A DNA stretch of 64,000 bases, from the NCBI GenBank assembly GCA_020629835.1, contig JAHDCO010000002.1, positions 62,001 through 126,000 on the forward strand, read 5' to 3'. Numbering within the stretch: the first letter of the stretch is position 1; every line of letters starts with the position of its first letter. The notes beneath the pieces are model-generated. The model did no database searches. It was not told the DNA's origin and saw nothing but the letters and a program-made list of their open reading frames with translations. Position numbers and translations under genes: made by a program. The stretch is from Granulosicoccaceae bacterium. GTDB taxonomy: Bacteria; Pseudomonadota; Gammaproteobacteria; Granulosicoccales; Granulosicoccaceae. Positions 1 to 64,000 of the stretch are shown piece by piece.

Positions 1-716
<716 letters not shown>

Positions 717-1580
717 CTAGACCGCTGCGGCGCCGCCGACGATTTCGGAAATTTCTTGAGTGATCGCTGCCTGGCGCGCTTTGTTGTAAACCAACTGAAG
801 TTCACCAATAAGCTCACCGGCGTTGTCAGAAGCGCTCTTCATAGCAATCATGCGAGCGGACATTTCACAAGCAACGTTTTCTACCACCGATTGATAGATC
901 AGTGATTCGATGTAGCGAGTCATCAAGTTATCCAGTACATCTTCCGCACTGGGTTCGTATAAGTAATCCCAAGCGCTTGCACGCTCTTCACCCAATTCAG
1001 CCACTGCCGGTAACAACTGCGTGACTCTTGGTGTCTGTGTCATGGTGTTAACGAATTCCGTCTCAACGATAAACAAGCGATCAATCTTGTTTTCATCGTA
1101 GGCATCCAGCATCACTCGCATCGCACCGATGAGCTCAGCCAACTCAGGTGAATCACCTAAGTCAGTGACGGAACCAACCACGTTGGCGCCCATTCGAGCA
1201 AACGCCTGCGTAGCTTTTTTGCCGATAGTTACCACATCAATCTCAACGCCTTGATCGTCGAACTCCTTCATTGCACTGACGGCGGCTTTGATCGCGTTGG
1301 TGTTTAAACCACCACACAAACCACGGTCCGTACTGACGATCATGAAACCGACCCGCTTTACATCGGGGCGGTCAATGACGTAGGGGTGCTTGTACTCAAC
1401 ATTCGCCGCTGCCACGTGGCCGATAACCTGGCGCATCTTGGTTGCATAAGGCCGGTTCGCATTCATGCGATCCTGTGCCTTACGCATTTTAGACGCAGCA
1501 ACCATCTCCATCGCTTTAGTGATCTTTTGAGTATTCTGAATACTCTTGATCTGCGTGCGTATTTCTTTACCTGAAGCCAT
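717..1580 (-). CDS. atpG: F1 ATP synthase subunit gamma
   Basis: Central stalk subunit of F1, 287 residues, the usual length. Its N- and C-terminal helices form the rotating coiled coil inside the alpha3beta3 head. Recognised by the N-terminus [20 protein letters not shown] and [15 protein letters not shown], the DRGLCGGLN segment and the C-terminal [19 protein letters not shown]. It lies between atpA (39 bp upstream) and atpD (33 bp downstream) and is surely cotranscribed with them. Start is the ATG at 1580. Confidence 0.98.
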
Positions 1581-1619
1581 TGCTCACCTCGTTATCCGTT
1601 TATGCCGAAGTGCCCGTGC

Positions 1620-3161
1620 TTACCAAGTACCAGTCGATTTGAACGCTTCGATGCCTTTCTTGAAAGCGGCCTCGATGTTTTCATTCCAGTCGCCATCAGA
1701 GTCAACAGAATCTAACAGGTCCTGGTGGTTGCTACGGAAGTGGTCGTGCATCGCCGCTTCGAAGTCTACGATCTTGGCAACTTCAACATCATCGAGGTAG
1801 CCTTCGTTCGCAGCGTACAGCGATACACCCATTTCGCCGATAGACAGAGGTGCGTACTGCTTCTGCTTCATCAGTTCGGTAACACGTTGGCCGCGTTCGA
1901 GCTGCTTACGAGTGGCTTCATCCAAGTCTGATGCGAACTGAGCAAATGCCGCCAATTCACGGTACTGAGCCAAGGCCAGTCGAACACCACCACCTAACTT
2001 CTTGATGATCTTAGTCTGTGCCGCACCACCTACTCGTGATACGGATAAACCTGCGTTGATCGCTGGTCGGATACCTGCGTTGAACAGATCGGTTTCGAGG
2101 AAGATCTGACCATCGGTAATAGAAATTACGTTGGTTGGTACGAAGGCCGATACGTCACCTGCCTGAGTTTCAATGATCGGCAGTGCAGTCAATGAACCGG
2201 TCTTACCTTTGACTTCACCGTTGGTAAATTTTTCAACGTAGTCGGCATTCACCCGGCAAGCGCGCTCAAGTAGACGCGAGTGCAGGTAGAAAACGTCACC
2301 TGGGTACGCCTCACGACCTGGAGGACGACGCAGTAACAACGACACCTGTCGGTAGGCCCATGCCTGCTTGGTCAAATCGTCGTAAATGATCAGTGCGTCT
2401 TCACCGCGATCAAGGAAGTATTCGCCCATGGCACAACCTGCGTATGGTGCGATGTACTGCATCGCTGCAGAATCCGATGCACCGGCCGCAACCACGATGG
2501 TGTTTTCCATGGCGCCGTTTTCTTCGAGCTTGGTCACCACGTTAGCGATAGTGGACTGCTTCTGACCGACCGCTACGTAGATACATTTAATACCTGTACC
2601 CTTCTGGTTGATGATGGCATCTACCGCTACGGCAGTCTTACCGGTCTGACGGTCACCGATAATCAATTCGCGCTGACCACGACCTACTGGCACCATCGCA
2701 TCGATTGCTTTCAAACCGGTTTGAACAGGTTGATCTACCGATTGACGTTCGATTACACCGGGCGCTACGCGCTCAATGGGTGACGTAATTTTGGCTTCTA
2801 CCGGGCCCTTGCCGTCAATCGGCTCACCCAATGAGTTAACAACACGACCCAACAGCTCAGGACCTGTCGGAACTTCCAAAATTCGGCCTGTGCACTGAAC
2901 CTTGTCACCTTCCGATAGTTCTTCGTAGTTACCAAGCACTACCGCACCGACAGAATCTCGTTCGAGGTTCAAGGCCAATCCATAAAGATTGTCGTTGAAC
3001 TTCAACATCTCGCCTGACATGGCTTCGGTTAGGCCGTGAATTCGAACGATACCGTCGTTCAAGCTCACAATGGTGCCTTCATTGCGTGCGTCTGCTGACG
3101 CTTCGAAGTTACCAATGCGCTGTTTAATCAGCTCACTGATTTCTGATGGGTTAAGTTGCAT
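1620..3161 (-). CDS. atpA: F1 ATP synthase subunit alpha
   Basis: Non-catalytic nucleotide-binding subunit of F1, 513 residues, the same length as in other gammaproteobacteria. It starts [20 protein letters not shown]. The P-loop GDRQTGKTA is at about residue 170, and the alpha/beta signature [17 protein letters not shown] follows at about residue 365. Downstream it is closely followed by atpG. Upstream it is separated from atpH by 182 bp, much longer than the other gaps in the operon (see findings). Confidence 0.98.
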
Positions 3162-3343
3162 GCATCAATCCTCTGTTAATCGGCTCGTCGCTTACTCGCG
3201 ACACAGACGGGGCCGGTGTTAACGCGCCTCGAACCCAACTGATGTGGTTGGATTGGGCGGGCGTACCGCACCGGTTTTACCGTCAAACGACACGCTGTCG
3301 CACTTGCGCAGCCTGCCGAACAAAATTTAAAGGCAGATCGCGA
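3162..3343. other. Enlarged atpH-atpA intergenic spacer
   Basis: This 182-bp stretch between the stop of atpH and the start of atpA holds no reading frame that I can support. It is G+C-rich with several short inverted repeats (for example CCAAC/GTTGG around 3234-3250), but I see no clear intrinsic terminator with a T-run. In most atp operons this gap is a few to a few tens of bases. It could hold an internal promoter, an mRNA-processing site or a structured leader for atpA, but none is demonstrated here. Confidence 0.5.
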
Positions 3344-3877
3344 TCAGTGATTGACCGCGTTCGCCAGTGTTTCAACTCGGCCTTTCAATGAGCCGTCGAT
3401 TACCAAATCGCCAGCGCGAATTACCGCACCGCCAATAAGAGCTTCATCAACGGTCTCAACTAGCCGAACTTTTCTTTCCAAACGCTTGCTCAGCGCATCT
3501 ACGATGCTCTGGCGTTGCGCGTCTGTCAGTGGAAATGCCGTAGTGACGTTCGCATCGATTTCGCCTTCTTCTTCAGCGCGGAGCACCTCAAAATTTTCAC
3601 GAATATCGCCCATCAAACCCAAACGATTGTTTTCCGCCAGTAACCGGATGAAAGATCGGCTTTCGTCGTCCATCTGATCATCAACCTGTTCAATCATCTG
3701 CGCTCGATCTTGATGGGTAAAACCCGGGGCATCAAGTCGGCTTGCCATGTCTGGGTGCGAAACAAGCGCTGCCCAGAAGTCCAAGCGGCCTGACCACGCG
3801 TCGAATTTACCCGAGTCCCGGGCTATCTCGAAAACCGCCTTGGCATAGGGTCGTGCGATGGTTGAGAAGTCTGCCAT
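3344..3877 (-). CDS. atpH: F1 ATP synthase subunit delta
   Basis: Peripheral-stalk connector that joins F1 to the b subunits. 177 residues, normal length. Recognised by the N-terminus STIARPYAKAVFEIARDSGK and the C-terminal block VDEALIGGAVIRAGDLVIDGSLKGR typical of the OSCP/delta family. It follows atpF by 12 bp. Start is the ATG at 3877. Confidence 0.97.
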   Translation of the reverse strand: MADFSTIARPYAKAVFEIARDSGKFDAWSGRLDFWAALVSHPDMASRLDAPGFTHQDRAQMIEQVDDQMDDESRSFIRLLAENNRLGLMGDIRENFEVLRAEEEGEIDANVTTAFPLTDAQRQSIVDALSKRLERKVRLVETVDEALIGGAVIRAGDLVIDGSLKGRVETLANAVNH

Positions 3878-3889
3878 TCGCTTAAGACT

Positions 3890-4360
3890 CTAAATCTGAC
3901 CGACGAGGTCATCAATGACCTTGGCGTGTGACTCTGCGTTAACTTCACTGCCCAGGATTTTGCGAGCACCTTCAACAGCGATGGAACCTACCTGCTGTCT
4001 CAAGCCTTCGCGAGCGTTTACCACTTCCTGTTCAATCTCTGCACTGGCTGTCGCTTTGATACGCTCAGCTTCTGTGCGGGCGGTGTCTTTGGACGCCTCA
4101 ACAATTTCGTTACTGCGCTTCTGTGCTTGGGCAACGATTTCTGCGGCTTGAGCTTTCGCATCTTCCAGCATGGTCGCGATTTCAGCTTCTGCTTCTTCGC
4201 GACGCTGAGAGCTTTGCTCGGCAGCAGCCAATCCGTCAGCAATTCGAGCTTGACGCTCGCGCAGACTGGTAATGATGGGCGGCCAGACAAACTTCATGCA
4301 GAACAAGACGAATATGAAAAACGATATCGCCTGTCCTATCAGTGTAGCGTTCATGTTCAT
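3890..4360 (-). CDS. atpF: F0 ATP synthase subunit b
   Basis: Membrane-anchored peripheral stalk subunit, 156 residues, as in Escherichia coli. It starts [20 protein letters not shown], a single N-terminal transmembrane helix, followed by a long charged, Ala/Glu-rich helix (residues about 30-140) that dimerises as a coiled coil. It sits between atpE (32 bp upstream) and atpH (12 bp downstream). Confidence 0.97.
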
Positions 4361-4392
4361 AGGCCTATCCTCTTAGTCTGGTTCGGCCTGTT

Positions 4393-4656
<264 letters not shown>

Positions 4657-4714
4657 CTAACGGTTTAGGTGTAAATCGATTAAAAAATTAAGGGTTTAGA
4701 TCAAAAAGGTTACA

Positions 4715-5964
<1,250 letters not shown>

Positions 5965-6124
5965 TAGAAACGGGCCTTTTGGTGTCCAGTGGTTTGACGA
6001 ACGATTGCGTCCATGCGGGCTATATTCGACAAGCGCGCGGAGTATAGCAGTGTTTTTAGGCACAGATGCCGCGATAGCAAAGTAATCGATGAAAGAACAA
6101 GGCTGTTGCCACAGCCGATAAACA

Positions 6125-7126
6125 CTACTTGAAGTGGTTCAAAATTCCGTCCAGCTCCTCCATGGAGTGATACTGGATTTCCAGCTTGCCCGAGCCGCCT
6201 GCTTTGTGGCGGATTGACACATTAGCGCCAAATTTTTCGCTCAGCCGGGCGGCCAATCGGTCTATGTCAGGGTCTGAAACCGTGCCTTTGGTAGAAGCCG
6301 GTGCCTGTCCTTTTCGTAAGCCTTTAATGTACTGCTCAACCGCTCTAACGGTGAGCCCCTGACGCGCTATCCGCCGCGCCAGCTCTGGCTGCTCGTCCGT
6401 TGGAGCACCCAGGAGTGCACGGGCATGGCCCATGTCAATCTCGCCTCGATCAACCATCGCCTTCACTTCGTCATGCAAATCGAGCAGCCGCATCAGGTTC
6501 GTTACGGCAGAACGAGAGCGACCCACTGAGTCGGCCACCTCCTGGTGTGACAGACCAAATTCTTCACACAATCGTTGCAGGGCTTCAGCCTCTTCCAACG
6601 GGTTTAAATCCTTGCGTTGAATATTTTCAATCAACGACACGGCCGCTACCGAACGATCTTCAAGACTTCGCACAATGGCTGGAATGTCGCTCATGCCAGC
6701 GAGCTGTGCTGCGCGCCAACGACGCTCACCGGCGATTAATTCGAATTTACCCGGACCACTGGGCCTCACCAGAATGGGCTGAATAAGGCCCTCACTGCGC
6801 AATGAATCTGCAAGCTCCTGCAACAGCTCGGCATCAAAATGGCGGCGGGGCTGGTAGGTACCCCGCTCGATCTGATCGATATCAATGAGTCGAAGCTTAT
6901 CCTTGTGCGCACCTTCCGCCTCTGTTGTGGGCACTGTAGTGGGTGAATTCGCATCCGGAGCGACGACAGGCTCTGTCGCTGTCGATTTATCGCTTTGTGA
7001 ATCCTCTGTCGCCGCGCTGGACGCAGTCCGTTCAGTCATCGCCGCGGGTCGCGTCGATGCGCCGCCACTTCGTCTGTCGAGAAGCGTGCCTAACCCTCGA
7101 CCCATGGTTTTTTTCTTGGCTGCCAT
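6125..7126 (-). CDS. parB: Chromosome-partitioning protein ParB
   Basis: CTP-dependent DNA clamp that loads at parS and spreads along the chromosome. 333 residues. An N-terminal basic and low-complexity segment (1-75) is followed by the ParB N domain with GERRWRAAQLAG and ENIQRKDLNPLEEA, then a helix-turn-helix SHQEVADSVGRSRSAVTNLM, and a C-terminal dimerisation part. It lies 6 bp after parA. The low-complexity N-terminus is Thr/Ser/Ala-rich and probably the ParA-stimulating segment. Its likely target sites are the four parS-like sequences at 19529-20082. Confidence 0.97.
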   Translation of the reverse strand: MAAKKKTMGRGLGTLLDRRSGGASTRPAAMTERTASSAATEDSQSDKSTATEPVVAPDANSPTTVPTTEAEGAHKDKLRLIDIDQIERGTYQPRRHFDAELLQELADSLRSEGLIQPILVRPSGPGKFELIAGERRWRAAQLAGMSDIPAIVRSLEDRSVAAVSLIENIQRKDLNPLEEAEALQRLCEEFGLSHQEVADSVGRSRSAVTNLMRLLDLHDEVKAMVDRGEIDMGHARALLGAPTDEQPELARRIARQGLTVRAVEQYIKGLRKGQAPASTKGTVSDPDIDRLAARLSEKFGANVSIRHKAGGSGKLEIQYHSMEELDGILNHFK

Positions 7127-7132
7127 AGCGTC

Positions 7133-7996
7133 CTACACCTCAGCCGGGTTTTCGGCCGACATCTTTGGCGATGATTCTGATTCAGCGTGATTTTTGGACA
7201 CGGCTGATTGAGAGTGGATAGGTTCCGACACTTTGGGGTGCTGTCGTTCAATCTCGCCAGCCAACGCCAGGTAGGCAAGAGCACCTCGAGAGCTTCGATC
7301 GTATTCAACAATCGATAAACCGTGGCTAGGTGCCTCCGCCAGGCGTACATTGCGTGGCACGATCGTTCTAAATACCTGGTCACCAAAGTGTTCAACTAAT
7401 TGATTGGAGACTTCAACTCCGAGGTTATTGCGCCCGTCGTACATGGTGCGCAGCAAACCCTCCACGACCAGTTCGGGATTGACCGCATCCCGGACACCAT
7501 CAATGGTATCCAGCAGGGCAGATAATCCCTCGAGTGCGTAGTACTCGCATTGGATAGGTACCAGAACGCTGTCAGCAGCCACGAACGCGTTCAAGGTAAG
7601 TAGGTTCAGAGACGGTGGGCAATCGATTAACACGTAGTGGTATTCATCACCTAACCGATCAACACTTTGACGCAAACGAGATTCACGCTCGTCCATGCTC
7701 ATGAGCTCAATTTCGGCCGCCGTAAGGTCGGCATTTGCCGGTAGCACGTGCACACCTGATGCGGACGAGTCTTGTATGACGTCCGCTATTGGGGTGCCGT
7801 CGACAAGTACATCCAAAACGGATCGAGTGAGCTCGTACTTATCGATCCCACAACCCATGGTGGCATTGCCTTGCGGGTCCAGGTCGATGAGTAAGACGCG
7901 CTTACCCATGGAACCTAGCGCAGCGGCGAGATTAACCGACGTAGTGGTTTTACCCACCCCACCTTTTTGGTTAGCGATAGCGATCTTGCGACTCAT
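7133..7996 (-). CDS. parA: Chromosome-partitioning ATPase ParA (Soj type)
   Basis: Deviant-Walker ATPase that works with ParB to move the origin. 287 residues from the ATG at 7996 (MSRKIAIANQKGGVGKTT). The frame stays open to 8020 but the extra residues are not family-like. Walker A KGGVGKTT is at residues about 10-17, and VLLIDLDPQG follows. The C-terminal 40 residues after EIERQHPKV are polar and poorly conserved. Its ATG overlaps the rsmG stop in an ATGA, so rsmG-parA-parB form one coupled unit. Confidence 0.97.
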   Translation of the reverse strand: MSRKIAIANQKGGVGKTTTSVNLAAALGSMGKRVLLIDLDPQGNATMGCGIDKYELTRSVLDVLVDGTPIADVIQDSSASGVHVLPANADLTAAEIELMSMDERESRLRQSVDRLGDEYHYVLIDCPPSLNLLTLNAFVAADSVLVPIQCEYYALEGLSALLDTIDGVRDAVNPELVVEGLLRTMYDGRNNLGVEVSNQLVEHFGDQVFRTIVPRNVRLAEAPSHGLSIVEYDRSSRGALAYLALAGEIERQHPKVSEPIHSQSAVSKNHAESESSPKMSAENPAEV

Positions 7997-8667
7997 GTTG
8001 CCAGTGTACCGCGAATGCACACCGCCACATGCCGTTCAGCCGATTCACCAGGCACATCAATGCGCTGCATACTTTCCAGCGACCAACCTTCTGGCAAATC
8101 CGAAGGCATCAGTTCGGCTTGGCCCAACATGACAACCGCCCGACCACCTGGACGGCAATGCGGCCTGGTTAGATTAAGAAAATCTTTTGGAGCGGCGAAT
8201 GCTCGTGACATGACGGTGTGCGCCATTGCATCACTAGCTTCAATTCTTTGATGAAAGACACTGAGATTGCTAAACCCCAATTCCATAATGGCTTGGCGTT
8301 GAAAGCGCACTTTCTTGCCATTCGTTTCAATGGATGCAAACTGCTTATTTGGATAAGCAATGGCTAAAGGTATAACCGGTAAGCCAGCACCTGAACCAAC
8401 ATCAAGTACATCAAAAACACCCGGCTCTTGCTCAAGTGTCGTTGATTGCTTTTGAATGTAGGGTCCAATGCTTAATGAATCCAGCACATGTCGGGTAATC
8501 GATTCAGATAACGTTGATGCCGCAACCAGGTTAAACGCCTTCGTCCATTTAGCCAGTAACTGATCGAACGCTAATAACACTTCGCATTGTTCAGCACTTA
8601 AAGAAACGCCTACATTTTCCGCAAGAAAACGCAGTTCTTCAGGCTTGATAGATGAGAGTTTGCTCAT
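7993..8667 (-). CDS. rsmG: 16S rRNA (guanine527-N7)-methyltransferase RsmG
   Basis: SAM-dependent methyltransferase of 16S rRNA G527 (formerly gidB). 224 residues from ATG 8667 (MSKLSSIKPEELRFLAENVG). Motif I is DVLDVGSGAGLPVIPLAIAYP, followed by IETNGKKVRFQRQAIMELG. The C-terminus extends past the catalytic fold to a four-base overlap with parA. The frame is open upstream to 8742, which would overlap the divergent lipoprotein promoter region, so the shorter start is preferred. Confidence 0.96.
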   Translation of the reverse strand: MSKLSSIKPEELRFLAENVGVSLSAEQCEVLLAFDQLLAKWTKAFNLVAASTLSESITRHVLDSLSIGPYIQKQSTTLEQEPGVFDVLDVGSGAGLPVIPLAIAYPNKQFASIETNGKKVRFQRQAIMELGFSNLSVFHQRIEASDAMAHTVMSRAFAAPKDFLNLTRPHCRPGGRAVVMLGQAELMPSDLPEGWSLESMQRIDVPGESAERHVAVCIRGTLAT

Positions 8668-8760
8668 GTTGACAAAACCTTGTCGATGTACTCGCGTCCG
8701 TATGACATCATCTATGCATTGTCCAATTTTGGTTGTGCGCAACTCGCACAGGATGTCTCA

Positions 8761-9408
8761 ATGAAACGCGAATACGCATTCGCTGCGAAATGGTTAAGCC
8801 TTTGCATTTGCACTGTTGCTTTAACAGCTTGTAGTTCCTCGAGCTCAAATAACAGCTCATCTAATTCCGCTGAGCTGCCACCACAAAGTGGCGAAGGTGG
8901 CCAACAAGGCGTGTTCAACCCACAAGCCAGTTTGGATGTATTCGCCTGTGAAGCTCAATACTACAGAGAACTCCGAGGTTCCTACTTTGGGCAAGTCAGT
9001 TACACCGCGCCTAATGATAACCAAGCCACCTGTACTTGGGAGGCGAGTCTGCAAGTTCGTGGTAATTACCAAGACCCGGCAGACACACGCGTTTGCGAAA
9101 TCACCAGTATTTATTCCTACACACTAACTGACGGTGGTGACCAATGCGTAGATGGTTCGCTAACCGCTCCCATGGATGACCCACTGGCTGCAAGCCCAAA
9201 CCGGCTGGATTGGGAAAGCCCGGAATGGCCTGAAGACCTTCCCATGCTGATCAATCCGGGTATCGACGACAACGCAGTAATTCCGGCCGGCACCATCGCA
9301 GCTTCCGCACGCCGCGTAAACTGGCGATTTGATGGCTTGGATGAAGCGCTTTTACTCGACGACAACGACGCGGATGGCATAGTCGAAGGCACTTTGGTTA
9401 AGCGCTAG
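8761..9408 (+). CDS. Putative lipoprotein of unknown function
   Basis: 215 residues from ATG 8761 (MKREYAFAAKWLSLCICTVAL). A signal peptide ends in the lipobox LTAC, giving a lipidated Cys at about residue 24, followed by a Ser/Asn linker. Four more cysteines (FACEA, ATCTW, RVCEI, DQCVD) could form two disulfides. The C-terminal part is acidic (DDNDADGIVEG). I recognise no family. It stands alone on the plus strand between mnmG and rsmG, two genes that are often adjacent, and ends 23 bp before the mnmG stop. The frame is open back to 8680 but only the 8761 start gives a proper signal peptide. Confidence 0.8.
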   Translation: MKREYAFAAKWLSLCICTVALTACSSSSSNNSSSNSAELPPQSGEGGQQGVFNPQASLDVFACEAQYYRELRGSYFGQVSYTAPNDNQATCTWEASLQVRGNYQDPADTRVCEITSIYSYTLTDGGDQCVDGSLTAPMDDPLAASPNRLDWESPEWPEDLPMLINPGIDDNAVIPAGTIAASARRVNWRFDGLDEALLLDDNDADGIVEGTLVKR

Positions 9409-9431
9409 CCAGCTACAGGTTGCTGAACAGA

Positions 9432-11321
9432 CTAAGCGCTTTCCGGCAGTGCGGTTTTCTTTAAATAAATAGCAAGCAGTGACACAGCAGCCGGCGTTAC
9501 CCCGGAAATTCTAGCGGCCTGGCCTAAGGTTTCCGGTTTATGCTCGAGCAGCTTTTGAGTTATCTCGTTTGATAGTCCCGAGACACTGTTGTAGTCAAAG
9601 TCGACTGGCAAGCGAACGCTTTGTTGTGCCCTTGCACGTTCTACATCGGCCTGCTGACGATCCAGATAGCCTGCGTATTTGCCTTGTATCTCAACTTGCT
9701 CAATCACAGATGCATCGAATCCAGCCAGTTCAGGAGCAATCATCGGCAGCAATTCATTCAGCCGAACTTCGGGCATTTTTAGTAAATCACTGGCATGGCG
9801 TTCACGACTCAGCGATAAGCCGGTGGCCTCTTCAACGGCTTTGAATTCAGGCTGACCGGGATGTATCACTAAAGCTTTCAATGCTTTACCCAGTTCATCA
9901 ACGGCCAGGCTTTTCGCCTGAAAGGCCGCCCATCGATGATCATCAACTAAACCAAGCTCACGACCCTTCGCGGTTAAACGCATGTCAGCGTTGTCTTCAC
10001 GCAGCATCAGTCGATACTCGGCCCGGCTGGTAAACATCCGATAAGGCTCACGCGTACCACGCGTAATAAGATCATCGATCAATACACCAATGTAGGCTTC
10101 GTCCCGGCGCGGCGTCCAGGGCTCAAGCCCCTGTACCTGACGTGCTGCGTTCAGACCCGCGATGAGGCCTTGTGCTGCCGCTTCCTCGTAACCCGTTGTG
10201 CCGTTGATTTGCCCAGCGAAAAACAATCGCTTTAGTGGCTTGGTTTCAAGGGAAGCGCTCAAGCCGCGTGGGTCGAAATAGTCATACTCGATTGCATAAC
10301 CCGGTCGAGTGATATGGGCATTTTCAAAACCCTTTATCGACTGCACGTAGTTGATTTGCACATCAAAAGGCAAACTGGTGGAAATACCATTGGGGTAAAT
10401 CTCATGAGTCGTTAAGCCTTCTGGCTCAATAAATATCTGATGCGAAGTTTTATCGGCGAATCGCACCACCTTGTCTTCAATTGACGGACAGTATCTGGGC
10501 CCTACGCCTTCAATTTCCCCTGAAAACAACGGTGATCGATGCAGTGCTGCGCGGATGATGTCATGCGTGCGTTCGGACGTATGGGTAATGTGGCAGTGCA
10601 CCTGTTGAGGATGCTGATCAACAGAACCCAAATACGAAAATACCGGCCTGGGTGAATCGCCCGGCTGTGGCTGCAAATGCGTGTAATCAATGGTGCGGGC
10701 ATCAATGCGCGGTGGTGTACCGGTTTTTAAACGACCGACTTCCAATGGAAGCTCTCGCATTCGAGCAGCGAGGGTTGCAGCCGGAGGATCACCAGCGCGC
10801 CCTGCAGCAGAATTCGCATCGCCCACATGAATTTTCCCGGCTAAAAAAGTCCCGACCGTTAACACAACTGCATGCGCTCGGAATTTCACACCCAGCTGTG
10901 TGATGGCACCACGGACTTCATCCCCTTCCACAATCAGGTCATCAACCGGTTGTTGAAATAAGGTTAGGTTGGGTTGGTTTTCGAGTATTTGGCGAATGGC
11001 TGAACGGTAGAGCGAGCGGTCAGCTTGAGCACGAGTAGCCCTGACCGCAGGACCTTTGCGGGAATTCAGTGTACGAAAGTGAATACCAGCAGCATCTGCA
11101 GCCTTCCCCATGGCACCACCCAGGGCATCGATTTCCTTGACTAAATGGCCTTTGCCGATACCACCTATGGCCGGGTTACAGCTCATCTGCCCGAGGGTTT
11201 CGATGTTATGCGTGAGTAGCAGCGTAGAGGCACCCGTGCGAGCGGACGCCAGCGCAGCTTCGGTGCCGGCGTGACCTCCGCCTACAACGATCACATCAAA
11301 ATGAGTAGGAAATTCCATCAT
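9432..11321 (-). CDS. mnmG: tRNA uridine-5-carboxymethylaminomethyl modification enzyme MnmG
   Basis: FAD enzyme that with MnmE adds the cmnm5 group to U34 of certain tRNAs. 629 residues, full length. The dinucleotide-binding motif [12 protein letters not shown] is at about residue 10. Family signatures [20 protein letters not shown] and [13 protein letters not shown] are present, as is the YEEAAAQG block. The C-terminal helical MnmE-binding domain is intact. It lies 45 bp after mnmE, so the two partners are probably coexpressed. Formerly gidA. Confidence 0.98.
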
Positions 11322-11366
11322 CTGATTATATAGAGAGGGGTAAACAGAAGTTTGTGGTTAAGTTCA

Positions 11367-12737
11367 TTACTTACCAATACAAAATTGGCCGAATACCTTT
11401 CCGAGAAGATCTTCAGTATCAAAACGACCGGTTACTTCATCCAACGCAGACCTCGCCAGCCGTAACTCTTCGGCAGCCAGTTCTGGCATATCCCCTTGAT
11501 TCAGACGATTCAAGGCGGCATCGGCGGCTTCCCGAGAGCGCTGCAGCGCGTCTAAATGCCTCCGACGAGCGCTGAATACACCCTCAACTGCCGTATCTCG
11601 ACCCGCCGTCTGGATAAGATGATCTCTCAGCGCATCCAGACCTTCGTCCGCTTTGATGGAGAGAAACAGAACCTCTTGTGCGCCGGTCGCTTCTTTGAAG
11701 CGCTCTGCCGTATCCTGAAGGGCGGATTTTACGGAACTCTCAACCGCGTCCATCTTGTTAATTAATAAAGTGGAAGGGGCATTAAGCTTTGCGAGACGAT
11801 GGGTTTCAGGCAACACCGGCTGACTGGCGTCCACCAGGATGAGCACATGGTCAGCTGAGGCTAACGCTTGCTCCGCTCTATCGATGCCGTGTTGTTCCAC
11901 AACATCATCGGTTAGCCGAATACCAGCCGTATCCATTAGATGCAATGGAATACCATCCAGCGTGATGTGCTCGTGCAGTACATCTCGGGTTGTGCCAGCA
12001 ATATCAGTAACAATGGCCCTATCGGTACCGCTCAAGGCATTGAGTAAGCTGGATTTCCCGACGTTAGCGACGCCAGCAATGACAACCGTTAATCCATCGG
12101 TTAAGCGGCTGCCTTGCGTTGCACGCTCAAACACAGAATCGAATGCTTCAAGCAGTTCACGAACCCGTTGTTTGAACACGGGATCTGACAAAAAATCAAT
12201 TTCTTCTTCGCTGAAATCCAGCGCCGCTTCCAACCAAGCTCGCAGCGTCATCAGTTCTTCACTGATGGCATTAACCGCCTGAGAAAATTCGCCATCTAAC
12301 GAACGAATAGCGGCTTGCGCCGCCGCTTGGCTGGAGGCATCAATTAAATCAGCAACCGCTTCGGCTTGAGCCAAATCCATACGGTCATTCAAAAAAGCCC
12401 GCTCGGTGAATTCGCCTGGGCGTGCCGGACGCGCACCACAGGCAAGCACTCGCTGCAGCACCATATCCAACACCACCGGGCCGCCATGCCCCTGTAATTC
12501 GAGTACTGCCTCACCCGTGTACGAGTTCGGTGCATCAAAGCGTATCGCCAGGCCTTCATCCAGCGTTTGCCCTGCATCATCAACAAACGGCAAGTGATGC
12601 GCATGCCGTGCCGTCAGTGTCTTACCGGTTATCTGCCGCGCAATGTCAGGAACTGCAGGCCCGCTGATTCTGATAATGCCAACACCAGCGCGGCCAGATC
12701 CTGTTGCGACCGCAGCTATGGTGTCGGTTGTGTACAT
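11367..12737 (-). CDS. mnmE: tRNA modification GTPase MnmE
   Basis: GTPase partner of MnmG, 456 residues. The N-terminal folate-binding domain starts TDTIAAVATGSGRAGVGIIR. The inserted G domain has GVANVGKSSLLN, DTAGI and NKMD. The protein ends with the diagnostic CIGK containing the catalytic-loop cysteine. It follows yidC by 12 bp. No damage seen. Confidence 0.98.
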   Translation of the reverse strand: MYTTDTIAAVATGSGRAGVGIIRISGPAVPDIARQITGKTLTARHAHHLPFVDDAGQTLDEGLAIRFDAPNSYTGEAVLELQGHGGPVVLDMVLQRVLACGARPARPGEFTERAFLNDRMDLAQAEAVADLIDASSQAAAQAAIRSLDGEFSQAVNAISEELMTLRAWLEAALDFSEEEIDFLSDPVFKQRVRELLEAFDSVFERATQGSRLTDGLTVVIAGVANVGKSSLLNALSGTDRAIVTDIAGTTRDVLHEHITLDGIPLHLMDTAGIRLTDDVVEQHGIDRAEQALASADHVLILVDASQPVLPETHRLAKLNAPSTLLINKMDAVESSVKSALQDTAERFKEATGAQEVLFLSIKADEGLDALRDHLIQTAGRDTAVEGVFSARRRHLDALQRSREAADAALNRLNQGDMPELAAEELRLARSALDEVTGRFDTEDLLGKVFGQFCIGK

Positions 12738-12749
12738 GGTGGCGAGTAT

Positions 12750-14447
12750 CTAATCCTCGCCAATGACCACTCGGGTGATGTACCACTGTTGTGCGATAGA
12801 TAGAACGTTGTTCACTACCCAGTACAGCACCAGACCGGCGGGGAATATGGCAAAGAACACACCGAAAATTAACGGTAGGAACTGCATGACTTTCGCTTGA
12901 ATCGGGTCGACCGGAGCCGGGTTGAGTTTTTGCTGAAAGTACATGGCCGCTGCCATCAGCACCGGCAAAATAAAGAAAGGATCGCGAATGGATAAATCTT
13001 CGATCCACAGAATCCACGGGGCTTGCCGTAATTCCACACTCTCCAATAACGCCCAATACAAAGCGATGAATATCGGCATTTGCACCAGCATAGGCAAACA
13101 CCCACCCAAGGGATTAACCTTCTCTTTCTTATACAACTCCATGGTGGCTTGCCCCATGGCTGCCCGATCGTCCCCGTGGCGTTCTTTGAGCGCTGCCATT
13201 TTAGGCTGCAACTTCTTCATCCGAGCCATCGATTTGTAAGCGGCTTCTGAGAGCTTATAAAGAAGTGCTTTGATGACTAGCACGGTCAGGACAATGGCCC
13301 AACCCCAGTTGCCAACGAAACCATGAATGGTTTTCAGTAACCAGAACAACGGCTGCGCGATGATAGTCAAGAATCCGAAATCTACCGTCAGCTCAAGATT
13401 ATCGGCCGCAGCAGCAAGGTTTTCCTGGATCTTAGGTCCTGCATAGGCTTTGGACGAGAACGTGCCCTGACCACCTGCCGGAACGGTTTGGCTAGCCGAC
13501 ACCATACCGATAACGTAGTGGTTGTAATCAGCAGGGTTCGAATTTTCAACGAACAGGCTGTAAGCCGAATTCTTTTCACCAGCGACGGGGATCCACGCCG
13601 CAGCAAAATAATGTTCGATCATTGCTACCCAGCCGTCAGTGACATCCTGGTTGTAGTTTTCGTCTTCCATATCACCAAAATCTACTTTTTGATAAACGTC
13701 TTCAGAGTTACTGACTACAGCACCGATGTAGGTGTTGATGAAACTCTGTTTTTCGTCTTTGGTGCCTGGCTTTCGCTTTAACTGGCGATACTGATTTACC
13801 ACATAAGGTTCAGAGGACTGGTTGTCTACGGTGTAGTCCAGGCCGATTTCATAACTGCCTCGGGTAAAGGTGTAGGTTTTCGTAACGACAACACCATCCT
13901 CAGATGTCCACGTGAACGGCACTTTGATTTCGTTGGTGTCACCGAGCGCGTAACTATCTTGAGCAATGGCCATGGGCTCTTTGTGTGTCGGAGCTGGAAC
14001 GCCTTGCCGGGATTGCAAACCTGATTCGGCCACGAGCAGGTCTAACGGGTCGCTGTTCATCAGTGAGAACGGTTCGTCCTGCTGATCAATAGACACTGGA
14101 TACTCGAGCAGATCCAGTTTTGTCAGGGTTCCACCGATGGAACTGAGCGTGATGTCATATAGATCTGTGCTAACCGTCACCAATTGCTCTGAACTGGCCA
14201 CTGCTGCAGAAACGGCAGAAGTCGTTGACGTGCCAGCCGCAACAGGCAAGTCGCCCACCTCTTCGGAACTGGGTGCTGCTCCAACCGCCGGAACACCCGC
14301 AGTTGCACCGGCAGTTGCACCCGTTTCCGCGGTTGTTTGAACCACAGCCGGAGGCTGCACAGGGTGATAGGTTTGCATCCACGTGAGGTAGATGAGGAAC
14401 GAAATCAAACCCAAAGCGGTGTACAAGAACAACCGTTGGTTATCCAT
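12750..14447 (-). CDS. yidC: Membrane protein insertase YidC
   Basis: Inserts and folds inner-membrane proteins, including F0 subunit c, alone or with Sec. 565 residues. An N-terminal anchor (residues 4-24) is followed by an Ala/Thr/Val-rich linker and the large periplasmic domain of Gram-negative YidC (about 60-350). The conserved membrane core starts near GNWGWAIVLTVLVIKALLYK and includes the cytoplasmic hairpin MARMKKLQPKMAALKERHGD. It is preceded by yidD (6 bp) and followed by mnmE. Confidence 0.98.
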   Translation of the reverse strand: MDNQRLFLYTALGLISFLIYLTWMQTYHPVQPPAVVQTTAETGATAGATAGVPAVGAAPSSEEVGDLPVAAGTSTTSAVSAAVASSEQLVTVSTDLYDITLSSIGGTLTKLDLLEYPVSIDQQDEPFSLMNSDPLDLLVAESGLQSRQGVPAPTHKEPMAIAQDSYALGDTNEIKVPFTWTSEDGVVVTKTYTFTRGSYEIGLDYTVDNQSSEPYVVNQYRQLKRKPGTKDEKQSFINTYIGAVVSNSEDVYQKVDFGDMEDENYNQDVTDGWVAMIEHYFAAAWIPVAGEKNSAYSLFVENSNPADYNHYVIGMVSASQTVPAGGQGTFSSKAYAGPKIQENLAAAADNLELTVDFGFLTIIAQPLFWLLKTIHGFVGNWGWAIVLTVLVIKALLYKLSEAAYKSMARMKKLQPKMAALKERHGDDRAAMGQATMELYKKEKVNPLGGCLPMLVQMPIFIALYWALLESVELRQAPWILWIEDLSIRDPFFILPVLMAAAMYFQQKLNPAPVDPIQAKVMQFLPLIFGVFFAIFPAGLVLYWVVNNVLSIAQQWYITRVVIGED

Positions 14448-14453
14448 AAGTAT

Positions 14454-14681
14454 TCAGGACTCGTGATCGCAGGCTCCAGGAACGGGATCAAACCCACCTG
14501 GATGCCAAGGGTGGCAACGACAGACCCGCTTTGCCGCCAGCGCACTGCCTTTGCAGGCGCCGTGGTGTTGGATCGCTTGAACAGCATACTCCGAGCACGT
14601 TGGATAGAACCGGCAGTGAGGAGGCAGAAACGGGCTAATGTAGCGCCGATAGATTGTTAGTAACCCGAGAATCAGACGCAT
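14454..14681 (-). CDS. yidD: Membrane protein insertion efficiency factor YidD
   Basis: Small amphipathic membrane-associated protein that helps YidC-dependent insertion. 75 residues. The family pattern is clear: [20 protein letters not shown] followed by SEYAV and a Cys/His-rich C-terminus ([15 protein letters not shown]). It is 6 bp downstream of rnpA and 6 bp upstream of yidC, the standard order. Confidence 0.96.
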
Positions 14682-14687
14682 CTTATT

Positions 14688-15041
14688 TCACGCCTTCGTG
14701 TCAGGCCGTTGGCTTAACTTACGCCAAAGCTCATCGAGTGAGGAGCGCAGTTGCGCCCTGCTGGCGACCGCAGCTGCATCGCGGTTCATCACTACGATAT
14801 CGAAGCCGGCGAGCGAGTCTGCGTTCAAACGAAACGATTCGCGGCAGATGCGCTTTATCCGGTTTCGTGTGACGGCTCGCTTGGCTCGCTTTTTCGCTAT
14901 CGCCATCCCCAACCGGGGGTTGGGATTTTGGTGACGGTGCCCAAGGACCGTCCAGTACTGATTGGCAACGCGTTTGTTGCCGCGGAAAACGGTGTCGTAG
15001 TCTTGCGCCGTCAGCAGGCGATGCGACCTGGGAAACGACAC
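14688..15041 (-). CDS. rnpA: Ribonuclease P protein component
   Basis: Basic protein subunit of RNase P, which trims tRNA 5' leaders. 117 residues. The signature KRAVTRNRIKRICRESFR (the RNR motif) lies in the middle, and the N-terminus has RSHRLLTAQDYDTVFRGNKR. It starts 11 bp after the rpmH stop and is cotranscribed with it. Confidence 0.97.
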   Translation of the reverse strand: MSFPRSHRLLTAQDYDTVFRGNKRVANQYWTVLGHRHQNPNPRLGMAIAKKRAKRAVTRNRIKRICRESFRLNADSLAGFDIVVMNRDAAAVASRAQLRSSLDELWRKLSQRPDTKA

Positions 15042-15052
15042 CGTAGAAACAC

Positions 15053-15187
15053 TTAAGCGCTTAAGCGAGCGCGGCCTTTCTTACGGCGAGCGCGGAGTAC
15101 AGCACGACCACCACGTGTGGCTTTGCGAGCACGGAACCCGTGCGTTCGGGCGCGCTTAATGCGGCTGGGTTGAAATGGTCTTTTCAT
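15053..15187 (-). CDS. rpmH: 50S ribosomal protein L34
   Basis: 44-residue, very basic ribosomal protein. It starts [18 protein letters not shown] and ends in [12 protein letters not shown], matching L34 end to end. It is the first gene of the leftward rpmH-rnpA-yidD-yidC-mnmE-mnmG block, and its start marks the edge of the strand switch facing dnaA. Confidence 0.97.
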
Positions 15188-15597
15188 CGGAACAAGCTCT
15201 GTTGGCCAAGTTGCCGCAATTCACTGCAGCGAACCGCGAATATTAATACGATCTCGGTAAATATTCAATCAATTGCCGACATTTGAGCCCACATTTAGTA
15301 ATCGATACTGAGCCTTAGCCTTGTACAAAAGGCATCATATTCAATTACTTACATGCATTTTCCCACAATCATCAATACTTTGACGATTCTTAGGCCAAAA
15401 TAAACGCCAACGTATCAGGCGAACGCCTGGGTCTCATTCGCGGCACAACGCTTAGTTGCTCAAAATTTTCACAGCCGAAACCGTTGAATTATTGCCTGTG
15501 GATAAGTAACCTAAACGGCTCGTTTGCGGGAGCGTGTTCACACACAAAAGCTGCCCATTCCTTTCCATTTTTTCTGTACCCGTCGCTGGAGGCGTTC
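15188..15597. other. Divergent rpmH-dnaA intergenic region
   Basis: This 410-bp region separates the leftward rpmH operon from rightward dnaA, the point where the coding strand switches. It is A+T-rich in the middle (about 15235-15400). It has one exact DnaA box and a weaker 9-mer TTTCCCACA at 15359-15367 with two mismatches. It must hold the promoters of both operons. With a single good box it is a weaker origin candidate than the dnaA-dnaN gap. Confidence 0.6.
15497..15505 (-). promoter_or_regulatory. DnaA box upstream of dnaA
   Basis: TGTGGATAA, the exact complement of the high-affinity DnaA box TTATCCACA. It lies 93 bp before the dnaA start, where boxes commonly mediate autorepression of dnaA. 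Autoregulation is inferred from the position. Confidence 0.75.
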
Positions 15598-17031
15598 TTG
15601 TCCGCAACACTTTGGAATCAGTGTCTCTCGCAACTTGAAGTGGAACTCTCGGAAGGTCACCTCAACACCTACATCAGGCCATTGCAAGCACACGAAAGCC
15701 CTTCGTTGCTGCGCATCATGGCGCCCAACCGATTCGTTTTGACTAAGGTGCAAAGCAGTTTCTATCCTCGCATTTGTGAGCTCGCAACGGGCATATCCAA
15801 AGACCCTTCTATGACGGTGAAGTTGGTCGTAGGTACTGAGGTTCTGGAACCCTTATCCACTAAGACTGAATCCCCGGTACCCGAATTAGAGACGGCCGGT
15901 GCCTCAAACTCTGATACAGCTGGATCGAACCACTCTTCGAGTCGAGCGAGCGGCTTGAAGCAAAAAACGACGTCAGCCGATCAAGATGACTCGTTTGATG
16001 CCGCACACGCCTCGGCATTGAACCCCATGTTTACGTTTGACACCCTGGTCAAAGGGAAATCAAATCAGTTAGGCCATGCCGCTGCCATGCAGATCGGATT
16101 AAATCCTGGCGCCGGCGCGTACAACCCATTCCTCATATACGGCCAATCAGGTTTGGGTAAAACCCATCTTATGCAGTCCATCGGGCATGCCATCCTGGAA
16201 AGCAACCCAACCGCCAGAGTCCTTTATCTGAATTCTGAAAAGTATGTTGTAGACATGGTGTACGCACTTCAAAAAGGCAAAATGGATGCTTTTAAACGCT
16301 ACTACCGCAATCTAGACGCCCTGCTTATCGACGATATTCAGTTTCTAGCCAAAAAAGAGCAGAGCCAAGAGGAATTTTTTCACAATTTCAATGCGTTATT
16401 TGAGGGTGCGAAACAAATCGTCTTGACTTGTGATCGGTATCCGAAGGAAGTACCCGGCCTGGCAGATCGACTGAAAACTCGCTTTGGATGGGGGCTGACA
16501 GTGGCCGTTGAACCTCCTGAAATGGAGATGCGAATGGCCATATTGAACAGCAAAGCGGCCCAATCGGGTGTTACCTTGCCTCAAGACGTCTCAATGTTTA
16601 TCGCACAACGCATCGCGTCCAACGTTCGTGAGCTCGAAGGTGCGCTTAAACGAGTTTTAGCCAATGCTCTGTTTACGGGTTCCCCAATCACCATCGATTT
16701 TGCGCGCGACGCGCTGAGCGATCTTCTGGCTGTACAGGCCAAATTAGTCACGATCGAAAATATCCAAAAGACGGTTGCTGAATATTTCAATATCCGTCTG
16801 GCCGACCTATCCGGTAAGAGCCGCTCGAGATCCATTGCACGACCTCGCCAAATCGCCATGAGCATTGCCAAAGAGCTCACCAGCAAGAGCCTCCCGGAAA
16901 TCGGGCAAGCCTTTGGTGGTCGAGACCACACGACAGTTTTGCACGCGTGTCGGAAAATAGCCGAACTTAAAGAATCGGATAACGCCGTCAGAGAAGATTG
17001 CGCCAATCTACTGAGAATCCTGACCTCCTGA
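15598..17031 (+). CDS. dnaA: Chromosomal replication initiator DnaA
   Basis: AAA+ protein that binds DnaA boxes and melts oriC. 477 residues from TTG 15598, chosen because TGGAGG at 15587-15592 sits five bases upstream and the protein then begins at the conserved TLWNQCLSQLEVELSEGHLN. An in-frame TTG at 15484 would add 38 unrelated residues. Domain I is residues 1-80, and a Ser/Thr-rich linker follows (about 85-135). The AAA+ domain has YGQSGLGKTHLM and ALLIDDIQFL. The DNA-binding signature GGRDHTTVLHACRKI lies near the C-terminus. Confidence 0.97.
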   Translation: MSATLWNQCLSQLEVELSEGHLNTYIRPLQAHESPSLLRIMAPNRFVLTKVQSSFYPRICELATGISKDPSMTVKLVVGTEVLEPLSTKTESPVPELETAGASNSDTAGSNHSSSRASGLKQKTTSADQDDSFDAAHASALNPMFTFDTLVKGKSNQLGHAAAMQIGLNPGAGAYNPFLIYGQSGLGKTHLMQSIGHAILESNPTARVLYLNSEKYVVDMVYALQKGKMDAFKRYYRNLDALLIDDIQFLAKKEQSQEEFFHNFNALFEGAKQIVLTCDRYPKEVPGLADRLKTRFGWGLTVAVEPPEMEMRMAILNSKAAQSGVTLPQDVSMFIAQRIASNVRELEGALKRVLANALFTGSPITIDFARDALSDLLAVQAKLVTIENIQKTVAEYFNIRLADLSGKSRSRSIARPRQIAMSIAKELTSKSLPEIGQAFGGRDHTTVLHACRKIAELKESDNAVREDCANLLRILTS

Positions 17032-17320
17032 ATCGATGCACACGCGTTCGTCCGTAAAAGAGTACAGTCCGTACACAAGGTGCAGGAAAACCTGTGTATA
17101 ACTCGTGGAACGTGCGGGTATAAGTAAACGGGGCTGAAGTTATCCACATTTCACCCACAGCTTTAAGCAGGCTTATCCGAACAGTTTGGTCTGTAGTTGT
17201 ACTTCCGATATATCATTGATTAGTAAGCAAATATTAGACTTATACACAGCTTCGGTATTACCTAATAAAAACAATAATCATTAGTCATCATCAAAAAAAG
17301 AAACTTTCTTTAAGTTGCCT
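17032..17320. other. Probable oriC: DnaA-box cluster with A+T-rich segment
   Basis: The 289-bp dnaA-dnaN gap has three exact DnaA boxes: TGTGTATAA at 17093-17101 (minus), TTATCCACA at 17140-17148 (plus) and TTATACACA at 17240-17248 (plus). A weaker TTATCCGAA lies at 17173-17181. From about 17205 to 17315 the DNA is strongly A+T-rich, a good unwinding element. Several bacteria keep a functional origin in this gap, so it is the best origin candidate here. The dnaN promoter must also lie inside it. Function is inferred, not shown. Confidence 0.7.
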
Positions 17321-18430
17321 ATGAAATTCAGCGCTCAACGAGAAAATCTAACCGTCCCATTGCAACACGTCATTGGTGCAGTAGAGAGAAAACAAACCTC
17401 CCCTATTTTGGGCAACATATTGATTGAAGCGAATGAAACAGGACCTGTTCTGTTCACTGCAACTGATTCTGAAATTGAATTACAAGCTTCAGTTGACTTG
17501 CATATTGATCAAACGGGCCAAGTGACCGTTCCCGCACGGAAATTATTCGACATTTGTCGTCATTTACCTGACTCAGCTCGAGTGGATCTGGACGTTCAAG
17601 GGGACAAAGCGAAACTAAAATCAGGACGCAGTCGTTTCACCCTATCGACATTACCGGCCAATGAGTTTCCGAAAACCGAACCGTTGAATAACACGCAGTT
17701 AGTGACGTTATCTGTGGAAGAACTTCAAGGCTGTCTGCAAGCGACAGCGTTCTCAATGGCTCAACAAGACGTCAGATTTTATTTAAACGGCTTGTTGCTT
17801 GAAATCGGTAATCAATCGCTCTCATGCGTTGCCACCGATGGGCATCGTTTGGCACACGCGCAATGTGGGATTAAAGCTGAACCTGAAAGCCCTATTCGAG
17901 CCATTGTTCCCAGGAAAAGTATTGGTGAATTACAAAGACTGCTTGGCACAGCAGACGCAGAGGATGAAGTGTCGATTCACGTGACACCTCAACAGTTGCA
18001 GGTTTCACTTAACGGTATTCGGCTGACCACCAAGCTAATCGATGGAAGCTTTCCTGATTACAACCGGGTTATCCCCACAGACAGCAACAAAGAACTGGTT
18101 ATCGACTGTGCCTCGCTTAAGCAAGCGCTAACGCGAGCTTCAATTCTGTCGAACGAAAAGTACCGCGGGGTCCGACTGGCTCTGCAGACCGGTGTTCTCA
18201 CGATTACAACCAATAATCCGGAGCAAGAAGAAGCGGTGGATGAGTTGGAGGTGGATTATTCCGGTGATTCAACCGAAATTGGCTTCAATGTCCAATACAT
18301 ATTGGATGTTCTGAACGCCATAGACACGGAGAACGCAGTCATACGATTGAAGGACGGAAACAGCAGCGCTCTGATCACTCCTGAACAATCCACAAATTGT
18401 CAGTACGTCATCATGCCCATGCGTTTGTGA
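17321..18430 (+). CDS. dnaN: DNA polymerase III sliding clamp, beta subunit
   Basis: Ring-shaped processivity clamp of the replicase. 369 residues from ATG 17321 (MKFSAQRENLTVPLQHVIGA). Three topologically similar domains are present, and it ends in the conserved peptide-binding C-terminus YVIMPMRL. An in-frame TTG two codons earlier is not needed. It overlaps recF by four bases (GTGA). Confidence 0.98.
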   Translation: MKFSAQRENLTVPLQHVIGAVERKQTSPILGNILIEANETGPVLFTATDSEIELQASVDLHIDQTGQVTVPARKLFDICRHLPDSARVDLDVQGDKAKLKSGRSRFTLSTLPANEFPKTEPLNNTQLVTLSVEELQGCLQATAFSMAQQDVRFYLNGLLLEIGNQSLSCVATDGHRLAHAQCGIKAEPESPIRAIVPRKSIGELQRLLGTADAEDEVSIHVTPQQLQVSLNGIRLTTKLIDGSFPDYNRVIPTDSNKELVIDCASLKQALTRASILSNEKYRGVRLALQTGVLTITTNNPEQEEAVDELEVDYSGDSTEIGFNVQYILDVLNAIDTENAVIRLKDGNSSALITPEQSTNCQYVIMPMRL

Positions 18431-19485
18431 TTCTCACACAATTTCAGGTTATCGCCTTTCGTAACCTGGAAAGCCTCACATTTTCACCCGCTGCGGGCAT
18501 CAACGCCATCGTAGGACCTAATGGTGCCGGCAAGTCCAGCATGCTTGAAGCGATTCATACGCTCTCCGCTGGTCACTCCTTTCGCACCCGCAAGGCTAAA
18601 GAGCTTATCGCTCATAATGCTGATTCATTCACGGTATCCGGGCTACTGCAGGATCGCCAGGGACGCGAACACCGGTGTGGCATGCGTCGGTCGAACCAGG
18701 GCGATGTGGAATTACGAATGAATTACGAGCCTGTCCGCAGCATTGCGGAAATCAGTCGGGCGATCCCCGTGAAGGCACTTACGCCGGATAGCCATGCCCT
18801 AATACAAGATGGCCCGACGGCCAGAAGGCAGTTTATGGACTGGGGTACGTTTCACGAGGAACAAACGTTTTTTGCTGATTGGAAACTCTATAAACGCGCG
18901 CTTGACCAACGTAACAAAGCGCTGAGAATGGGTTCTGCCATGAGTGAAATCGTTAATTGGAACGGCGAATTTTCAAAAGCAGGTGAAGCCATCAACCACT
19001 CCCGTAAAGCTTACCTGGCAAGATTAACCCCCTATTTCAATCAATTGCTTAACAAGCTTACTTCAGAATTTACCGTAGACCTTCAATATAAGCGAGGCTA
19101 CACCGAGGAACGCTCGTTGCTTGAAACGCTAGAGAAAAACCTAGCCCAGCATCAGCGATTTAAAACCACAACGGATGGCCCTCATCGAGCTGAATTAAGC
19201 CTAACCGTGGACGAACACCCTGCCCGCCAGATTTTATCTCGTGGTCAGCAAAAGCTCGTGGTATACGCGCTCCACCTTGCACAGCTTGAGGTGCTGCATG
19301 AAAATACTGACCGGCACGCCATTGTCCTGTGTGATGATTTAGCGTCAGAGCTCGATAAGATTAATTTAGCTCGTGTATTGGCTCTGCTGGCTGAAAAACC
19401 CACCCAGGTTTTCATTGCGGGTACGGACAGATTGGAGTTGGCTCAGAATTTTCTATTGGAATCCGGGAAAATTCGGCGCGCCTGA
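18427..19485 (+). CDS. recF: DNA replication and repair protein RecF
   Basis: SMC-like ATPase that helps load RecA at gaps. 352 residues from GTG 18427, which overlaps the dnaN stop (GTGA) and gives the family N-terminus LTQFQVIAFRNLESLTF. Walker A is VGPNGAGKSSMLEAIH. The signature segment is ILSRGQQKLVVYALHLAQ and Walker B is IVLCDDLASELD. It is translationally coupled to dnaN. Confidence 0.97.
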   Translation: MILTQFQVIAFRNLESLTFSPAAGINAIVGPNGAGKSSMLEAIHTLSAGHSFRTRKAKELIAHNADSFTVSGLLQDRQGREHRCGMRRSNQGDVELRMNYEPVRSIAEISRAIPVKALTPDSHALIQDGPTARRQFMDWGTFHEEQTFFADWKLYKRALDQRNKALRMGSAMSEIVNWNGEFSKAGEAINHSRKAYLARLTPYFNQLLNKLTSEFTVDLQYKRGYTEERSLLETLEKNLAQHQRFKTTTDGPHRAELSLTVDEHPARQILSRGQQKLVVYALHLAQLEVLHENTDRHAIVLCDDLASELDKINLARVLALLAEKPTQVFIAGTDRLELAQNFLLESGKIRRA

Positions 19486-19528
19486 GATTGGACTGCAAGA
19501 TCGGCTGCAATAGCAAAAGCGCCATCCA

Positions 19529-19544
19529 TGTTTCACGTGAATCA
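19529..19544 (+). other. parS-like ParB-binding site 1
   Basis: TGTTTCACGTGAATCA matches the widely conserved bacterial parS (TGTTTCACGTGAAACA) at 15 of 16 positions. It is in a non-coding gap about 11.5 kb from parAB. ParB binding is inferred. Confidence 0.85.
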
Positions 19545-19733
19545 GATACCCGACCGGCCATGAACTTTAGACATTCATGCCTTCGGATCCTTTGGCACCG
19601 TTCAGAATCTTCGATGGTTTGCTTTCGTACCTGGCTCTCTCAGCAGAAAACCACCCACGAATCAAACGATAGATATTTGGGCTGGAGTGAAGCCAATATT
19701 GACCGAGCACACTGATTTAGACATCACTATCTA

Positions 19734-19749
19734 TGTTTCACGTGAATCA
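19734..19749 (+). other. parS-like ParB-binding site 2
   Basis: The same 16-mer as site 1, TGTTTCACGTGAATCA, 205 bp further on. Repetition of the same one-base variant suggests that it is the preferred or a recently copied site in this genome. Confidence 0.85.
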
Positions 19750-20033
19750 TTGCCCTGGCTTTCAACTCAACCAACCAGCCCAAGCGAAGTTGATTCTCAA
19801 AACTAACTGGTCAACGCTGCTTACCAAGAAATGCCGACCGTACCGACTATCCAGACTTTTCATAACGTAGGCTCAGCAACGAAACCAGCTAGTGGGAAGA
19901 CGTGGAGTGATACTTCGTCGTACCAAAAGTATTTGTAACGTTGGATGGGCGGAGTAACAAACACTTCGTGGTCAGTCCAGATACGGTTAGTTGAAAACAA
20001 GACATGTTGATTAGCCAATCTTCACTGCGCCCA

Positions 20034-20049
20034 GGTTTCACGTGGAACA
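20034..20049 (+). other. parS-like ParB-binding site 3
   Basis: GGTTTCACGTGGAACA matches the consensus at 14 of 16 positions. The right arm CACGTGGAACA resembles the Pseudomonas form of parS. Confidence 0.8.
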
Positions 20050-20066
20050 AATTATTCGTGTTACTT

Positions 20067-20082
20067 GGTTTCATGTGAAACC
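20067..20082 (+). other. Degenerate parS-like site 4
   Basis: GGTTTCATGTGAAACC has 13 of 16 matches. The arms are a perfect inverted repeat, but the central CACGTG is CATGTG. It starts 33 bp after the start of site 3, so the two may bind ParB as a pair. This is the weakest of the four. Confidence 0.55.
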
Positions 20083-20348
20083 TGTGTTCATGGAGAAACT
20101 TCGCGGGTAGGTAGCGGAAAGTAGGATCATCGCAGTGGCAATAAGAAACTTGGAAGCAGGGCAGCTCAGCCGCTGTCACCACTTGTCTTAAAGCTACCGT
20201 GCGTCTTCAAATCGATAGCGCGATTTTTATCATTAACTCCCCTGGCGATGAGCACTGTACAAGGACAGTTTGGAAGGGCATAACAGCGCACTGTTTGTGA
20301 ATTCTAGGTGTTTGTGTAACTTTTTGATTTTATCATTTTTTTCAGTGA

Positions 20349-22874
<2,526 letters not shown>

Positions 22875-22936
22875 ATTGCCATGATGTTCTCGTGGTAATG
22901 GAAGTCTAACTTTTTCGTTGTTGTGTATAAAAGACC

Positions 22937-24964
22937 ATGAATAACATCACCATCAATCGCCCTGCGTTCGATACGTTTGACGTGTCCACGGTTGAAGCAA
23001 CCCTGGATGAGCTTCTGACTGAGTGCCGCCAGGCGGTATCTGAAGCATCCCAAGTGACTTCGCCGTCATGGCAGTCCGTGATTGAGCCATTGGATAAAGT
23101 ACACAATCGGCTCAGTTTATTCTGGTCTCCGGTAAGCCACCTCAATTCTGTTAAGAACAGTTCAGAGCTTCGGGATGTATACAAAGCCTGTTTGCCTAAG
23201 TTAAGTGCTTATTACACCGAACTGGGTCAGAACGCTGAGCTGTATACGGTCATCAAGAAAATACGCGACTCAGAAGACTTCGATTCGTTGAACGAAGCGC
23301 AGCAAACATTCATTAACAAAGAGTTACTGGATTTTGAATTAGGCGGAGTATCGCTGGCTGATACTCAGAAGGCGCGATTTGCCGAGTTATCGCAAGAGCT
23401 GTCAAAGCTAACCACTGAGTTCAGTGACAATGTGCTTGATGCAACCAATGCCTGGGAGTTACTTCTCCCTGATGATTCTCGGCTAGCGGGTTTACCCAGT
23501 AGCGCGATCGCGGCTGCTGCTGAACGTGCTGCAAAGAAAGACTTAGAGGGCTACTTACTCAATTTAGAATTTCCAACCGTGCATGCGGTGAGAACCTTTG
23601 CGCACGATAGAGAATTGCGTAAAACGATTACGTTGGCGTTTTCTACACGAGCTTCTGATCAAGGCCCTCATGCTGGCGAATACGATAACAGCCAACACAT
23701 GGTCGATATCCTTAGGTATCGAAATGAAAAGGCCAAGCTTTTAGGTTACGACTCTTACGCTGATTTATCGGTAGTAACCAAAATGGTGCAATCACCGGCT
23801 GAAGTCATGTCGTTCCTGAATGACTTAGCTGAAAAAGCGGTGCCGCAGGCAAAGCAAGAGTTGGCCGAACTTGAATCATTCGCCGCAGAGTCTTTAGGTA
23901 TCCAGGATTTGCAAGCCTGGGATCTGGCATACGCCAGCGATAAAATGAAAAAAGCGCTGTTTGATTTGTCAGATGAAGATCTCAAGCCTTACTTCCCGGC
24001 TGACAAAGCCATTAACGGTATGTTCGATGTCGTAGGTCGTTTGTTCGGTTTGACGATTAAACCGGTGGATGGTGTGGCCGTTTATCACGACGATGTATCG
24101 TGTTATGAAATTCGAGATAAGCGAGGCGAACTTCGAGGGCAGTTTTATCTGGATAACTTCGCACGTGAAAATAAGCGAGGGGGTGCATGGATGGATGTAT
24201 GCGCAACCCGGCAGAAACTCGATGACAAGGTTCAGCTGCCCATTGCGTACCTGACGTGCAACTTAACGCCACCAGTTGGTAATGATCCAGCGCTATTAAC
24301 CCACATGGAGGTTACGACTTTATTCCATGAGTTTGGGCATGGGCTACATCATATGCTGACGCAAATGGAGATCTCGGGTGTATCGGGTATCAATGGCGTT
24401 GAGTGGGACGCGGTTGAATTGCCAAGCCAGTTTTTAGAGAACTGGTGTTGGGAACGTGAGTCGTTGGCGTTGATCAGTGAGCATTACGAAACTGGAGAAG
24501 CATTACCGGATGAACTCTTAAGGAAGTTACGCGACGCACGTAACTTTCAATCCGCATCGCAACTCGTGCGCCAGCTTGAGTTTTCCATGTTCGACATGCA
24601 GGTGCATGCTTCACCACCGCCTGAAACCGCGGCGGATATCCAATCGGTACTTGATGTTGTCAGAGACAAAGTAGCGGTCATGCCTTTTCCTGGCGAACTG
24701 CGTTTTCAACATTCTTTCAGCCATATCTTTGCCGGAGGCTACGCGGCGGGTTACTTTAGTTACAAATGGGCCGAAGTACTTTCTGCTGATGCTTACGCAC
24801 GGTTTGAAGAAGAGGGCGTATTTAATGAGGACGCTGGTGCCGATTTTCTGAACGAGGTATTGTCAGTTGGTGGGTCGCGTCCTGCATTAGATTCGTTTGT
24901 TGCATTCAGAGGGCGTAAGCCTACGGTCGATGCGTTACTGAAGCAGTCGGGATTGGCTGCGTGA
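22937..24964 (+). CDS. prlC: Oligopeptidase A, M3 zinc metallopeptidase
   Basis: Cytoplasmic peptidase that degrades peptides including cleaved signal peptides. 675 residues, the family length. The zinc motif HEFGH is at residues 464-468 in [17 protein letters not shown]. The downstream glutamate region is [20 protein letters not shown], and [20 protein letters not shown] lies near the C-terminus, as in OpdA. It begins 62 bp after gyrB and overlaps ubiD by four bases (GTGA). Confidence 0.95.
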
Positions 24965-26418
24965 AGTATAAAGATCTCCGTGATTTCATCCATCAGTTAG
25001 AAACGATGGGTGAGCTCAAACGCATCACCGCTGAAGTGGATCCGTACCTTGAAATTACTGAGATATGCGATCGCACGCTTCGGGCAAAAGGCCCGGCGTT
25101 GCTGTTTGAAAACCCCAAAGGCTCCGATGTACCGTTGCTAGGCAATTTGTTTGGTACACCTGAACGCGTGGCGTACGGTATGGGTGAGAGCAGCACCGAA
25201 GCCCTGCGCGAAGTAGGAAAACTGCTGGCCTTCTTGAAAGAACCCGACCCACCCAAGGGTATTAAAGACGCCTGGCAGACTCTGCCGATCTTTAAAAAAG
25301 TATTGGATATGGCGCCAAAAACTGTGCGCAACGCAGAGTGCCAAAAACACACCTGGGATTCGGTAGATCTTGCGCGATTGCCTGTGCAAACCTGCTGGCC
25401 TGGTGATGCCGGTCCGTTAGTGACGTGGGGCTTGGTGATTACCAAAGGTCCCAATAAGAAGCGGCAGAATATGGGTATCTATCGCCAACAAGTGATTGGC
25501 AAAGATAGACTCATCATGCGATGGCTGAGTCACCGGGGTGGTGCTCTGGACTTTAAAGAATGGACGCAGGAACGGCCGGGTGAACCGTTTCCAGTTGCCG
25601 TTGTTCTGGGAGCGGATCCAGCCACTATTTTAGGTGCGGTTACACCGGTACCGGACACCTTAAGTGAACACGCTTTCGCGGGTTTACTTCGAGGTGAACG
25701 AACCCAGATAACCAAAGCAACATTGTCAGATTTGCAGGTGCCCGCCTCGGCTGAGTATGTGTTGGAGGGTTGGTTGAATCCGGGTGATGAAGCACCGGAA
25801 GGTCCGTTTGGCGATCACACGGGTTATTACAACGAAGTGGACAACTTTCCAGTCTTCACTGTAGAGAAGGTGACCCACCGAGACAAGCCGATTTACCACA
25901 GCACCTACACAGGTCGACCGCCTGATGAGCCAGCGATATTAGGTGTGGCACTGAACGAAGTGTTCGTCCCAATATTGCAAAAGCAATTCCCTGAAATTAC
26001 TGATTTCTATTTGCCGCCGGAAGGATGTTCGTATCGCATGGCTGTGGTGAGTATGAAAAAGCAATATCCCGGTCACGCTAAGCGGGTAATGATGGGCGTT
26101 TGGTCCTTCTTGCGCCAGTTTATGTACACAAAGTTCGTGATCGTTGTGGACGATGATGTCAATACACGTTCATGGGACGATGTAATCTGGGCAATCACCA
26201 CACGTGTCGACCCGAGTCGCGATACCACGTTAGTGGATAACACACCCATTGATTATTTGGATTTCGCATCCCCGGTGTCGGGTTTAGGTTCGAAAATGGG
26301 CATAGACGCGACCAACAAGATGCCCGGTGAAACCGATCGTGAATGGGGCGAACCCATCGTTATGAGTGATGAGGTTAAAGCCCGAGTTGATGAGCTGTGG
26401 CCAACGCTCGGCTTGTAA
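24961..26418 (+). CDS. ubiD: 4-hydroxy-3-polyprenylbenzoate decarboxylase UbiD
   Basis: Prenylated-FMN-dependent decarboxylase of ubiquinone synthesis. 485 residues from GTG 24961, overlapping the prlC stop. It starts with [20 protein letters not shown]. Conserved blocks [26 protein letters not shown] (with the catalytic acid region) and [13 protein letters not shown] are present. The cofactor-making partner UbiX is not in this window. ubiE, ubiJ and ubiB of the same pathway lie at 43-46 kb. Confidence 0.97.
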
Positions 26419-26431
26419 TGACTGGCTGCGG

Positions 26432-27166
26432 TTAACTGGCTTCGAAATATTCGCGATGTTCAGAATGGATAGTTTCTATGTGGCTATCCAGACGCGAAAG
26501 ATGTAGGCGTGTCACTTCCACGGCTGCATTGACATCTCTGTCGTTGATTGCATTGGCTAGCTCTGAATGATCGTTGTACAGCGTGTTGGCTTCGTTGGCC
26601 CTGCCCAGGCTCAAAATGCACAGTCTGTCGAGTTCCTGCTTACAGTCTCGAATATTTTGCGCGGCTTTCGGGTGTTCGGATAGGGTGCACAGTAGCTCGT
26701 GGAAGCTTAAATCAAGCGCGTGAAACTGCTCTGGCTGGTTTGTTTCGATGGCATTCGCTTGCCTATCCAAATGTTTCTGAAGTGTTTGGGCTTTTTGGTC
26801 ATTCCAAAGCTTACAGGCGTCGTTTACCACTTCTAGTTCAATGGCAAGACGCACAAAACGAGAATGGTTGATGCGCTCTATCGAAAAACCTCGAACTTCA
26901 GTGGCACGCTGAGGGCGAATTAGCAGTAAATCTGTACTGCCTAAACGCGTAAATGCATCTCTGACAGGTTGCCTTGAAAGACCGAATTGCCTGGCCACTT
27001 CTGCTTCCGAAAGCTTGGTTCCAGGCAGTAACTTCAGGGAAACGATGTCTTCGTACAGTCGGTCAAACACCGCATCGGCTGCGGTTCTGCGTTCTGATTT
27101 TTCCTCGGTGTCTAACATTCTCGCCTTAAGTGAAGCAGTAACCACTAACGATTCAGTGTGTCTCAT
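26432..27166 (-). CDS. GntR-family transcriptional regulator, FCD subfamily
   Basis: Ligand-responsive repressor, 244 residues from ATG 27166, which has AGGA six bases upstream (the frame is open to 27187). The N-terminal winged helix-turn-helix is SEAEVARQFGLSRQPVRDAF. The C-terminal all-helical FCD domain has LDLSFHELLC and VTRLHLSRL, providing the Asp/His metal-ligand pattern of the family. It is divergent from the SDR-dctPQM operon and probably controls it. A candidate operator lies at 27279-27298. The ligand is unknown but is likely the TRAP substrate or a metabolite of it. Confidence 0.92.
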   Translation of the reverse strand: MRHTESLVVTASLKARMLDTEEKSERRTAADAVFDRLYEDIVSLKLLPGTKLSEAEVARQFGLSRQPVRDAFTRLGSTDLLLIRPQRATEVRGFSIERINHSRFVRLAIELEVVNDACKLWNDQKAQTLQKHLDRQANAIETNQPEQFHALDLSFHELLCTLSEHPKAAQNIRDCKQELDRLCILSLGRANEANTLYNDHSELANAINDRDVNAAVEVTRLHLSRLDSHIETIHSEHREYFEAS

Positions 27167-27235
27167 TTTGGATCCTGCTCCCCGCATTATAAATCGGTTT
27201 GTTTGATCACCACCCCAAATTTCCTGGCAAAGGCG

Positions 27236-27264
27236 TTGACAACTTAAAAAGGCTCATGGATACT
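27236..27264 (+). promoter_or_regulatory. Sigma70-type promoter of the SDR-dctPQM operon
   Basis: TTGACA at 27236-27241, a 17-bp spacer, then GATACT at 27259-27264 (four of six matches to TATAAT). Transcription would start near 27271 and run into the candidate GntR operator. The perfect -35, exact spacing and position in a 150-bp divergent gap support the call. Confidence 0.65.
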
Positions 27265-27278
27265 CCACATCTAGGCTA

Positions 27279-27298
27279 CTACCATACTAGTACACTAG
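27279..27298. promoter_or_regulatory. Candidate GntR operator
   Basis: An interrupted palindrome: CTA, three bases, TACTAGTA, three bases, TAG. The central eight bases are perfectly symmetric. It lies just downstream of the likely transcription start, where a bound repressor would block the operon. GntR/FCD operators are short palindromes of this size. Binding is inferred. Confidence 0.5.
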
Positions 27299-27319
27299 AG
27301 AAAAAGAAAGCGATTCATA

Positions 27320-28102
27320 ATGAGCGAGATAGCAACGCAGATTTCGGGGGAGTTAGATCTATCCGGCAAGGTGGCCGTGGTGATGGGCGGAGGTCGTGAC
27401 ATCGGTCGCGCCAGCGCGTTGGCATTGGCTCAAGCCGGTGCTGCGGTAACCATCAACTATCACCAGTCGAGCTCAGGCGCTGAGTCTGCCGTGAGTGAGA
27501 TTCGGGAGCAGGGGGGTGAGGCAATTGCCGTGCGGGGTGATGTTACTCAGCCCGACGACGTCGATGCGGTTATTGAGAACACGGTAGTGGCCCATGGGCC
27601 ACAGATTGACATCCTCGTGCACGTGACCGGTGGACTGGTGGCGAGAAAGACACTGTCTGAAATGGACATCGATTTTTGGGAATCAGTCATGGCACTAAAC
27701 ACAACGTCATTTGTGCGGGCCATAAAAGCGGTGTTGCCCCATATGGGAGGCGGAGGCTCGATCATCGGTTTGGCAAGTCAGGCTGGACGTGATGGTGGAG
27801 GTCCCGGGGCTGTGGCTTACGCTGCGTCAAAAGGCGCTGTCATGACACTGACTCGTGGTGCGGCGAAAGAGCTGGGTCCCGACATTCGAGTCAACTCCAT
27901 CTGTCCCGGCATGATCGATACCGACTTTCACAACACGTTTACAAAAGACGCTGTTAGAGAACACGTCGCAAACGCGACCCCCCTTAAGCGAGAAGGCACT
28001 TCAGAAGATGTAGCAAATCTGGTGCGTTTTCTGGCTTCTGATAAGGCTGCATTCATAACGGGTGCAAACCTCGATATAAACGGTGGCATGTTGTTTTCGT
28101 AG
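27320..28102 (+). CDS. Short-chain dehydrogenase/reductase
   Basis: NAD(P)-dependent oxidoreductase of the classical SDR fold, 260 residues. The cofactor glycine motif is GGGRDIG (23-29) instead of TGxxxGIG. The structural NNAG is replaced by HVTGG (101-105). The catalytic set is Ser153, Tyr167 and Lys171 (YAASK). The C-terminus KAAFITGANLDINGGM is typical of the FabG-like group. As the first gene of a GntR-controlled TRAP operon it probably oxidises or reduces the imported sugar acid or hydroxy acid. The substrate cannot be read from sequence. Confidence 0.9.
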   Translation: MSEIATQISGELDLSGKVAVVMGGGRDIGRASALALAQAGAAVTINYHQSSSGAESAVSEIREQGGEAIAVRGDVTQPDDVDAVIENTVVAHGPQIDILVHVTGGLVARKTLSEMDIDFWESVMALNTTSFVRAIKAVLPHMGGGGSIIGLASQAGRDGGGPGAVAYAASKGAVMTLTRGAAKELGPDIRVNSICPGMIDTDFHNTFTKDAVREHVANATPLKREGTSEDVANLVRFLASDKAAFITGANLDINGGMLFS

Positions 28103-28145
28103 CCACGACATTCCCACGTACGTATTTTTCCGATTGGAGGAAAGA

Positions 28146-29126
28146 ATGATTAAACAACTAAGTACAAGTGTGCTAACAGCAGGTGCGTTAGCACTAGCGA
28201 GTAACATCGCAATCGCTGCTGAATTCAAAGGGTGGAATATTCACTCGGATGGTTATCCAAATACGGTCGCAATGGATAAATTCGGTGAGTTACTCGCTGA
28301 AAAAACGGGGGGGGAAGTAACGCTAAAGATGTTTCACGGCGGAACCTTGGGTAGCCAGCCTGACGCCATCGAGCAGGTGCGGATTGGTGGTCTTGAAGTT
28401 GGAAACTTTAACTTAGGTCCGATTGGACCTATCGCGCCGGAAGCGAACGTAGTGTCTTTACCGTTCATCTTTAAAGATGTACCTCATATGTTTCGAGTAC
28501 TAGAAAGTGAAGGTGGTCAGATGATCGCTGATGGGATGGAAGCTAAAGGCATCATTCCACTGGCTTGGTTTGATTCAGGCGCTCGTTCTTTTTACAACGG
28601 AGCAAAACCCATTCAAACCCCGGATGATGTAGTTGGAATGAAAGTTCGAGTTATGAACAATGATTTGTATTCGGGCATGATTGCCGAGTTAGGAGGTAAT
28701 CCTTCACCGATGGCTTTTGGTGAGGTTTATCAGGCGTTAAAAACCGGTGTAGTTGATGGCGCTGAAAATAATTGGCCGTCTTACGAATCAACCGGTCACT
28801 TCGAGGTTGCCGGCCATTATTCGTTAAGTCAGCACTTGATCATTCCTGAGTGTATTTGCGTTAACACTGATAAATTCAACGCGCTTTCAGCTGAACACCA
28901 AAGCGCGATGCGCGAAGCGGCACAAGAAGCTGGCATGCTGCAACGCGAATTATGGGCAGAGCGTGCTGCTGCAAGTCGAGAGAAAGTGGTGGCATCTGGT
29001 GTAAAGGTCAATGAAATTGCTGACAAAGGCCCTTTTCAGGCGGCTATGGCACCGGTATACGAGCGATACCTTGCAGAGAATCCAGACCTACGCCCGTTGG
29101 TTGAGTTGATCCAACAGACTGATTAA
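28146..29126 (+). CDS. dctP: TRAP transporter substrate-binding protein, DctP family
   Basis: Periplasmic receptor of a tripartite ATP-independent transporter, 326 residues from ATG 28146 with GGAGG upstream. The signal peptide ends ASNIAIAA/EFKGW. The DctP fold shows FHGGTLGSQPDAIEQVRIGG, the carboxylate-binding arginine region MKVRVMNND, and EVYQALKTGVVDGAENN. The family binds dicarboxylates, sugar acids and similar organic acids. It is encoded 43 bp after the SDR and followed by a hairpin and dctQ. The substrate is unassigned. Confidence 0.93.
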   Translation: MIKQLSTSVLTAGALALASNIAIAAEFKGWNIHSDGYPNTVAMDKFGELLAEKTGGEVTLKMFHGGTLGSQPDAIEQVRIGGLEVGNFNLGPIGPIAPEANVVSLPFIFKDVPHMFRVLESEGGQMIADGMEAKGIIPLAWFDSGARSFYNGAKPIQTPDDVVGMKVRVMNNDLYSGMIAELGGNPSPMAFGEVYQALKTGVVDGAENNWPSYESTGHFEVAGHYSLSQHLIIPECICVNTDKFNALSAEHQSAMREAAQEAGMLQRELWAERAAASREKVVASGVKVNEIADKGPFQAAMAPVYERYLAENPDLRPLVELIQQTD

Positions 29127-29151
29127 TACCTGGATCAAATCAGCGAATTGC

Positions 29152-29177
29152 TTGACACCCGCTTTCGCGGGTGTCAA
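29152..29177 (+). promoter_or_regulatory. Intercistronic hairpin between dctP and dctQ
   Basis: An 11-bp perfect stem with a TTTC tetraloop: TTGACACCCGC pairs with GCGGGTGTCAA. No T-run follows, so it is unlikely to be a strong intrinsic terminator. Its place after the receptor gene suggests that it protects the dctP mRNA 3' end or gives partial attenuation, so the receptor is made in excess of the permease. That role is inference. Confidence 0.7.
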
Positions 29178-29205
29178 TGCTTAGTGACCACTACTGGACG
29201 GTTTT

Positions 29206-29784
29206 ATGTCTGCCACAAATCACGACAACCGAACACCGACATCGTTACGCTTATATGAAGGCCTACTCATCGGTATTGCCTCTGTTTGTCGATTAGTAAC
29301 CGGTCTTGCCCTGGTTGTATTAACCGTACTTTTTGGCTGGCTGGTATTTGGTCGCTATGTTTTAAACGAAACGCCTACGTGGGTGGAGCAGACCGCTTTG
29401 TTATTGGTCATGGTGATAGCTTTTTTGGGTGCTTCAGTAGGTATTCATGAAAAAACACATCTATCGGTAACTATTTTTGTGGAGTTAGCACCTAAAGCGA
29501 TTAAGTCAGCGTTGTTGGTGCTGGTCGATGTCATCTTAGTGTTGTTCGGCTCGCTCATGCTTTGGTATGGATGGGAGCTAACGGTATTTAAATGGGGCAG
29601 TGATATTCCGTTAATAAAGCTACCCGAGGGGCTGCGATCCCTGCCTTTAACGATCGCAGGTGCTCTTATCGCGCTTTTCTCTATTGGTCATTTATGGCGT
29701 CGATATGTTTTTAGAAACCGTGTAGAAGCGGAAAATCACGACACCGAATCCGTTTCTAAAGATGGAGATAGCTCATGGGGTTAG
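29206..29784 (+). CDS. dctQ: TRAP transporter small permease subunit, DctQ family
   Basis: Four-helix membrane subunit of the TRAP transporter, 192 residues. Helices include LVTGLALVVLTVLFGWLVFG and LLVLVDVILVLFGSLMLWYG. The family pattern PTWVEQTALLLVMVIAFLGA and LPEGLRSLPLTIAG is visible. The last ten bases overlap the start of dctM, so the two permease subunits are translated together. Confidence 0.93.
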   Translation: MSATNHDNRTPTSLRLYEGLLIGIASVCRLVTGLALVVLTVLFGWLVFGRYVLNETPTWVEQTALLLVMVIAFLGASVGIHEKTHLSVTIFVELAPKAIKSALLVLVDVILVLFGSLMLWYGWELTVFKWGSDIPLIKLPEGLRSLPLTIAGALIALFSIGHLWRRYVFRNRVEAENHDTESVSKDGDSSWG

Positions 29785-31055
29785 CCGTACTGCTTGGGCT
29801 TTTTGGTTTATGCGTTGTTATCGGTGTGCCTGTTGCATTTGCGTTAGGAATAGCAGCGATTTCTGCGTTTATATTTGAAGGTTTGCCAGCCATGATTGGC
29901 TTCCAACGCATCATCTCTGGAATCAACATATTCTCGTTGATGGCCATACCGTTTTTCATCTTTGCGGGTGAGTTGATGTTTCACGGTGGTATAGCCACCC
30001 GTCTGGTGCGATTTGCATCTGCAGCAGTTGGTGCTGTGCGGGGTGGGCTGGGTATCGTTAACGTATTTTCTTCCATGCTTTTTGGCGGTATTTCTGGATC
30101 TGCGGTAGCTGATATTTCAGCGTTGGGTTCGATACTTGTGCCGGTCATGAAAGAGAAAGGTTATGACGATGATTACGCTGTGAATGTAACGGTTACCTCG
30201 TCCATAGCTGGCATCATCATTCCCCCTAGCCACAATATGATTATTTATGCGATAGCCGCCGGTGGTGGTATATCGATTTCCAGTCTATTTCTGGCCGGTG
30301 TTATCCCCGGCATATTGATGTGTCTTTGCCTCGCTGTTGCTGCTTATGTAGTTGCCGTGAAGCGCGGGTTTCCTGCAGAAAAATTTCCGGGTTGGCGAGG
30401 ATTAGTCATGAGCTTCGTGGACGCGCTTCCCGGGTTGTTAACCGCTGTCATCATCGTGGGCGGGGTATTGACCGGTATTTTCACGGTTACCGAATCCGGA
30501 GCTTTTGGAACCATCTATGCGTTTTTGGTTACTTTGATCGTTTACAAAAGTATTAGTTTGGAGAATTTCAAACAAGCGGTAACTCAGGCGGTGCGAACCA
30601 CATCGATGGTTATGATTCTTATCGCTTGTGCAGGTGCGTTTGCCTACATGCTGACGTTCTACCAGGTACCGAGTAGAACGATAGATCTACTCACTGGATT
30701 TACTGAAAATACCATCATCATTTTGTTAACCATCAATTTAATATTGTTGGTATTGGGCATGATCATGGATATGGCGGCACTCATTCTGATTTGCACGCCA
30801 ATCTTTTTACCTGTGGCGCAAACGTTAGGCGTTGATCCACTGCAGTTTGGCATGATCTTGTTGGTTAATCTGGGCTTAGGCTTATGTACCCCACCGGTTG
30901 GTGCATGCTTGTTCGTCGGTTGTGCAGTAGGTAATTTGCCGATAGAAAAAGCCGTGCGCACCATATGGCCTTTCTATCTTGCGATCTTTGTGGCACTGAT
31001 GTTGATTACCTTTGTACCCGCGATATCGCTTACGCTGCCCAACTTATTCAGGTGA
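29775..31055 (+). CDS. dctM: TRAP transporter large permease subunit, DctM family
   Basis: Ion-coupled (usually Na+) transport subunit, 426 residues and about 12 transmembrane segments, the usual length. DctM signatures include SGSAVADISALGSILVP, IAGIIIPPSHNMIIYA and NLGLGLCTPPVGACLFV. It overlaps dctQ by ten bases and ends 5 bp before the convergent hemD. Confidence 0.95.
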   Translation: MGLAVLLGLFGLCVVIGVPVAFALGIAAISAFIFEGLPAMIGFQRIISGINIFSLMAIPFFIFAGELMFHGGIATRLVRFASAAVGAVRGGLGIVNVFSSMLFGGISGSAVADISALGSILVPVMKEKGYDDDYAVNVTVTSSIAGIIIPPSHNMIIYAIAAGGGISISSLFLAGVIPGILMCLCLAVAAYVVAVKRGFPAEKFPGWRGLVMSFVDALPGLLTAVIIVGGVLTGIFTVTESGAFGTIYAFLVTLIVYKSISLENFKQAVTQAVRTTSMVMILIACAGAFAYMLTFYQVPSRTIDLLTGFTENTIIILLTINLILLVLGMIMDMAALILICTPIFLPVAQTLGVDPLQFGMILLVNLGLGLCTPPVGACLFVGCAVGNLPIEKAVRTIWPFYLAIFVALMLITFVPAISLTLPNLFR

Positions 31056-31060
31056 TGCAA

Positions 31061-31792
31061 CTAGTCATTTTTTGGAGTGTCTAGCCACGCGGTAATCGCG
31101 TTTATTTGACCAATGTCTCCTGCCGGAGATGCGACACCAATATAGCCGCTAAACCCAGCAGTTCTTGCCGCAGTTATTGCTCGTTGACTGTTTACAAAAA
31201 TCGGCTTGTGCTGCCAATCGAGATCAAGTGGTTTTGCAAGGTCCACAAGCACATCCATTGACTCAATGCTCGTGAGTGATAGTAAGTCGGCGTTGGCTAA
31301 CGCGTGGTGAACATCAGTGGTTGAATGGGTTTCTGGAATACGTTCATAACAAGCGATTTCGGTCACATCCCAGTTCATGCCTCGAAGCTCTTTCGTTAGA
31401 TAGGCTCTGCCACCTACTCCGGTGACGACAACCGCTTGCCTTGCAGCAAATAATGCCAACTGGTCGATTAATGCTTCGCTGTTGAACGGAACATTGGGCT
31501 CTATAGCTACAGTGAAATTACGTTGTTCCAACACCCTTGCTGTAGACGCCCCCATGGCGAAAACTGAACCTGCGGGTTGAGACGTTATGGGGCTATGCTC
31601 AACGGCGTTTCGGCTGGTGAATATCCACGCGGTGTGTGGGTCGGTAATGTGCTTTTTCCACGAGGATTCGTCTGTATCTCGAGGTTCAATTCGAATTAAC
31701 GGCAAGCACAGCGTCTCATACCCATTTTGCTGGCATAGCTGAATAAAACGGGTTTGTTGATGACTGGGACGGGTAACTAAAACCGTGGGCAT
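31061..31792 (-). CDS. hemD: Uroporphyrinogen-III synthase
   Basis: Cyclises hydroxymethylbilane to uroporphyrinogen III in haem and sirohaem synthesis. 243 residues. The family is weakly conserved, but VLVTRPSHQQTRFIQLCQQN at the start, VTGVGGRAYLTKELR and the ALANADLLSLTSIESMDVL region fit. The strongest support is its place, one base overlapping the hemC stop. hemX and hemY, which often follow hemD in proteobacteria, are absent here. Confidence 0.93.
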   Translation of the reverse strand: MPTVLVTRPSHQQTRFIQLCQQNGYETLCLPLIRIEPRDTDESSWKKHITDPHTAWIFTSRNAVEHSPITSQPAGSVFAMGASTARVLEQRNFTVAIEPNVPFNSEALIDQLALFAARQAVVVTGVGGRAYLTKELRGMNWDVTEIACYERIPETHSTTDVHHALANADLLSLTSIESMDVLVDLAKPLDLDWQHKPIFVNSQRAITAARTAGFSGYIGVASPAGDIGQINAITAWLDTPKND

Positions 31793-32751
31793 TAACAGGT
31801 TGTCGTTGGTTCGGCTAAAAAGGCCTCGGCTTCGGCCAGTAACTTCATAGCTCCCCGAGCTTTCAAGGCTTCAGCCGCCTTTACGCCAAGTGCGTCCGCG
31901 TTAACTCTGGGGCCCGAAATAGATTCTTCCAGGGTGGTCTGGCCGTCGATAGCGATGACTCTTGCGGTAAGGGATATGTCGTCGCCATGCAAAGTTGCGT
32001 GCGCGGCAACCGGGGCGGAGCATCCACCATTGAGTGTTCTTGTTACCGCACGCTCTGCGGTGACCCGGTCGGCAGCATCGTCGTCGTGCAGTGGCTGAAG
32101 CAGTGCTTTTAGTGCTTCGTCGCTACTTCGGATTTCAATACCTACAATGCCCTGACCCGCAGCGGGGAGGCTGAGGTGGAACGGCAGTTGAGCGGCAATG
32201 CGATCGTGCAGGCCAAGTCTCATCAGGCCAGCACTGGCTAAGATGATGGCGTCGTAGTCACCAGAGTCCAGTTTGCTCAGGCGTGTACCCACGTTCCCAC
32301 GTAAATTCTTGATGCGGCAATCCGGTCGTGCCGCCATCAGCTGGGCACGGCGTCTCACACTGCAAGTACCAATAACGGCGCCTGCGGGTAAGTCGTCTAA
32401 AGAGGTGTAGTGGTTCGACACTAACGCATCGGATGCGTCTTCACGTTCCAGATAGGTGCTGAGCATGAGGCCGTCGGGTAACACGGCGGCCACGTCCTTC
32501 ATGGAGTGAACGGCGAGGTCTGCGCGCTTTTCCATCATGGCGCTTTCGAGCTCTTTAACGAACAGTTGCTTGCCACCTAGCTGATACAGCGGTTGCCCGA
32601 GCTTAAGGTCGCCTTCGGTTGTCATGGGTACAAGTTGCACATCGATTGAGTCGTGTGCAGCCTGCAGCCGCTGTTGAACTGTTTCAGCTTGCCACAGAGC
32701 TAGGGGACTTTTGCGCGTGGCGATGCGCACTGTTGAAGCCATGCCTGACAA
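31792..32751 (-). CDS. hemC: Porphobilinogen deaminase (hydroxymethylbilane synthase)
   Basis: Polymerises four porphobilinogens. 319 residues. It starts [16 protein letters not shown] (ATG 32751 or the Met three codons later). [15 protein letters not shown] and the dipyrromethane cofactor cysteine in [12 protein letters not shown] are intact. It is divergent from argH across 63 bp and coupled to hemD. Confidence 0.97.
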
Positions 32752-32814
32752 CCGTTAAGAGAAGTTGACAGTATACTGAGTTTTCGTATTTCTACCGTTA
32801 GCGTTGCCAAACTC
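32752..32814. promoter_or_regulatory. Divergent hemC/argH promoter region
   Basis: The 63-bp gap between two divergent genes must hold or overlap both promoters. TTGACA at 32765-32770 points right. TATACT on the minus strand (32770-32775) could be the hemC -10. Neither has a fully convincing partner hexamer, so the exact starts are uncertain. Confidence 0.35.
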
Positions 32815-34251
32815 ATGACCAGGTCACAGTCAGACCCTAATACGCCCTCAACCGCACCTACCAAGCTGTGGGGCGGCCGTTTTGAAGGCAATACCGATGC
32901 TTTTGTGGAAGCGTTCACAGCGTCTGTCACCTTCGATCAACGGATGTTTCGCCAGGATATTCGAGGCTCGGTTGCGCACGCGACCATGCTGATGAAAGTG
33001 GGGGTATTGAGTGAAGTCGATCACAGTGCGATTGTCGATGGCTTAGCTGATATCGAGCAGACCATAGCGGCTGGGGAATTCGAATGGTCGGTTTCCCGGG
33101 AAGATGTGCACATGAACATCGAAGCGGCTTTGATTGATCGAATCGGCGATGCCGGCAAGCGATTGCACACGGGCCGTTCTCGAAACGATCAGGTGGCAAC
33201 CGATATTCGACTGTATCTTCGCGACGCATGCGATGAAATCGCTGCTGAACAGAAGCGATTGCTGCGCGGGCTGATTCAGTTGGCTGGCGAACACACAGAC
33301 ACCATCATGCCCGGTTTTACACATTTACAAACTGCGCAGCCTGTGACCTTCGGCCATCACGTTATGGCGTGGTTTGAGATGTTGCTCAGAGACCTGGAGC
33401 GCTTGCAAGAGGTCCGGACCCGCGTTAACCGCATGCCATTAGGCGCGGCAGCCTTAGCCGGCACCAGCTACCCAATTGATCGCAGCATCACCATGGAGTT
33501 ACTGGAGTTTGATGCAGTTGCTGAGAATTCTCTGGACGCGGTCAGCGATCGAGACTTCGCTATCGATTTCACGGCGGCCACCGCCATCGCATTGATGCAC
33601 TTATCCAGAATTGCTGAAGAAATGGTGCTGTGGATGTCTGCTCAGTTTCAGTTCGTAGACTTACCGGATGCATTCTGTACGGGTTCTTCCATCATGCCGC
33701 AGAAGAAGAATCCGGATGTTGCTGAATTAGTGCGCGGGAAAACAGGCCGGGCGAACGGTAACCTGATTGCATTACTGACGTTAATGAAAGGCCAGCCATT
33801 AACGTACAACAAAGACAATCAAGAAGATAAAGAACCGCTGTTTGATTCGATTGACACCTGGCTACATAGTGTTCGAGCCTTTGCGGACATGCTGCCCGCC
33901 ACACAGGTAAACAAAGACGCTATGCGAGCGGCGGCCGTGCAGGGGTTTTCGACTGCGACGGATCTGGCTGACTGGTTAGTCAAACAAGGTATGCCGTTCC
34001 GTGATGCGCACGAAGTCGTGGGCAAAGCGGTAAAGCATGGTGTTGATAACGCCTTGGATCTTGGCGATATGTCCCTGGAAACGCTGCAAAGCTTCAGCGA
34101 TAAAATCGATGCTTCAGTATTTGATGTGCTTAGTTTGGAAGGCTCTGTGAACAGTCGCGATCATGTCGGTGGTACAGCACCAAAGCAAGTGGCGTTGGCT
34201 GTTCAGAACGCAGGCCCACGAGTGAGCGCTATCTACCCCATCGTTCCCTAA
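32815..34251 (+). CDS. argH: Argininosuccinate lyase
   Basis: Last step of arginine synthesis, splitting argininosuccinate to arginine and fumarate. 478 residues. N-terminal [35 protein letters not shown], and the superfamily signature [19 protein letters not shown] with the catalytic serine loop. The first 15 residues are a polar extension. The 3' end overlaps the convergent esterase gene by 23 bp. Confidence 0.97.
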
Positions 34252-34924
34252 GCCATTGACCCATCGCCTTAATTTCTTCTGGAATGACGCTGTGTGGCAT
34301 AGGCCAGGTAGACCATTCCACTGAGAAATTATTCTCCAGCAATTTTTGTCTGGACTGTTCAGCGTAGGTCAGCAGTATGACCTCGTCGTGTGTGCCATGA
34401 GCAAAGAAAATCGGTAATTCGGTTCTGTCATCGCTTGGTTCAGCACGTTGCTTCATGTCATCGAAAACCTGCTCATCCAGCGGCAGGTAGGTAGATAGCG
34501 CAAGGACGCCTGCTGTTCTGTGGTGACTGGTGAGGCCGGTGTACAGAGCAATAGCACCTCCTTGTGAGAAGCCCGCCAATATAATCTGGTTCGCCGGAAT
34601 GCCCCGTTCAATCTCGCGATCAATTAAACGGTTGATGTGCGCGGCGGATTCCTGTGTGCCCGTGACATCCTGCTCGCGCTTGGTGAAATCCAACGACGTA
34701 ATGTCATACCAACCTGGCATGGCGTAACCATTGTTGATGGTGATGGGGCGAATAGGTGCCTGTGGAAACACGAAGCGAACCCCCAGATCTTCCGGAACGC
34801 CAAGTTCGGGCACAGCAGGTACAAAATCATCCGCCGTAGCGCCCAAACCGTGTAGCCAGATCACACTGTGTTGCACCGGCTCAGCGGTTGTGATTTCAAT
34901 GCACTCCAATAGATCCCCAGACAT
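34229..34924 (-). CDS. Alpha/beta-hydrolase carboxylesterase
   Basis: Serine esterase of the acyl-protein thioesterase/carboxylesterase family, 231 residues. The nucleophile elbow is GFSQGGA, the acid lies in [10 protein letters not shown], and the histidine in [11 protein letters not shown]. The N-terminal [20 protein letters not shown] supplies the oxyanion region. No signal peptide, so cytoplasmic. It is convergent with argH and divergent from lptM. The physiological substrate is unknown. Confidence 0.93.
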
Positions 34925-34970
34925 GGGCTATCAACCTAAGAATTTCAGACTGGACGAGTATACTGCGGCT

Positions 34971-35174
34971 ATGTTGGTATCAATCGTAAGACGACTAAAA
35001 GGCATCGGTGCTGCCGCACTGGTCATGTTGTTGATGGCAAGCCTGGCGGCGTGCGGAAACAAAGGTGATTTGTACCTGGATTCGCAGGAACCACTGACAC
35101 TGCCTGTAAACACCATTGATGACGCTTTAGACGAGCTTGAAGCAATGGAAGCGGAAGAAGACGAAGATTCATGA
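34971..35174 (+). CDS. lptM: LPS-assembly lipoprotein LptM
   Basis: Small outer-membrane lipoprotein (formerly YifL) that assists maturation of the LptD translocon. 67 residues from ATG 34971. The signal peptide ends in the lipobox LAAC, followed by GNKGDLYL, the characteristic LptM motif. The C-terminus is acidic. It overlaps lysA by four bases, the conserved gammaproteobacterial position. The frame runs back to 34731 but that part is antisense to the esterase gene. Confidence 0.88.
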   Translation: MLVSIVRRLKGIGAAALVMLLMASLAACGNKGDLYLDSQEPLTLPVNTIDDALDELEAMEAEEDEDS

Positions 35175-36412
35175 GCGGAATTGAGCGAATTGGCGGCCAC
35201 CTGCACGTAGACGGCCTGCCGTTGGCGAGTATTACAGAAACACACGGGACACCGTTGTACGTGTACAGCCGGGATATTCTGGAACAGAACTGGAAAACGT
35301 TTGATAGAGCGTTTGGTGCGGTACCGCATCGCGTGTGTTACGCGGTCAAAGCGAATTCGAACCTGGCCGTATTGAGTGTTTTGGCAAAACTCGGCTCTAG
35401 CTTCGACATCGTATCTGGTGGTGAGTTAAAGCGCGTGCTGGCAGCGGGAGCACCGGCTGATCGCGTGGTCTTTTCAGGTGTTGGTAAGACGATTGCTGAA
35501 ATGGAGCAGGCGTTGCAGGCCGGCATCCTGTGTTTCAACATTGAATCCACTGATGAAGCCACTCGTCTGGGCGAGGTTGCCGAACGCCTCGGTGTGGTAG
35601 CGCCGGTGTCTTTTCGAATCAACCCGGATGTGGATGCTCAAACTCATCCCTATATTTCGACTGGGTTGAAAGAAAACAAATTCGGTATTGCGATGGAAGA
35701 GGCTACAGCAGCCTATAAGGCAGCAGCGGCTCATGCCCACCTATCGGTTTGCGGTATCGATTGCCACATCGGTTCTCAGCTGACGTCGGTTGAACCGTTT
35801 GAAGCAGCGTTCGCTCGAATGATTGCCTTAGTGGATGAGCTAAAAAACCTTGGTATTGAGCTGCAGCACATCGACTTTGGTGGTGGTCAAGGGATTCGCT
35901 ACAGCGATGAGGAGCCGCTGGATATCAACCAATTGGCTAATGCGGCGATCAAGGCCGTCGGCGATCGACCGCTTGAAATTTGGATGGAGCCAGGCCGCGC
36001 CATTGTTGGTCCGGCCGGTGTGTTGGTCACTCAGGTTGAATACCTGAAGCAAAACAGTGAAAAAGCGTTCGCCGTGGTTGACGGCGCGATGAACGATTTG
36101 ATCAGACCCGCACTCTACAGTGCCTGGCAGCCGATCGTGCCGGTGATTGAAAGCAAGCAACCCGCCCGGGTATATGACGTGGTGGGACCTGTCTGTGAGT
36201 CAGCAGATTTCCTGGGTAAAGATAGAGAGCTATCAATATCTCAAGGTGATTACTTAGCGGTTCTGGCATCCGGTGCCTATGCGTTTGTTATGAGCTCTAA
36301 CTACAACACACGAGCCAGAGCGGCTGAAGTGATGGTTAGTGAAGGGCAGGCTCGTTTGGTGCGTAAGCGCGAAATAGTGGATGAACTATTCGCGTTGGAA
36401 AGTACTGTGTAA
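35171..36412 (+). CDS. lysA: Diaminopimelate decarboxylase
   Basis: PLP enzyme making lysine from meso-diaminopimelate. 413 residues. The PLP lysine is in CYAVKANSNLAVL. The cofactor-phosphate and fold-III motifs include DIVSGGEL, CHIGSQLT and IDFGGGQG. The active-site cysteine contributed across the dimer lies in GPVCESADFLGKDR. Overlaps lptM (ATGA) and is followed immediately by dapF, without a spacer. Confidence 0.98.
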   Translation: MSGIERIGGHLHVDGLPLASITETHGTPLYVYSRDILEQNWKTFDRAFGAVPHRVCYAVKANSNLAVLSVLAKLGSSFDIVSGGELKRVLAAGAPADRVVFSGVGKTIAEMEQALQAGILCFNIESTDEATRLGEVAERLGVVAPVSFRINPDVDAQTHPYISTGLKENKFGIAMEEATAAYKAAAAHAHLSVCGIDCHIGSQLTSVEPFEAAFARMIALVDELKNLGIELQHIDFGGGQGIRYSDEEPLDINQLANAAIKAVGDRPLEIWMEPGRAIVGPAGVLVTQVEYLKQNSEKAFAVVDGAMNDLIRPALYSAWQPIVPVIESKQPARVYDVVGPVCESADFLGKDRELSISQGDYLAVLASGAYAFVMSSNYNTRARAAEVMVSEGQARLVRKREIVDELFALESTV

Positions 36413-37294
36413 ATGGATATTCCGTTCACCAAAATGCATGGGCTTGGCAATGACTTTATGGTCATAGACAACCGTGCCGGCTCTTACGAATTGCAAGCCG
36501 ATACCATCCGCCGATGGGCAAATCGATACACCGGTATTGGGTTTGATCAGTTACTGATGGTTCAGGAGGCTTCAGTTGATGGAGCGCAGTTTGACTACCG
36601 TATTTTTAACGCCGACGGTGGTGAGGTGGAGCATTGTGGCAATGGCGCCCGGTGTTTCGCGCGCTTTGTCTACGATCGTGGTTTCACGCAAGACACGACG
36701 ATTCCGGTAAACACCTCTGGCGGGCTTATTACGCTTCGCTTGCTCGACGATGGGGATGTAACCGTTGATATGGGGGTACCTGAGTTTGCACCGATGAATA
36801 TTCCCCTGCAGTCGGAATCCGAACACGCACAGTATGAGCTTTTGTTTAAGAACAACGCGCCCATAGCCGCGGCAGGCGGTGTGGTGCAACCCGTTGACGA
36901 ACGCGCCAGGGCGTATTTCGGTTCGGTGTCACTGGGAAATCCACACGCGGTGTTATGGGTTGATGATATCAATACCGCACCGGTTGCAGAGATCGGCACA
37001 GCCTTGCAATCCCATAGTGTGTTTCCGGCAGGTGTCAATGTTGGATTTATGCAACGTTTGTCGGATTCTGAGATCAAGCTGAGAGTCTTTGAGCGCGGTG
37101 TGGGTGAAACGCAGGCGTGTGGCACAGGGGCCTGTGCGGCTGTTGCTGTAGGTGTTCGTCAAGGATTACTGCAACGTCAAGTCAGCGTGACATTGTTAGG
37201 CGGCACTTTAAAATTATTGTGGCCTGAAAACAACAAAACCATTGAAATGACCGGACCATGTTCTACAGTCTTTGAGGGCCAAACAAGAATGTAA
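36413..37294 (+). CDS. dapF: Diaminopimelate epimerase
   Basis: Cofactor-independent racemase converting LL- to meso-diaminopimelate for lysine and peptidoglycan. 293 residues. The two catalytic cysteines lie in HCGNGARCFARF and QACGTGACAAV. It starts on the base after the lysA stop and ends 3 bp before the DUF484 gene. Confidence 0.98.
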   Translation: MDIPFTKMHGLGNDFMVIDNRAGSYELQADTIRRWANRYTGIGFDQLLMVQEASVDGAQFDYRIFNADGGEVEHCGNGARCFARFVYDRGFTQDTTIPVNTSGGLITLRLLDDGDVTVDMGVPEFAPMNIPLQSESEHAQYELLFKNNAPIAAAGGVVQPVDERARAYFGSVSLGNPHAVLWVDDINTAPVAEIGTALQSHSVFPAGVNVGFMQRLSDSEIKLRVFERGVGETQACGTGACAAVAVGVRQGLLQRQVSVTLLGGTLKLLWPENNKTIEMTGPCSTVFEGQTRM

Positions 37295-37297
37295 GAC

Positions 37298-38101
37298 ATG
37301 CAGCTAGAACAACAAGACTCCCCAAAAGCGCTGGACCCTTCTGCGGTACGACAGTTTTTGACAATGAATCCTGATTTTTTTAATCAGCATTCGGATGTGC
37401 TTCCTCGCTTACACATACCGCACGAGTCTGGTGCTGCTGTTTCGTTGATAGAGAAACAAGTCAGTGTGCTGCGTTCCAAGTGCAACCGTTTAGAAAGCAG
37501 CTTGCGCGACTTGATCAATGTGGCAAGGGAAAACGAACGCTTGCACATGCGCTTACATCGGTTAATACAAGACATCATCTCAGCAGAGTCGTTGGACCGT
37601 CTGGTATCAATTAGCCAGGAAAGCCTGATTGAAAACTTCAAAGCCGATGATGTTCGGTTGTTTTTAACCACGGGGTCCGATGCAACGTCTTCGAGTGATG
37701 ATCAGCTAGACAGAACCTTAAACGGTAATCACTACTTACTGTCCCCGAACGACCCCGTTTTCAAAATGTTCGCCAAGAATTTTGAAAATGCAGAAACTTT
37801 CTGCGGACCACTGGACGATGAACAGCGAGCTCTGTTGTGTACGGGCTGTGAAACCGAGTTAGCGTCGGCCGCTGTCATACCGTTGCAATACAACGGGCAA
37901 CAAGGCGTGTTGATTATGGGTAGCTCTGACGCGTCACGCTTCGCTGCGGGTAAGGGTGTCATGTTCCTTAATCAACTGGGTGAAGTACTCAGTCGCCGAG
38001 TTCAGTCTTTTGGTGCGGTTAATAAAAGCCAACAGGTGGACGCTGTTTCCGAGACCCAAGCAACAACAGCCGCACCGGCTGGAGATGTTGCGAATGTCTA
38101 G
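37298..38101 (+). CDS. DUF484 family protein
   Basis: 267-residue GAF-like protein of unknown role, always near dapF-xerC in gammaproteobacteria. It starts with the family pattern VRQFLTMNPDFFNQHSDVLP, LHIPHESGAAVSLIEKQVSV and LRSKCNRLESSLRDLI (a short coiled coil at about 55-95), followed by the GAF-like domain (about 95-245). The last eight bases overlap xerC. No catalytic motif is visible. Confidence 0.94.
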   Translation: MQLEQQDSPKALDPSAVRQFLTMNPDFFNQHSDVLPRLHIPHESGAAVSLIEKQVSVLRSKCNRLESSLRDLINVARENERLHMRLHRLIQDIISAESLDRLVSISQESLIENFKADDVRLFLTTGSDATSSSDDQLDRTLNGNHYLLSPNDPVFKMFAKNFENAETFCGPLDDEQRALLCTGCETELASAAVIPLQYNGQQGVLIMGSSDASRFAAGKGVMFLNQLGEVLSRRVQSFGAVNKSQQVDAVSETQATTAAPAGDVANV

Positions 38102-39053
38102 TTTTGAGTTATCCATTGAGTCGTATCTGGAAGAGCTGCGAGTTGCGCGCCGGTGTTCACCCCACACTGTCAGTAACTATGCCCGTGACCTTAGAGCCGT
38201 GGCTCGATCCGCTTCGTTGCGTAGCCTGGATGATTGGAACCAGATAGCTCCTGGGGATATTCGCGCCATCATTGCCGAACAACATCGAGAAGGTATATCC
38301 GGGCGCAGTTTGGCTCGACGTTTGTCAGCGGTTCGAGGGTTGTATAACTATCTGATCAAACTGGGTCGGACCAAGCTCAATCCAGCGCTGGATATTCTGG
38401 CACCTAAAGATAAAAAGTCGTTGCCAGCCACGTTAAACCCGGATGAAGTCAATCGATTACTGAAGCAGAATCTCAGTGACCCGATGGTCTGTCGTGACTT
38501 GGCGATGTTTGAATTGATGTATTCGTCAGGCTTACGTCTGGCTGAGCTGGTAAACCTGGATCTTGTCGATTTGGATTTAAGTGTTGGGCAGGTCCGGGTG
38601 ACCGGTAAGGGCGGTAAGACTCGAGACTTACCGGTTGGGAAACCGGCGATTGAAGCCATTAACAAGTGGTTGGGTTTCAGACGCAGCTTGCCTGGTGCTG
38701 ATGATACGGCCGTGTTTCTAAGTTCGCGCGGTAAGCGCATTGCACCGCGGACGGTACAAATGCGATTAAAAAAGTTGGCCGAAACGCAAGGGTTAAAGCG
38801 AGACTGTTACCCCCATATGCTGCGCCATTCATTTGCCAGCCATATGTTAGAAAGCAGCGGCGACTTGCGGGCGGTGCAAGAGCTTCTTGGCCATGCTGAC
38901 ATCAGTACCACACAGATTTACACGCATCTGGACTTTCAACATTTGGCGCGAGTTTATGACGAGTCGCACCCGAGAGCGCAATCGCCTACACGAGCACAAA
39001 CGCTGGCAGAGGCTCGCGCTTTAGCGGCGGCCTCGGCATCGGACAAAGGTTAA
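38094..39053 (+). CDS. xerC: Tyrosine recombinase XerC
   Basis: Site-specific recombinase that with XerD resolves chromosome dimers at dif. 319 residues from ATG 38094, with GGAG nine bases upstream. The N-terminal SAM-like core-binding domain has YLEELRVARRCSPHTVSNYA. The catalytic residues are in SSGLRLAELVNL (Arg), HMLRHSFASHMLE (His-x-x-Arg), LLGHADISTTQ (His) and IYTHLD (Tyr). Its stop overlaps the stop of the convergent gene at 39050. Confidence 0.97.
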   Translation: MSSFELSIESYLEELRVARRCSPHTVSNYARDLRAVARSASLRSLDDWNQIAPGDIRAIIAEQHREGISGRSLARRLSAVRGLYNYLIKLGRTKLNPALDILAPKDKKSLPATLNPDEVNRLLKQNLSDPMVCRDLAMFELMYSSGLRLAELVNLDLVDLDLSVGQVRVTGKGGKTRDLPVGKPAIEAINKWLGFRRSLPGADDTAVFLSSRGKRIAPRTVQMRLKKLAETQGLKRDCYPHMLRHSFASHMLESSGDLRAVQELLGHADISTTQIYTHLDFQHLARVYDESHPRAQSPTRAQTLAEARALAAASASDKG

Positions 39054-40543
39054 GCTTCGCTCAGTACGAACTGGCTGAATAGCCCGTTCGACTGCAGACA
39101 TTGACCCAGTTTTATGGCTTTACTGCGCTCCTTCTGGCGCGCGGTAAGCCTGTTTCCGGTTTGAAATCGATACTCGGGTAGCAGCACTGTCTGAGTGACT
39201 TTGCCATTGATCCTGCATGCGATGATCAACCCCTCATCTGTTACGCCTTCATCGGCGTGACTGCGGGAAAGTTGGACTGGTATGACTTGTTTAGACAAGT
39301 ATTCAACACCAATAAGGACATGGCCGTCATCACTTGACTGCACCCATCGAACCATACCCAAAGTTTCCTGATCGTTAAGATTCTGCACGGCGACCAATTC
39401 ACCGACTTGTGCGGTGCCGATGGCTGGATCAATGGAACGAAAGGCAGCGCCCTGGGCTGAGTAGTTGATTTGTGTCCATTCATTTTTCAATGAGCGGTTA
39501 ATGTTGTGTCCAGGTTCTTCATCAATGTTCTGTAGAAGCTGATTGGCGATTTGCTGGTGGCCAAACGAAAGGTTGACCGTGTTGTAGCCAATACGCCGAG
39601 CAAGCCTTCGTCCTCGCTTACCTTGTAGGTCCTGCCTTAGCCGAGTCAGAGTTTGCCGTTCTAACGTGTCGGCTCCTAATGTACTGGACAGTGTGGTCCG
39701 CGTTTTCGCAAGACGCGCATCGAGCGCTTGCACTAAGGGTTCAAACGAAACCCATCGTATCGTGTTGATATTGACATTACCCAGGTAGCATGCGGCGGCG
39801 AGCGGTGCATTACCTTTGGTGAGATCCAACACGCAATCCGTGTCCTTCCAAACATGAGTTGGCGGGTCTTGGTTGAGGCGGATCTTGTCTACCTGCTCGG
39901 CCAAAAATGCCAAGGTCAGGTCCAGTTGACGCGCTCGAACTTGTCGTAAGTCAAGGTGGCTTAATACCAACACCCCCGCATAATCATTTAGAAATCCTGT
40001 CGTACTACTTTCATACGCGTTTCCTTCGTCGTTGGCGAGGTTCAGTAAATCGTTAAACTCTGCCACCGCGTATATTTGATTAGCGTCTCGAATGCAGTAG
40101 CTCGGTACGCGGCGATACTGCTGCACAGCAGCGGTTGCTTGTTTGAGCAGTGCGGACATTGCAGATTTTGCATCGGCCAATCGAGGCGGTGCGTTTTGCG
40201 ACAGCAGTATCTTCCAGGCGTTGGTTTCTTCTCGCAGCAATTCGTCCAGAAGTGCCGAGGCGTGCCGGAATTTATCCGCCATTGGTAAGGGCTGCGGAGA
40301 AATGGTTTGCACCAGCGAATGGGTTAATGACTCAAGGCTGGCTTCAAACTCGCCCAGAATCAACCGACGGTTTTCTGCGCCAGTGGTGAGTCGATTACTG
40401 TGACGTAACCCACGCAATAACTCCGCCGCATCGTTGGGCTCGGTATCCGGTGATAACGCCTCTAACCAGCGTTTCACCGCCTGTTGTTCCTGCGGGAAAC
40501 TTCCGGTATCGGGTGCCGTTTGTGGAGGGAGTGCTAAGAGCAT
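39050..40543 (-). CDS. Uncharacterised protein with PilZ-like C-terminal region
   Basis: 497 residues, no signal peptide or membrane segment. The N-terminal 330 residues are helical and unassigned. At residues 360-365 NYSAQG fits the N/D-x-S-x-x-G of PilZ c-di-GMP receptors. The following VGELVAVQN and LGMVRWVQSSDDGHVLIGVEYLS read like PilZ strands. An arginine-rich KRGRRLARR lies upstream but is further away than the classic RxxxR. c-di-GMP binding is therefore possible, not established. Monocistronic, between xerC (convergent) and hslV (divergent). Confidence 0.75.
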   Translation of the reverse strand: MLLALPPQTAPDTGSFPQEQQAVKRWLEALSPDTEPNDAAELLRGLRHSNRLTTGAENRRLILGEFEASLESLTHSLVQTISPQPLPMADKFRHASALLDELLREETNAWKILLSQNAPPRLADAKSAMSALLKQATAAVQQYRRVPSYCIRDANQIYAVAEFNDLLNLANDEGNAYESSTTGFLNDYAGVLVLSHLDLRQVRARQLDLTLAFLAEQVDKIRLNQDPPTHVWKDTDCVLDLTKGNAPLAAACYLGNVNINTIRWVSFEPLVQALDARLAKTRTTLSSTLGADTLERQTLTRLRQDLQGKRGRRLARRIGYNTVNLSFGHQQIANQLLQNIDEEPGHNINRSLKNEWTQINYSAQGAAFRSIDPAIGTAQVGELVAVQNLNDQETLGMVRWVQSSDDGHVLIGVEYLSKQVIPVQLSRSHADEGVTDEGLIIACRINGKVTQTVLLPEYRFQTGNRLTARQKERSKAIKLGQCLQSNGLFSQFVLSEA

Positions 40544-40683
40544 CGGTGGTCGATTGAGCCTGACGGGAATGAGGCTATCACAGTCCTCTCACACCGGGCT
40601 CATAAGTGAGTGGGTACACTGTGGGTTTTGGTGCATCCGGTGGAGTGGTTTAGGTACCGCCGGGGCTATTTGCGGAGAGTTAA

Positions 40684-41226
40684 GTGGATCAATACCGAGG
40701 CACTACGATCTGTTCAGTGCGCGTGGGTAACACCGTGGTAATGGGCGGTGATGGCCAGGTGAGCCTGGGCAATGTGGTTATGAAAGGCAACGCACGTAAG
40801 GTGCGCAGACTCTATCGAGATCAGGTGATTGCCGGTTTTGCCGGTGGCACCGCTGACGCGTTCACCTTATTCGAGCGTTTTGAATCAAAGCTGGAAGCCC
40901 ACGGTGGTCAGCTGACACGCGCCGCTGTTGAGCTTGCTAAAGATTGGCGAACCGATCGAATGCTACGACGCTTAGAGGCTTTATTGGCTGTGGCAGACAA
41001 AGACGTGTCGTTACTGATTACCGGTAATGGCGATGTGATTGAACCTGAACACGGATTGATTGCCATGGGTTCAGGCGGTGACTACGCCAAAGCAGCCGCC
41101 ATGGCACTGCTGGATCACACTGAACTGGACGCGGAATCTATCGTTCGATACAGCTTGGAAACGGCGGCTGGTATCTGCATTTATACCAACAACAATTTAT
41201 CGATTGAAACGTTAAGTAGCGATTAA
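40684..41226 (+). CDS. hslV: ATP-dependent protease subunit HslV
   Basis: Threonine peptidase of the HslUV (ClpQY) protease, 180 residues from GTG 40684 with GGAGAG upstream. After removal of MDQYRG the active N-terminal Thr is exposed (TTICSVR). [13 protein letters not shown] and [11 protein letters not shown] are family hallmarks. Two bases separate it from hslU. In enterics this pair is under heat-shock control; I find no clear sigma32 promoter in the 140 bp upstream. Confidence 0.97.
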
Positions 41227-41228
41227 CC

Positions 41229-42557
41229 ATGTCACACATGACCCCCCGAGAGATCGTCCAAGAGCTGGATAAGCACATCATTGGGCAAAACGCGGCAAAA
41301 CGTGCCGTGGCCATTGCGTTACGTAACCGTTGGCGTCGACAACAACTCGATGATGATTTACGCAATGAAGTAACCCCGAAAAATATCCTGATGATTGGTC
41401 CCACCGGCGTGGGTAAAACCGAAATCGCCAGACGCCTGGCCCGTTTAGCTAACGCGCCGTTCATAAAAGTCGAGGCGACTAAGTTCACCGAAGTTGGGTA
41501 TGTCGGTCGCGACGTCGAGTCCATCATTCGAGATTTAGTGGACGTGTCATTGAAAGAGACACGCGAGTACGAGAAACAGCGAGTAAGAAACCGGGCTGAG
41601 GACGCAGCAGAAGATCGGGTGCTGGATGTGTTGCTGCCGCAACCCTCCAGTGGTTTCAACGTAGTGGAAACCGAAGAGAGTGCAACGCGGCAAAAATTTC
41701 GAAAAAAATTGCGCGAGGGAGATCTGGACGATACCGAGATTGACATTGAAGTCTCTGCACAACCTGCCGGTGTGGAGCTGATGACCCCGCCAGGGATGGA
41801 GGAGATGTCTCAGCAGCTGCAGGGATTGTTTCAAAACTTGGGTCAAGACCGCACCCAAAGCAAAAAACTGCGAGTGGCAGACGCCATGAAACTGCTGATT
41901 GATGAAGAAGCGTTGAAGTTGGTCAATGAGGAAGAGCTGAAAACCAACGCCCTGAAGAACGTTGAACAAAATGGAATTGTCTTCATTGATGAGATCGATA
42001 AGGTAGCGCGCGGATCTGACAGAGGGCAGGGCGGGGAAGTCTCCCGAGAAGGTGTACAGCGCGATTTGCTGCCGCTGGTTGAGGGTTGCACCGTGTCGAC
42101 TAAGTTCGGCATGGTGAAAACAGACCATATCCTGTTTATTGCCTGCGGAGCCTTCCATGTCTCAAAGCCATCGGATCTTATTCCGGAGCTGCAGGGTCGT
42201 ATGCCCATTCGGGTGGAGCTGCAAGCACTCAACGCGCAGGATTTCGTGCGGATTTTAAAAGAGCCTAATGCGTCGCTGACTGCTCAGTCGGTGGCCTTGA
42301 TGGGTACTGAGAACGTCAGCCTGCATTTTACCGACGACGGCCTGGTCCGCATTGCCGAGGTGGCTTTCCAGGTGAATGAAACCACCGAAAATATTGGTGC
42401 GAGGCGTTTACACACGGTTATGGAGCGCCTGCTCGAGACTGCATCTTTCGAGGCGGCTGACAACAGTGGCGGCTCGGTCACAGTTGATGAAGCCTATGTG
42501 AACAGTAACTTAGGGGATCTCGTACAAGACGTTGATCTCAGCCGGTACATCCTCTAA
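41229..42557 (+). CDS. hslU: ATP-dependent protease ATPase subunit HslU
   Basis: AAA+ unfoldase of HslUV, 442 residues. [17 protein letters not shown] starts it. Walker A is [15 protein letters not shown] and Walker [10 protein letters not shown]. The I domain lies between about residues 110 and 240. The C-terminus DLSRYIL is the conserved tail that inserts into HslV. The last base is also the first base of the DUF971 gene. Confidence 0.98.
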
Positions 42558-42925
42558 TGCCAAGACCCGTAGAAATAAAGCTGCACCAGAAAAGCCGGGT
42601 GCTGGAGCTACTCTTCGATGACGGGTTCGCTTGCAATCTCACCTGTGAGTACTTGCGTGTGATGTCGCCTTCTGCGGAAGTGCAAGGTCATGGTCCTGGG
42701 CAGGCGGTATTGCAAAAACACAAAGAAGACGTTGGTATCAATGAAATAACACCAGCGGGTAACTACGCCATCAAGATCCATTTTGATGATGGCCATGACT
42801 CAGGTTTATTTACCTGGGATTACTTACACGAATTAGGCAGTCGTTACGACGACTACTGGAAGACGTATCTACAGCAGTTGGCTGATGCAGGTGTCACCCG
42901 ACGTGCGGATCCTGCGCAAGGTTAG
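42557..42925 (+). CDS. DUF971 domain protein
   Basis: 122-residue protein with the gamma-butyrobetaine-hydroxylase N-terminal-like fold (RVLELLFDDGFACNLTCEYLRV, GNYAIKIHFDDGHDSGLFTWDYL). The same small domain is linked to Fe-S/P-loop assembly functions elsewhere, but its role alone is not settled. It commonly sits after hslU and before ubiE. Overlaps hslU by one base. Confidence 0.93.
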   Translation: MPRPVEIKLHQKSRVLELLFDDGFACNLTCEYLRVMSPSAEVQGHGPGQAVLQKHKEDVGINEITPAGNYAIKIHFDDGHDSGLFTWDYLHELGSRYDDYWKTYLQQLADAGVTRRADPAQG

Positions 42926-42937
42926 GGATGGGGAAGT

Positions 42938-43729
42938 ATGGACAGTAACAATCAAAATTCAACCGATGGAAGCGTCGAAGCATCAGCTTCTGGTACGACG
43001 CACTTCGGCTATAAGACAGTAGAGGCCGATCAGAAAGCGGGCATGGTTGCCGGTGTATTTGATTCTGTTGCGGCGAAGTACGATGTTATGAATGACCTGA
43101 TGTCGTTTGGCATCCATCGTATTTGGAAGCAACTGACCATCGATCAAAGCGGCGTGCGTCCGGGCCAGCATGTTTTGGACCTCGCCGGTGGTACCGGAGA
43201 TCTGGCAATAAAATTGTCCAAACGCGTAGGACCGAGTGGCTCTGTGGTTCTGTCTGATATCAATGCGTCCATGTTGTCAGTTGGGCGTGATCGCCTGGTC
43301 GATAAAGGCATTGTTGGCAACGTAACCTATTCGCAGGCTAACGCTGAAAGCTTACCGTTTGCAGATAATTCCTTTCATTGCGTGACTATGGCGTTTGGGC
43401 TTCGCAATGTTACAGATAAAGACAAAGCACTGGCCTCTATCTATCGAGTACTGAAACCTGGTGGGCGGTTATTGGTATTAGAGTTCTCAAAACCTGTTTT
43501 ACCGTTGTTGGCCAAAGCTTACGATGCGTATTCATTCTCGGCTCTACCTATGATGGGCAAGTTAGTGGCTGGTGATGCAGACAGTTATCGATATTTAGCA
43601 GAATCTATTCGTATGCACCCTGACCAGGAAACGCTGAAATCCATGATGGAGGCCGTGGGCTTTGAGAACGCGAGTTATCAAAATTTTACGGGTGGTGTGG
43701 TGGCGTTGCACAAAGGGTTTAAATATTAA
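42938..43729 (+). CDS. ubiE: Ubiquinone/menaquinone biosynthesis C-methyltransferase UbiE
   Basis: SAM-dependent C-methyltransferase of quinone synthesis, 263 residues. Family blocks are [26 protein letters not shown], motif [15 protein letters not shown], and [20 protein letters not shown]. The last residues [12 protein letters not shown] match the UbiE C-terminus. It is 12 bp after DUF971 and 3 bp before ubiJ. The N-terminal 22 residues are a Ser/Asn-rich extension. Confidence 0.98.
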
Positions 43730-43732
43730 GTT

Positions 43733-44368
43733 ATGGCTTTTCCTGCTCCTCTTTTGCTTCCGGTTTTGCTGCCCGCAGAAGGATTAATCAATGCCGCTTT
43801 ATCGGTTGATGATATAAGCCGTGATCGGTTGGGTGAGCTGAACGATAAGGTTATCGCTATTCAGGAAACCACATTATCGATTAGCGTTGCCGTCGCCATC
43901 GTTTCAAACCGCGTACAGCTTTTAAATGAGTTTGATGGGGAGGCAGATGTAACCTTGCGCGGTGATTATTCCTCCTTACTCGGACTCGTTAAATCGTCTG
44001 ATGCGCTGTACGGTTCTAAGATTCGGATAGAGGGTGAGCTGGGTGTTGCAGAAACACTGCGCAGCATTGTAGGTCAGTTGGATGTTGACTTTGAAAGTTT
44101 GTTAAGTCCCGCTATTGGTGGTTCCGCGGCTCATGTCGCCGGCCGGTTTTTCGATCAATCGGCACAGTGGTTCATGCGAACGGTCGAAAGCACCCGACTC
44201 AATACCAAAGAGTACTTACAAGAGGAAACCAACACGTTGGTGCAACCCTCTGCCGTACGCGATCTAAAAGATGGGGTAGCTGATGTCAAAGAGGCGGTTG
44301 ATCGAGTGGAGGCGCGAATACGACGTCTTGAACGTAGCGCAAAAGTGAAGCCGGATAACCCTAAATGA
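43733..44368 (+). CDS. ubiJ: Ubiquinone biosynthesis accessory factor UbiJ
   Basis: SCP2-domain protein that binds the lipid tail of ubiquinone intermediates in the aerobic Ubi complex. 211 residues. It starts with the family pattern around LLPAEGLINAALSVDD. The SCP2 sterol-carrier-like domain spans about 20-115 (VTLRGDYSSLLGLVKSS, IEGELGVAETLRSIV). A C-terminal coiled coil (DLKDGVADVKEAVDRVEARI) follows. Between ubiE and ubiB, overlapping ubiB by four bases. Confidence 0.94.
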   Translation: MAFPAPLLLPVLLPAEGLINAALSVDDISRDRLGELNDKVIAIQETTLSISVAVAIVSNRVQLLNEFDGEADVTLRGDYSSLLGLVKSSDALYGSKIRIEGELGVAETLRSIVGQLDVDFESLLSPAIGGSAAHVAGRFFDQSAQWFMRTVESTRLNTKEYLQEETNTLVQPSAVRDLKDGVADVKEAVDRVEARIRRLERSAKVKPDNPK

Positions 44369-46005
44369 TTACCAGCATTGGTCGCATGTTGCGTATTCAG
44401 CGTGTCTTTGTAAAGTACGGCTTAGATGACCTGTTTTTAAAAGGCACCAGAGCAAACGTGCTGCGGTATGTGTTTTATTTATCGCCTACTCGTTGGACAA
44501 ATGACGATTATCGCAGCCGCGCCAGAGGTGAGCGCCTGCGGTTAGCGTTGGAAGAATTGGGCCCTGTTTTTGTTAAGTTAGGTCAGGTGTTATCCACTCG
44601 TCGGGATCTACTACCCGATGACATTTATCAAGAGCTTGCATTACTGCAAGACAAAGTCAAACCGTTCGACGGTGCAGAGGCAAAGGCCGTTGTTGAGAAT
44701 GCCCTCGGCGACAGCACCGAGGCGATTTTTGAATCCTTTGATACAGAGCCTATGGCTTCTGCGTCGATAGCCCAAGTGCACCCGGCGGTATTAAAGAGCG
44801 GTGAAGACGTGGTTGTTAAAGTGCTGCGTCCTGGCATTGCGGAACTGATTGATCGTGATGTCGCGTTGATGTACACCATGGCAGGGTTCGCCGAAAAAAT
44901 CCTGCCTGATGGTCGGCGTTTGAAACCTAGAGAAGTGGTCAGTGAATACGACAGAACGATTCACGATGAATTGGATCTGGTGTTAGAGGGTACGAATGCC
45001 ACGGTACTCAAAAACAACTTTAAGACATTCGATACCCTGTATATCCCGACTGTGCATTGGGAATACACACGCTCTAACGTTATTACGTTAGAACGAATTT
45101 ATGGCATTTCTATCCGTGATGTAGACGCCATGCATGCAATCAACATGGATATGCGAAAGTTGGCAGAGCATGCTGTAGAGATTTTTTACACCCAGGTGTT
45201 CCACCATAATTTCTTTCATGCCGATATGCATCCGGGTAATATTTTTGTGTCTGCAGAAAACCCGTCGCATCCACAGTTCATCGCGGTTGATTTTGGCATC
45301 GTTGGCTCACTGACCGAAGAAGACCAACGTTATATTGGCGAAAACATGCTGGCGTTCTTCAATCGTGACTACCGCCGCGTGGCGCAGTTACATGTTGATT
45401 CAGGCTGGGTTCCGAAAGACACACGCGTCAGTGAATTTGAATCGGCGATCCGTGCGGTGTGTGAACCTATTTTCGATAAGCCTCTAGCAGAGATCTCCTT
45501 CGGACAGGTGTTAATGCAGTTGTTTCAAACGGCTCGGCGTTTCGAAATGGAAGTTCAGCCGCAACTTGTGCTGCTGCAAAAGACCCTGTTAAATATCGAA
45601 GGGCTGGGGCGGCAGCTATACCCTGAGCTAGATCTTTGGGAAACGGGCAAGCCATTCTTAACCGATTGGATGCTCAAACGTAACGACCCAAAAGTCATGG
45701 CAAAACGTTTACTGGGCGCGGTGCCTGATGCCATCAAACTGCTACCGGATATGCCTCAACTGGTGCATGGCTTTTTGGCTCAGCAGGGCGAGGGTGGCCA
45801 GAGACGTCATGATGCTGAATTGGCGCTGGCCGCACGCGGAAACAAAGCGACGCGTCAAACCATCGTTGGTGGCAGTGTCACTGTGGCGTCAGCGGCACTC
45901 AGCGCCGGTTGGATGGCTGCCTCCGGGACTGCAGGGCTGCCCTTCCTGGGACTGTTAGGGCTGGCTGGCGGCGGTATCCTGCTGGTTCGTGGGTTATGGC
46001 AATGA
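44365..46005 (+). CDS. ubiB: Ubiquinone biosynthesis atypical kinase UbiB
   Basis: ABC1/ADCK-type membrane ATPase needed for ubiquinone synthesis, 546 residues. KxGQ motif in GPVFVKLGQVLSTRRDLLPD. The Ala-rich nucleotide loop is MASASIAQVHPA. VVVKVLRPGI, FFHADMHPGNIFV and AVDFGIVG give the kinase core. Two C-terminal transmembrane helices are around TAGLPFLGLLGLAGGGILLV. Coupled to ubiJ by an ATGA overlap. Confidence 0.97.
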   Translation: MITSIGRMLRIQRVFVKYGLDDLFLKGTRANVLRYVFYLSPTRWTNDDYRSRARGERLRLALEELGPVFVKLGQVLSTRRDLLPDDIYQELALLQDKVKPFDGAEAKAVVENALGDSTEAIFESFDTEPMASASIAQVHPAVLKSGEDVVVKVLRPGIAELIDRDVALMYTMAGFAEKILPDGRRLKPREVVSEYDRTIHDELDLVLEGTNATVLKNNFKTFDTLYIPTVHWEYTRSNVITLERIYGISIRDVDAMHAINMDMRKLAEHAVEIFYTQVFHHNFFHADMHPGNIFVSAENPSHPQFIAVDFGIVGSLTEEDQRYIGENMLAFFNRDYRRVAQLHVDSGWVPKDTRVSEFESAIRAVCEPIFDKPLAEISFGQVLMQLFQTARRFEMEVQPQLVLLQKTLLNIEGLGRQLYPELDLWETGKPFLTDWMLKRNDPKVMAKRLLGAVPDAIKLLPDMPQLVHGFLAQQGEGGQRRHDAELALAARGNKATRQTIVGGSVTVASAALSAGWMAASGTAGLPFLGLLGLAGGGILLVRGLWQ

Positions 46006-46051
46006 GTTTGCATAAGTGAGGTCACCATAAACTCATTTATCGACGTACCCC

Positions 46052-46360
46052 ATGCAACAACTCATGTCAGAACCGCTCTGGGACGAGGGTTTGTCCTCGT
46101 TTTTGTACGGTGAATACGCCAAACGTGAAGCGCCATTAACTCTGGAAGATTTACGTGGCTTTGCAAACGAAAACGCCGTACGCATTGGCGATATCCTGGA
46201 AACCCTGTTTCTGATGAGTATCTACGGTGAGTGGAAATACACTGACGCCAGCGGTGCGGAGCAGGAGCTGGACGAAGAAGCCTTGAATGAGTTGTATGCA
46301 AAGGGCCGACTGACAGATAAAGATCTGGAAGCATTCTCGGGCATCTGGCAACCTGTCTGA
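46052..46360 (+). CDS. Small acidic protein of unknown function
   Basis: 102 residues, strongly acidic, no Cys, no signal peptide. It starts at ATG 46052 (another Met is four codons later). LTLEDLRGFANENAVRIGDI and DILETLFLMSIYGEWKYTDA are predicted helical, and the C-terminus is ELYAKGRLTDKDLEAFSGIW. I recognise no family. It stands alone 46 bp after ubiB and 80 bp before uvrD. The regular codon use and an orderly acidic composition suggest that it is a true gene. Confidence 0.7.
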   Translation: MQQLMSEPLWDEGLSSFLYGEYAKREAPLTLEDLRGFANENAVRIGDILETLFLMSIYGEWKYTDASGAEQELDEEALNELYAKGRLTDKDLEAFSGIWQPV

Positions 46361-46440
46361 TTACGTTGCCGATTACGTTGTAAGCGTAGTCAGCCAGGGC
46401 AATATACTGGCTGAATAATCAGTAAGTGGTACCATGAGGC

Positions 46441-48615
46441 ATGGACGTTTCTGACCTCATAAATCCACTTAACGAATCCCAGCGTGAAGCCGTTACCGCT
46501 GGGCTAAACCCTGTGTTGGTGCAGGCCGGCGCAGGTAGCGGTAAAACACGCGTACTAACGCATCGCATTGCCTGGTTGAACCGGGTTGAAAATGCATCCC
46601 CCTTCGCGATCCTGGCCGTCACTTTCACGAACAAGGCTGCACGTGAAATGCGCCAACGCGTGGAAGATATCCTGGGGCAGTCCCTGGGGCCCATGTGGAT
46701 AGGCACCTTTCACGGCATCGCCCACCGGTTTTTACGTTCTCACTGGAAAGAAGCGAAACTGCCGCAAGCTTTTCAAATCCTGGACAGTGACGATCAACTG
46801 AGGTTAGTAAAGCGAACCTTGCGTTCATTGGAAATGGACGAAGCGCAATACCCCCCACGACAGGTTCAGTGGTTTATTAATGGCCACAAAGACGAAGGAC
46901 GCCGTCCACAACACATAGACGATCAAGGCGACATGATTACTCAGCACTACGTGCGGGTATACACCGCCTATCAAGCCGCGTGTGAGCGTGCTGGCGCTAT
47001 CGATTTCGCTGAAATGTTGTTACGCGCCTTGGAAACCTTACGGGACACTCCGGCACTACTACAGCACTACCGCAAGCGCTTACGTTTTTTACTCATCGAC
47101 GAATTTCAGGACACCAACACCATTCAATACGCGTGGATTCGCCTATTGGCCGGCGACACGGGTACGGTATTCGCGGTGGGGGATGACGACCAATCGATTT
47201 ATGCCTGGCGTGGCGCGCGAATAGAAAACATTCTCAATTTTGATAAAGATTTTCCTAACGCTCAGATCATTCGCTTAGAACAGAACTACCGGTCTACGGG
47301 CAACATTCTGAATGCAGCCAACGCGCTTATTGAGAAAAACGAAGGCCGGTTGGGAAAGAACTTATGGACAGCGGGGTCTGAAGGTGACCAGATCACGTTG
47401 TACAACGCCTATAACGAAACCGACGAAGCCCGTTTCATAGTCGAAACTATTCTGGATTACACGGCCGACGGTGGCGAGCGAAAAGACTGTGCGGTGCTGT
47501 ATCGCTCGAACGCGCAATCCCGAGCCATTGAAGAATACTTAGTTGCTTCAGGCGTTAACTATCGGGTGTACGGTGGGTTGCGTTTTTTCGAACGGGCCGA
47601 GATAAAAGATGCCCTGGCCTACCTCAGGCTGCTTACCCATAATAATGATGATGTGTCTTTCGAACGCATCGTCAACCAACCTCCGCGGGGCATTGGCGAT
47701 AAAACTGTGTCTATCATCCGGGATGAAGCGCGCGGTCGAAATATTTCGTTGTGGCAAGCGGCTACCGAGCTGGTAGCTAAAAAACGATTCAGCGGGCGGG
47801 CAAATACCGCGGTTGGTAACTTTTTAACGTTGATGAGCCAACTGCAGGAAGACATTGCTGAGCATGAATTACCACAAAAGGTAGATGTGCTCATTGAAGC
47901 CAGCGGTTTACTTGACCACTTTAAGAAAGATAAAAGTGAACGAGGTGAGGCTCGCATTGAAAACCTTGAAGAACTGAATACGGCGGCGCGCGCTTTTCTT
48001 TTTGCTAACGCTGAAGAAACCGACATTGATTCGGTGGATAACTTTTTAGCTCACGCCGCGCTTGAGGCTGGTGAAGGGCAGTCTGATGGCGATGATAATG
48101 CTGTGCAGTTGATGACACTGCATTCAGCCAAAGGCCTTGAGTTCCCCGTGGTATTTATGGCGGGCATGGAGCAAGGGCTGTTTCCCCATCAGCGCAGCGT
48201 TGAAGATCCGGTGAAGTTGGAAGAAGAGCGGCGACTGTGTTACGTGGGCATAACTCGCGCAGAGCAGAAACTGTATCTGTCTATGGCTGAACAACGCCGA
48301 ATGCACGGTCGCGATCAGTACAACCCGCCCTCAAAATTTATCGCAGAGTTACCATCAAACCTGCTGGAAGAAATTCGCCCCCGAATGAACGTGAGCGTTC
48401 CGGTTTATGAAAGTACAAGGTTTCAGCCGGTTGAACAAGAAACTGAATACGGTGGTATTCAGATCGGGCAACTGGTCAAGCACGGTAAGTACGGTGCGGG
48501 TATGGTGCTGAGTTTCGAAGGTGGTGGCAAAAACGCACGCGTGCACGTGAACTTTGAAGAGGTGGGAAGTAAGTGCCTCATAATGGCTTACGCCAACTTA
48601 ACGCCATTGGGTTAA
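46441..48615 (+). CDS. uvrD: DNA helicase II (UvrD/PcrA family)
   Basis: Superfamily 1A 3'-5' helicase of excision and mismatch repair, 724 residues. Motif I is AGAGSGKTRVL, motif II DEFQDTN, motif III GDDDQSIYAWRGA, motif VI VGITRAEQKLYLS. The C-terminus QLVKHGKYGAGMVLSFEGGG is the Tudor-like RNA-polymerase-binding region that separates UvrD from Rep. The stop codon lies in a nested inverted repeat (48591-48635). Confidence 0.96.
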   Translation: MDVSDLINPLNESQREAVTAGLNPVLVQAGAGSGKTRVLTHRIAWLNRVENASPFAILAVTFTNKAAREMRQRVEDILGQSLGPMWIGTFHGIAHRFLRSHWKEAKLPQAFQILDSDDQLRLVKRTLRSLEMDEAQYPPRQVQWFINGHKDEGRRPQHIDDQGDMITQHYVRVYTAYQAACERAGAIDFAEMLLRALETLRDTPALLQHYRKRLRFLLIDEFQDTNTIQYAWIRLLAGDTGTVFAVGDDDQSIYAWRGARIENILNFDKDFPNAQIIRLEQNYRSTGNILNAANALIEKNEGRLGKNLWTAGSEGDQITLYNAYNETDEARFIVETILDYTADGGERKDCAVLYRSNAQSRAIEEYLVASGVNYRVYGGLRFFERAEIKDALAYLRLLTHNNDDVSFERIVNQPPRGIGDKTVSIIRDEARGRNISLWQAATELVAKKRFSGRANTAVGNFLTLMSQLQEDIAEHELPQKVDVLIEASGLLDHFKKDKSERGEARIENLEELNTAARAFLFANAEETDIDSVDNFLAHAALEAGEGQSDGDDNAVQLMTLHSAKGLEFPVVFMAGMEQGLFPHQRSVEDPVKLEEERRLCYVGITRAEQKLYLSMAEQRRMHGRDQYNPPSKFIAELPSNLLEEIRPRMNVSVPVYESTRFQPVEQETEYGGIQIGQLVKHGKYGAGMVLSFEGGGKNARVHVNFEEVGSKCLIMAYANLTPLG

Positions 48616-48635
48616 CCCATGGAATTAAGTTGGCG
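48591..48635. repeat. Nested inverted repeat at the uvrD stop
   Basis: An 11-bp outer stem CGCCAACTTAA (48591-48601) pairs with TTAAGTTGGCG (48625-48635). Inside it, CCAT/ATGG and the perfect palindrome GGGTTAACCC (48609-48618) form a second stem. The uvrD TAA is in the inner palindrome. It sits between convergent uvrD and ompA. A TTTTT run follows only 17 bp later, so it may be an imperfect terminator or an mRNA-stabilising element. Confidence 0.6.
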
Positions 48636-48697
48636 CAGCTGCCTTCGTTTTTCGGCACCCTTTACAAAGTGCCAGGCGTAGTAGCCTGTTGACTGGC

Positions 48698-49834
48698 TTA
48701 TTCGTTAACCAGCAACTCAACACGGCGGTTCATGGCACGACCTTCACGTGTCAGGTTTGAGCTCATTGGTTTACGCTCACCAAACGCCTGTGATGTCATA
48801 CGGTCGGTATCAACGCCGTTCTCGTTAAAGAAGTTCAAGACTGAATCTGCACGTCGCTGAGACAGAGCATCATTGTATGCAATAGAACCTTGACTGTCTG
48901 TATGTGCGGTAATCGTGACCGTCGTGTCTTCACAGGCACTTAATGTTTGCGCAACACCACTTAAGATGTTCACAGAACGTTCAGTCAGTTCGGCAGAATC
49001 AAGGTGGAAGTTCACACCATTCATCACACCGGTTAAGTTTAAGCACTCATCAGTTTCAGGTAGTGCTGCTTCCACGATGGGCTCAGGAACAGGTTGTGGT
49101 AGTGGTGCTGCAACCGTTTGGATCTGCTCGCGTTCTTCCTGCTTACCAAACCGGTAAATCAAACCAAGCTGGCCGTAGTTGATATCTTCATCGTAGCTAA
49201 TGAATTCTGCACGAACACCAAATCCAGAACGTGTCATGTACTCAGCGCCCAGCCCAGCAAGGAAATGAAAGCCGTTGACTTTGCGGTACGGAACACCGTG
49301 AGTCTCGTTCTGCAGGTAACCACCGCCCAGACGACCGTAAGCGCTTAAACCGGTCCGCTTCCAGCGATGACGGTTTTTGCCCATGTAGAAAAGCGCACTA
49401 CCCGAGTACTCTTTGTAATCGATGTTACCCTCGGGTGAGAAGCCCGCGCTGCCGAGGTTAACCGCTTGAAAATCCAGGGATACCTGACGTGAAAGATCGA
49501 TACCTGCGTTTAATAAACCGGCGTTTTGTACTCGGTCGTTGACGTCATAGGTGGATGACTGGCTTGCATCGGGGTTTAAGTGGCTCAAACCCATACCGAT
49601 GCCAATATAGATGTGGTCGTCAATGCGGTCTCTGGGGTCATGGCCGCCAGAGCTTAACGAAGACTTCATCGTTTTTGGCTGCATTGATTGATCAGTTCGG
49701 TCGCCGTCGAACGGGTTCAGTGTGCTGCACCCCGTCATTAACAGGCTGACAGCAACTGCTGCGGCGATTTTCGAAAATGGCATGGGCGTGAAGCCCACTT
49801 TCGATACATCCATCTTAGTCATTGTAAAGTCCAT
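48698..49834 (-). CDS. OmpA-family outer-membrane lipoprotein
   Basis: 378 residues from ATG 49834, which has GAGG nine bases upstream (frame open to 49900). A lipoprotein signal ends in LLMTGC. The N-terminal half (about 60-230) has alternating strands ending FGVRAEFISYDEDINYGQLG, resembling an eight-stranded OmpA/OprF-like barrel. A Pro-rich linker (PLPQPVPEPIVEAALP) follows. The C-terminal OmpA domain binds peptidoglycan (ITAHTDSQGS, NDALSQRRADSVLNF, NRRVELLV). A lipidated Cys plus a barrel is unusual, and the TGC may be a chance match. Confidence 0.88.
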   Translation of the reverse strand: MDFTMTKMDVSKVGFTPMPFSKIAAAVAVSLLMTGCSTLNPFDGDRTDQSMQPKTMKSSLSSGGHDPRDRIDDHIYIGIGMGLSHLNPDASQSSTYDVNDRVQNAGLLNAGIDLSRQVSLDFQAVNLGSAGFSPEGNIDYKEYSGSALFYMGKNRHRWKRTGLSAYGRLGGGYLQNETHGVPYRKVNGFHFLAGLGAEYMTRSGFGVRAEFISYDEDINYGQLGLIYRFGKQEEREQIQTVAAPLPQPVPEPIVEAALPETDECLNLTGVMNGVNFHLDSAELTERSVNILSGVAQTLSACEDTTVTITAHTDSQGSIAYNDALSQRRADSVLNFFNENGVDTDRMTSQAFGERKPMSSNLTREGRAMNRRVELLVNE

Positions 49835-50113
49835 GCTGAATTGCCTCTGTGAGAGCGCAGGAATTGCTCTGAATTTCACGCCCACTGATCGGCAAATCAC
49901 TAAATAAACAGTGTCGCTATGGGAGGAATCGGTGAAATCGAGGATTCCTTAAGGTTTGTGACGTACCCGCGTGGTTAAAAAGTGTCCGGTTTCTCGTTCG
50001 CTGAGCTCGCCACGGATGTTTACTTAAAGAAACCGCTCGGCACGGCCAGGTATAGGCTCTGGCGTGATGCATTCGGTAATACTTTTCGGTTCTGAGACCG
50101 TAAAAGGTCCACT
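49835..50113. other. Divergent ompA/photolyase intergenic region
   Basis: This 279-bp gap holds the promoters of the leftward OmpA-family gene and the rightward photolyase operon. The only notable structure is an AGGAATC/GATTCCT inverted repeat (49924-49930 and 49943-49949). I see no clear sigma70 pair or known light-responsive operator. Confidence 0.4.
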
Positions 50114-51238
50114 ATGCTTGCGAAACCACTAACAGAGCCGCGTCTAATCCCCGCTCCAGAGCCGTTCTGGGGGGCTTTAGAAGACGTACTAACCCGTATT
50201 GATGGCATTGATCCCAGGCGATACGACAAGACTCGCAATTATCTGGACGGTGCCGTGACGTGGCTCAGTCCGTACATCACGCATGGTGTAATCAATACGC
50301 GGACGGTGGCGGAAAGAGTGCTTGACCGTCACCCAGCAAAGTCGTGTTACCGCCTTTTGTATGAGTTAGCGTGGCGGGAGTATTTTCACCGCATTTGGCA
50401 GGAAAACGAGTCCGCCATATTCGACGATTTTTACCATTCACAAGCTGGCGTCGGGAGTGATGAGTTGCCGTTGGCTATTGTGAATGCCCGAACCGGCATT
50501 CGGGTACTGGATGATGGCATTCACACGGTGCAGCAAACGGGATGGATGCACAATCACATGCGAATGTGGGTCGCTGGCATCACGTGTAATACAGCGCACA
50601 CGCACTGGAAAACGCCCGCTCGATGGCTTTACTACCATTTGTTGGACGGTGACTTAGCCAGCAATACATTAAGCTGGCAGTGGATTGCGGGTACCTTTAG
50701 CCACAAGCAGTACATCGCTAACCAGGACAATATCAACAAATACAGCCGGTCTAAACAACACGATACATGGCTGGATGTGGATTACGATACCCTGGCAGTA
50801 ATGGCGACACCGGATGTTCTCAAAGAACGTGTTGCAAGCGTCGAGTTACCCCAATCCATTCCAGGTGAATCTGTACCGAGTCACGTCGATGGCAAAGTGG
50901 CGCTGAGGTCTTTATGGAATTTGAACCCGGAATGGTTGTCATCTGATCCGGATGCAAAACAGGTGTTGTTTATAGAAAAGCAGCAGGTTGAAGACTGGCC
51001 AATGGCCCCACATCGATGGGCATTTATTCAACATTGGGTTGATCAGCTACAGTTGGAAGTGTGGGTAGGATCGGTCGCTGAACTTGAACAGCTGCAGAGC
51101 ACCGGTACCGACTTCGTGCGTGAAGAGTACCCTGCCTGTAGCCACTGGCCCGGCAAGGTACTCGATAGGCCGTTCCACTTCGGTGTGCCCGACGGTGCCT
51201 ATCGAAGTTTTTCGCAATTCTGGAAACAGGTGAAGTGA
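50114..51238 (+). CDS. Photolyase-like FAD-binding domain protein with C-terminal alpha/beta domain
   Basis: 374 residues. The cryptochrome/photolyase helical FAD domain begins at about residue 35, with no N-terminal antenna domain. It has [41 protein letters not shown] (143-151), DGDLASN (178-184) and WQW (188-190), so FAD-pocket and Trp-chain positions are kept. After residue 265 a second part looks alpha/beta (VLFIE 284-288, WVGS 317-320), as if the Rossmann-like domain were placed after the FAD domain. A DNA-repair or light-sensing role is inferred. It overlaps the DUF2256 gene by four bases (GTGA). Confidence 0.85.
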
Positions 51239-51420
51239 GCCGGGGTGAGCGGCGGCGCGGGCTAAGCAAGGCGAAACCCTCAACCGACCTTCGCGCACAA
51301 AGTAAGGTGTGCCCGACCTGTCAGCGGCCTTTTCACAACCGCAAGAAATGGGAGGCGCGCGGTCTGTGGGAATCCATTGTGTACTGCTCTGAGCGTTGCC
51401 GACGAACACCCACTTCATGA
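51235..51420 (+). CDS. DUF2256 domain protein
   Basis: 61-residue basic protein from GTG 51235. The family pattern is [18 protein letters not shown] then [13 protein letters not shown], with two cysteine pairs (CxxC and CxxxC) that probably bind zinc. DUF2256 genes are regular neighbours of photolyase/cryptochrome genes, but no function is established. Here it is locked between two photolyase-family genes by GTGA and ATGA overlaps, so all three are translated together. Confidence 0.88.
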
Positions 51421-53081
51421 GCGATCGTTGGGTTTGGTGGGCAAAGCGTGACTTACGAGTTCACGATAACGCGGCATTGCGTCACGTCGTAGATAACGAG
51501 GATGAGTGCCTGGCTCTGTTTGTATTTGAGCCGTCGTTGGGTAGCGCGGCAGAGACATCCGAATTCCACGCTCTGGCACAAGCTGACGGTCTTCGTGAGC
51601 TCGATTCGCAGATCACTCAGCGCGGTGGTCACCTGCGGATTTGTTACGGCGAAGTGGTTGATGTGCTGGAAACTTTGTACCAGCGACATCGGTTTACCGG
51701 AGTCGTCAGCCATGAAGAGACCGGATCCCAGATTACTTTTCGACGTGATAAAGCGGTTGCTCGTTGGGCGAGAAAACGCGGCGTGCAATGGTTGGAGTTT
51801 CCACAAACCGGGGTCATTCGAGGGTTAAAAAGCCGTGATGAACGACAACACATCATCTTTAAGCGGATATGGGATACGCCGGTACTCCGTGCGCCGAGAA
51901 AGATCAAACCCTGGGCTGAACTCCCTGGTGGTCAAACGTTAAAGCCAATTGAATTAACACCTGCAGCGCTTAAGGCGTGGTCGAGTGAGAACAGCGCGAC
52001 AGTAACACCCAGTGAGAAAGAGCACTTTGTAGAGGGTAGGCAATGCGTTAATGAAACCAACGCTCGAGCCACTTTGAATAGTTTTCTTGATGAGCGGGGT
52101 ATTGGTTATTCAGGAGGAATCTCATCGCCGAACAAAGCGTTTACCAATGGCAGTCGCCTTTCCACGCATTTAGCCTGGGGAACGTTGAGTTTGCGAACGG
52201 TGTTCCATGAAACTTCTAACCGCATGGGACACTTAAAGGATGACAAGTCACGTGATGCGATTCAATGGAAAAAAAGCTTAAGGGCCCAACAGGCCCGATT
52301 GCATTGGCATGATCACTTTATCCAACGTTTAGAATCTGAACCTTCAATGGAATTTACCGCACTTAACCCAGCCTACGCTGACGTGCAGTATTTGAAGCGA
52401 GGTGAAGAGCAAGCGCAATTATTGCAAGCCTGGCGTTATGGGCAAACCGGTATACCGTTACTCGATGCCTGTATGCGGTGCTTAATGACGACAGGCTTCC
52501 TGAATTTCAGGATGCGCGCGATGGTTACCACCACGGCGTGTTTTGGTTTGCAACTGCACTGGAAATCGTTACTGCATCCCCTAGCGCAACTGTTTGCTGA
52601 CTATGAGCCCGGCATTCACATGTCTCAAATTCAAATGCAGGCGGGCATGGTGGGCATCAACACGTTAAGAGTGTATAGCCCGCATAAACAGCTATTGGAT
52701 CAGGACCCGGAGGCAACGTTTGTCCGGCGATGGATTCCGGAACTCCGAAATTTTACTGCCGCTGAAATAGCGCAATATGAAACCATGCCATTGGGTGACT
52801 ATCCTCGACCCATTGCAGACATTAAGGCAAATGCAAAAGTTATCAAAGATCAACTGTATGCCATTCGCCGAAGTACGGAAGGTAGGGAAGCGGCCAAAAC
52901 GACCTTAGCCTTGCACGGCTCTCGGTTGTCACCAAACGATCGAGTCGGTAGCCCACGCCGGCGTACGAAGAAAGCGGCTGGAAAAAAGTCGAGCGACGCG
53001 TCATTGACTAAAGTGGCGAAAACGCGAAGCAAGAAAACCGGGGATAAAGATAATGACGCACAGCTTAGCTTCGATTGGTGA
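51417..53081 (+). CDS. Divergent cryptochrome/photolyase family protein
   Basis: 554 residues from ATG 51417. The N-terminal antenna-type domain starts [18 protein letters not shown]. The FAD domain follows (about 210-480), with [16 protein letters not shown] as the TGxPxxDA block. Two canonical segments differ: GWMHNRxRM is [10 protein letters not shown] (360-369), and the DGDLASN...WQW region reads [16 protein letters not shown] (395-410), so both Trp of WQW are lost. The tail 510-545 is Lys/Arg/Ser-rich and the end is QLSFDW. This suggests a distinct subclass. Repair versus sensing cannot be decided from sequence. Confidence 0.88.
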
Positions 53082-53089
53082 TGCGCTTT

Positions 53090-53962
53090 TTAGAACGCCG
53101 AAGCCAGCATCAGACCGATCACCACTAACGTAATCCATCCGGCGCGCGCTTTGCCAATGCGTTCGCCAAACCAGAAGCTTGCGACAATAGCGGTAACAGC
53201 TGCAAAAGCTGAGAACCCAATGGTGGCACCAATACGCCCATCAGCGCGACTGCCAATTAAAAATACGCCTAGTGCGCCTGTTTCCAGCAAGGCTTGCAGC
53301 ACGGTGTAGCCCAGTATGGTTCCCTTTGGCCAGGTTAACGCGGTTCGCTTAAACCATAAAACACTCACCAGCACACTGCCGGCTATCAACGCAAATACTC
53401 TGTTTAGCAGTAGCGCACCCGATGGGCCTAAGATATCACTGGCGTCCTGGGCTAAATACATACGCACCGCTACAGCGAATGCCGCGGTCAAACCCAATAG
53501 TGCTGTTTGGCGAATCCAGGCGGCGGTGTAATGATCATCAATACCGGGTGCACGGGTACGACGTGACAACATGAAAATACCAAAGAACACGATCACGACA
53601 GCAATCAGCTGTGTGTAAGCCCAAGGCTCACCCGTGACGGCGTTCATACCAACGAGCATAACGGTAAACGTAGACGCTGCTGGAGAGGCAACACTAACCG
53701 GACCACGCCTTAATGCCGTATACAGGAAAAAAAGTACGGCGATGTTCAATGTGCCCGATACCGCTGAAGCTATCCAGGCTGCCGCATGCCAGCGTGGCCA
53801 GTCCCCGGTAGACAGAAACCAAACGCTCAATACACCGGTGGAAACCGCCATCACGACCGCGGGCAGCACTCTGACGTCGGCGTGTTGCGAAGTTTTTCGC
53901 GCAATAGCGTCCGAGGTTCCCACCATGACGGCGGCGAGTAATCCCCACAGTACGGCGATCAT
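53090..53962 (-). CDS. EamA (DMT) family transporter
   Basis: 290 residues from ATG 53962, with ten predicted transmembrane helices in two EamA repeats, as usual for drug/metabolite exporters. LWGLLAAVMVGTSDAIARKT starts it, and the second repeat ends FGERIGKARAGWITLVVIGL. The frame extends to a TTG at 53992. Convergent with the photolyase operon, 8 bp apart. The substrate is unknown. Confidence 0.88.
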   Translation of the reverse strand: MIAVLWGLLAAVMVGTSDAIARKTSQHADVRVLPAVVMAVSTGVLSVWFLSTGDWPRWHAAAWIASAVSGTLNIAVLFFLYTALRRGPVSVASPAASTFTVMLVGMNAVTGEPWAYTQLIAVVIVFFGIFMLSRRTRAPGIDDHYTAAWIRQTALLGLTAAFAVAVRMYLAQDASDILGPSGALLLNRVFALIAGSVLVSVLWFKRTALTWPKGTILGYTVLQALLETGALGVFLIGSRADGRIGATIGFSAFAAVTAIVASFWFGERIGKARAGWITLVVIGLMLASAF

Positions 53963-54104
53963 CAGGTGAGTTTTGAACAAGACATAGTGCAAAAGGATCC
54001 AGGTACCAGCCGGCGGGCCAGTATACTGTCTTTACAGACAGAGTCTGCACGCCGATATGATTTGAACCGACCAGATGAGATCGACACACCAAAAGCCCAC
54101 GTTC

Positions 54105-54464
54105 ATGACCGTGCCATTGGCACTGCTGTTAGTGCTGTCGCTTTTGCTCGGATGGTTGTTTGGCTACGCCTGGACAAACAGAAGTTTAATAGCCAGTTTG
54201 TGGCTTGATGCCAGCGAACAAAAATACCTGACGATGGTTGGTAAAGCGGGTCCGGTTACCTACCTTGTCACACACTCGGATTACTTTGCTCTAGAAACCT
54301 TCGCGCTTGAGTACGACGATGTATTGGGTGTCGAAGTGTATGCGTACCCGGATAAGGCAGCGATTGCGTTTAAGGCAGCAGGCAGCAGCAGCATCGCAAA
54401 AGTTAGAGAATCGACGGTTGTGACGGACATGCAGCAACAAATGATTCCTATGATGTGTCACTAA
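54105..54464 (+). CDS. Membrane-anchored protein of unknown function
   Basis: 119 residues from ATG 54105 (another in-frame ATG is at 54075). One N-terminal hydrophobic segment (VPLALLLVLSLLLGWLFGYA) is followed by a small periplasmic alpha/beta region with YLTMVGKAGPVTYLVTHSDY and VEVYAYPDKAAIAFKAAG. I recognise no family. The stop overlaps the convergent flavodoxin-like gene by four bases. Confidence 0.65.
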   Translation: MTVPLALLLVLSLLLGWLFGYAWTNRSLIASLWLDASEQKYLTMVGKAGPVTYLVTHSDYFALETFALEYDDVLGVEVYAYPDKAAIAFKAAGSSSIAKVRESTVVTDMQQQMIPMMCH

Positions 54465-54949
54465 AACACGCCAGCTTCTAAACCTGCAGACATTGCCATA
54501 CCCAGTTCTTCGCATTGACTAACGAAGTCCGCTGAAAATTCGCCACGGCACACCAGTGGTTCTTGTACCAGTTTCCAACGAAGACCGGTAGTGATGCTGC
54601 TTATTGCCCGGCGAGTTCCCGTGCCGTCATTACCTGCTCGGATGTAAAACGTAAAAGGTAAACCTTGCGTGTGGTCCAGACAATCGTAATAACAGCGATC
54701 AAAGACATCTTTGATTAAGCCAGCCATGTAAGCTAAGTTTTCGGTGGTACCAATAATTAACCCATGCGCCGATTTAATATCTTCGGCTTTCACATCCAGA
54801 GGTGCGATGAATTGAACGTTTACGCCGTCAATGTCTGGATGATTAGCCCCGGATAAAACGGCTTGCAGCATCTGTTCAGTATTGGCAGAAGGGGCATGAG
54901 CGATGACCAGTAACGTTTTTTGTTCATTCACGATGATTGCTTTATCCAC
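54461..54949 (-). CDS. Flavodoxin-fold protein
   Basis: 162 residues. TLLVIAHAPSANTEQML is the FMN-phosphate loop, and HGLIIGTTENLAYMAGLIKD with FYIRAGNDGTGTRRAI are the flavin-contacting segments of the flavodoxin/NAD(P)H-FMN reductase superfamily. No signal peptide. Donor and acceptor are unknown; electron transfer to a quinone or a partner protein is likely. Confidence 0.85.
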   Translation of the reverse strand: MDKAIIVNEQKTLLVIAHAPSANTEQMLQAVLSGANHPDIDGVNVQFIAPLDVKAEDIKSAHGLIIGTTENLAYMAGLIKDVFDRCYYDCLDHTQGLPFTFYIRAGNDGTGTRRAISSITTGLRWKLVQEPLVCRGEFSADFVSQCEELGMAMSAGLEAGVF

Positions 54950-55018
54950 ACCGAGCCAATGTCTTTACGCCACGTTGTGTTCATAGGTCAATACACATCT
55001 TTTTTCGAGCAAATGCGG

Positions 55019-55969
55019 TTAAGGCGTTTGTACATCGAGATAGAATTGGCCATTAAAAAACGGATCCAACATAAGCGTATACACAGCACCGGGTATTGAT
55101 AAATCAATATTGGTAATTTGATATCGGCCAGCATCATCGGATAGTGTATAGGTGCCTGCCGATAGTGCTCGATAGTTACTGACCGGTGCGGCGTAAGTTA
55201 ACGGTTCAAACTGTACGCTTTCGTTAGTGGGTAAGTTATTAGCTGCGTTGCTTGTAGGCTCCAAAGTAAATACCGAAGGCACTTCGGGATCACCAATCAG
55301 GGCGATTGATACCACCCGAAGAGCAACCGTAGTTGTCGATACATTTCCCTGAAGTACCGGCATAGCAATGACATCGACCGTGGGTGTTAACTGCCGCAGG
55401 ATGAGTTGTGTTTTTGTACCTGAGCTAACAGATAGCGGGTCTACAGCGGCCAATAGTGTGCTAGCTCCTGATGCGGCAAGCGCTTCAATTTGCAATACGC
55501 TGGTGAAGGGGTCTATGGAGCCGGACGCCAGAAAATTCGTGGTGGTTGTTTCGGTGACAAACTGCGATTCTGTAAGAGTACGGCTGTAAAGCGATGCAGG
55601 CGTTGTTGTCGTATTGATTAACTCTACAACGGTATCTGATTGACCCGACAAGCTGAACAGATTGGTGAATGCAAATTGCCCCGTACTGGACGTAACAGAG
55701 TCCTCGATAGCAGAAAAACCGGGCAACGGCTCAGCCTGTTGATTACTACCTGGAGCGGGCGGTGTAGTGGCTTCATCCGCATCAGAAACATTGGGCGTTT
55801 CAACGGGACTTTCAGATGCGCTCGGGTCGACCCCTGTTACACCACTATTGATGATGATTGCATCACCGTCCCCGGTACCGAATATTCCACCGTCACAACC
55901 GAACAGTAAAACGCTTATTAACAATACAAGACCACATCGTGTGACTCGTGAGCTCTGTTTGAACGTCAT
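55019..55969 (-). CDS. Lipoprotein of unknown function paired with DUF6502
   Basis: 316 residues. The signal peptide ends in LLFGC, followed by DGGIFGTGDGDAI, a Gly-rich start resembling partner lipoproteins of DUF6502 proteins. A Pro/Ser/Glu linker (45-80) and a beta-rich, Thr/Ser-rich C-terminal part (100-316) follow. VSNYRALSAGTYTLSDDAGR reads like a repeated beta-sandwich domain. No enzyme motif. The ATG overlaps the stop of the upstream DUF6502 gene, so the two are coupled. Confidence 0.75.
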   Translation of the reverse strand: MTFKQSSRVTRCGLVLLISVLLFGCDGGIFGTGDGDAIIINSGVTGVDPSASESPVETPNVSDADEATTPPAPGSNQQAEPLPGFSAIEDSVTSSTGQFAFTNLFSLSGQSDTVVELINTTTTPASLYSRTLTESQFVTETTTTNFLASGSIDPFTSVLQIEALAASGASTLLAAVDPLSVSSGTKTQLILRQLTPTVDVIAMPVLQGNVSTTTVALRVVSIALIGDPEVPSVFTLEPTSNAANNLPTNESVQFEPLTYAAPVSNYRALSAGTYTLSDDAGRYQITNIDLSIPGAVYTLMLDPFFNGQFYLDVQTP

Positions 55970-56775
55970 TGGCGTTTTCCTACCGTTTTGGTTTCTTCAA
56001 TCAAGTACAAACCCAAGCCCGCTCGATGTTGTTTACCGTCACTCGGTTGCTTATCCCCCAGGTCGTGTTGTTTGAGCCATTCGTCCAGCTCTCGCAGCAA
56101 CACCATGGCTTTGTCCCGACTTACGGTTCGAAAGGCCTGTGCATCCTGTTCGCTGAGGTTGTCGTAAGCCACACTCAACTGCAGTCGATTGTGAGAGGCA
56201 TCAGCTAAGTTGTAGTCGAGTGTTTCCAACAAGTCGGACGCGCTGGTTGCAAAGACATCCAGCATTGCTTCCTGACTCTCATGCGGAATGTAACCGTGTG
56301 TTTGCAACTGAACCTGGCTGCCGCTGCGGGAAACCGTTCCCACTCGCACCAGTTCGTCCAGCAGGGCTTTGGCAGGCACATCTCCACCGTACTGTTTCAC
56401 GAGTTCATTGAATGAGTCTGTTGATTCGCCAAACGTCAATGCAGCAGGCTTGCCTGTGTTTGCATCGTGATAGTTGGCGTCCTGTAGCCAGCCGGTGACA
56501 ACGCGCAAGGCCCGGTTGTGTTTAACCATGCCGGGTTGTTCATCATCAGGCAATTCGAGCAGTCGTTTAGCTTCTTTGCGGTTAATGCCTGTGACAATGG
56601 CGATGCGTGATACCGAAGGGGATTTCCCGTCGATGCCAAAATGCATCGAGGCTTCTCGGACATAGGCTTGTTTGGCCCAGCTGGAAAACTCGCCGTGGGA
56701 TACGCCGTGACGCAGCAGAAGCCTGACCAGCGGAGCTAGTACGCGAGTTACCGCTTTCTGAAGAGGAGGCGCCAT
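55966..56775 (-). CDS. DUF6502 family protein
   Basis: 269 residues, cytoplasmic. The N-terminal half fits the family: PLVRLLLRHGVSHGEFSSWA, then KQAYVREASMHFG and SVSRIAIVTGINRKEAKRLL, a probable winged-helix DNA-binding segment, and a C-terminal helical part. The pairing with an exported lipoprotein is recurrent in gammaproteobacteria from my recollection, and the role of the pair is unknown. It ends four bases into the lipoprotein gene. Confidence 0.85.
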   Translation of the reverse strand: MAPPLQKAVTRVLAPLVRLLLRHGVSHGEFSSWAKQAYVREASMHFGIDGKSPSVSRIAIVTGINRKEAKRLLELPDDEQPGMVKHNRALRVVTGWLQDANYHDANTGKPAALTFGESTDSFNELVKQYGGDVPAKALLDELVRVGTVSRSGSQVQLQTHGYIPHESQEAMLDVFATSASDLLETLDYNLADASHNRLQLSVAYDNLSEQDAQAFRTVSRDKAMVLLRELDEWLKQHDLGDKQPSDGKQHRAGLGLYLIEETKTVGKRQ

Positions 56776-56855
56776 GCGACCGACAAGACTGGAGTTGGGA
56801 TTATTATCCCATATGACGGCCTGAGGCGCAGAATATTTAGCCTATCTGTGACCGT

Positions 56856-57347
56856 CTACCCAATTGACGGGGTATCCCGAAGCCATAAATCGGTCACGGT
56901 AGGTCGGCCATCCACGCAGTGCTCATTGCTGGTTGGCATGCTGATGAACACTTCCTCGGCGTTGAGCATCGCTCGAAGGGCCAGAGCCTCCAAATCGTGC
57001 TCGGTGTGGCCATGCGAGGTTGATTCTGAGCTTCTGAGTGTGACAGTGGAGCTTTGGCAGCCAGATGGCCCGGCTACAGCATTAATTTGCAGCATCAGCA
57101 CCTGGGAACCGTTAATAGACTGGGATCTGACCTCTCTGACTTCGGTGGACATAATGTAGTGAGGCGTGGCGGCTGGCCGACTGGAAAGCGCGGTGGGAAG
57201 CCCGCTGGAGTAGGTAGCAGCGAGTGTACTGACAGGAGAATTAGTCGCCGTCGCTGCAAATGCCATCGAGCCGCAACCCAGGGCTGCTGCCAATGCCGCT
57301 GCTGAGTAGCATCTTACTTTTGTCTTCGTAGTTGAAAATACCTTCAT
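56856..57347 (-). CDS. Putative secreted protein of unknown function
   Basis: 163 residues from ATG 57347, the first Met giving a signal peptide (KVRCYSAAALAAALGCGSMAFA, cleavage after AFA). The mature part is Ser/Thr-rich. Its second half has STSHGHTEHD and a conserved-looking NEEVFISMPTS-type strand region. Two Cys (SGCQS, EHCVD) may form a disulfide. No family recognised. The frame is open to 57533, but that part lacks protein character. Confidence 0.6.
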   Translation of the reverse strand: MKVFSTTKTKVRCYSAAALAAALGCGSMAFAATATNSPVSTLAATYSSGLPTALSSRPAATPHYIMSTEVREVRSQSINGSQVLMLQINAVAGPSGCQSSTVTLRSSESTSHGHTEHDLEALALRAMLNAEEVFISMPTSNEHCVDGRPTVTDLWLRDTPSIG

Positions 57348-57579
57348 AGTCTTTTCCCACCTGGCGTCGGCCTCAGCCTCATTGGCAATATCGGCATTGA
57401 CCTTGCGCGTTTTTACTACAGTATCCAGATGTAATGTGAACGGTTCGTGAACCAACGGTAATCCATGCAACGATTTTGTAATTTCGTGCGTAGGGTTGGT
57501 TGGGCAGCGTAGCGAATGGCGGGCTTTAGGCACAGATTCAGGCTTGCGCGAGGGCAGATAGGCTTTCTAGTTAGGATTT

Positions 57580-58644
57580 ATGGCAAACACGTATGTGCTG
57601 CTCTGCAGCGGACAGTCAAATATTGCACGCATTGACGAGGGTGTCGATTGGGTACCGGAGTCTAATCTGCACTTGTGGGATTTCAACGCAATTTTCGGAT
57701 TGGACGGCGTTGGGAGTCGCTACATTTCGCCTCCGGCTGATCGTGTGAACTACGGCACGCTGTACGCAAACGAAATTGCTAAAACAATGCCGGATGCGAA
57801 TGTGTTCGTCATCAACGTGGCGCGAGGCAGCACCAATTTATCCCTCTGGTTGGATGAGACCACACGCCCGAATATGTGGGATGCCTTAGTCAACAACGTG
57901 ACCGCCGCGTTGAATGAGTTGCCCGATGACACGATCATCAATGAAGTTTTATGGTGGGGGCACGAAAGCGATGCGTCCACCAAAGCTGATGTATCGCTGG
58001 ATAAGTTTGTAGAAGATTTTTCAGCCATCATTGATAAATTTGACCAGCAGGGATGGTCGGGCGAGAAACCCGCTCCGATACGGCTACATAAGCTTCATCC
58101 ACTGTGTAATGGGTTATCCAGCCAGATCAATGCCGCGATTGAAACTATCGTGTTGCGCGATACCGAGCGTTATTCGCTCATTGATACTACACACCTGTCA
58201 TACCCCGATGGCATTCATTTGGCGGGTACGGATAAACCTCAGGCTGCTGCGATAGCGTTTTCACAGCCACGGCCCGGCGTATCGGCGAAGAAGGGCGTTA
58301 ACGCAAACCTCATTCGAAAGTCGCAGGCGACTGCTTCAACGCTGGCCGAATTGCACGATGACAAGGTTGTGTTGCCTGCCGGAGAATGGATAAGCCATCC
58401 GTTAGTGTTTTCGAAAATTTCGGATCAAACGCTGACACTATCGGCGAATCATGTAACCCAGGCGTTGAAGGTCTATATCTGTGATGAGACAGCCACCGTC
58501 TTAGCCGGGAAGGGGCGTCGCCAGACCTCGTTGAGGATGCCGATTAATTTCACCGGTGATGTGAGCGTAAAAATCCAAAATTGCAGCAAAGAGATGGCGA
58601 GTTTTTCAGATCTAAAACTTGAATACGGCGGACTCGCCACTTAA
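57580..58644 (+). CDS. SGNH hydrolase, sialate O-acetylesterase (SASA)-type
   Basis: 354 residues, no signal peptide. The N-terminal block CSGQSNIARI carries the nucleophile serine of the carbohydrate-esterase/SASA domain (about 1-225). EVLWWGHESDAS is the equivalent of the WHQGESD block. The Asp/His pair lies in YPDGIHLAGTD. A C-terminal beta-rich part (about 240-354) may be carbohydrate-binding. It would remove acetyl groups from sugars or polysaccharides. The lack of an export signal is odd for a polysaccharide enzyme. The glycine-rich WWGHES variant keeps His/Glu. Confidence 0.8.
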   Translation: MANTYVLLCSGQSNIARIDEGVDWVPESNLHLWDFNAIFGLDGVGSRYISPPADRVNYGTLYANEIAKTMPDANVFVINVARGSTNLSLWLDETTRPNMWDALVNNVTAALNELPDDTIINEVLWWGHESDASTKADVSLDKFVEDFSAIIDKFDQQGWSGEKPAPIRLHKLHPLCNGLSSQINAAIETIVLRDTERYSLIDTTHLSYPDGIHLAGTDKPQAAAIAFSQPRPGVSAKKGVNANLIRKSQATASTLAELHDDKVVLPAGEWISHPLVFSKISDQTLTLSANHVTQALKVYICDETATVLAGKGRRQTSLRMPINFTGDVSVKIQNCSKEMASFSDLKLEYGGLAT

Positions 58645-58667
58645 TCTGGCCACTTAAATAAGGGGTA

Positions 58668-58698
58668 ACAGAAAAGGGCGCGAAACCGCACGCGCCCT
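58668..58698 (-). terminator. Intrinsic terminator of the second TRAP operon
   Basis: A perfect 8-bp stem AGGGCGCG (58675-58682) with CGCGCCCT (58691-58698), followed on the minus strand by TTTTC. It lies 13 bp past the dctM stop. It can also serve as a hairpin end for the convergent hydrolase gene. Confidence 0.88.
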
Positions 58699-58711
58699 CT
58701 TCGTTGCTCAC

Positions 58712-60826
58712 TTAGTTCTCAGGCAGTATGTCTGGTAAGAACGTTGTGATTTGCGGGAAGTGCCAAAGAATCACCAGACCGATAATCTGGATCAGCACAA
58801 ACGGCCAGATACCACGATAGATATCACCTGTAGTGACATTTGGTGGCGCTACACCTCTCAGATAAAACAACGCAAACCCGAAGGGCGGTGTAATAAACGA
58901 GGTTTGTAAATTCACCGCTATTAAAATGGTTATCCACTCAGGCGGCATTAAGGCAGGGTCTGCTGCGTAAATCACTGGGCCCACAATGGGGATAACGATG
59001 AAGATGATCTCGATGAAATCTAAAACGAATCCCAAGACAAACAACACACCCATGACCACGAGTAGCAGAACACGTGGATCTTCAATGCTGCGCAGGGCTT
59101 CCTGAATGTAGTGTTCCCCACCATAGCTTCGAATCGTTAAGCTCAGAAACAGTGATGCGATGAGAATCATGAACACCATACTGGTTACTTTGGTGGTCTC
59201 CCTTACCACCTGGGACATGACACCTTTGGTGGCAAGTACCACACAGGAGTACACCAGGCCCAGTACCGCAACGTGGTAGGACACGATGGTTATCCAAATT
59301 GCGATTTGATTTTCCAGGGAGATGTCATCCATCGTCATGCGAAGGTCAAAGTTGCCTCGCATCAGCAGCATGATGACGATGGCGAACGACGCCATGGTGA
59401 TGACTTTTCCGGTCGCGCTTTTGCCAGCCCCTTCTATCGCGGTTAAGCGTGCTGCCGCTAACATGATTGCTCCGGCTGCACCCAGTGCCGCAGCGGGAGT
59501 CGGGCTGGTAATGCCTCCCAGGATAGAACCCAGCACCGATACGATTAAGATCACCGGTGGAGCTACAACGCGCAATACTTCGATGTTACTCAATCGAGCA
59601 ACCGCGTGTTTTAAGCCATACAAAACCAGCAATGCAGGCAATGCGAACCACAGGAAGGTTTTTCCAGGTGACTCACCGCCGCCTAACAGGGTAACGTCTA
59701 CTAACACGTACGCAGCAACGCCAAGCAAACCAAGAATAATGGGTGCGGCACGGTACTGAGGCTGAAAAAACAGCGCTAATTTTAAAACGAAGATACCGAC
59801 AACCGCTAACAACATGGTGCCATGTGAGATGAGGCCGGTATCGCCCGGTTCTGTTTGTGATGTGACATAACCCATTGATGTCAAGACCACCCACAGAGCA
59901 ATAAGAAACGTGATGGGTCCGAGGGCCAGTAAGGTCATCCAGCCGGTACGGTAGTTGTAGTGTGCTGCTACATCAAACTTGCCGGGAACGTTTTCAGCCA
60001 GTTGGATCGGTGGTGCTGATGAGGGTCTAAATAACGCATAGCAGAAAGCGTAAATCCCATACAGCATCGCTAGAACAACACCGGGAATAAATGCCGCTTT
60101 AAATAGAGTGCCGGTAGACAACACGGCAGGTTCACCCAGCATCTCCATAACCGTCACCCCCAGTTCCTGGGCGCGGTTCTCCTGGCCAATGGAGTACATG
60201 TCGCCAACGATAGAGCCGAGTAACACGATTACGATCGAAGGCGGGATGATTTGACCCAGGGTTCCGGAGGTAGCGATGACGCCAGTAGCAAGCGACTTGG
60301 AATAACCGGCCCTAAGCATGGTTGGCAGAGCGATCAGACCCATGGTCACTACCGTTGCACCTACCACACCGGTACTTGCAGCCAGTAACGTTCCTACAAC
60401 CACGACAGCGATGGCTAGGCCACCGGGTAGTGAGCCAAACGTACGCGCCATAGTGGTGAGTAAATCTTCAGCTATGCGAGAGCGCTCCAGCGCGATACCC
60501 ATCAAGACAAATAAAGGAACCGCCAGCAGTACTTCCACGTTTCCACCGAAGGCTCTGGAAAAGATGCCCTGCGCCCACGTGGATAGGGTGGACAACATGG
60601 CACCGTCCCAACCCTTGGGTAATACCGGAACAATTTCCTCGGCACCGTTGTAAATCTCTACGGTGTACAACAAGCCCTGATGGCTTAAGACAGCGATAAG
60701 CGCGAAACTTACAACCGACGAACCAGCAATCGCGAACGCTACTGGAAAGCCGGACATGATGCCCAGAAAAAGAAAGGCAAACGTGATGACGAGCGATAGC
60801 TCGATACCGTTGAGTCCGAATAACAT
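58712..60826 (-). CDS. TRAP transporter large permease, long form
   Basis: 704 residues, much longer than a usual DctM (about 430). The N-terminal part (1-250) has VLLAVPLFVLMGIALERSRI and TLGQIIPPSIVIVLLG. The C-terminal part (about 470-704) has VLGFVLDFIEIIFIVIPIVG and NLQTSFITPPFGFALFYLRG. Between them about 220 residues add several membrane segments. This long architecture is common in the mannitol/chloroaromatic (FcbT3-like) group. One base separates it from the dctQ stop. Confidence 0.9.
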   Translation of the reverse strand: MLFGLNGIELSLVITFAFLFLGIMSGFPVAFAIAGSSVVSFALIAVLSHQGLLYTVEIYNGAEEIVPVLPKGWDGAMLSTLSTWAQGIFSRAFGGNVEVLLAVPLFVLMGIALERSRIAEDLLTTMARTFGSLPGGLAIAVVVVGTLLAASTGVVGATVVTMGLIALPTMLRAGYSKSLATGVIATSGTLGQIIPPSIVIVLLGSIVGDMYSIGQENRAQELGVTVMEMLGEPAVLSTGTLFKAAFIPGVVLAMLYGIYAFCYALFRPSSAPPIQLAENVPGKFDVAAHYNYRTGWMTLLALGPITFLIALWVVLTSMGYVTSQTEPGDTGLISHGTMLLAVVGIFVLKLALFFQPQYRAAPIILGLLGVAAYVLVDVTLLGGGESPGKTFLWFALPALLVLYGLKHAVARLSNIEVLRVVAPPVILIVSVLGSILGGITSPTPAAALGAAGAIMLAAARLTAIEGAGKSATGKVITMASFAIVIMLLMRGNFDLRMTMDDISLENQIAIWITIVSYHVAVLGLVYSCVVLATKGVMSQVVRETTKVTSMVFMILIASLFLSLTIRSYGGEHYIQEALRSIEDPRVLLLVVMGVLFVLGFVLDFIEIIFIVIPIVGPVIYAADPALMPPEWITILIAVNLQTSFITPPFGFALFYLRGVAPPNVTTGDIYRGIWPFVLIQIIGLVILWHFPQITTFLPDILPEN

Positions 60827-60827
60827 G

Positions 60828-61784
60828 TCAGCTCCTCTTCGCAGCTAAATCGATATCAACAGCAGGGGCAACCGCGGGTGCAGCTGCGGGTGCAGCTGCG
60901 GGCGCAGCTGCGGGCGCAGCCATGTCTACTGGTTGCGGGTCAGGTTCTGGATCGTCCTGGACTCTGGGGTGTGATTCGACGTCATCTTCTAAAAGCCCCC
61001 ATAAGTTTCTGAGCATAAACGCAACGGCTTGAATAAATAACAAGGCGGCAAAGAACAGGATGATGGCTTTAAACGCCCACACCCAAGTGAATTCAGCGGT
61101 ACCTGAAGACTCCCATTTAAACCCTCTCCAACTGGCTTTCTCACTGAAAATGTTGAGCGGGCGTTGAGAAAATGCAGAGTTCGTTGCGATGGGCCAGGCG
61201 AACCACCAGATGAAAATGGTGGAGGGGATCATAAACACTATGGAGCCCATGAAGTCCATAAAACGTTGCGCTTTATAACTTAGGCTGCCGTACACCAAAT
61301 CAACGCGAACATGCCCGCCTTCTATAAACGTGTAGGCGGAAGCAAACGCGATAAGGATAGCGTTGTAAAACTTAAGTTGCCCGGAAAGCCATTGCAATTC
61401 ATTGTTGGCCAGCTGCATGCCGAACGGTGCAAACATCAGCTCGTTGCCACGAAAGACCTGACCCATAATGATGATCAGCACCTGTTGAAACATTAACAAC
61501 AAGACAAACCAAGAGGCAGCGTGTCCGATTGTTCGATTGAAACTTTCCAGCCCTAAGACGGACGCTTTAAGAAAGCGACGACTGATCAGGCCTGCAGCCG
61601 TCACAAGAATCACCAGAGCCAAGACCAAATACAAGAACTCCAGCGACTGGCCAGCCAGCGTCAGGGCGGTCATTTTTTCTTTGAGTGTTTCTAGCTGCCA
61701 CCATTGAAAAATGGTGTAGGGCAATGTGACTAAGTCAATTGCGCCGTTGGCTAGGCCTTTTAAGCTATCGAGAACAAGGGACAA
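60828..61784 (-). CDS. TRAP transporter small permease with Ala/Pro tail
   Basis: 318 residues, much longer than usual. The four-helix core (about 50-240) includes FNRTIGHAASWFVLLLMFQQ and GGHVRVDLVYGSLSYKAQRF. A cytoplasmic tail follows with EPDPQPVDMAAPAAAPAAA, an Ala-Pro repeat encoded by a 12-bp tandem DNA repeat (60868-60921). The tail is lost from other DctQ proteins. Tandem DNA repeats of this kind may vary in copy number. 52 bp after dctP's terminator. Confidence 0.88.
   Translation of the reverse strand: MSLVLDSLKGLANGAIDLVTLPYTIFQWWQLETLKEKMTALTLAGQSLEFLYLVLALVILVTAAGLISRRFLKASVLGLESFNRTIGHAASWFVLLLMFQQVLIIIMGQVFRGNELMFAPFGMQLANNELQWLSGQLKFYNAILIAFASAYTFIEGGHVRVDLVYGSLSYKAQRFMDFMGSIVFMIPSTIFIWWFAWPIATNSAFSQRPLNIFSEKASWRGFKWESSGTAEFTWVWAFKAIILFFAALLFIQAVAFMLRNLWGLLEDDVESHPRVQDDPEPDPQPVDMAAPAAAPAAAPAAAPAVAPAVDIDLAAKRS
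60868..60921 (+). repeat. 12-bp tandem repeat coding for an Ala/Pro tail
   Basis: Three near-identical units of GCAGCTGCGGGT/C (60880-60915) with partial copies on both sides. On the coding strand they specify Ala-Pro-Ala-Ala. As the period is a multiple of three, slippage would lengthen or shorten the tail without a frameshift. Confidence 0.85.
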
Positions 61785-61836
61785 TGATCTCTCCAGAAGT
61801 GTTGGGGGCGGGTATTACAAAGGTTGTTCGACGCAA

Positions 61837-61871
61837 TAAAAAGGCGCACCCCATATGCGTAGGGTGCGCCT
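61837..61871 (-). terminator. Intrinsic terminator after the second dctP gene
   Basis: A perfect 10-bp stem AGGCGCACCC (61842-61851) with GGGTGCGCCT (61862-61871), then TTTTT on the minus strand. It lies between dctP and the permease genes, so it probably limits read-through and keeps the receptor in excess. A smaller hairpin is in the same place in the first TRAP operon. Confidence 0.88.
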
Positions 61872-61913
61872 GTTCGTCACCGGGTGGTAACGGGTTCGTG
61901 CAGCCGGTTTGGC

Positions 61914-63008
61914 TTAGCCACGAACGCGATCGCGCTGCGCTGTGTAAGCGCTGTCAGACAGTCCAGTCCAACGAGAAGACAACTTCATGCTGCTCATGAC
62001 TGAGTCATGGATCTTAGCGAATAGCTCGTCATCCATGTTCTCTTCCAGTACTTCGTTAGATGCAGCACCGAACGCGTCCCATACGTCATCAGGGAATTGC
62101 AGAGTCTCTACACCACCAGCTGTCAAACGATCCAACGCTTGAGAGTTGTTTGCTAAGAACTGATGCAATGTGTACTGGTTAGATTCAGCGGCTGCAATTT
62201 CAATCATCTTCTGATGAGCAGGCTTCAGACCAGCGAAGCGATCAGCGTTAACAGCAACAGACAAACCAGCGCCTGGCTCATGGAAACCTGATGTGTAGAA
62301 CTTCTTGGTGATTTCCTGGAAACCGGCTTTTTCATCAGCCCACGGGCCGATCCACTCTGTGCCGTCTAACGCGCCAGAAGCGAGAGCTTGATAAACCTCT
62401 GAACCTGGGAGTGCCTGTACAGAAGCGCCCAACTTGCCCAGTGCTTTACCGCCTAAACCAGGCATACGGAATTTCAGGCCTTTGAAGTCATCAGCACTCT
62501 TGATTTCTTCACGGAACCAACCGCCAGCTTGTGCGCCGGTGTTACCAGCCAAGAATGATACTAGGCCAAACTCTTCACCGATTTCACGGTGCAAGTCGTG
62601 CCCACCCATGTGGTAGTACCAGTTGTGCAATTCAGGTGCTGTCATACCGAAAGGTACAGCAGTGAAGAATGCAAAGCCTGGGTGCTGGCCAACGTAGTAG
62701 TAGTCAGCCGCGTGGTACATGTCAGCCTGGCCTGACGTTACCGCGTCAAACTGACCGAAACCTGAAACCAATTCGCCGTTGGCTTTCAGATCGATTTCCA
62801 AGGTGCCATCAGACATGGCGTTGACCGAGTCAGCGAAACGCTGTGCTGCGTCATGAACACCAGCGAGGCCACGGCCCCAGCTAGTTACCAATACGAGCTT
62901 TTCACGGCCTTGAGCAATGGCAGGAGCGCCAGTGATAACACCAGTGCCTGCAACCGCGGCGACGCCCGCTGCACCCGCACTGCCTTTGAGAAATTTACGT
63001 CTAGACAT
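61914..63008 (-). CDS. TRAP transporter substrate-binding protein, 2-oxo acid (TakP)-like
   Basis: 364 residues from ATG 63008, with a twin-arginine signal (MSRRKFLKGSAGAAGVAAV). Mature family blocks include GELVSGFGQFDAVTSGQADM, KFRMPGLGGKALGKLGASV and DGTEWIGPWADEKAGF. TakP-type receptors bind 2-oxo acids with a sodium ion through Gln, Arg and Trp residues, and the FRMPG arginine and EW tryptophan positions are present. The specific ligand is not proven. An upstream TTG would add seven residues, but the RR motif starts best at 63008. Confidence 0.92.
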   Translation of the reverse strand: MSRRKFLKGSAGAAGVAAVAGTGVITGAPAIAQGREKLVLVTSWGRGLAGVHDAAQRFADSVNAMSDGTLEIDLKANGELVSGFGQFDAVTSGQADMYHAADYYYVGQHPGFAFFTAVPFGMTAPELHNWYYHMGGHDLHREIGEEFGLVSFLAGNTGAQAGGWFREEIKSADDFKGLKFRMPGLGGKALGKLGASVQALPGSEVYQALASGALDGTEWIGPWADEKAGFQEITKKFYTSGFHEPGAGLSVAVNADRFAGLKPAHQKMIEIAAAESNQYTLHQFLANNSQALDRLTAGGVETLQFPDDVWDAFGAASNEVLEENMDDELFAKIHDSVMSSMKLSSRWTGLSDSAYTAQRDRVRG

Positions 63009-63337
63009 AAGTCGGTATTCTCCAATCAAGTGATTTTATTAGTGGTTCGTGATTTCAGCGGGGCTGATGAAGCGCTATACGTTACCGCTGGGCCGCTTAA
63101 TGTAGCTGAAACCATGGTTTTCATCCACACTAAATAGGCTTATAAGGCGGGAAAACGCGCTCTAATTTCGCTTACAACGTCTAAACAAGGCTTTTTGTGA
63201 CGTACAACCCGGCAAGCCCCGTAAACGTTATACGCAGAATATAAACATCCTCTACGTAGAAACCCGTAGCAGATGGTATTGAAGATGATTTTTGCTGCTG
63301 AGCAACGTCAGGCAAGTGCGCGAACGCCGTGCACAGT
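63009..63337. other. Intergenic region upstream of the second TRAP operon
   Basis: 329 bp without a supportable gene. It must hold the dctP promoter. I see no clear -35/-10 pair, operator palindrome or terminator for the convergently unrelated gene at 63338. A GGAGA lies 11 bases before the dctP ATG. Confidence 0.4.
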
Positions 63338-64000
63338 CTAGTTCGAGTCTGGCCGTGGAGATAGCGTGACGTTAACGTCTAACTCAGAAGCCTGCTCGGC
63401 GTTTTGTATCTGCTGCAGTACGGTATTTGGAATTTCAATGCGTATGGTGATTTGCGTTGCACCAGATTCAGTAAGGCCATCGGAGGTAACGCTTGCATCA
63501 GATGCAATGTCCGGTAGCGCAGCGTTTAACACTGGCTCGTGGCTATCGAAAGCCTGCGCAGATAACAAAGCTGCTGCCACATCAGCGGCAACATGATCGG
63601 GTTCAAAATTAAAACTTCTCTGAACGTTGTTACGTGCCAGCTCAGAAATAGATTGCCCGTTTAAATGCCGTTGTGCACTTAACACCTGCAAAGTATCAGC
63701 TAACGCCTGATATTTAAGACTGTCTGTTGCCGTGTTGGTTAGCCACAATACGTTGTTGTCGTTATCGATAACCACAGCATGCAAGTCAGCGTCATGCAAA
63801 GGTAATACGCTGTTTTCTGTGAACGGTAACGATGCAAAGTCGAGAGTACCTGCCTGCAATGCGGCGACAAGGTCTTCAGGTGTGTTCGAAATTCGCATCC
63901 GTACATCGACGTCGGAAGATAAGGCGCTCGCAAGTTCTGTTTCGATGGCTTGAATTATCGGTCGATAGGTTCGAATGAGAACCGACGGTTTGGCGATGTT
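63338..64000 (-). CDS. Partial periplasmic-binding-like protein, start outside window
   Basis: The visible 220 residues start mid-protein at the right edge. The region PSVLIRTYRPIIQAIETELA then ALSSDVDVRMRISNTPEDLV and ALQAGTLDFASLPFTENS resembles the first lobe of PhnD-type or similar type-II periplasmic-binding proteins (a position-specific read, not a search). The rest, to LSPRPDSN, is Ala/Asp-rich and does not look like the usual second lobe. The N-terminus, and any signal peptide or fused domain, are not seen. Function unassigned. Confidence 0.5.
   Translation of the reverse strand, partial: NIAKPSVLIRTYRPIIQAIETELASALSSDVDVRMRISNTPEDLVAALQAGTLDFASLPFTENSVLPLHDADLHAVVIDNDNNVLWLTNTATDSLKYQALADTLQVLSAQRHLNGQSISELARNNVQRSFNFEPDHVAADVAAALLSAQAFDSHEPVLNAALPDIASDASVTSDGLTESGATQITIRIEIPNTVLQQIQNAEQASELDVNVTLSPRPDSN

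Follow-up and report, generated by a model that had tools for sequence, protein, structure and literature searches.

A candidate chromosomal origin of replication between dnaA and dnaN in a Granulosicoccus-type gammaproteobacterium, with E. coli-like anatomy

Introduction

The question raised by this locus is in which of the gaps around dnaA replication of the chromosome begins. Origins between dnaA and dnaN are already a known kind. In Pseudomonas, an origin in the rpmH-dnaA gap was reportedly described by Yee and Smith (1990), and the two-origin question in that genus is said to be a long-standing one, associated with the names of Yee and Smith (1990) and Jiang (2006). The window, which is the whole 64-kb stretch of DNA that was analysed (G000:C25:62001-126000), comes from a Granulosicoccus-type gammaproteobacterium whose assembly consists of 149 contigs and is 97% complete; its family, the Granulosicoccaceae, is distantly related to E. 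coli. A first-pass annotation had drawn attention to a cluster of DnaA boxes between dnaA and dnaN, and had proposed that initiation occurs there rather than beside mnmG as in E. coli.

Gene order and limits of the gap

The genes mnmG, mnmE, yidC, rnpA and rpmH are found in this order on the minus strand, followed on the plus strand by dnaA, dnaN, recF and gyrB, with mnmE and yidC named by eye from sequence and position. Strand use therefore switches in the rpmH-dnaA gap (15188-15597, 410 bp), as had been noted. With the start of dnaA (15598..17031, plus strand; TIGR00362, 549 bits) taken as the TTG at 15598, and that of dnaN (17321..18430, plus strand; TIGR00663, 354 bits) as the ATG at 17321, the dnaA-dnaN intergenic region occupies 17032..17320 (289 bp), exactly as first delimited, and is proposed as oriC on the basis of its box cluster, low stability and conservation in the family. 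An Rfam scan of the window gave no match.

DnaA boxes around dnaA

Three exact matches to TTATNCACA lie in the dnaA-dnaN gap, at 17093 on the minus strand and at 17140 and 17240 on the plus strand, and together they span 156 bp, bearing out the earlier count of three perfect boxes on both strands within 160 bp. Judged against the strict TTATCCACA, the box at 17140 is the only perfect one, because the other two read TTATACACA. Box 1 (17093..17101, minus strand, TTATACACA) is an R4-like outer box that faces away from the unwinding side, box 2 (17140..17148, plus strand) is TTATCCACA, and box 3 (17240..17248, plus strand, TTATACACA) is R1-like and adjoins the unwinding side; the outer boxes are divergent and 147 bp apart. 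The weaker fourth box of the first-pass annotation is also present, as TTATCCGAA with 2 mismatches (17173..17181, plus strand, 33 bp past box 2), and it is accompanied by other 2-mismatch boxes at 17115..17123 (minus strand, 22 bp from box 1), at 17151..17159 (plus strand, 11 bp past box 2), and at 17034 (plus strand), all within the same gap. Three or more exact boxes arose in none of 5000 Markov shuffles of the gap (mean 0.018), and a clustering of 3 of the window's 6 exact boxes within 281 bp was reproduced in 21 of 20000 random placements. Over the whole window, 29 boxes match TTATCCACA with at most 1 mismatch, against a shuffle mean of 13.0. A lone exact box is also found at 22922-22930 (minus strand), in the 62 bp that separate gyrB from the following gene.

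The rpmH-dnaA gap holds just one perfect box, in agreement with the first reading of the sequence, at 15497..15505 on the minus strand and 101 bp upstream of dnaA; of 5000 shuffles of this gap, 109 contain one exact box or more. The three closest relatives (L001-L003) likewise have a single box, 104-107 bp upstream of the gene. This recurrence at 101-107 bp, shared by the window with these relatives, fits autoregulation of dnaA, and the box at 15497 is, from its position, probably autoregulatory.

Unwinding side and IHF-like site

The DNA between box 3 and dnaN is A+T-rich, as first described (72% AT over 17249-17320). Of all 80-bp stretches in the 64-kb window, the one with the lowest stability starts at 17208, where a duplex-unwinding element (DUE) is predicted (17208..17288). 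A trio-like tract, CTAATAAAAACAATAATCATTAG (17262..17284, plus strand), begins 13 nt after box 3, and at that spacing the window reads CTA ATA, two in-frame trios only, before the register breaks; the best trio run in the window, at offset 6, does not exceed shuffles (p 0.53). A usable plus-strand box was present in 56 of the 65 gaps examined, and 32 of these then show at least 3 consecutive NTA steps; the spacer between box and trios is exactly 13 nt in 27 of those 32 loci, and in 22 of 26 after removal of the 6 loci that had been found by a spacing pattern. Many family loci have the full set of elements of the basal unwinding system, BUS (a box, a spacer of at most 16 bp and at least 3 NAN trios), while the window has two trios at spacer 13.

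On the other side of box 3, 18 bp behind it, lies an IHF-like site, AATCAATGATATA (17209..17221, minus strand), with 1 mismatch to WATCAANNNNTTR (p 0.045). In 37 of 45 rows the best IHF-like match is at this same distance behind the R1-like box, and in 32 loci the match there has at most 1 mismatch. The genome encodes IHF-alpha (152 bits) and DciA (32 bits), both over the cut-off, and a search of the 97%-complete assembly gave no match to SeqA; there are no GATC motifs in the window's dnaA-dnaN gap. The presence of IHF-alpha and DciA with no SeqA match makes plausible an IHF-assisted, SeqA-free origin, with DciA aiding the helicase.

Conservation among relatives

Boxes were counted in the gaps of 41 loci, with L027 (an endosymbiont), L034-L043 (other phyla) and duplicates of named loci (L045-L061, L063-L067 and L069) set aside, and with up to 600 bp before dnaA used for the four stretches that have no rpmH (L002, L031, L062 and L072). 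Among the 29 family loci with both gaps, which are not independent of one another, the dnaA-dnaN gap carries at least one exact box in 27 and at least two in 20, whereas the rpmH-dnaA gap carries at least one in 9 and two in 1; the dnaA-dnaN gap is the richer in 27 of the 29. The reverse is seen in L023 and L026, where rpmH-dnaA has a perfect box and dnaA-dnaN lacks one. When some other gammaproteobacteria are included with the family, 71 exact boxes are found in 38 dnaA-dnaN gaps, where 0.7 are expected, and 19 in 40 rpmH-dnaA gaps, where 0.9 are expected. Four loci labelled Methylophaga (L021, L022, L024 and L044) argue against a universal dnaA-dnaN address: their one exact box is in rpmH-dnaA, their dnaA-dnaN gap lacks any, and they give no core-profile match at E<=1.

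The arrangement of the boxes is conserved as well as their location. With box 3, the R1-like box, as the anchor, 28 of 43 loci have box 1 at a distance of 145-147 bp. Between box 1 and box 2 the distance is 46-47 bp in 29 of 45 loci; among the rest it is often about 57-58 or 68 bp, in steps of about 11 bp. The weak boxes follow the same register over 28 loci, plus-strand ones being enriched 11 bp past the position of box 2 and minus-strand ones 11 and 22 bp from box 1, with z-scores that are inflated by relatedness. One locus (L020:9402-10275) has a dnaA-dnaN gap of 871 bp with two box pairs, at 34 (minus) and 102 (plus) and at 644 (minus) and 713 (plus) within the gap, and looks like a duplicated origin segment.

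Core-profile search in Gammaproteobacteria

An exact pattern (box, 12-14 nt, CTARTA) was tried on 369 gammaproteobacterial genomes and rejected: 35 matched, and a reversed control gave similar numbers (about 38 against 30 by hand count). Among 30 exact-pattern loci that were read, 10 are in dnaA-dnaN, the window's own included, and 2 are beside mnmG. The pattern was too loose genome-wide, true cores being told apart by gene context alone, and a profile of the 84-bp core was therefore built from 24 family sequences and run on the same 369 genomes. It matches at E<=0.1 in 242 of them, against some 37 that chance alone would give if the rough E-values are right. Over the full window, 17205-17283 is the sole strong match (51.8 bits; next 3.4 bits). 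Core matches at E<=1 were obtained for 18 of 36 loci, a set that includes E. coli and was picked mainly for weak or distant cases; E. coli oriC comes up only when filters are off.

Seventy of the 71 best hits were placed: 51 are in dnaA-dnaN or directly on the dnaN side, 11 adjoin rpmH, 3 adjoin mnmG and 5 are elsewhere; the spacing within these hits is partly built into the profile, but their genomic address is not. Two of the 70 (G000 and G013) are training sequences, and the unplaced hit, rank 50, is inside L196. L173 and L195, stretches clipped at contig starts, were counted as dnaA-dnaN from their contig positions, and coordinates were used to assign L227 and L219 to the dnaN side and L196, L199, L216, L218 and L232 to the rpmH side.

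Several genomes have cores in uncommon settings. The single contig of G397 carries two, 21.7 kb apart (L176 at 4951442 and L218 at 4973182), one adjoining mnmG and the other adjoining rpmH at the record end, which is possibly a relocation in progress. In L196 (G322), divergent cores at about 416-493 and 1998-2070, 1.5 kb apart, stand around a 361-aa ORF and neighbour rpmH-rnpA-yidC, with no dnaA in the stretch. At L169 and L186 the core match is strong and comes with two or three DnaA boxes, the flanking genes not being those usual at origins; both are possible relocated origins.

GC skew and parS-like sites

Cumulative GC skew, which had been put forward as a check on the gap, places the origin at the dnaA gene cluster, but the minimum is not in the dnaA-dnaN gap: for the window and the 201-kb contig C25 alike it is at 19886, in the recF-gyrB gap 2.6 kb downstream. 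In the complete relative G023 (7.78 Mb), all 10 samples between 0.39 and 3.9 Mb have positive skew and all 10 at 4.29-7.58 Mb have negative skew, with one sign change between 3.9 and 4.29 Mb and the other across the record start, at dnaA. Measured from the record start of G023, the local minimum is at 3.8 kb and dnaA at 0.3 kb, and mnmG lies on the other side, about 16.5 kb from dnaA; the skew goes on falling past mnmG, which argues against an origin there. A skew switch at the dnaA-dnaN locus is seen both in G023 and on contig C25, at a resolution of several kb. Among 23 loci, 17 gave a minimum, the others being short or without a gene, and relative to the start of dnaN these minima range from -4.7 to +6.1 kb. 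Taken with the minimum at 19886, this scatter means that skew marks the gene cluster and cannot choose among its gaps.

The recF-gyrB gap also contains four parS-like palindromes (at 19529, 19734, 20034 and 20067, within 19529..20082), 2.2-2.8 kb beyond the dnaA-dnaN gap. Sites of the parS type are commonly near oriC and not inside it. In L005-L014, L018 and L025, parS-like sites occupy fixed positions inside recF (about +1527 and +1746, counted from the start of dnaN), and the window has at +1527 a decayed parS-like version (18848, 3 mismatches); parS seems to have moved between the window and these relatives.

Choice among candidate origins

The box cluster, the shared spacings, the addresses of the core and the skew together point, therefore, to a dnaA-dnaN origin with E. 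coli-like anatomy. That initiation occurs downstream of dnaA, as first suggested, is supported by box location in the family, fixed geometry, the core profile and low duplex stability, and on this sequence evidence the dnaA-dnaN gap is very probably the chromosomal origin, oriC.

The gaps on either side of dnaA could also be read differently. As in B. subtilis, boxes flanking dnaA on both sides might cooperate in a bipartite origin, and the window does have one box upstream and three downstream of the gene; yet bipartite origins have box clusters on both sides, whereas here there is a single box upstream, only 9 of 29 family loci have any box there, and the arrays, the IHF-like site and the unwinding DNA are all in the downstream gap, so that we think this reading improbable. 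The origin might instead lie in rpmH-dnaA as in Pseudomonas, with the dnaA-dnaN boxes merely regulating dnaN or titrating DnaA. The strand switch in that gap, the perfect box at 15497 and the 11 of 70 placed cores that adjoin rpmH in other genomes would agree with this, as would the melting of the P. aeruginosa origin, mapped to rpmH-dnaA (PMC5109545). Against it, exact boxes are absent from this gap in 20 of the 29 family loci that have both, the profile is strong at 17205-17283 alone, and the lone box fits dnaA autoregulation; where a Pseudomonas-type origin has a box cluster and a DUE in rpmH-dnaA, the window has one box and no core-profile match in this gap. An origin on the rpmH side therefore seems very improbable.

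Farther from dnaA, the 911-bp recF-gyrB gap attracts attention as the site of the skew minimum and the four parS-like sites, and one of the less stable stretches begins there, at 20299. However, the window's gap has no DnaA box at up to 1 mismatch, nine such gaps with settable ends, the window's included, contain one exact box in total, and parS sites are commonly near oriC and not inside it; replication is most unlikely to begin there. An origin beside mnmG, as in E. coli, was already disfavoured: mnmG is 6-8 kb from the dnaA-dnaN gap in the window, and 3 of the 70 placed gammaproteobacterial cores are at this address, but there is no exact box near the window's mnmG, and the skew of G023 is still falling beyond its own copy of the gene, leaving this location scarcely credible.

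Proposed mechanism

For an origin in the dnaA-dnaN gap, the boxes, the weak duplex, the IHF-like site, their spacings and their conservation are evident from sequence, whereas DnaA and IHF binding, melting and initiation are inferred by analogy with E. coli. DnaA would load on two opposed arrays, anchored at box 1 (17093, R4-like) and box 2 (17140) and continued by weak boxes in an 11-bp register. Bending by IHF at 17209-17221 may then bring the arrays to the R1-like box 3 (17240), and DnaA would open the A+T-rich DNA beside dnaN, starting from the CTAATA tract 13 bp past box 3. By the same analogy, the DnaB helicase would be loaded at the opened DNA, probably with DciA.

To judge from the shared 18- and 13-bp spacing, gammaproteobacterial origins may carry one conserved unwinding module whether they lie at dnaA-dnaN, rpmH-dnaA or mnmG. 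Whether the 84-bp core (IHF site, 18 bp, R1-type box, 13 bp, trio-like tract) is the ancestral gammaproteobacterial module, normally at dnaA-dnaN, with the mnmG-side oriC of E. coli and the rpmH-dnaA origins as relocated copies that kept its spacing, is a question on which we stand evenly balanced. If so, E. coli oriC would be the same module at a new address and not a diverged mechanism, and genomes with cores at two addresses, such as G397 with its mnmG-side and rpmH-side cores, would be snapshots of the move. A single shared module would also bear on a remark in PMC8287927. A literature search, conducted mostly outside subscription papers and on partial texts, found no publication about the origin of a Granulosicoccus and none reporting that the IHF-R1-DUE spacing is constant from one origin address to another, and the conserved spacing common to three chromosomal addresses is possibly the new part of this work. 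The analysis fixes a likely origin, with a precise and testable anatomy, for a little-studied gammaproteobacterial family, and the ruler common to dnaA-dnaN, rpmH-side and mnmG-side origins is the part that deserves specialist attention.

Comparison with known origins

The B. subtilis oriC and its BUS, as presented in PMC8287927 and PMC13220808, share with the window the dnaA-dnaN address and a box followed within 16 bp by trio-like DNA; the window differs in having no upstream box cluster, an IHF-like site, and only two in-frame trios. The rpmH-dnaA origin of Pseudomonas is likewise a gammaproteobacterial DnaA-box origin adjoining dnaA, but on the opposite side of the gene, and in the rpmH-side cores of L172 and L200 the unwinding side faces rpmH.

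A close likeness is to the oriC of E. coli K-12 (mnmG-mioC, NC_000913), which has divergent outer boxes, weak boxes in 11-bp steps like those of the window and family, and CTAATAA 13 nt ahead of R1, where the window has CTAATA at its R1-like box. In E. coli (L075) an IHF-like match, GATCAACAACCTG, with 2 mismatches (p 0.375 in shuffles), is found 18 nt behind R1, as in the window, and we take this match to correspond to the IHF site known to lie between R1 and R5M. The core profile aligns without gaps to E. coli oriC at R1, though weakly (8.9 bits, filters off, 801-bp stretch). The sites of the E. coli low-affinity arrays are 2 bp apart (PMC4451416) and the arrays have two opposite orientations (PMC4451416, PMC8407004), a shared E. 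coli-like origin motif with variable box arrangement is described (PMC4451416), trios and R1 boxes are already named as leading motifs of gammaproteobacterial origins (PMC7174414), and the E. coli BUS score is called relatively weak (PMC8287927).

The differences are that E. coli oriC is beside mnmG, has 11 GATC motifs against none in the window's gap, whose host has no SeqA match, and has outer boxes about 180 bp apart (a hand-derived distance) against 147. As GATC motifs occur in origins only of taxa with Dam, according to PMC7174414, GATC and SeqA are treated here as accessory features. The window element is not filed as a full member of the E. coli-type oriC: it has the divergent box cluster, a predicted IHF-like site and an unstable A+T-rich DUE beside the R1-like box, and lacks dense GATC/SeqA sequestration and the mnmG location. 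The contrast with E. coli that was drawn at the outset thus holds for the address, dnaA-dnaN as opposed to mnmG, but not for the anatomy, which in its 13- and 18-nt distances is strikingly E. coli-like.
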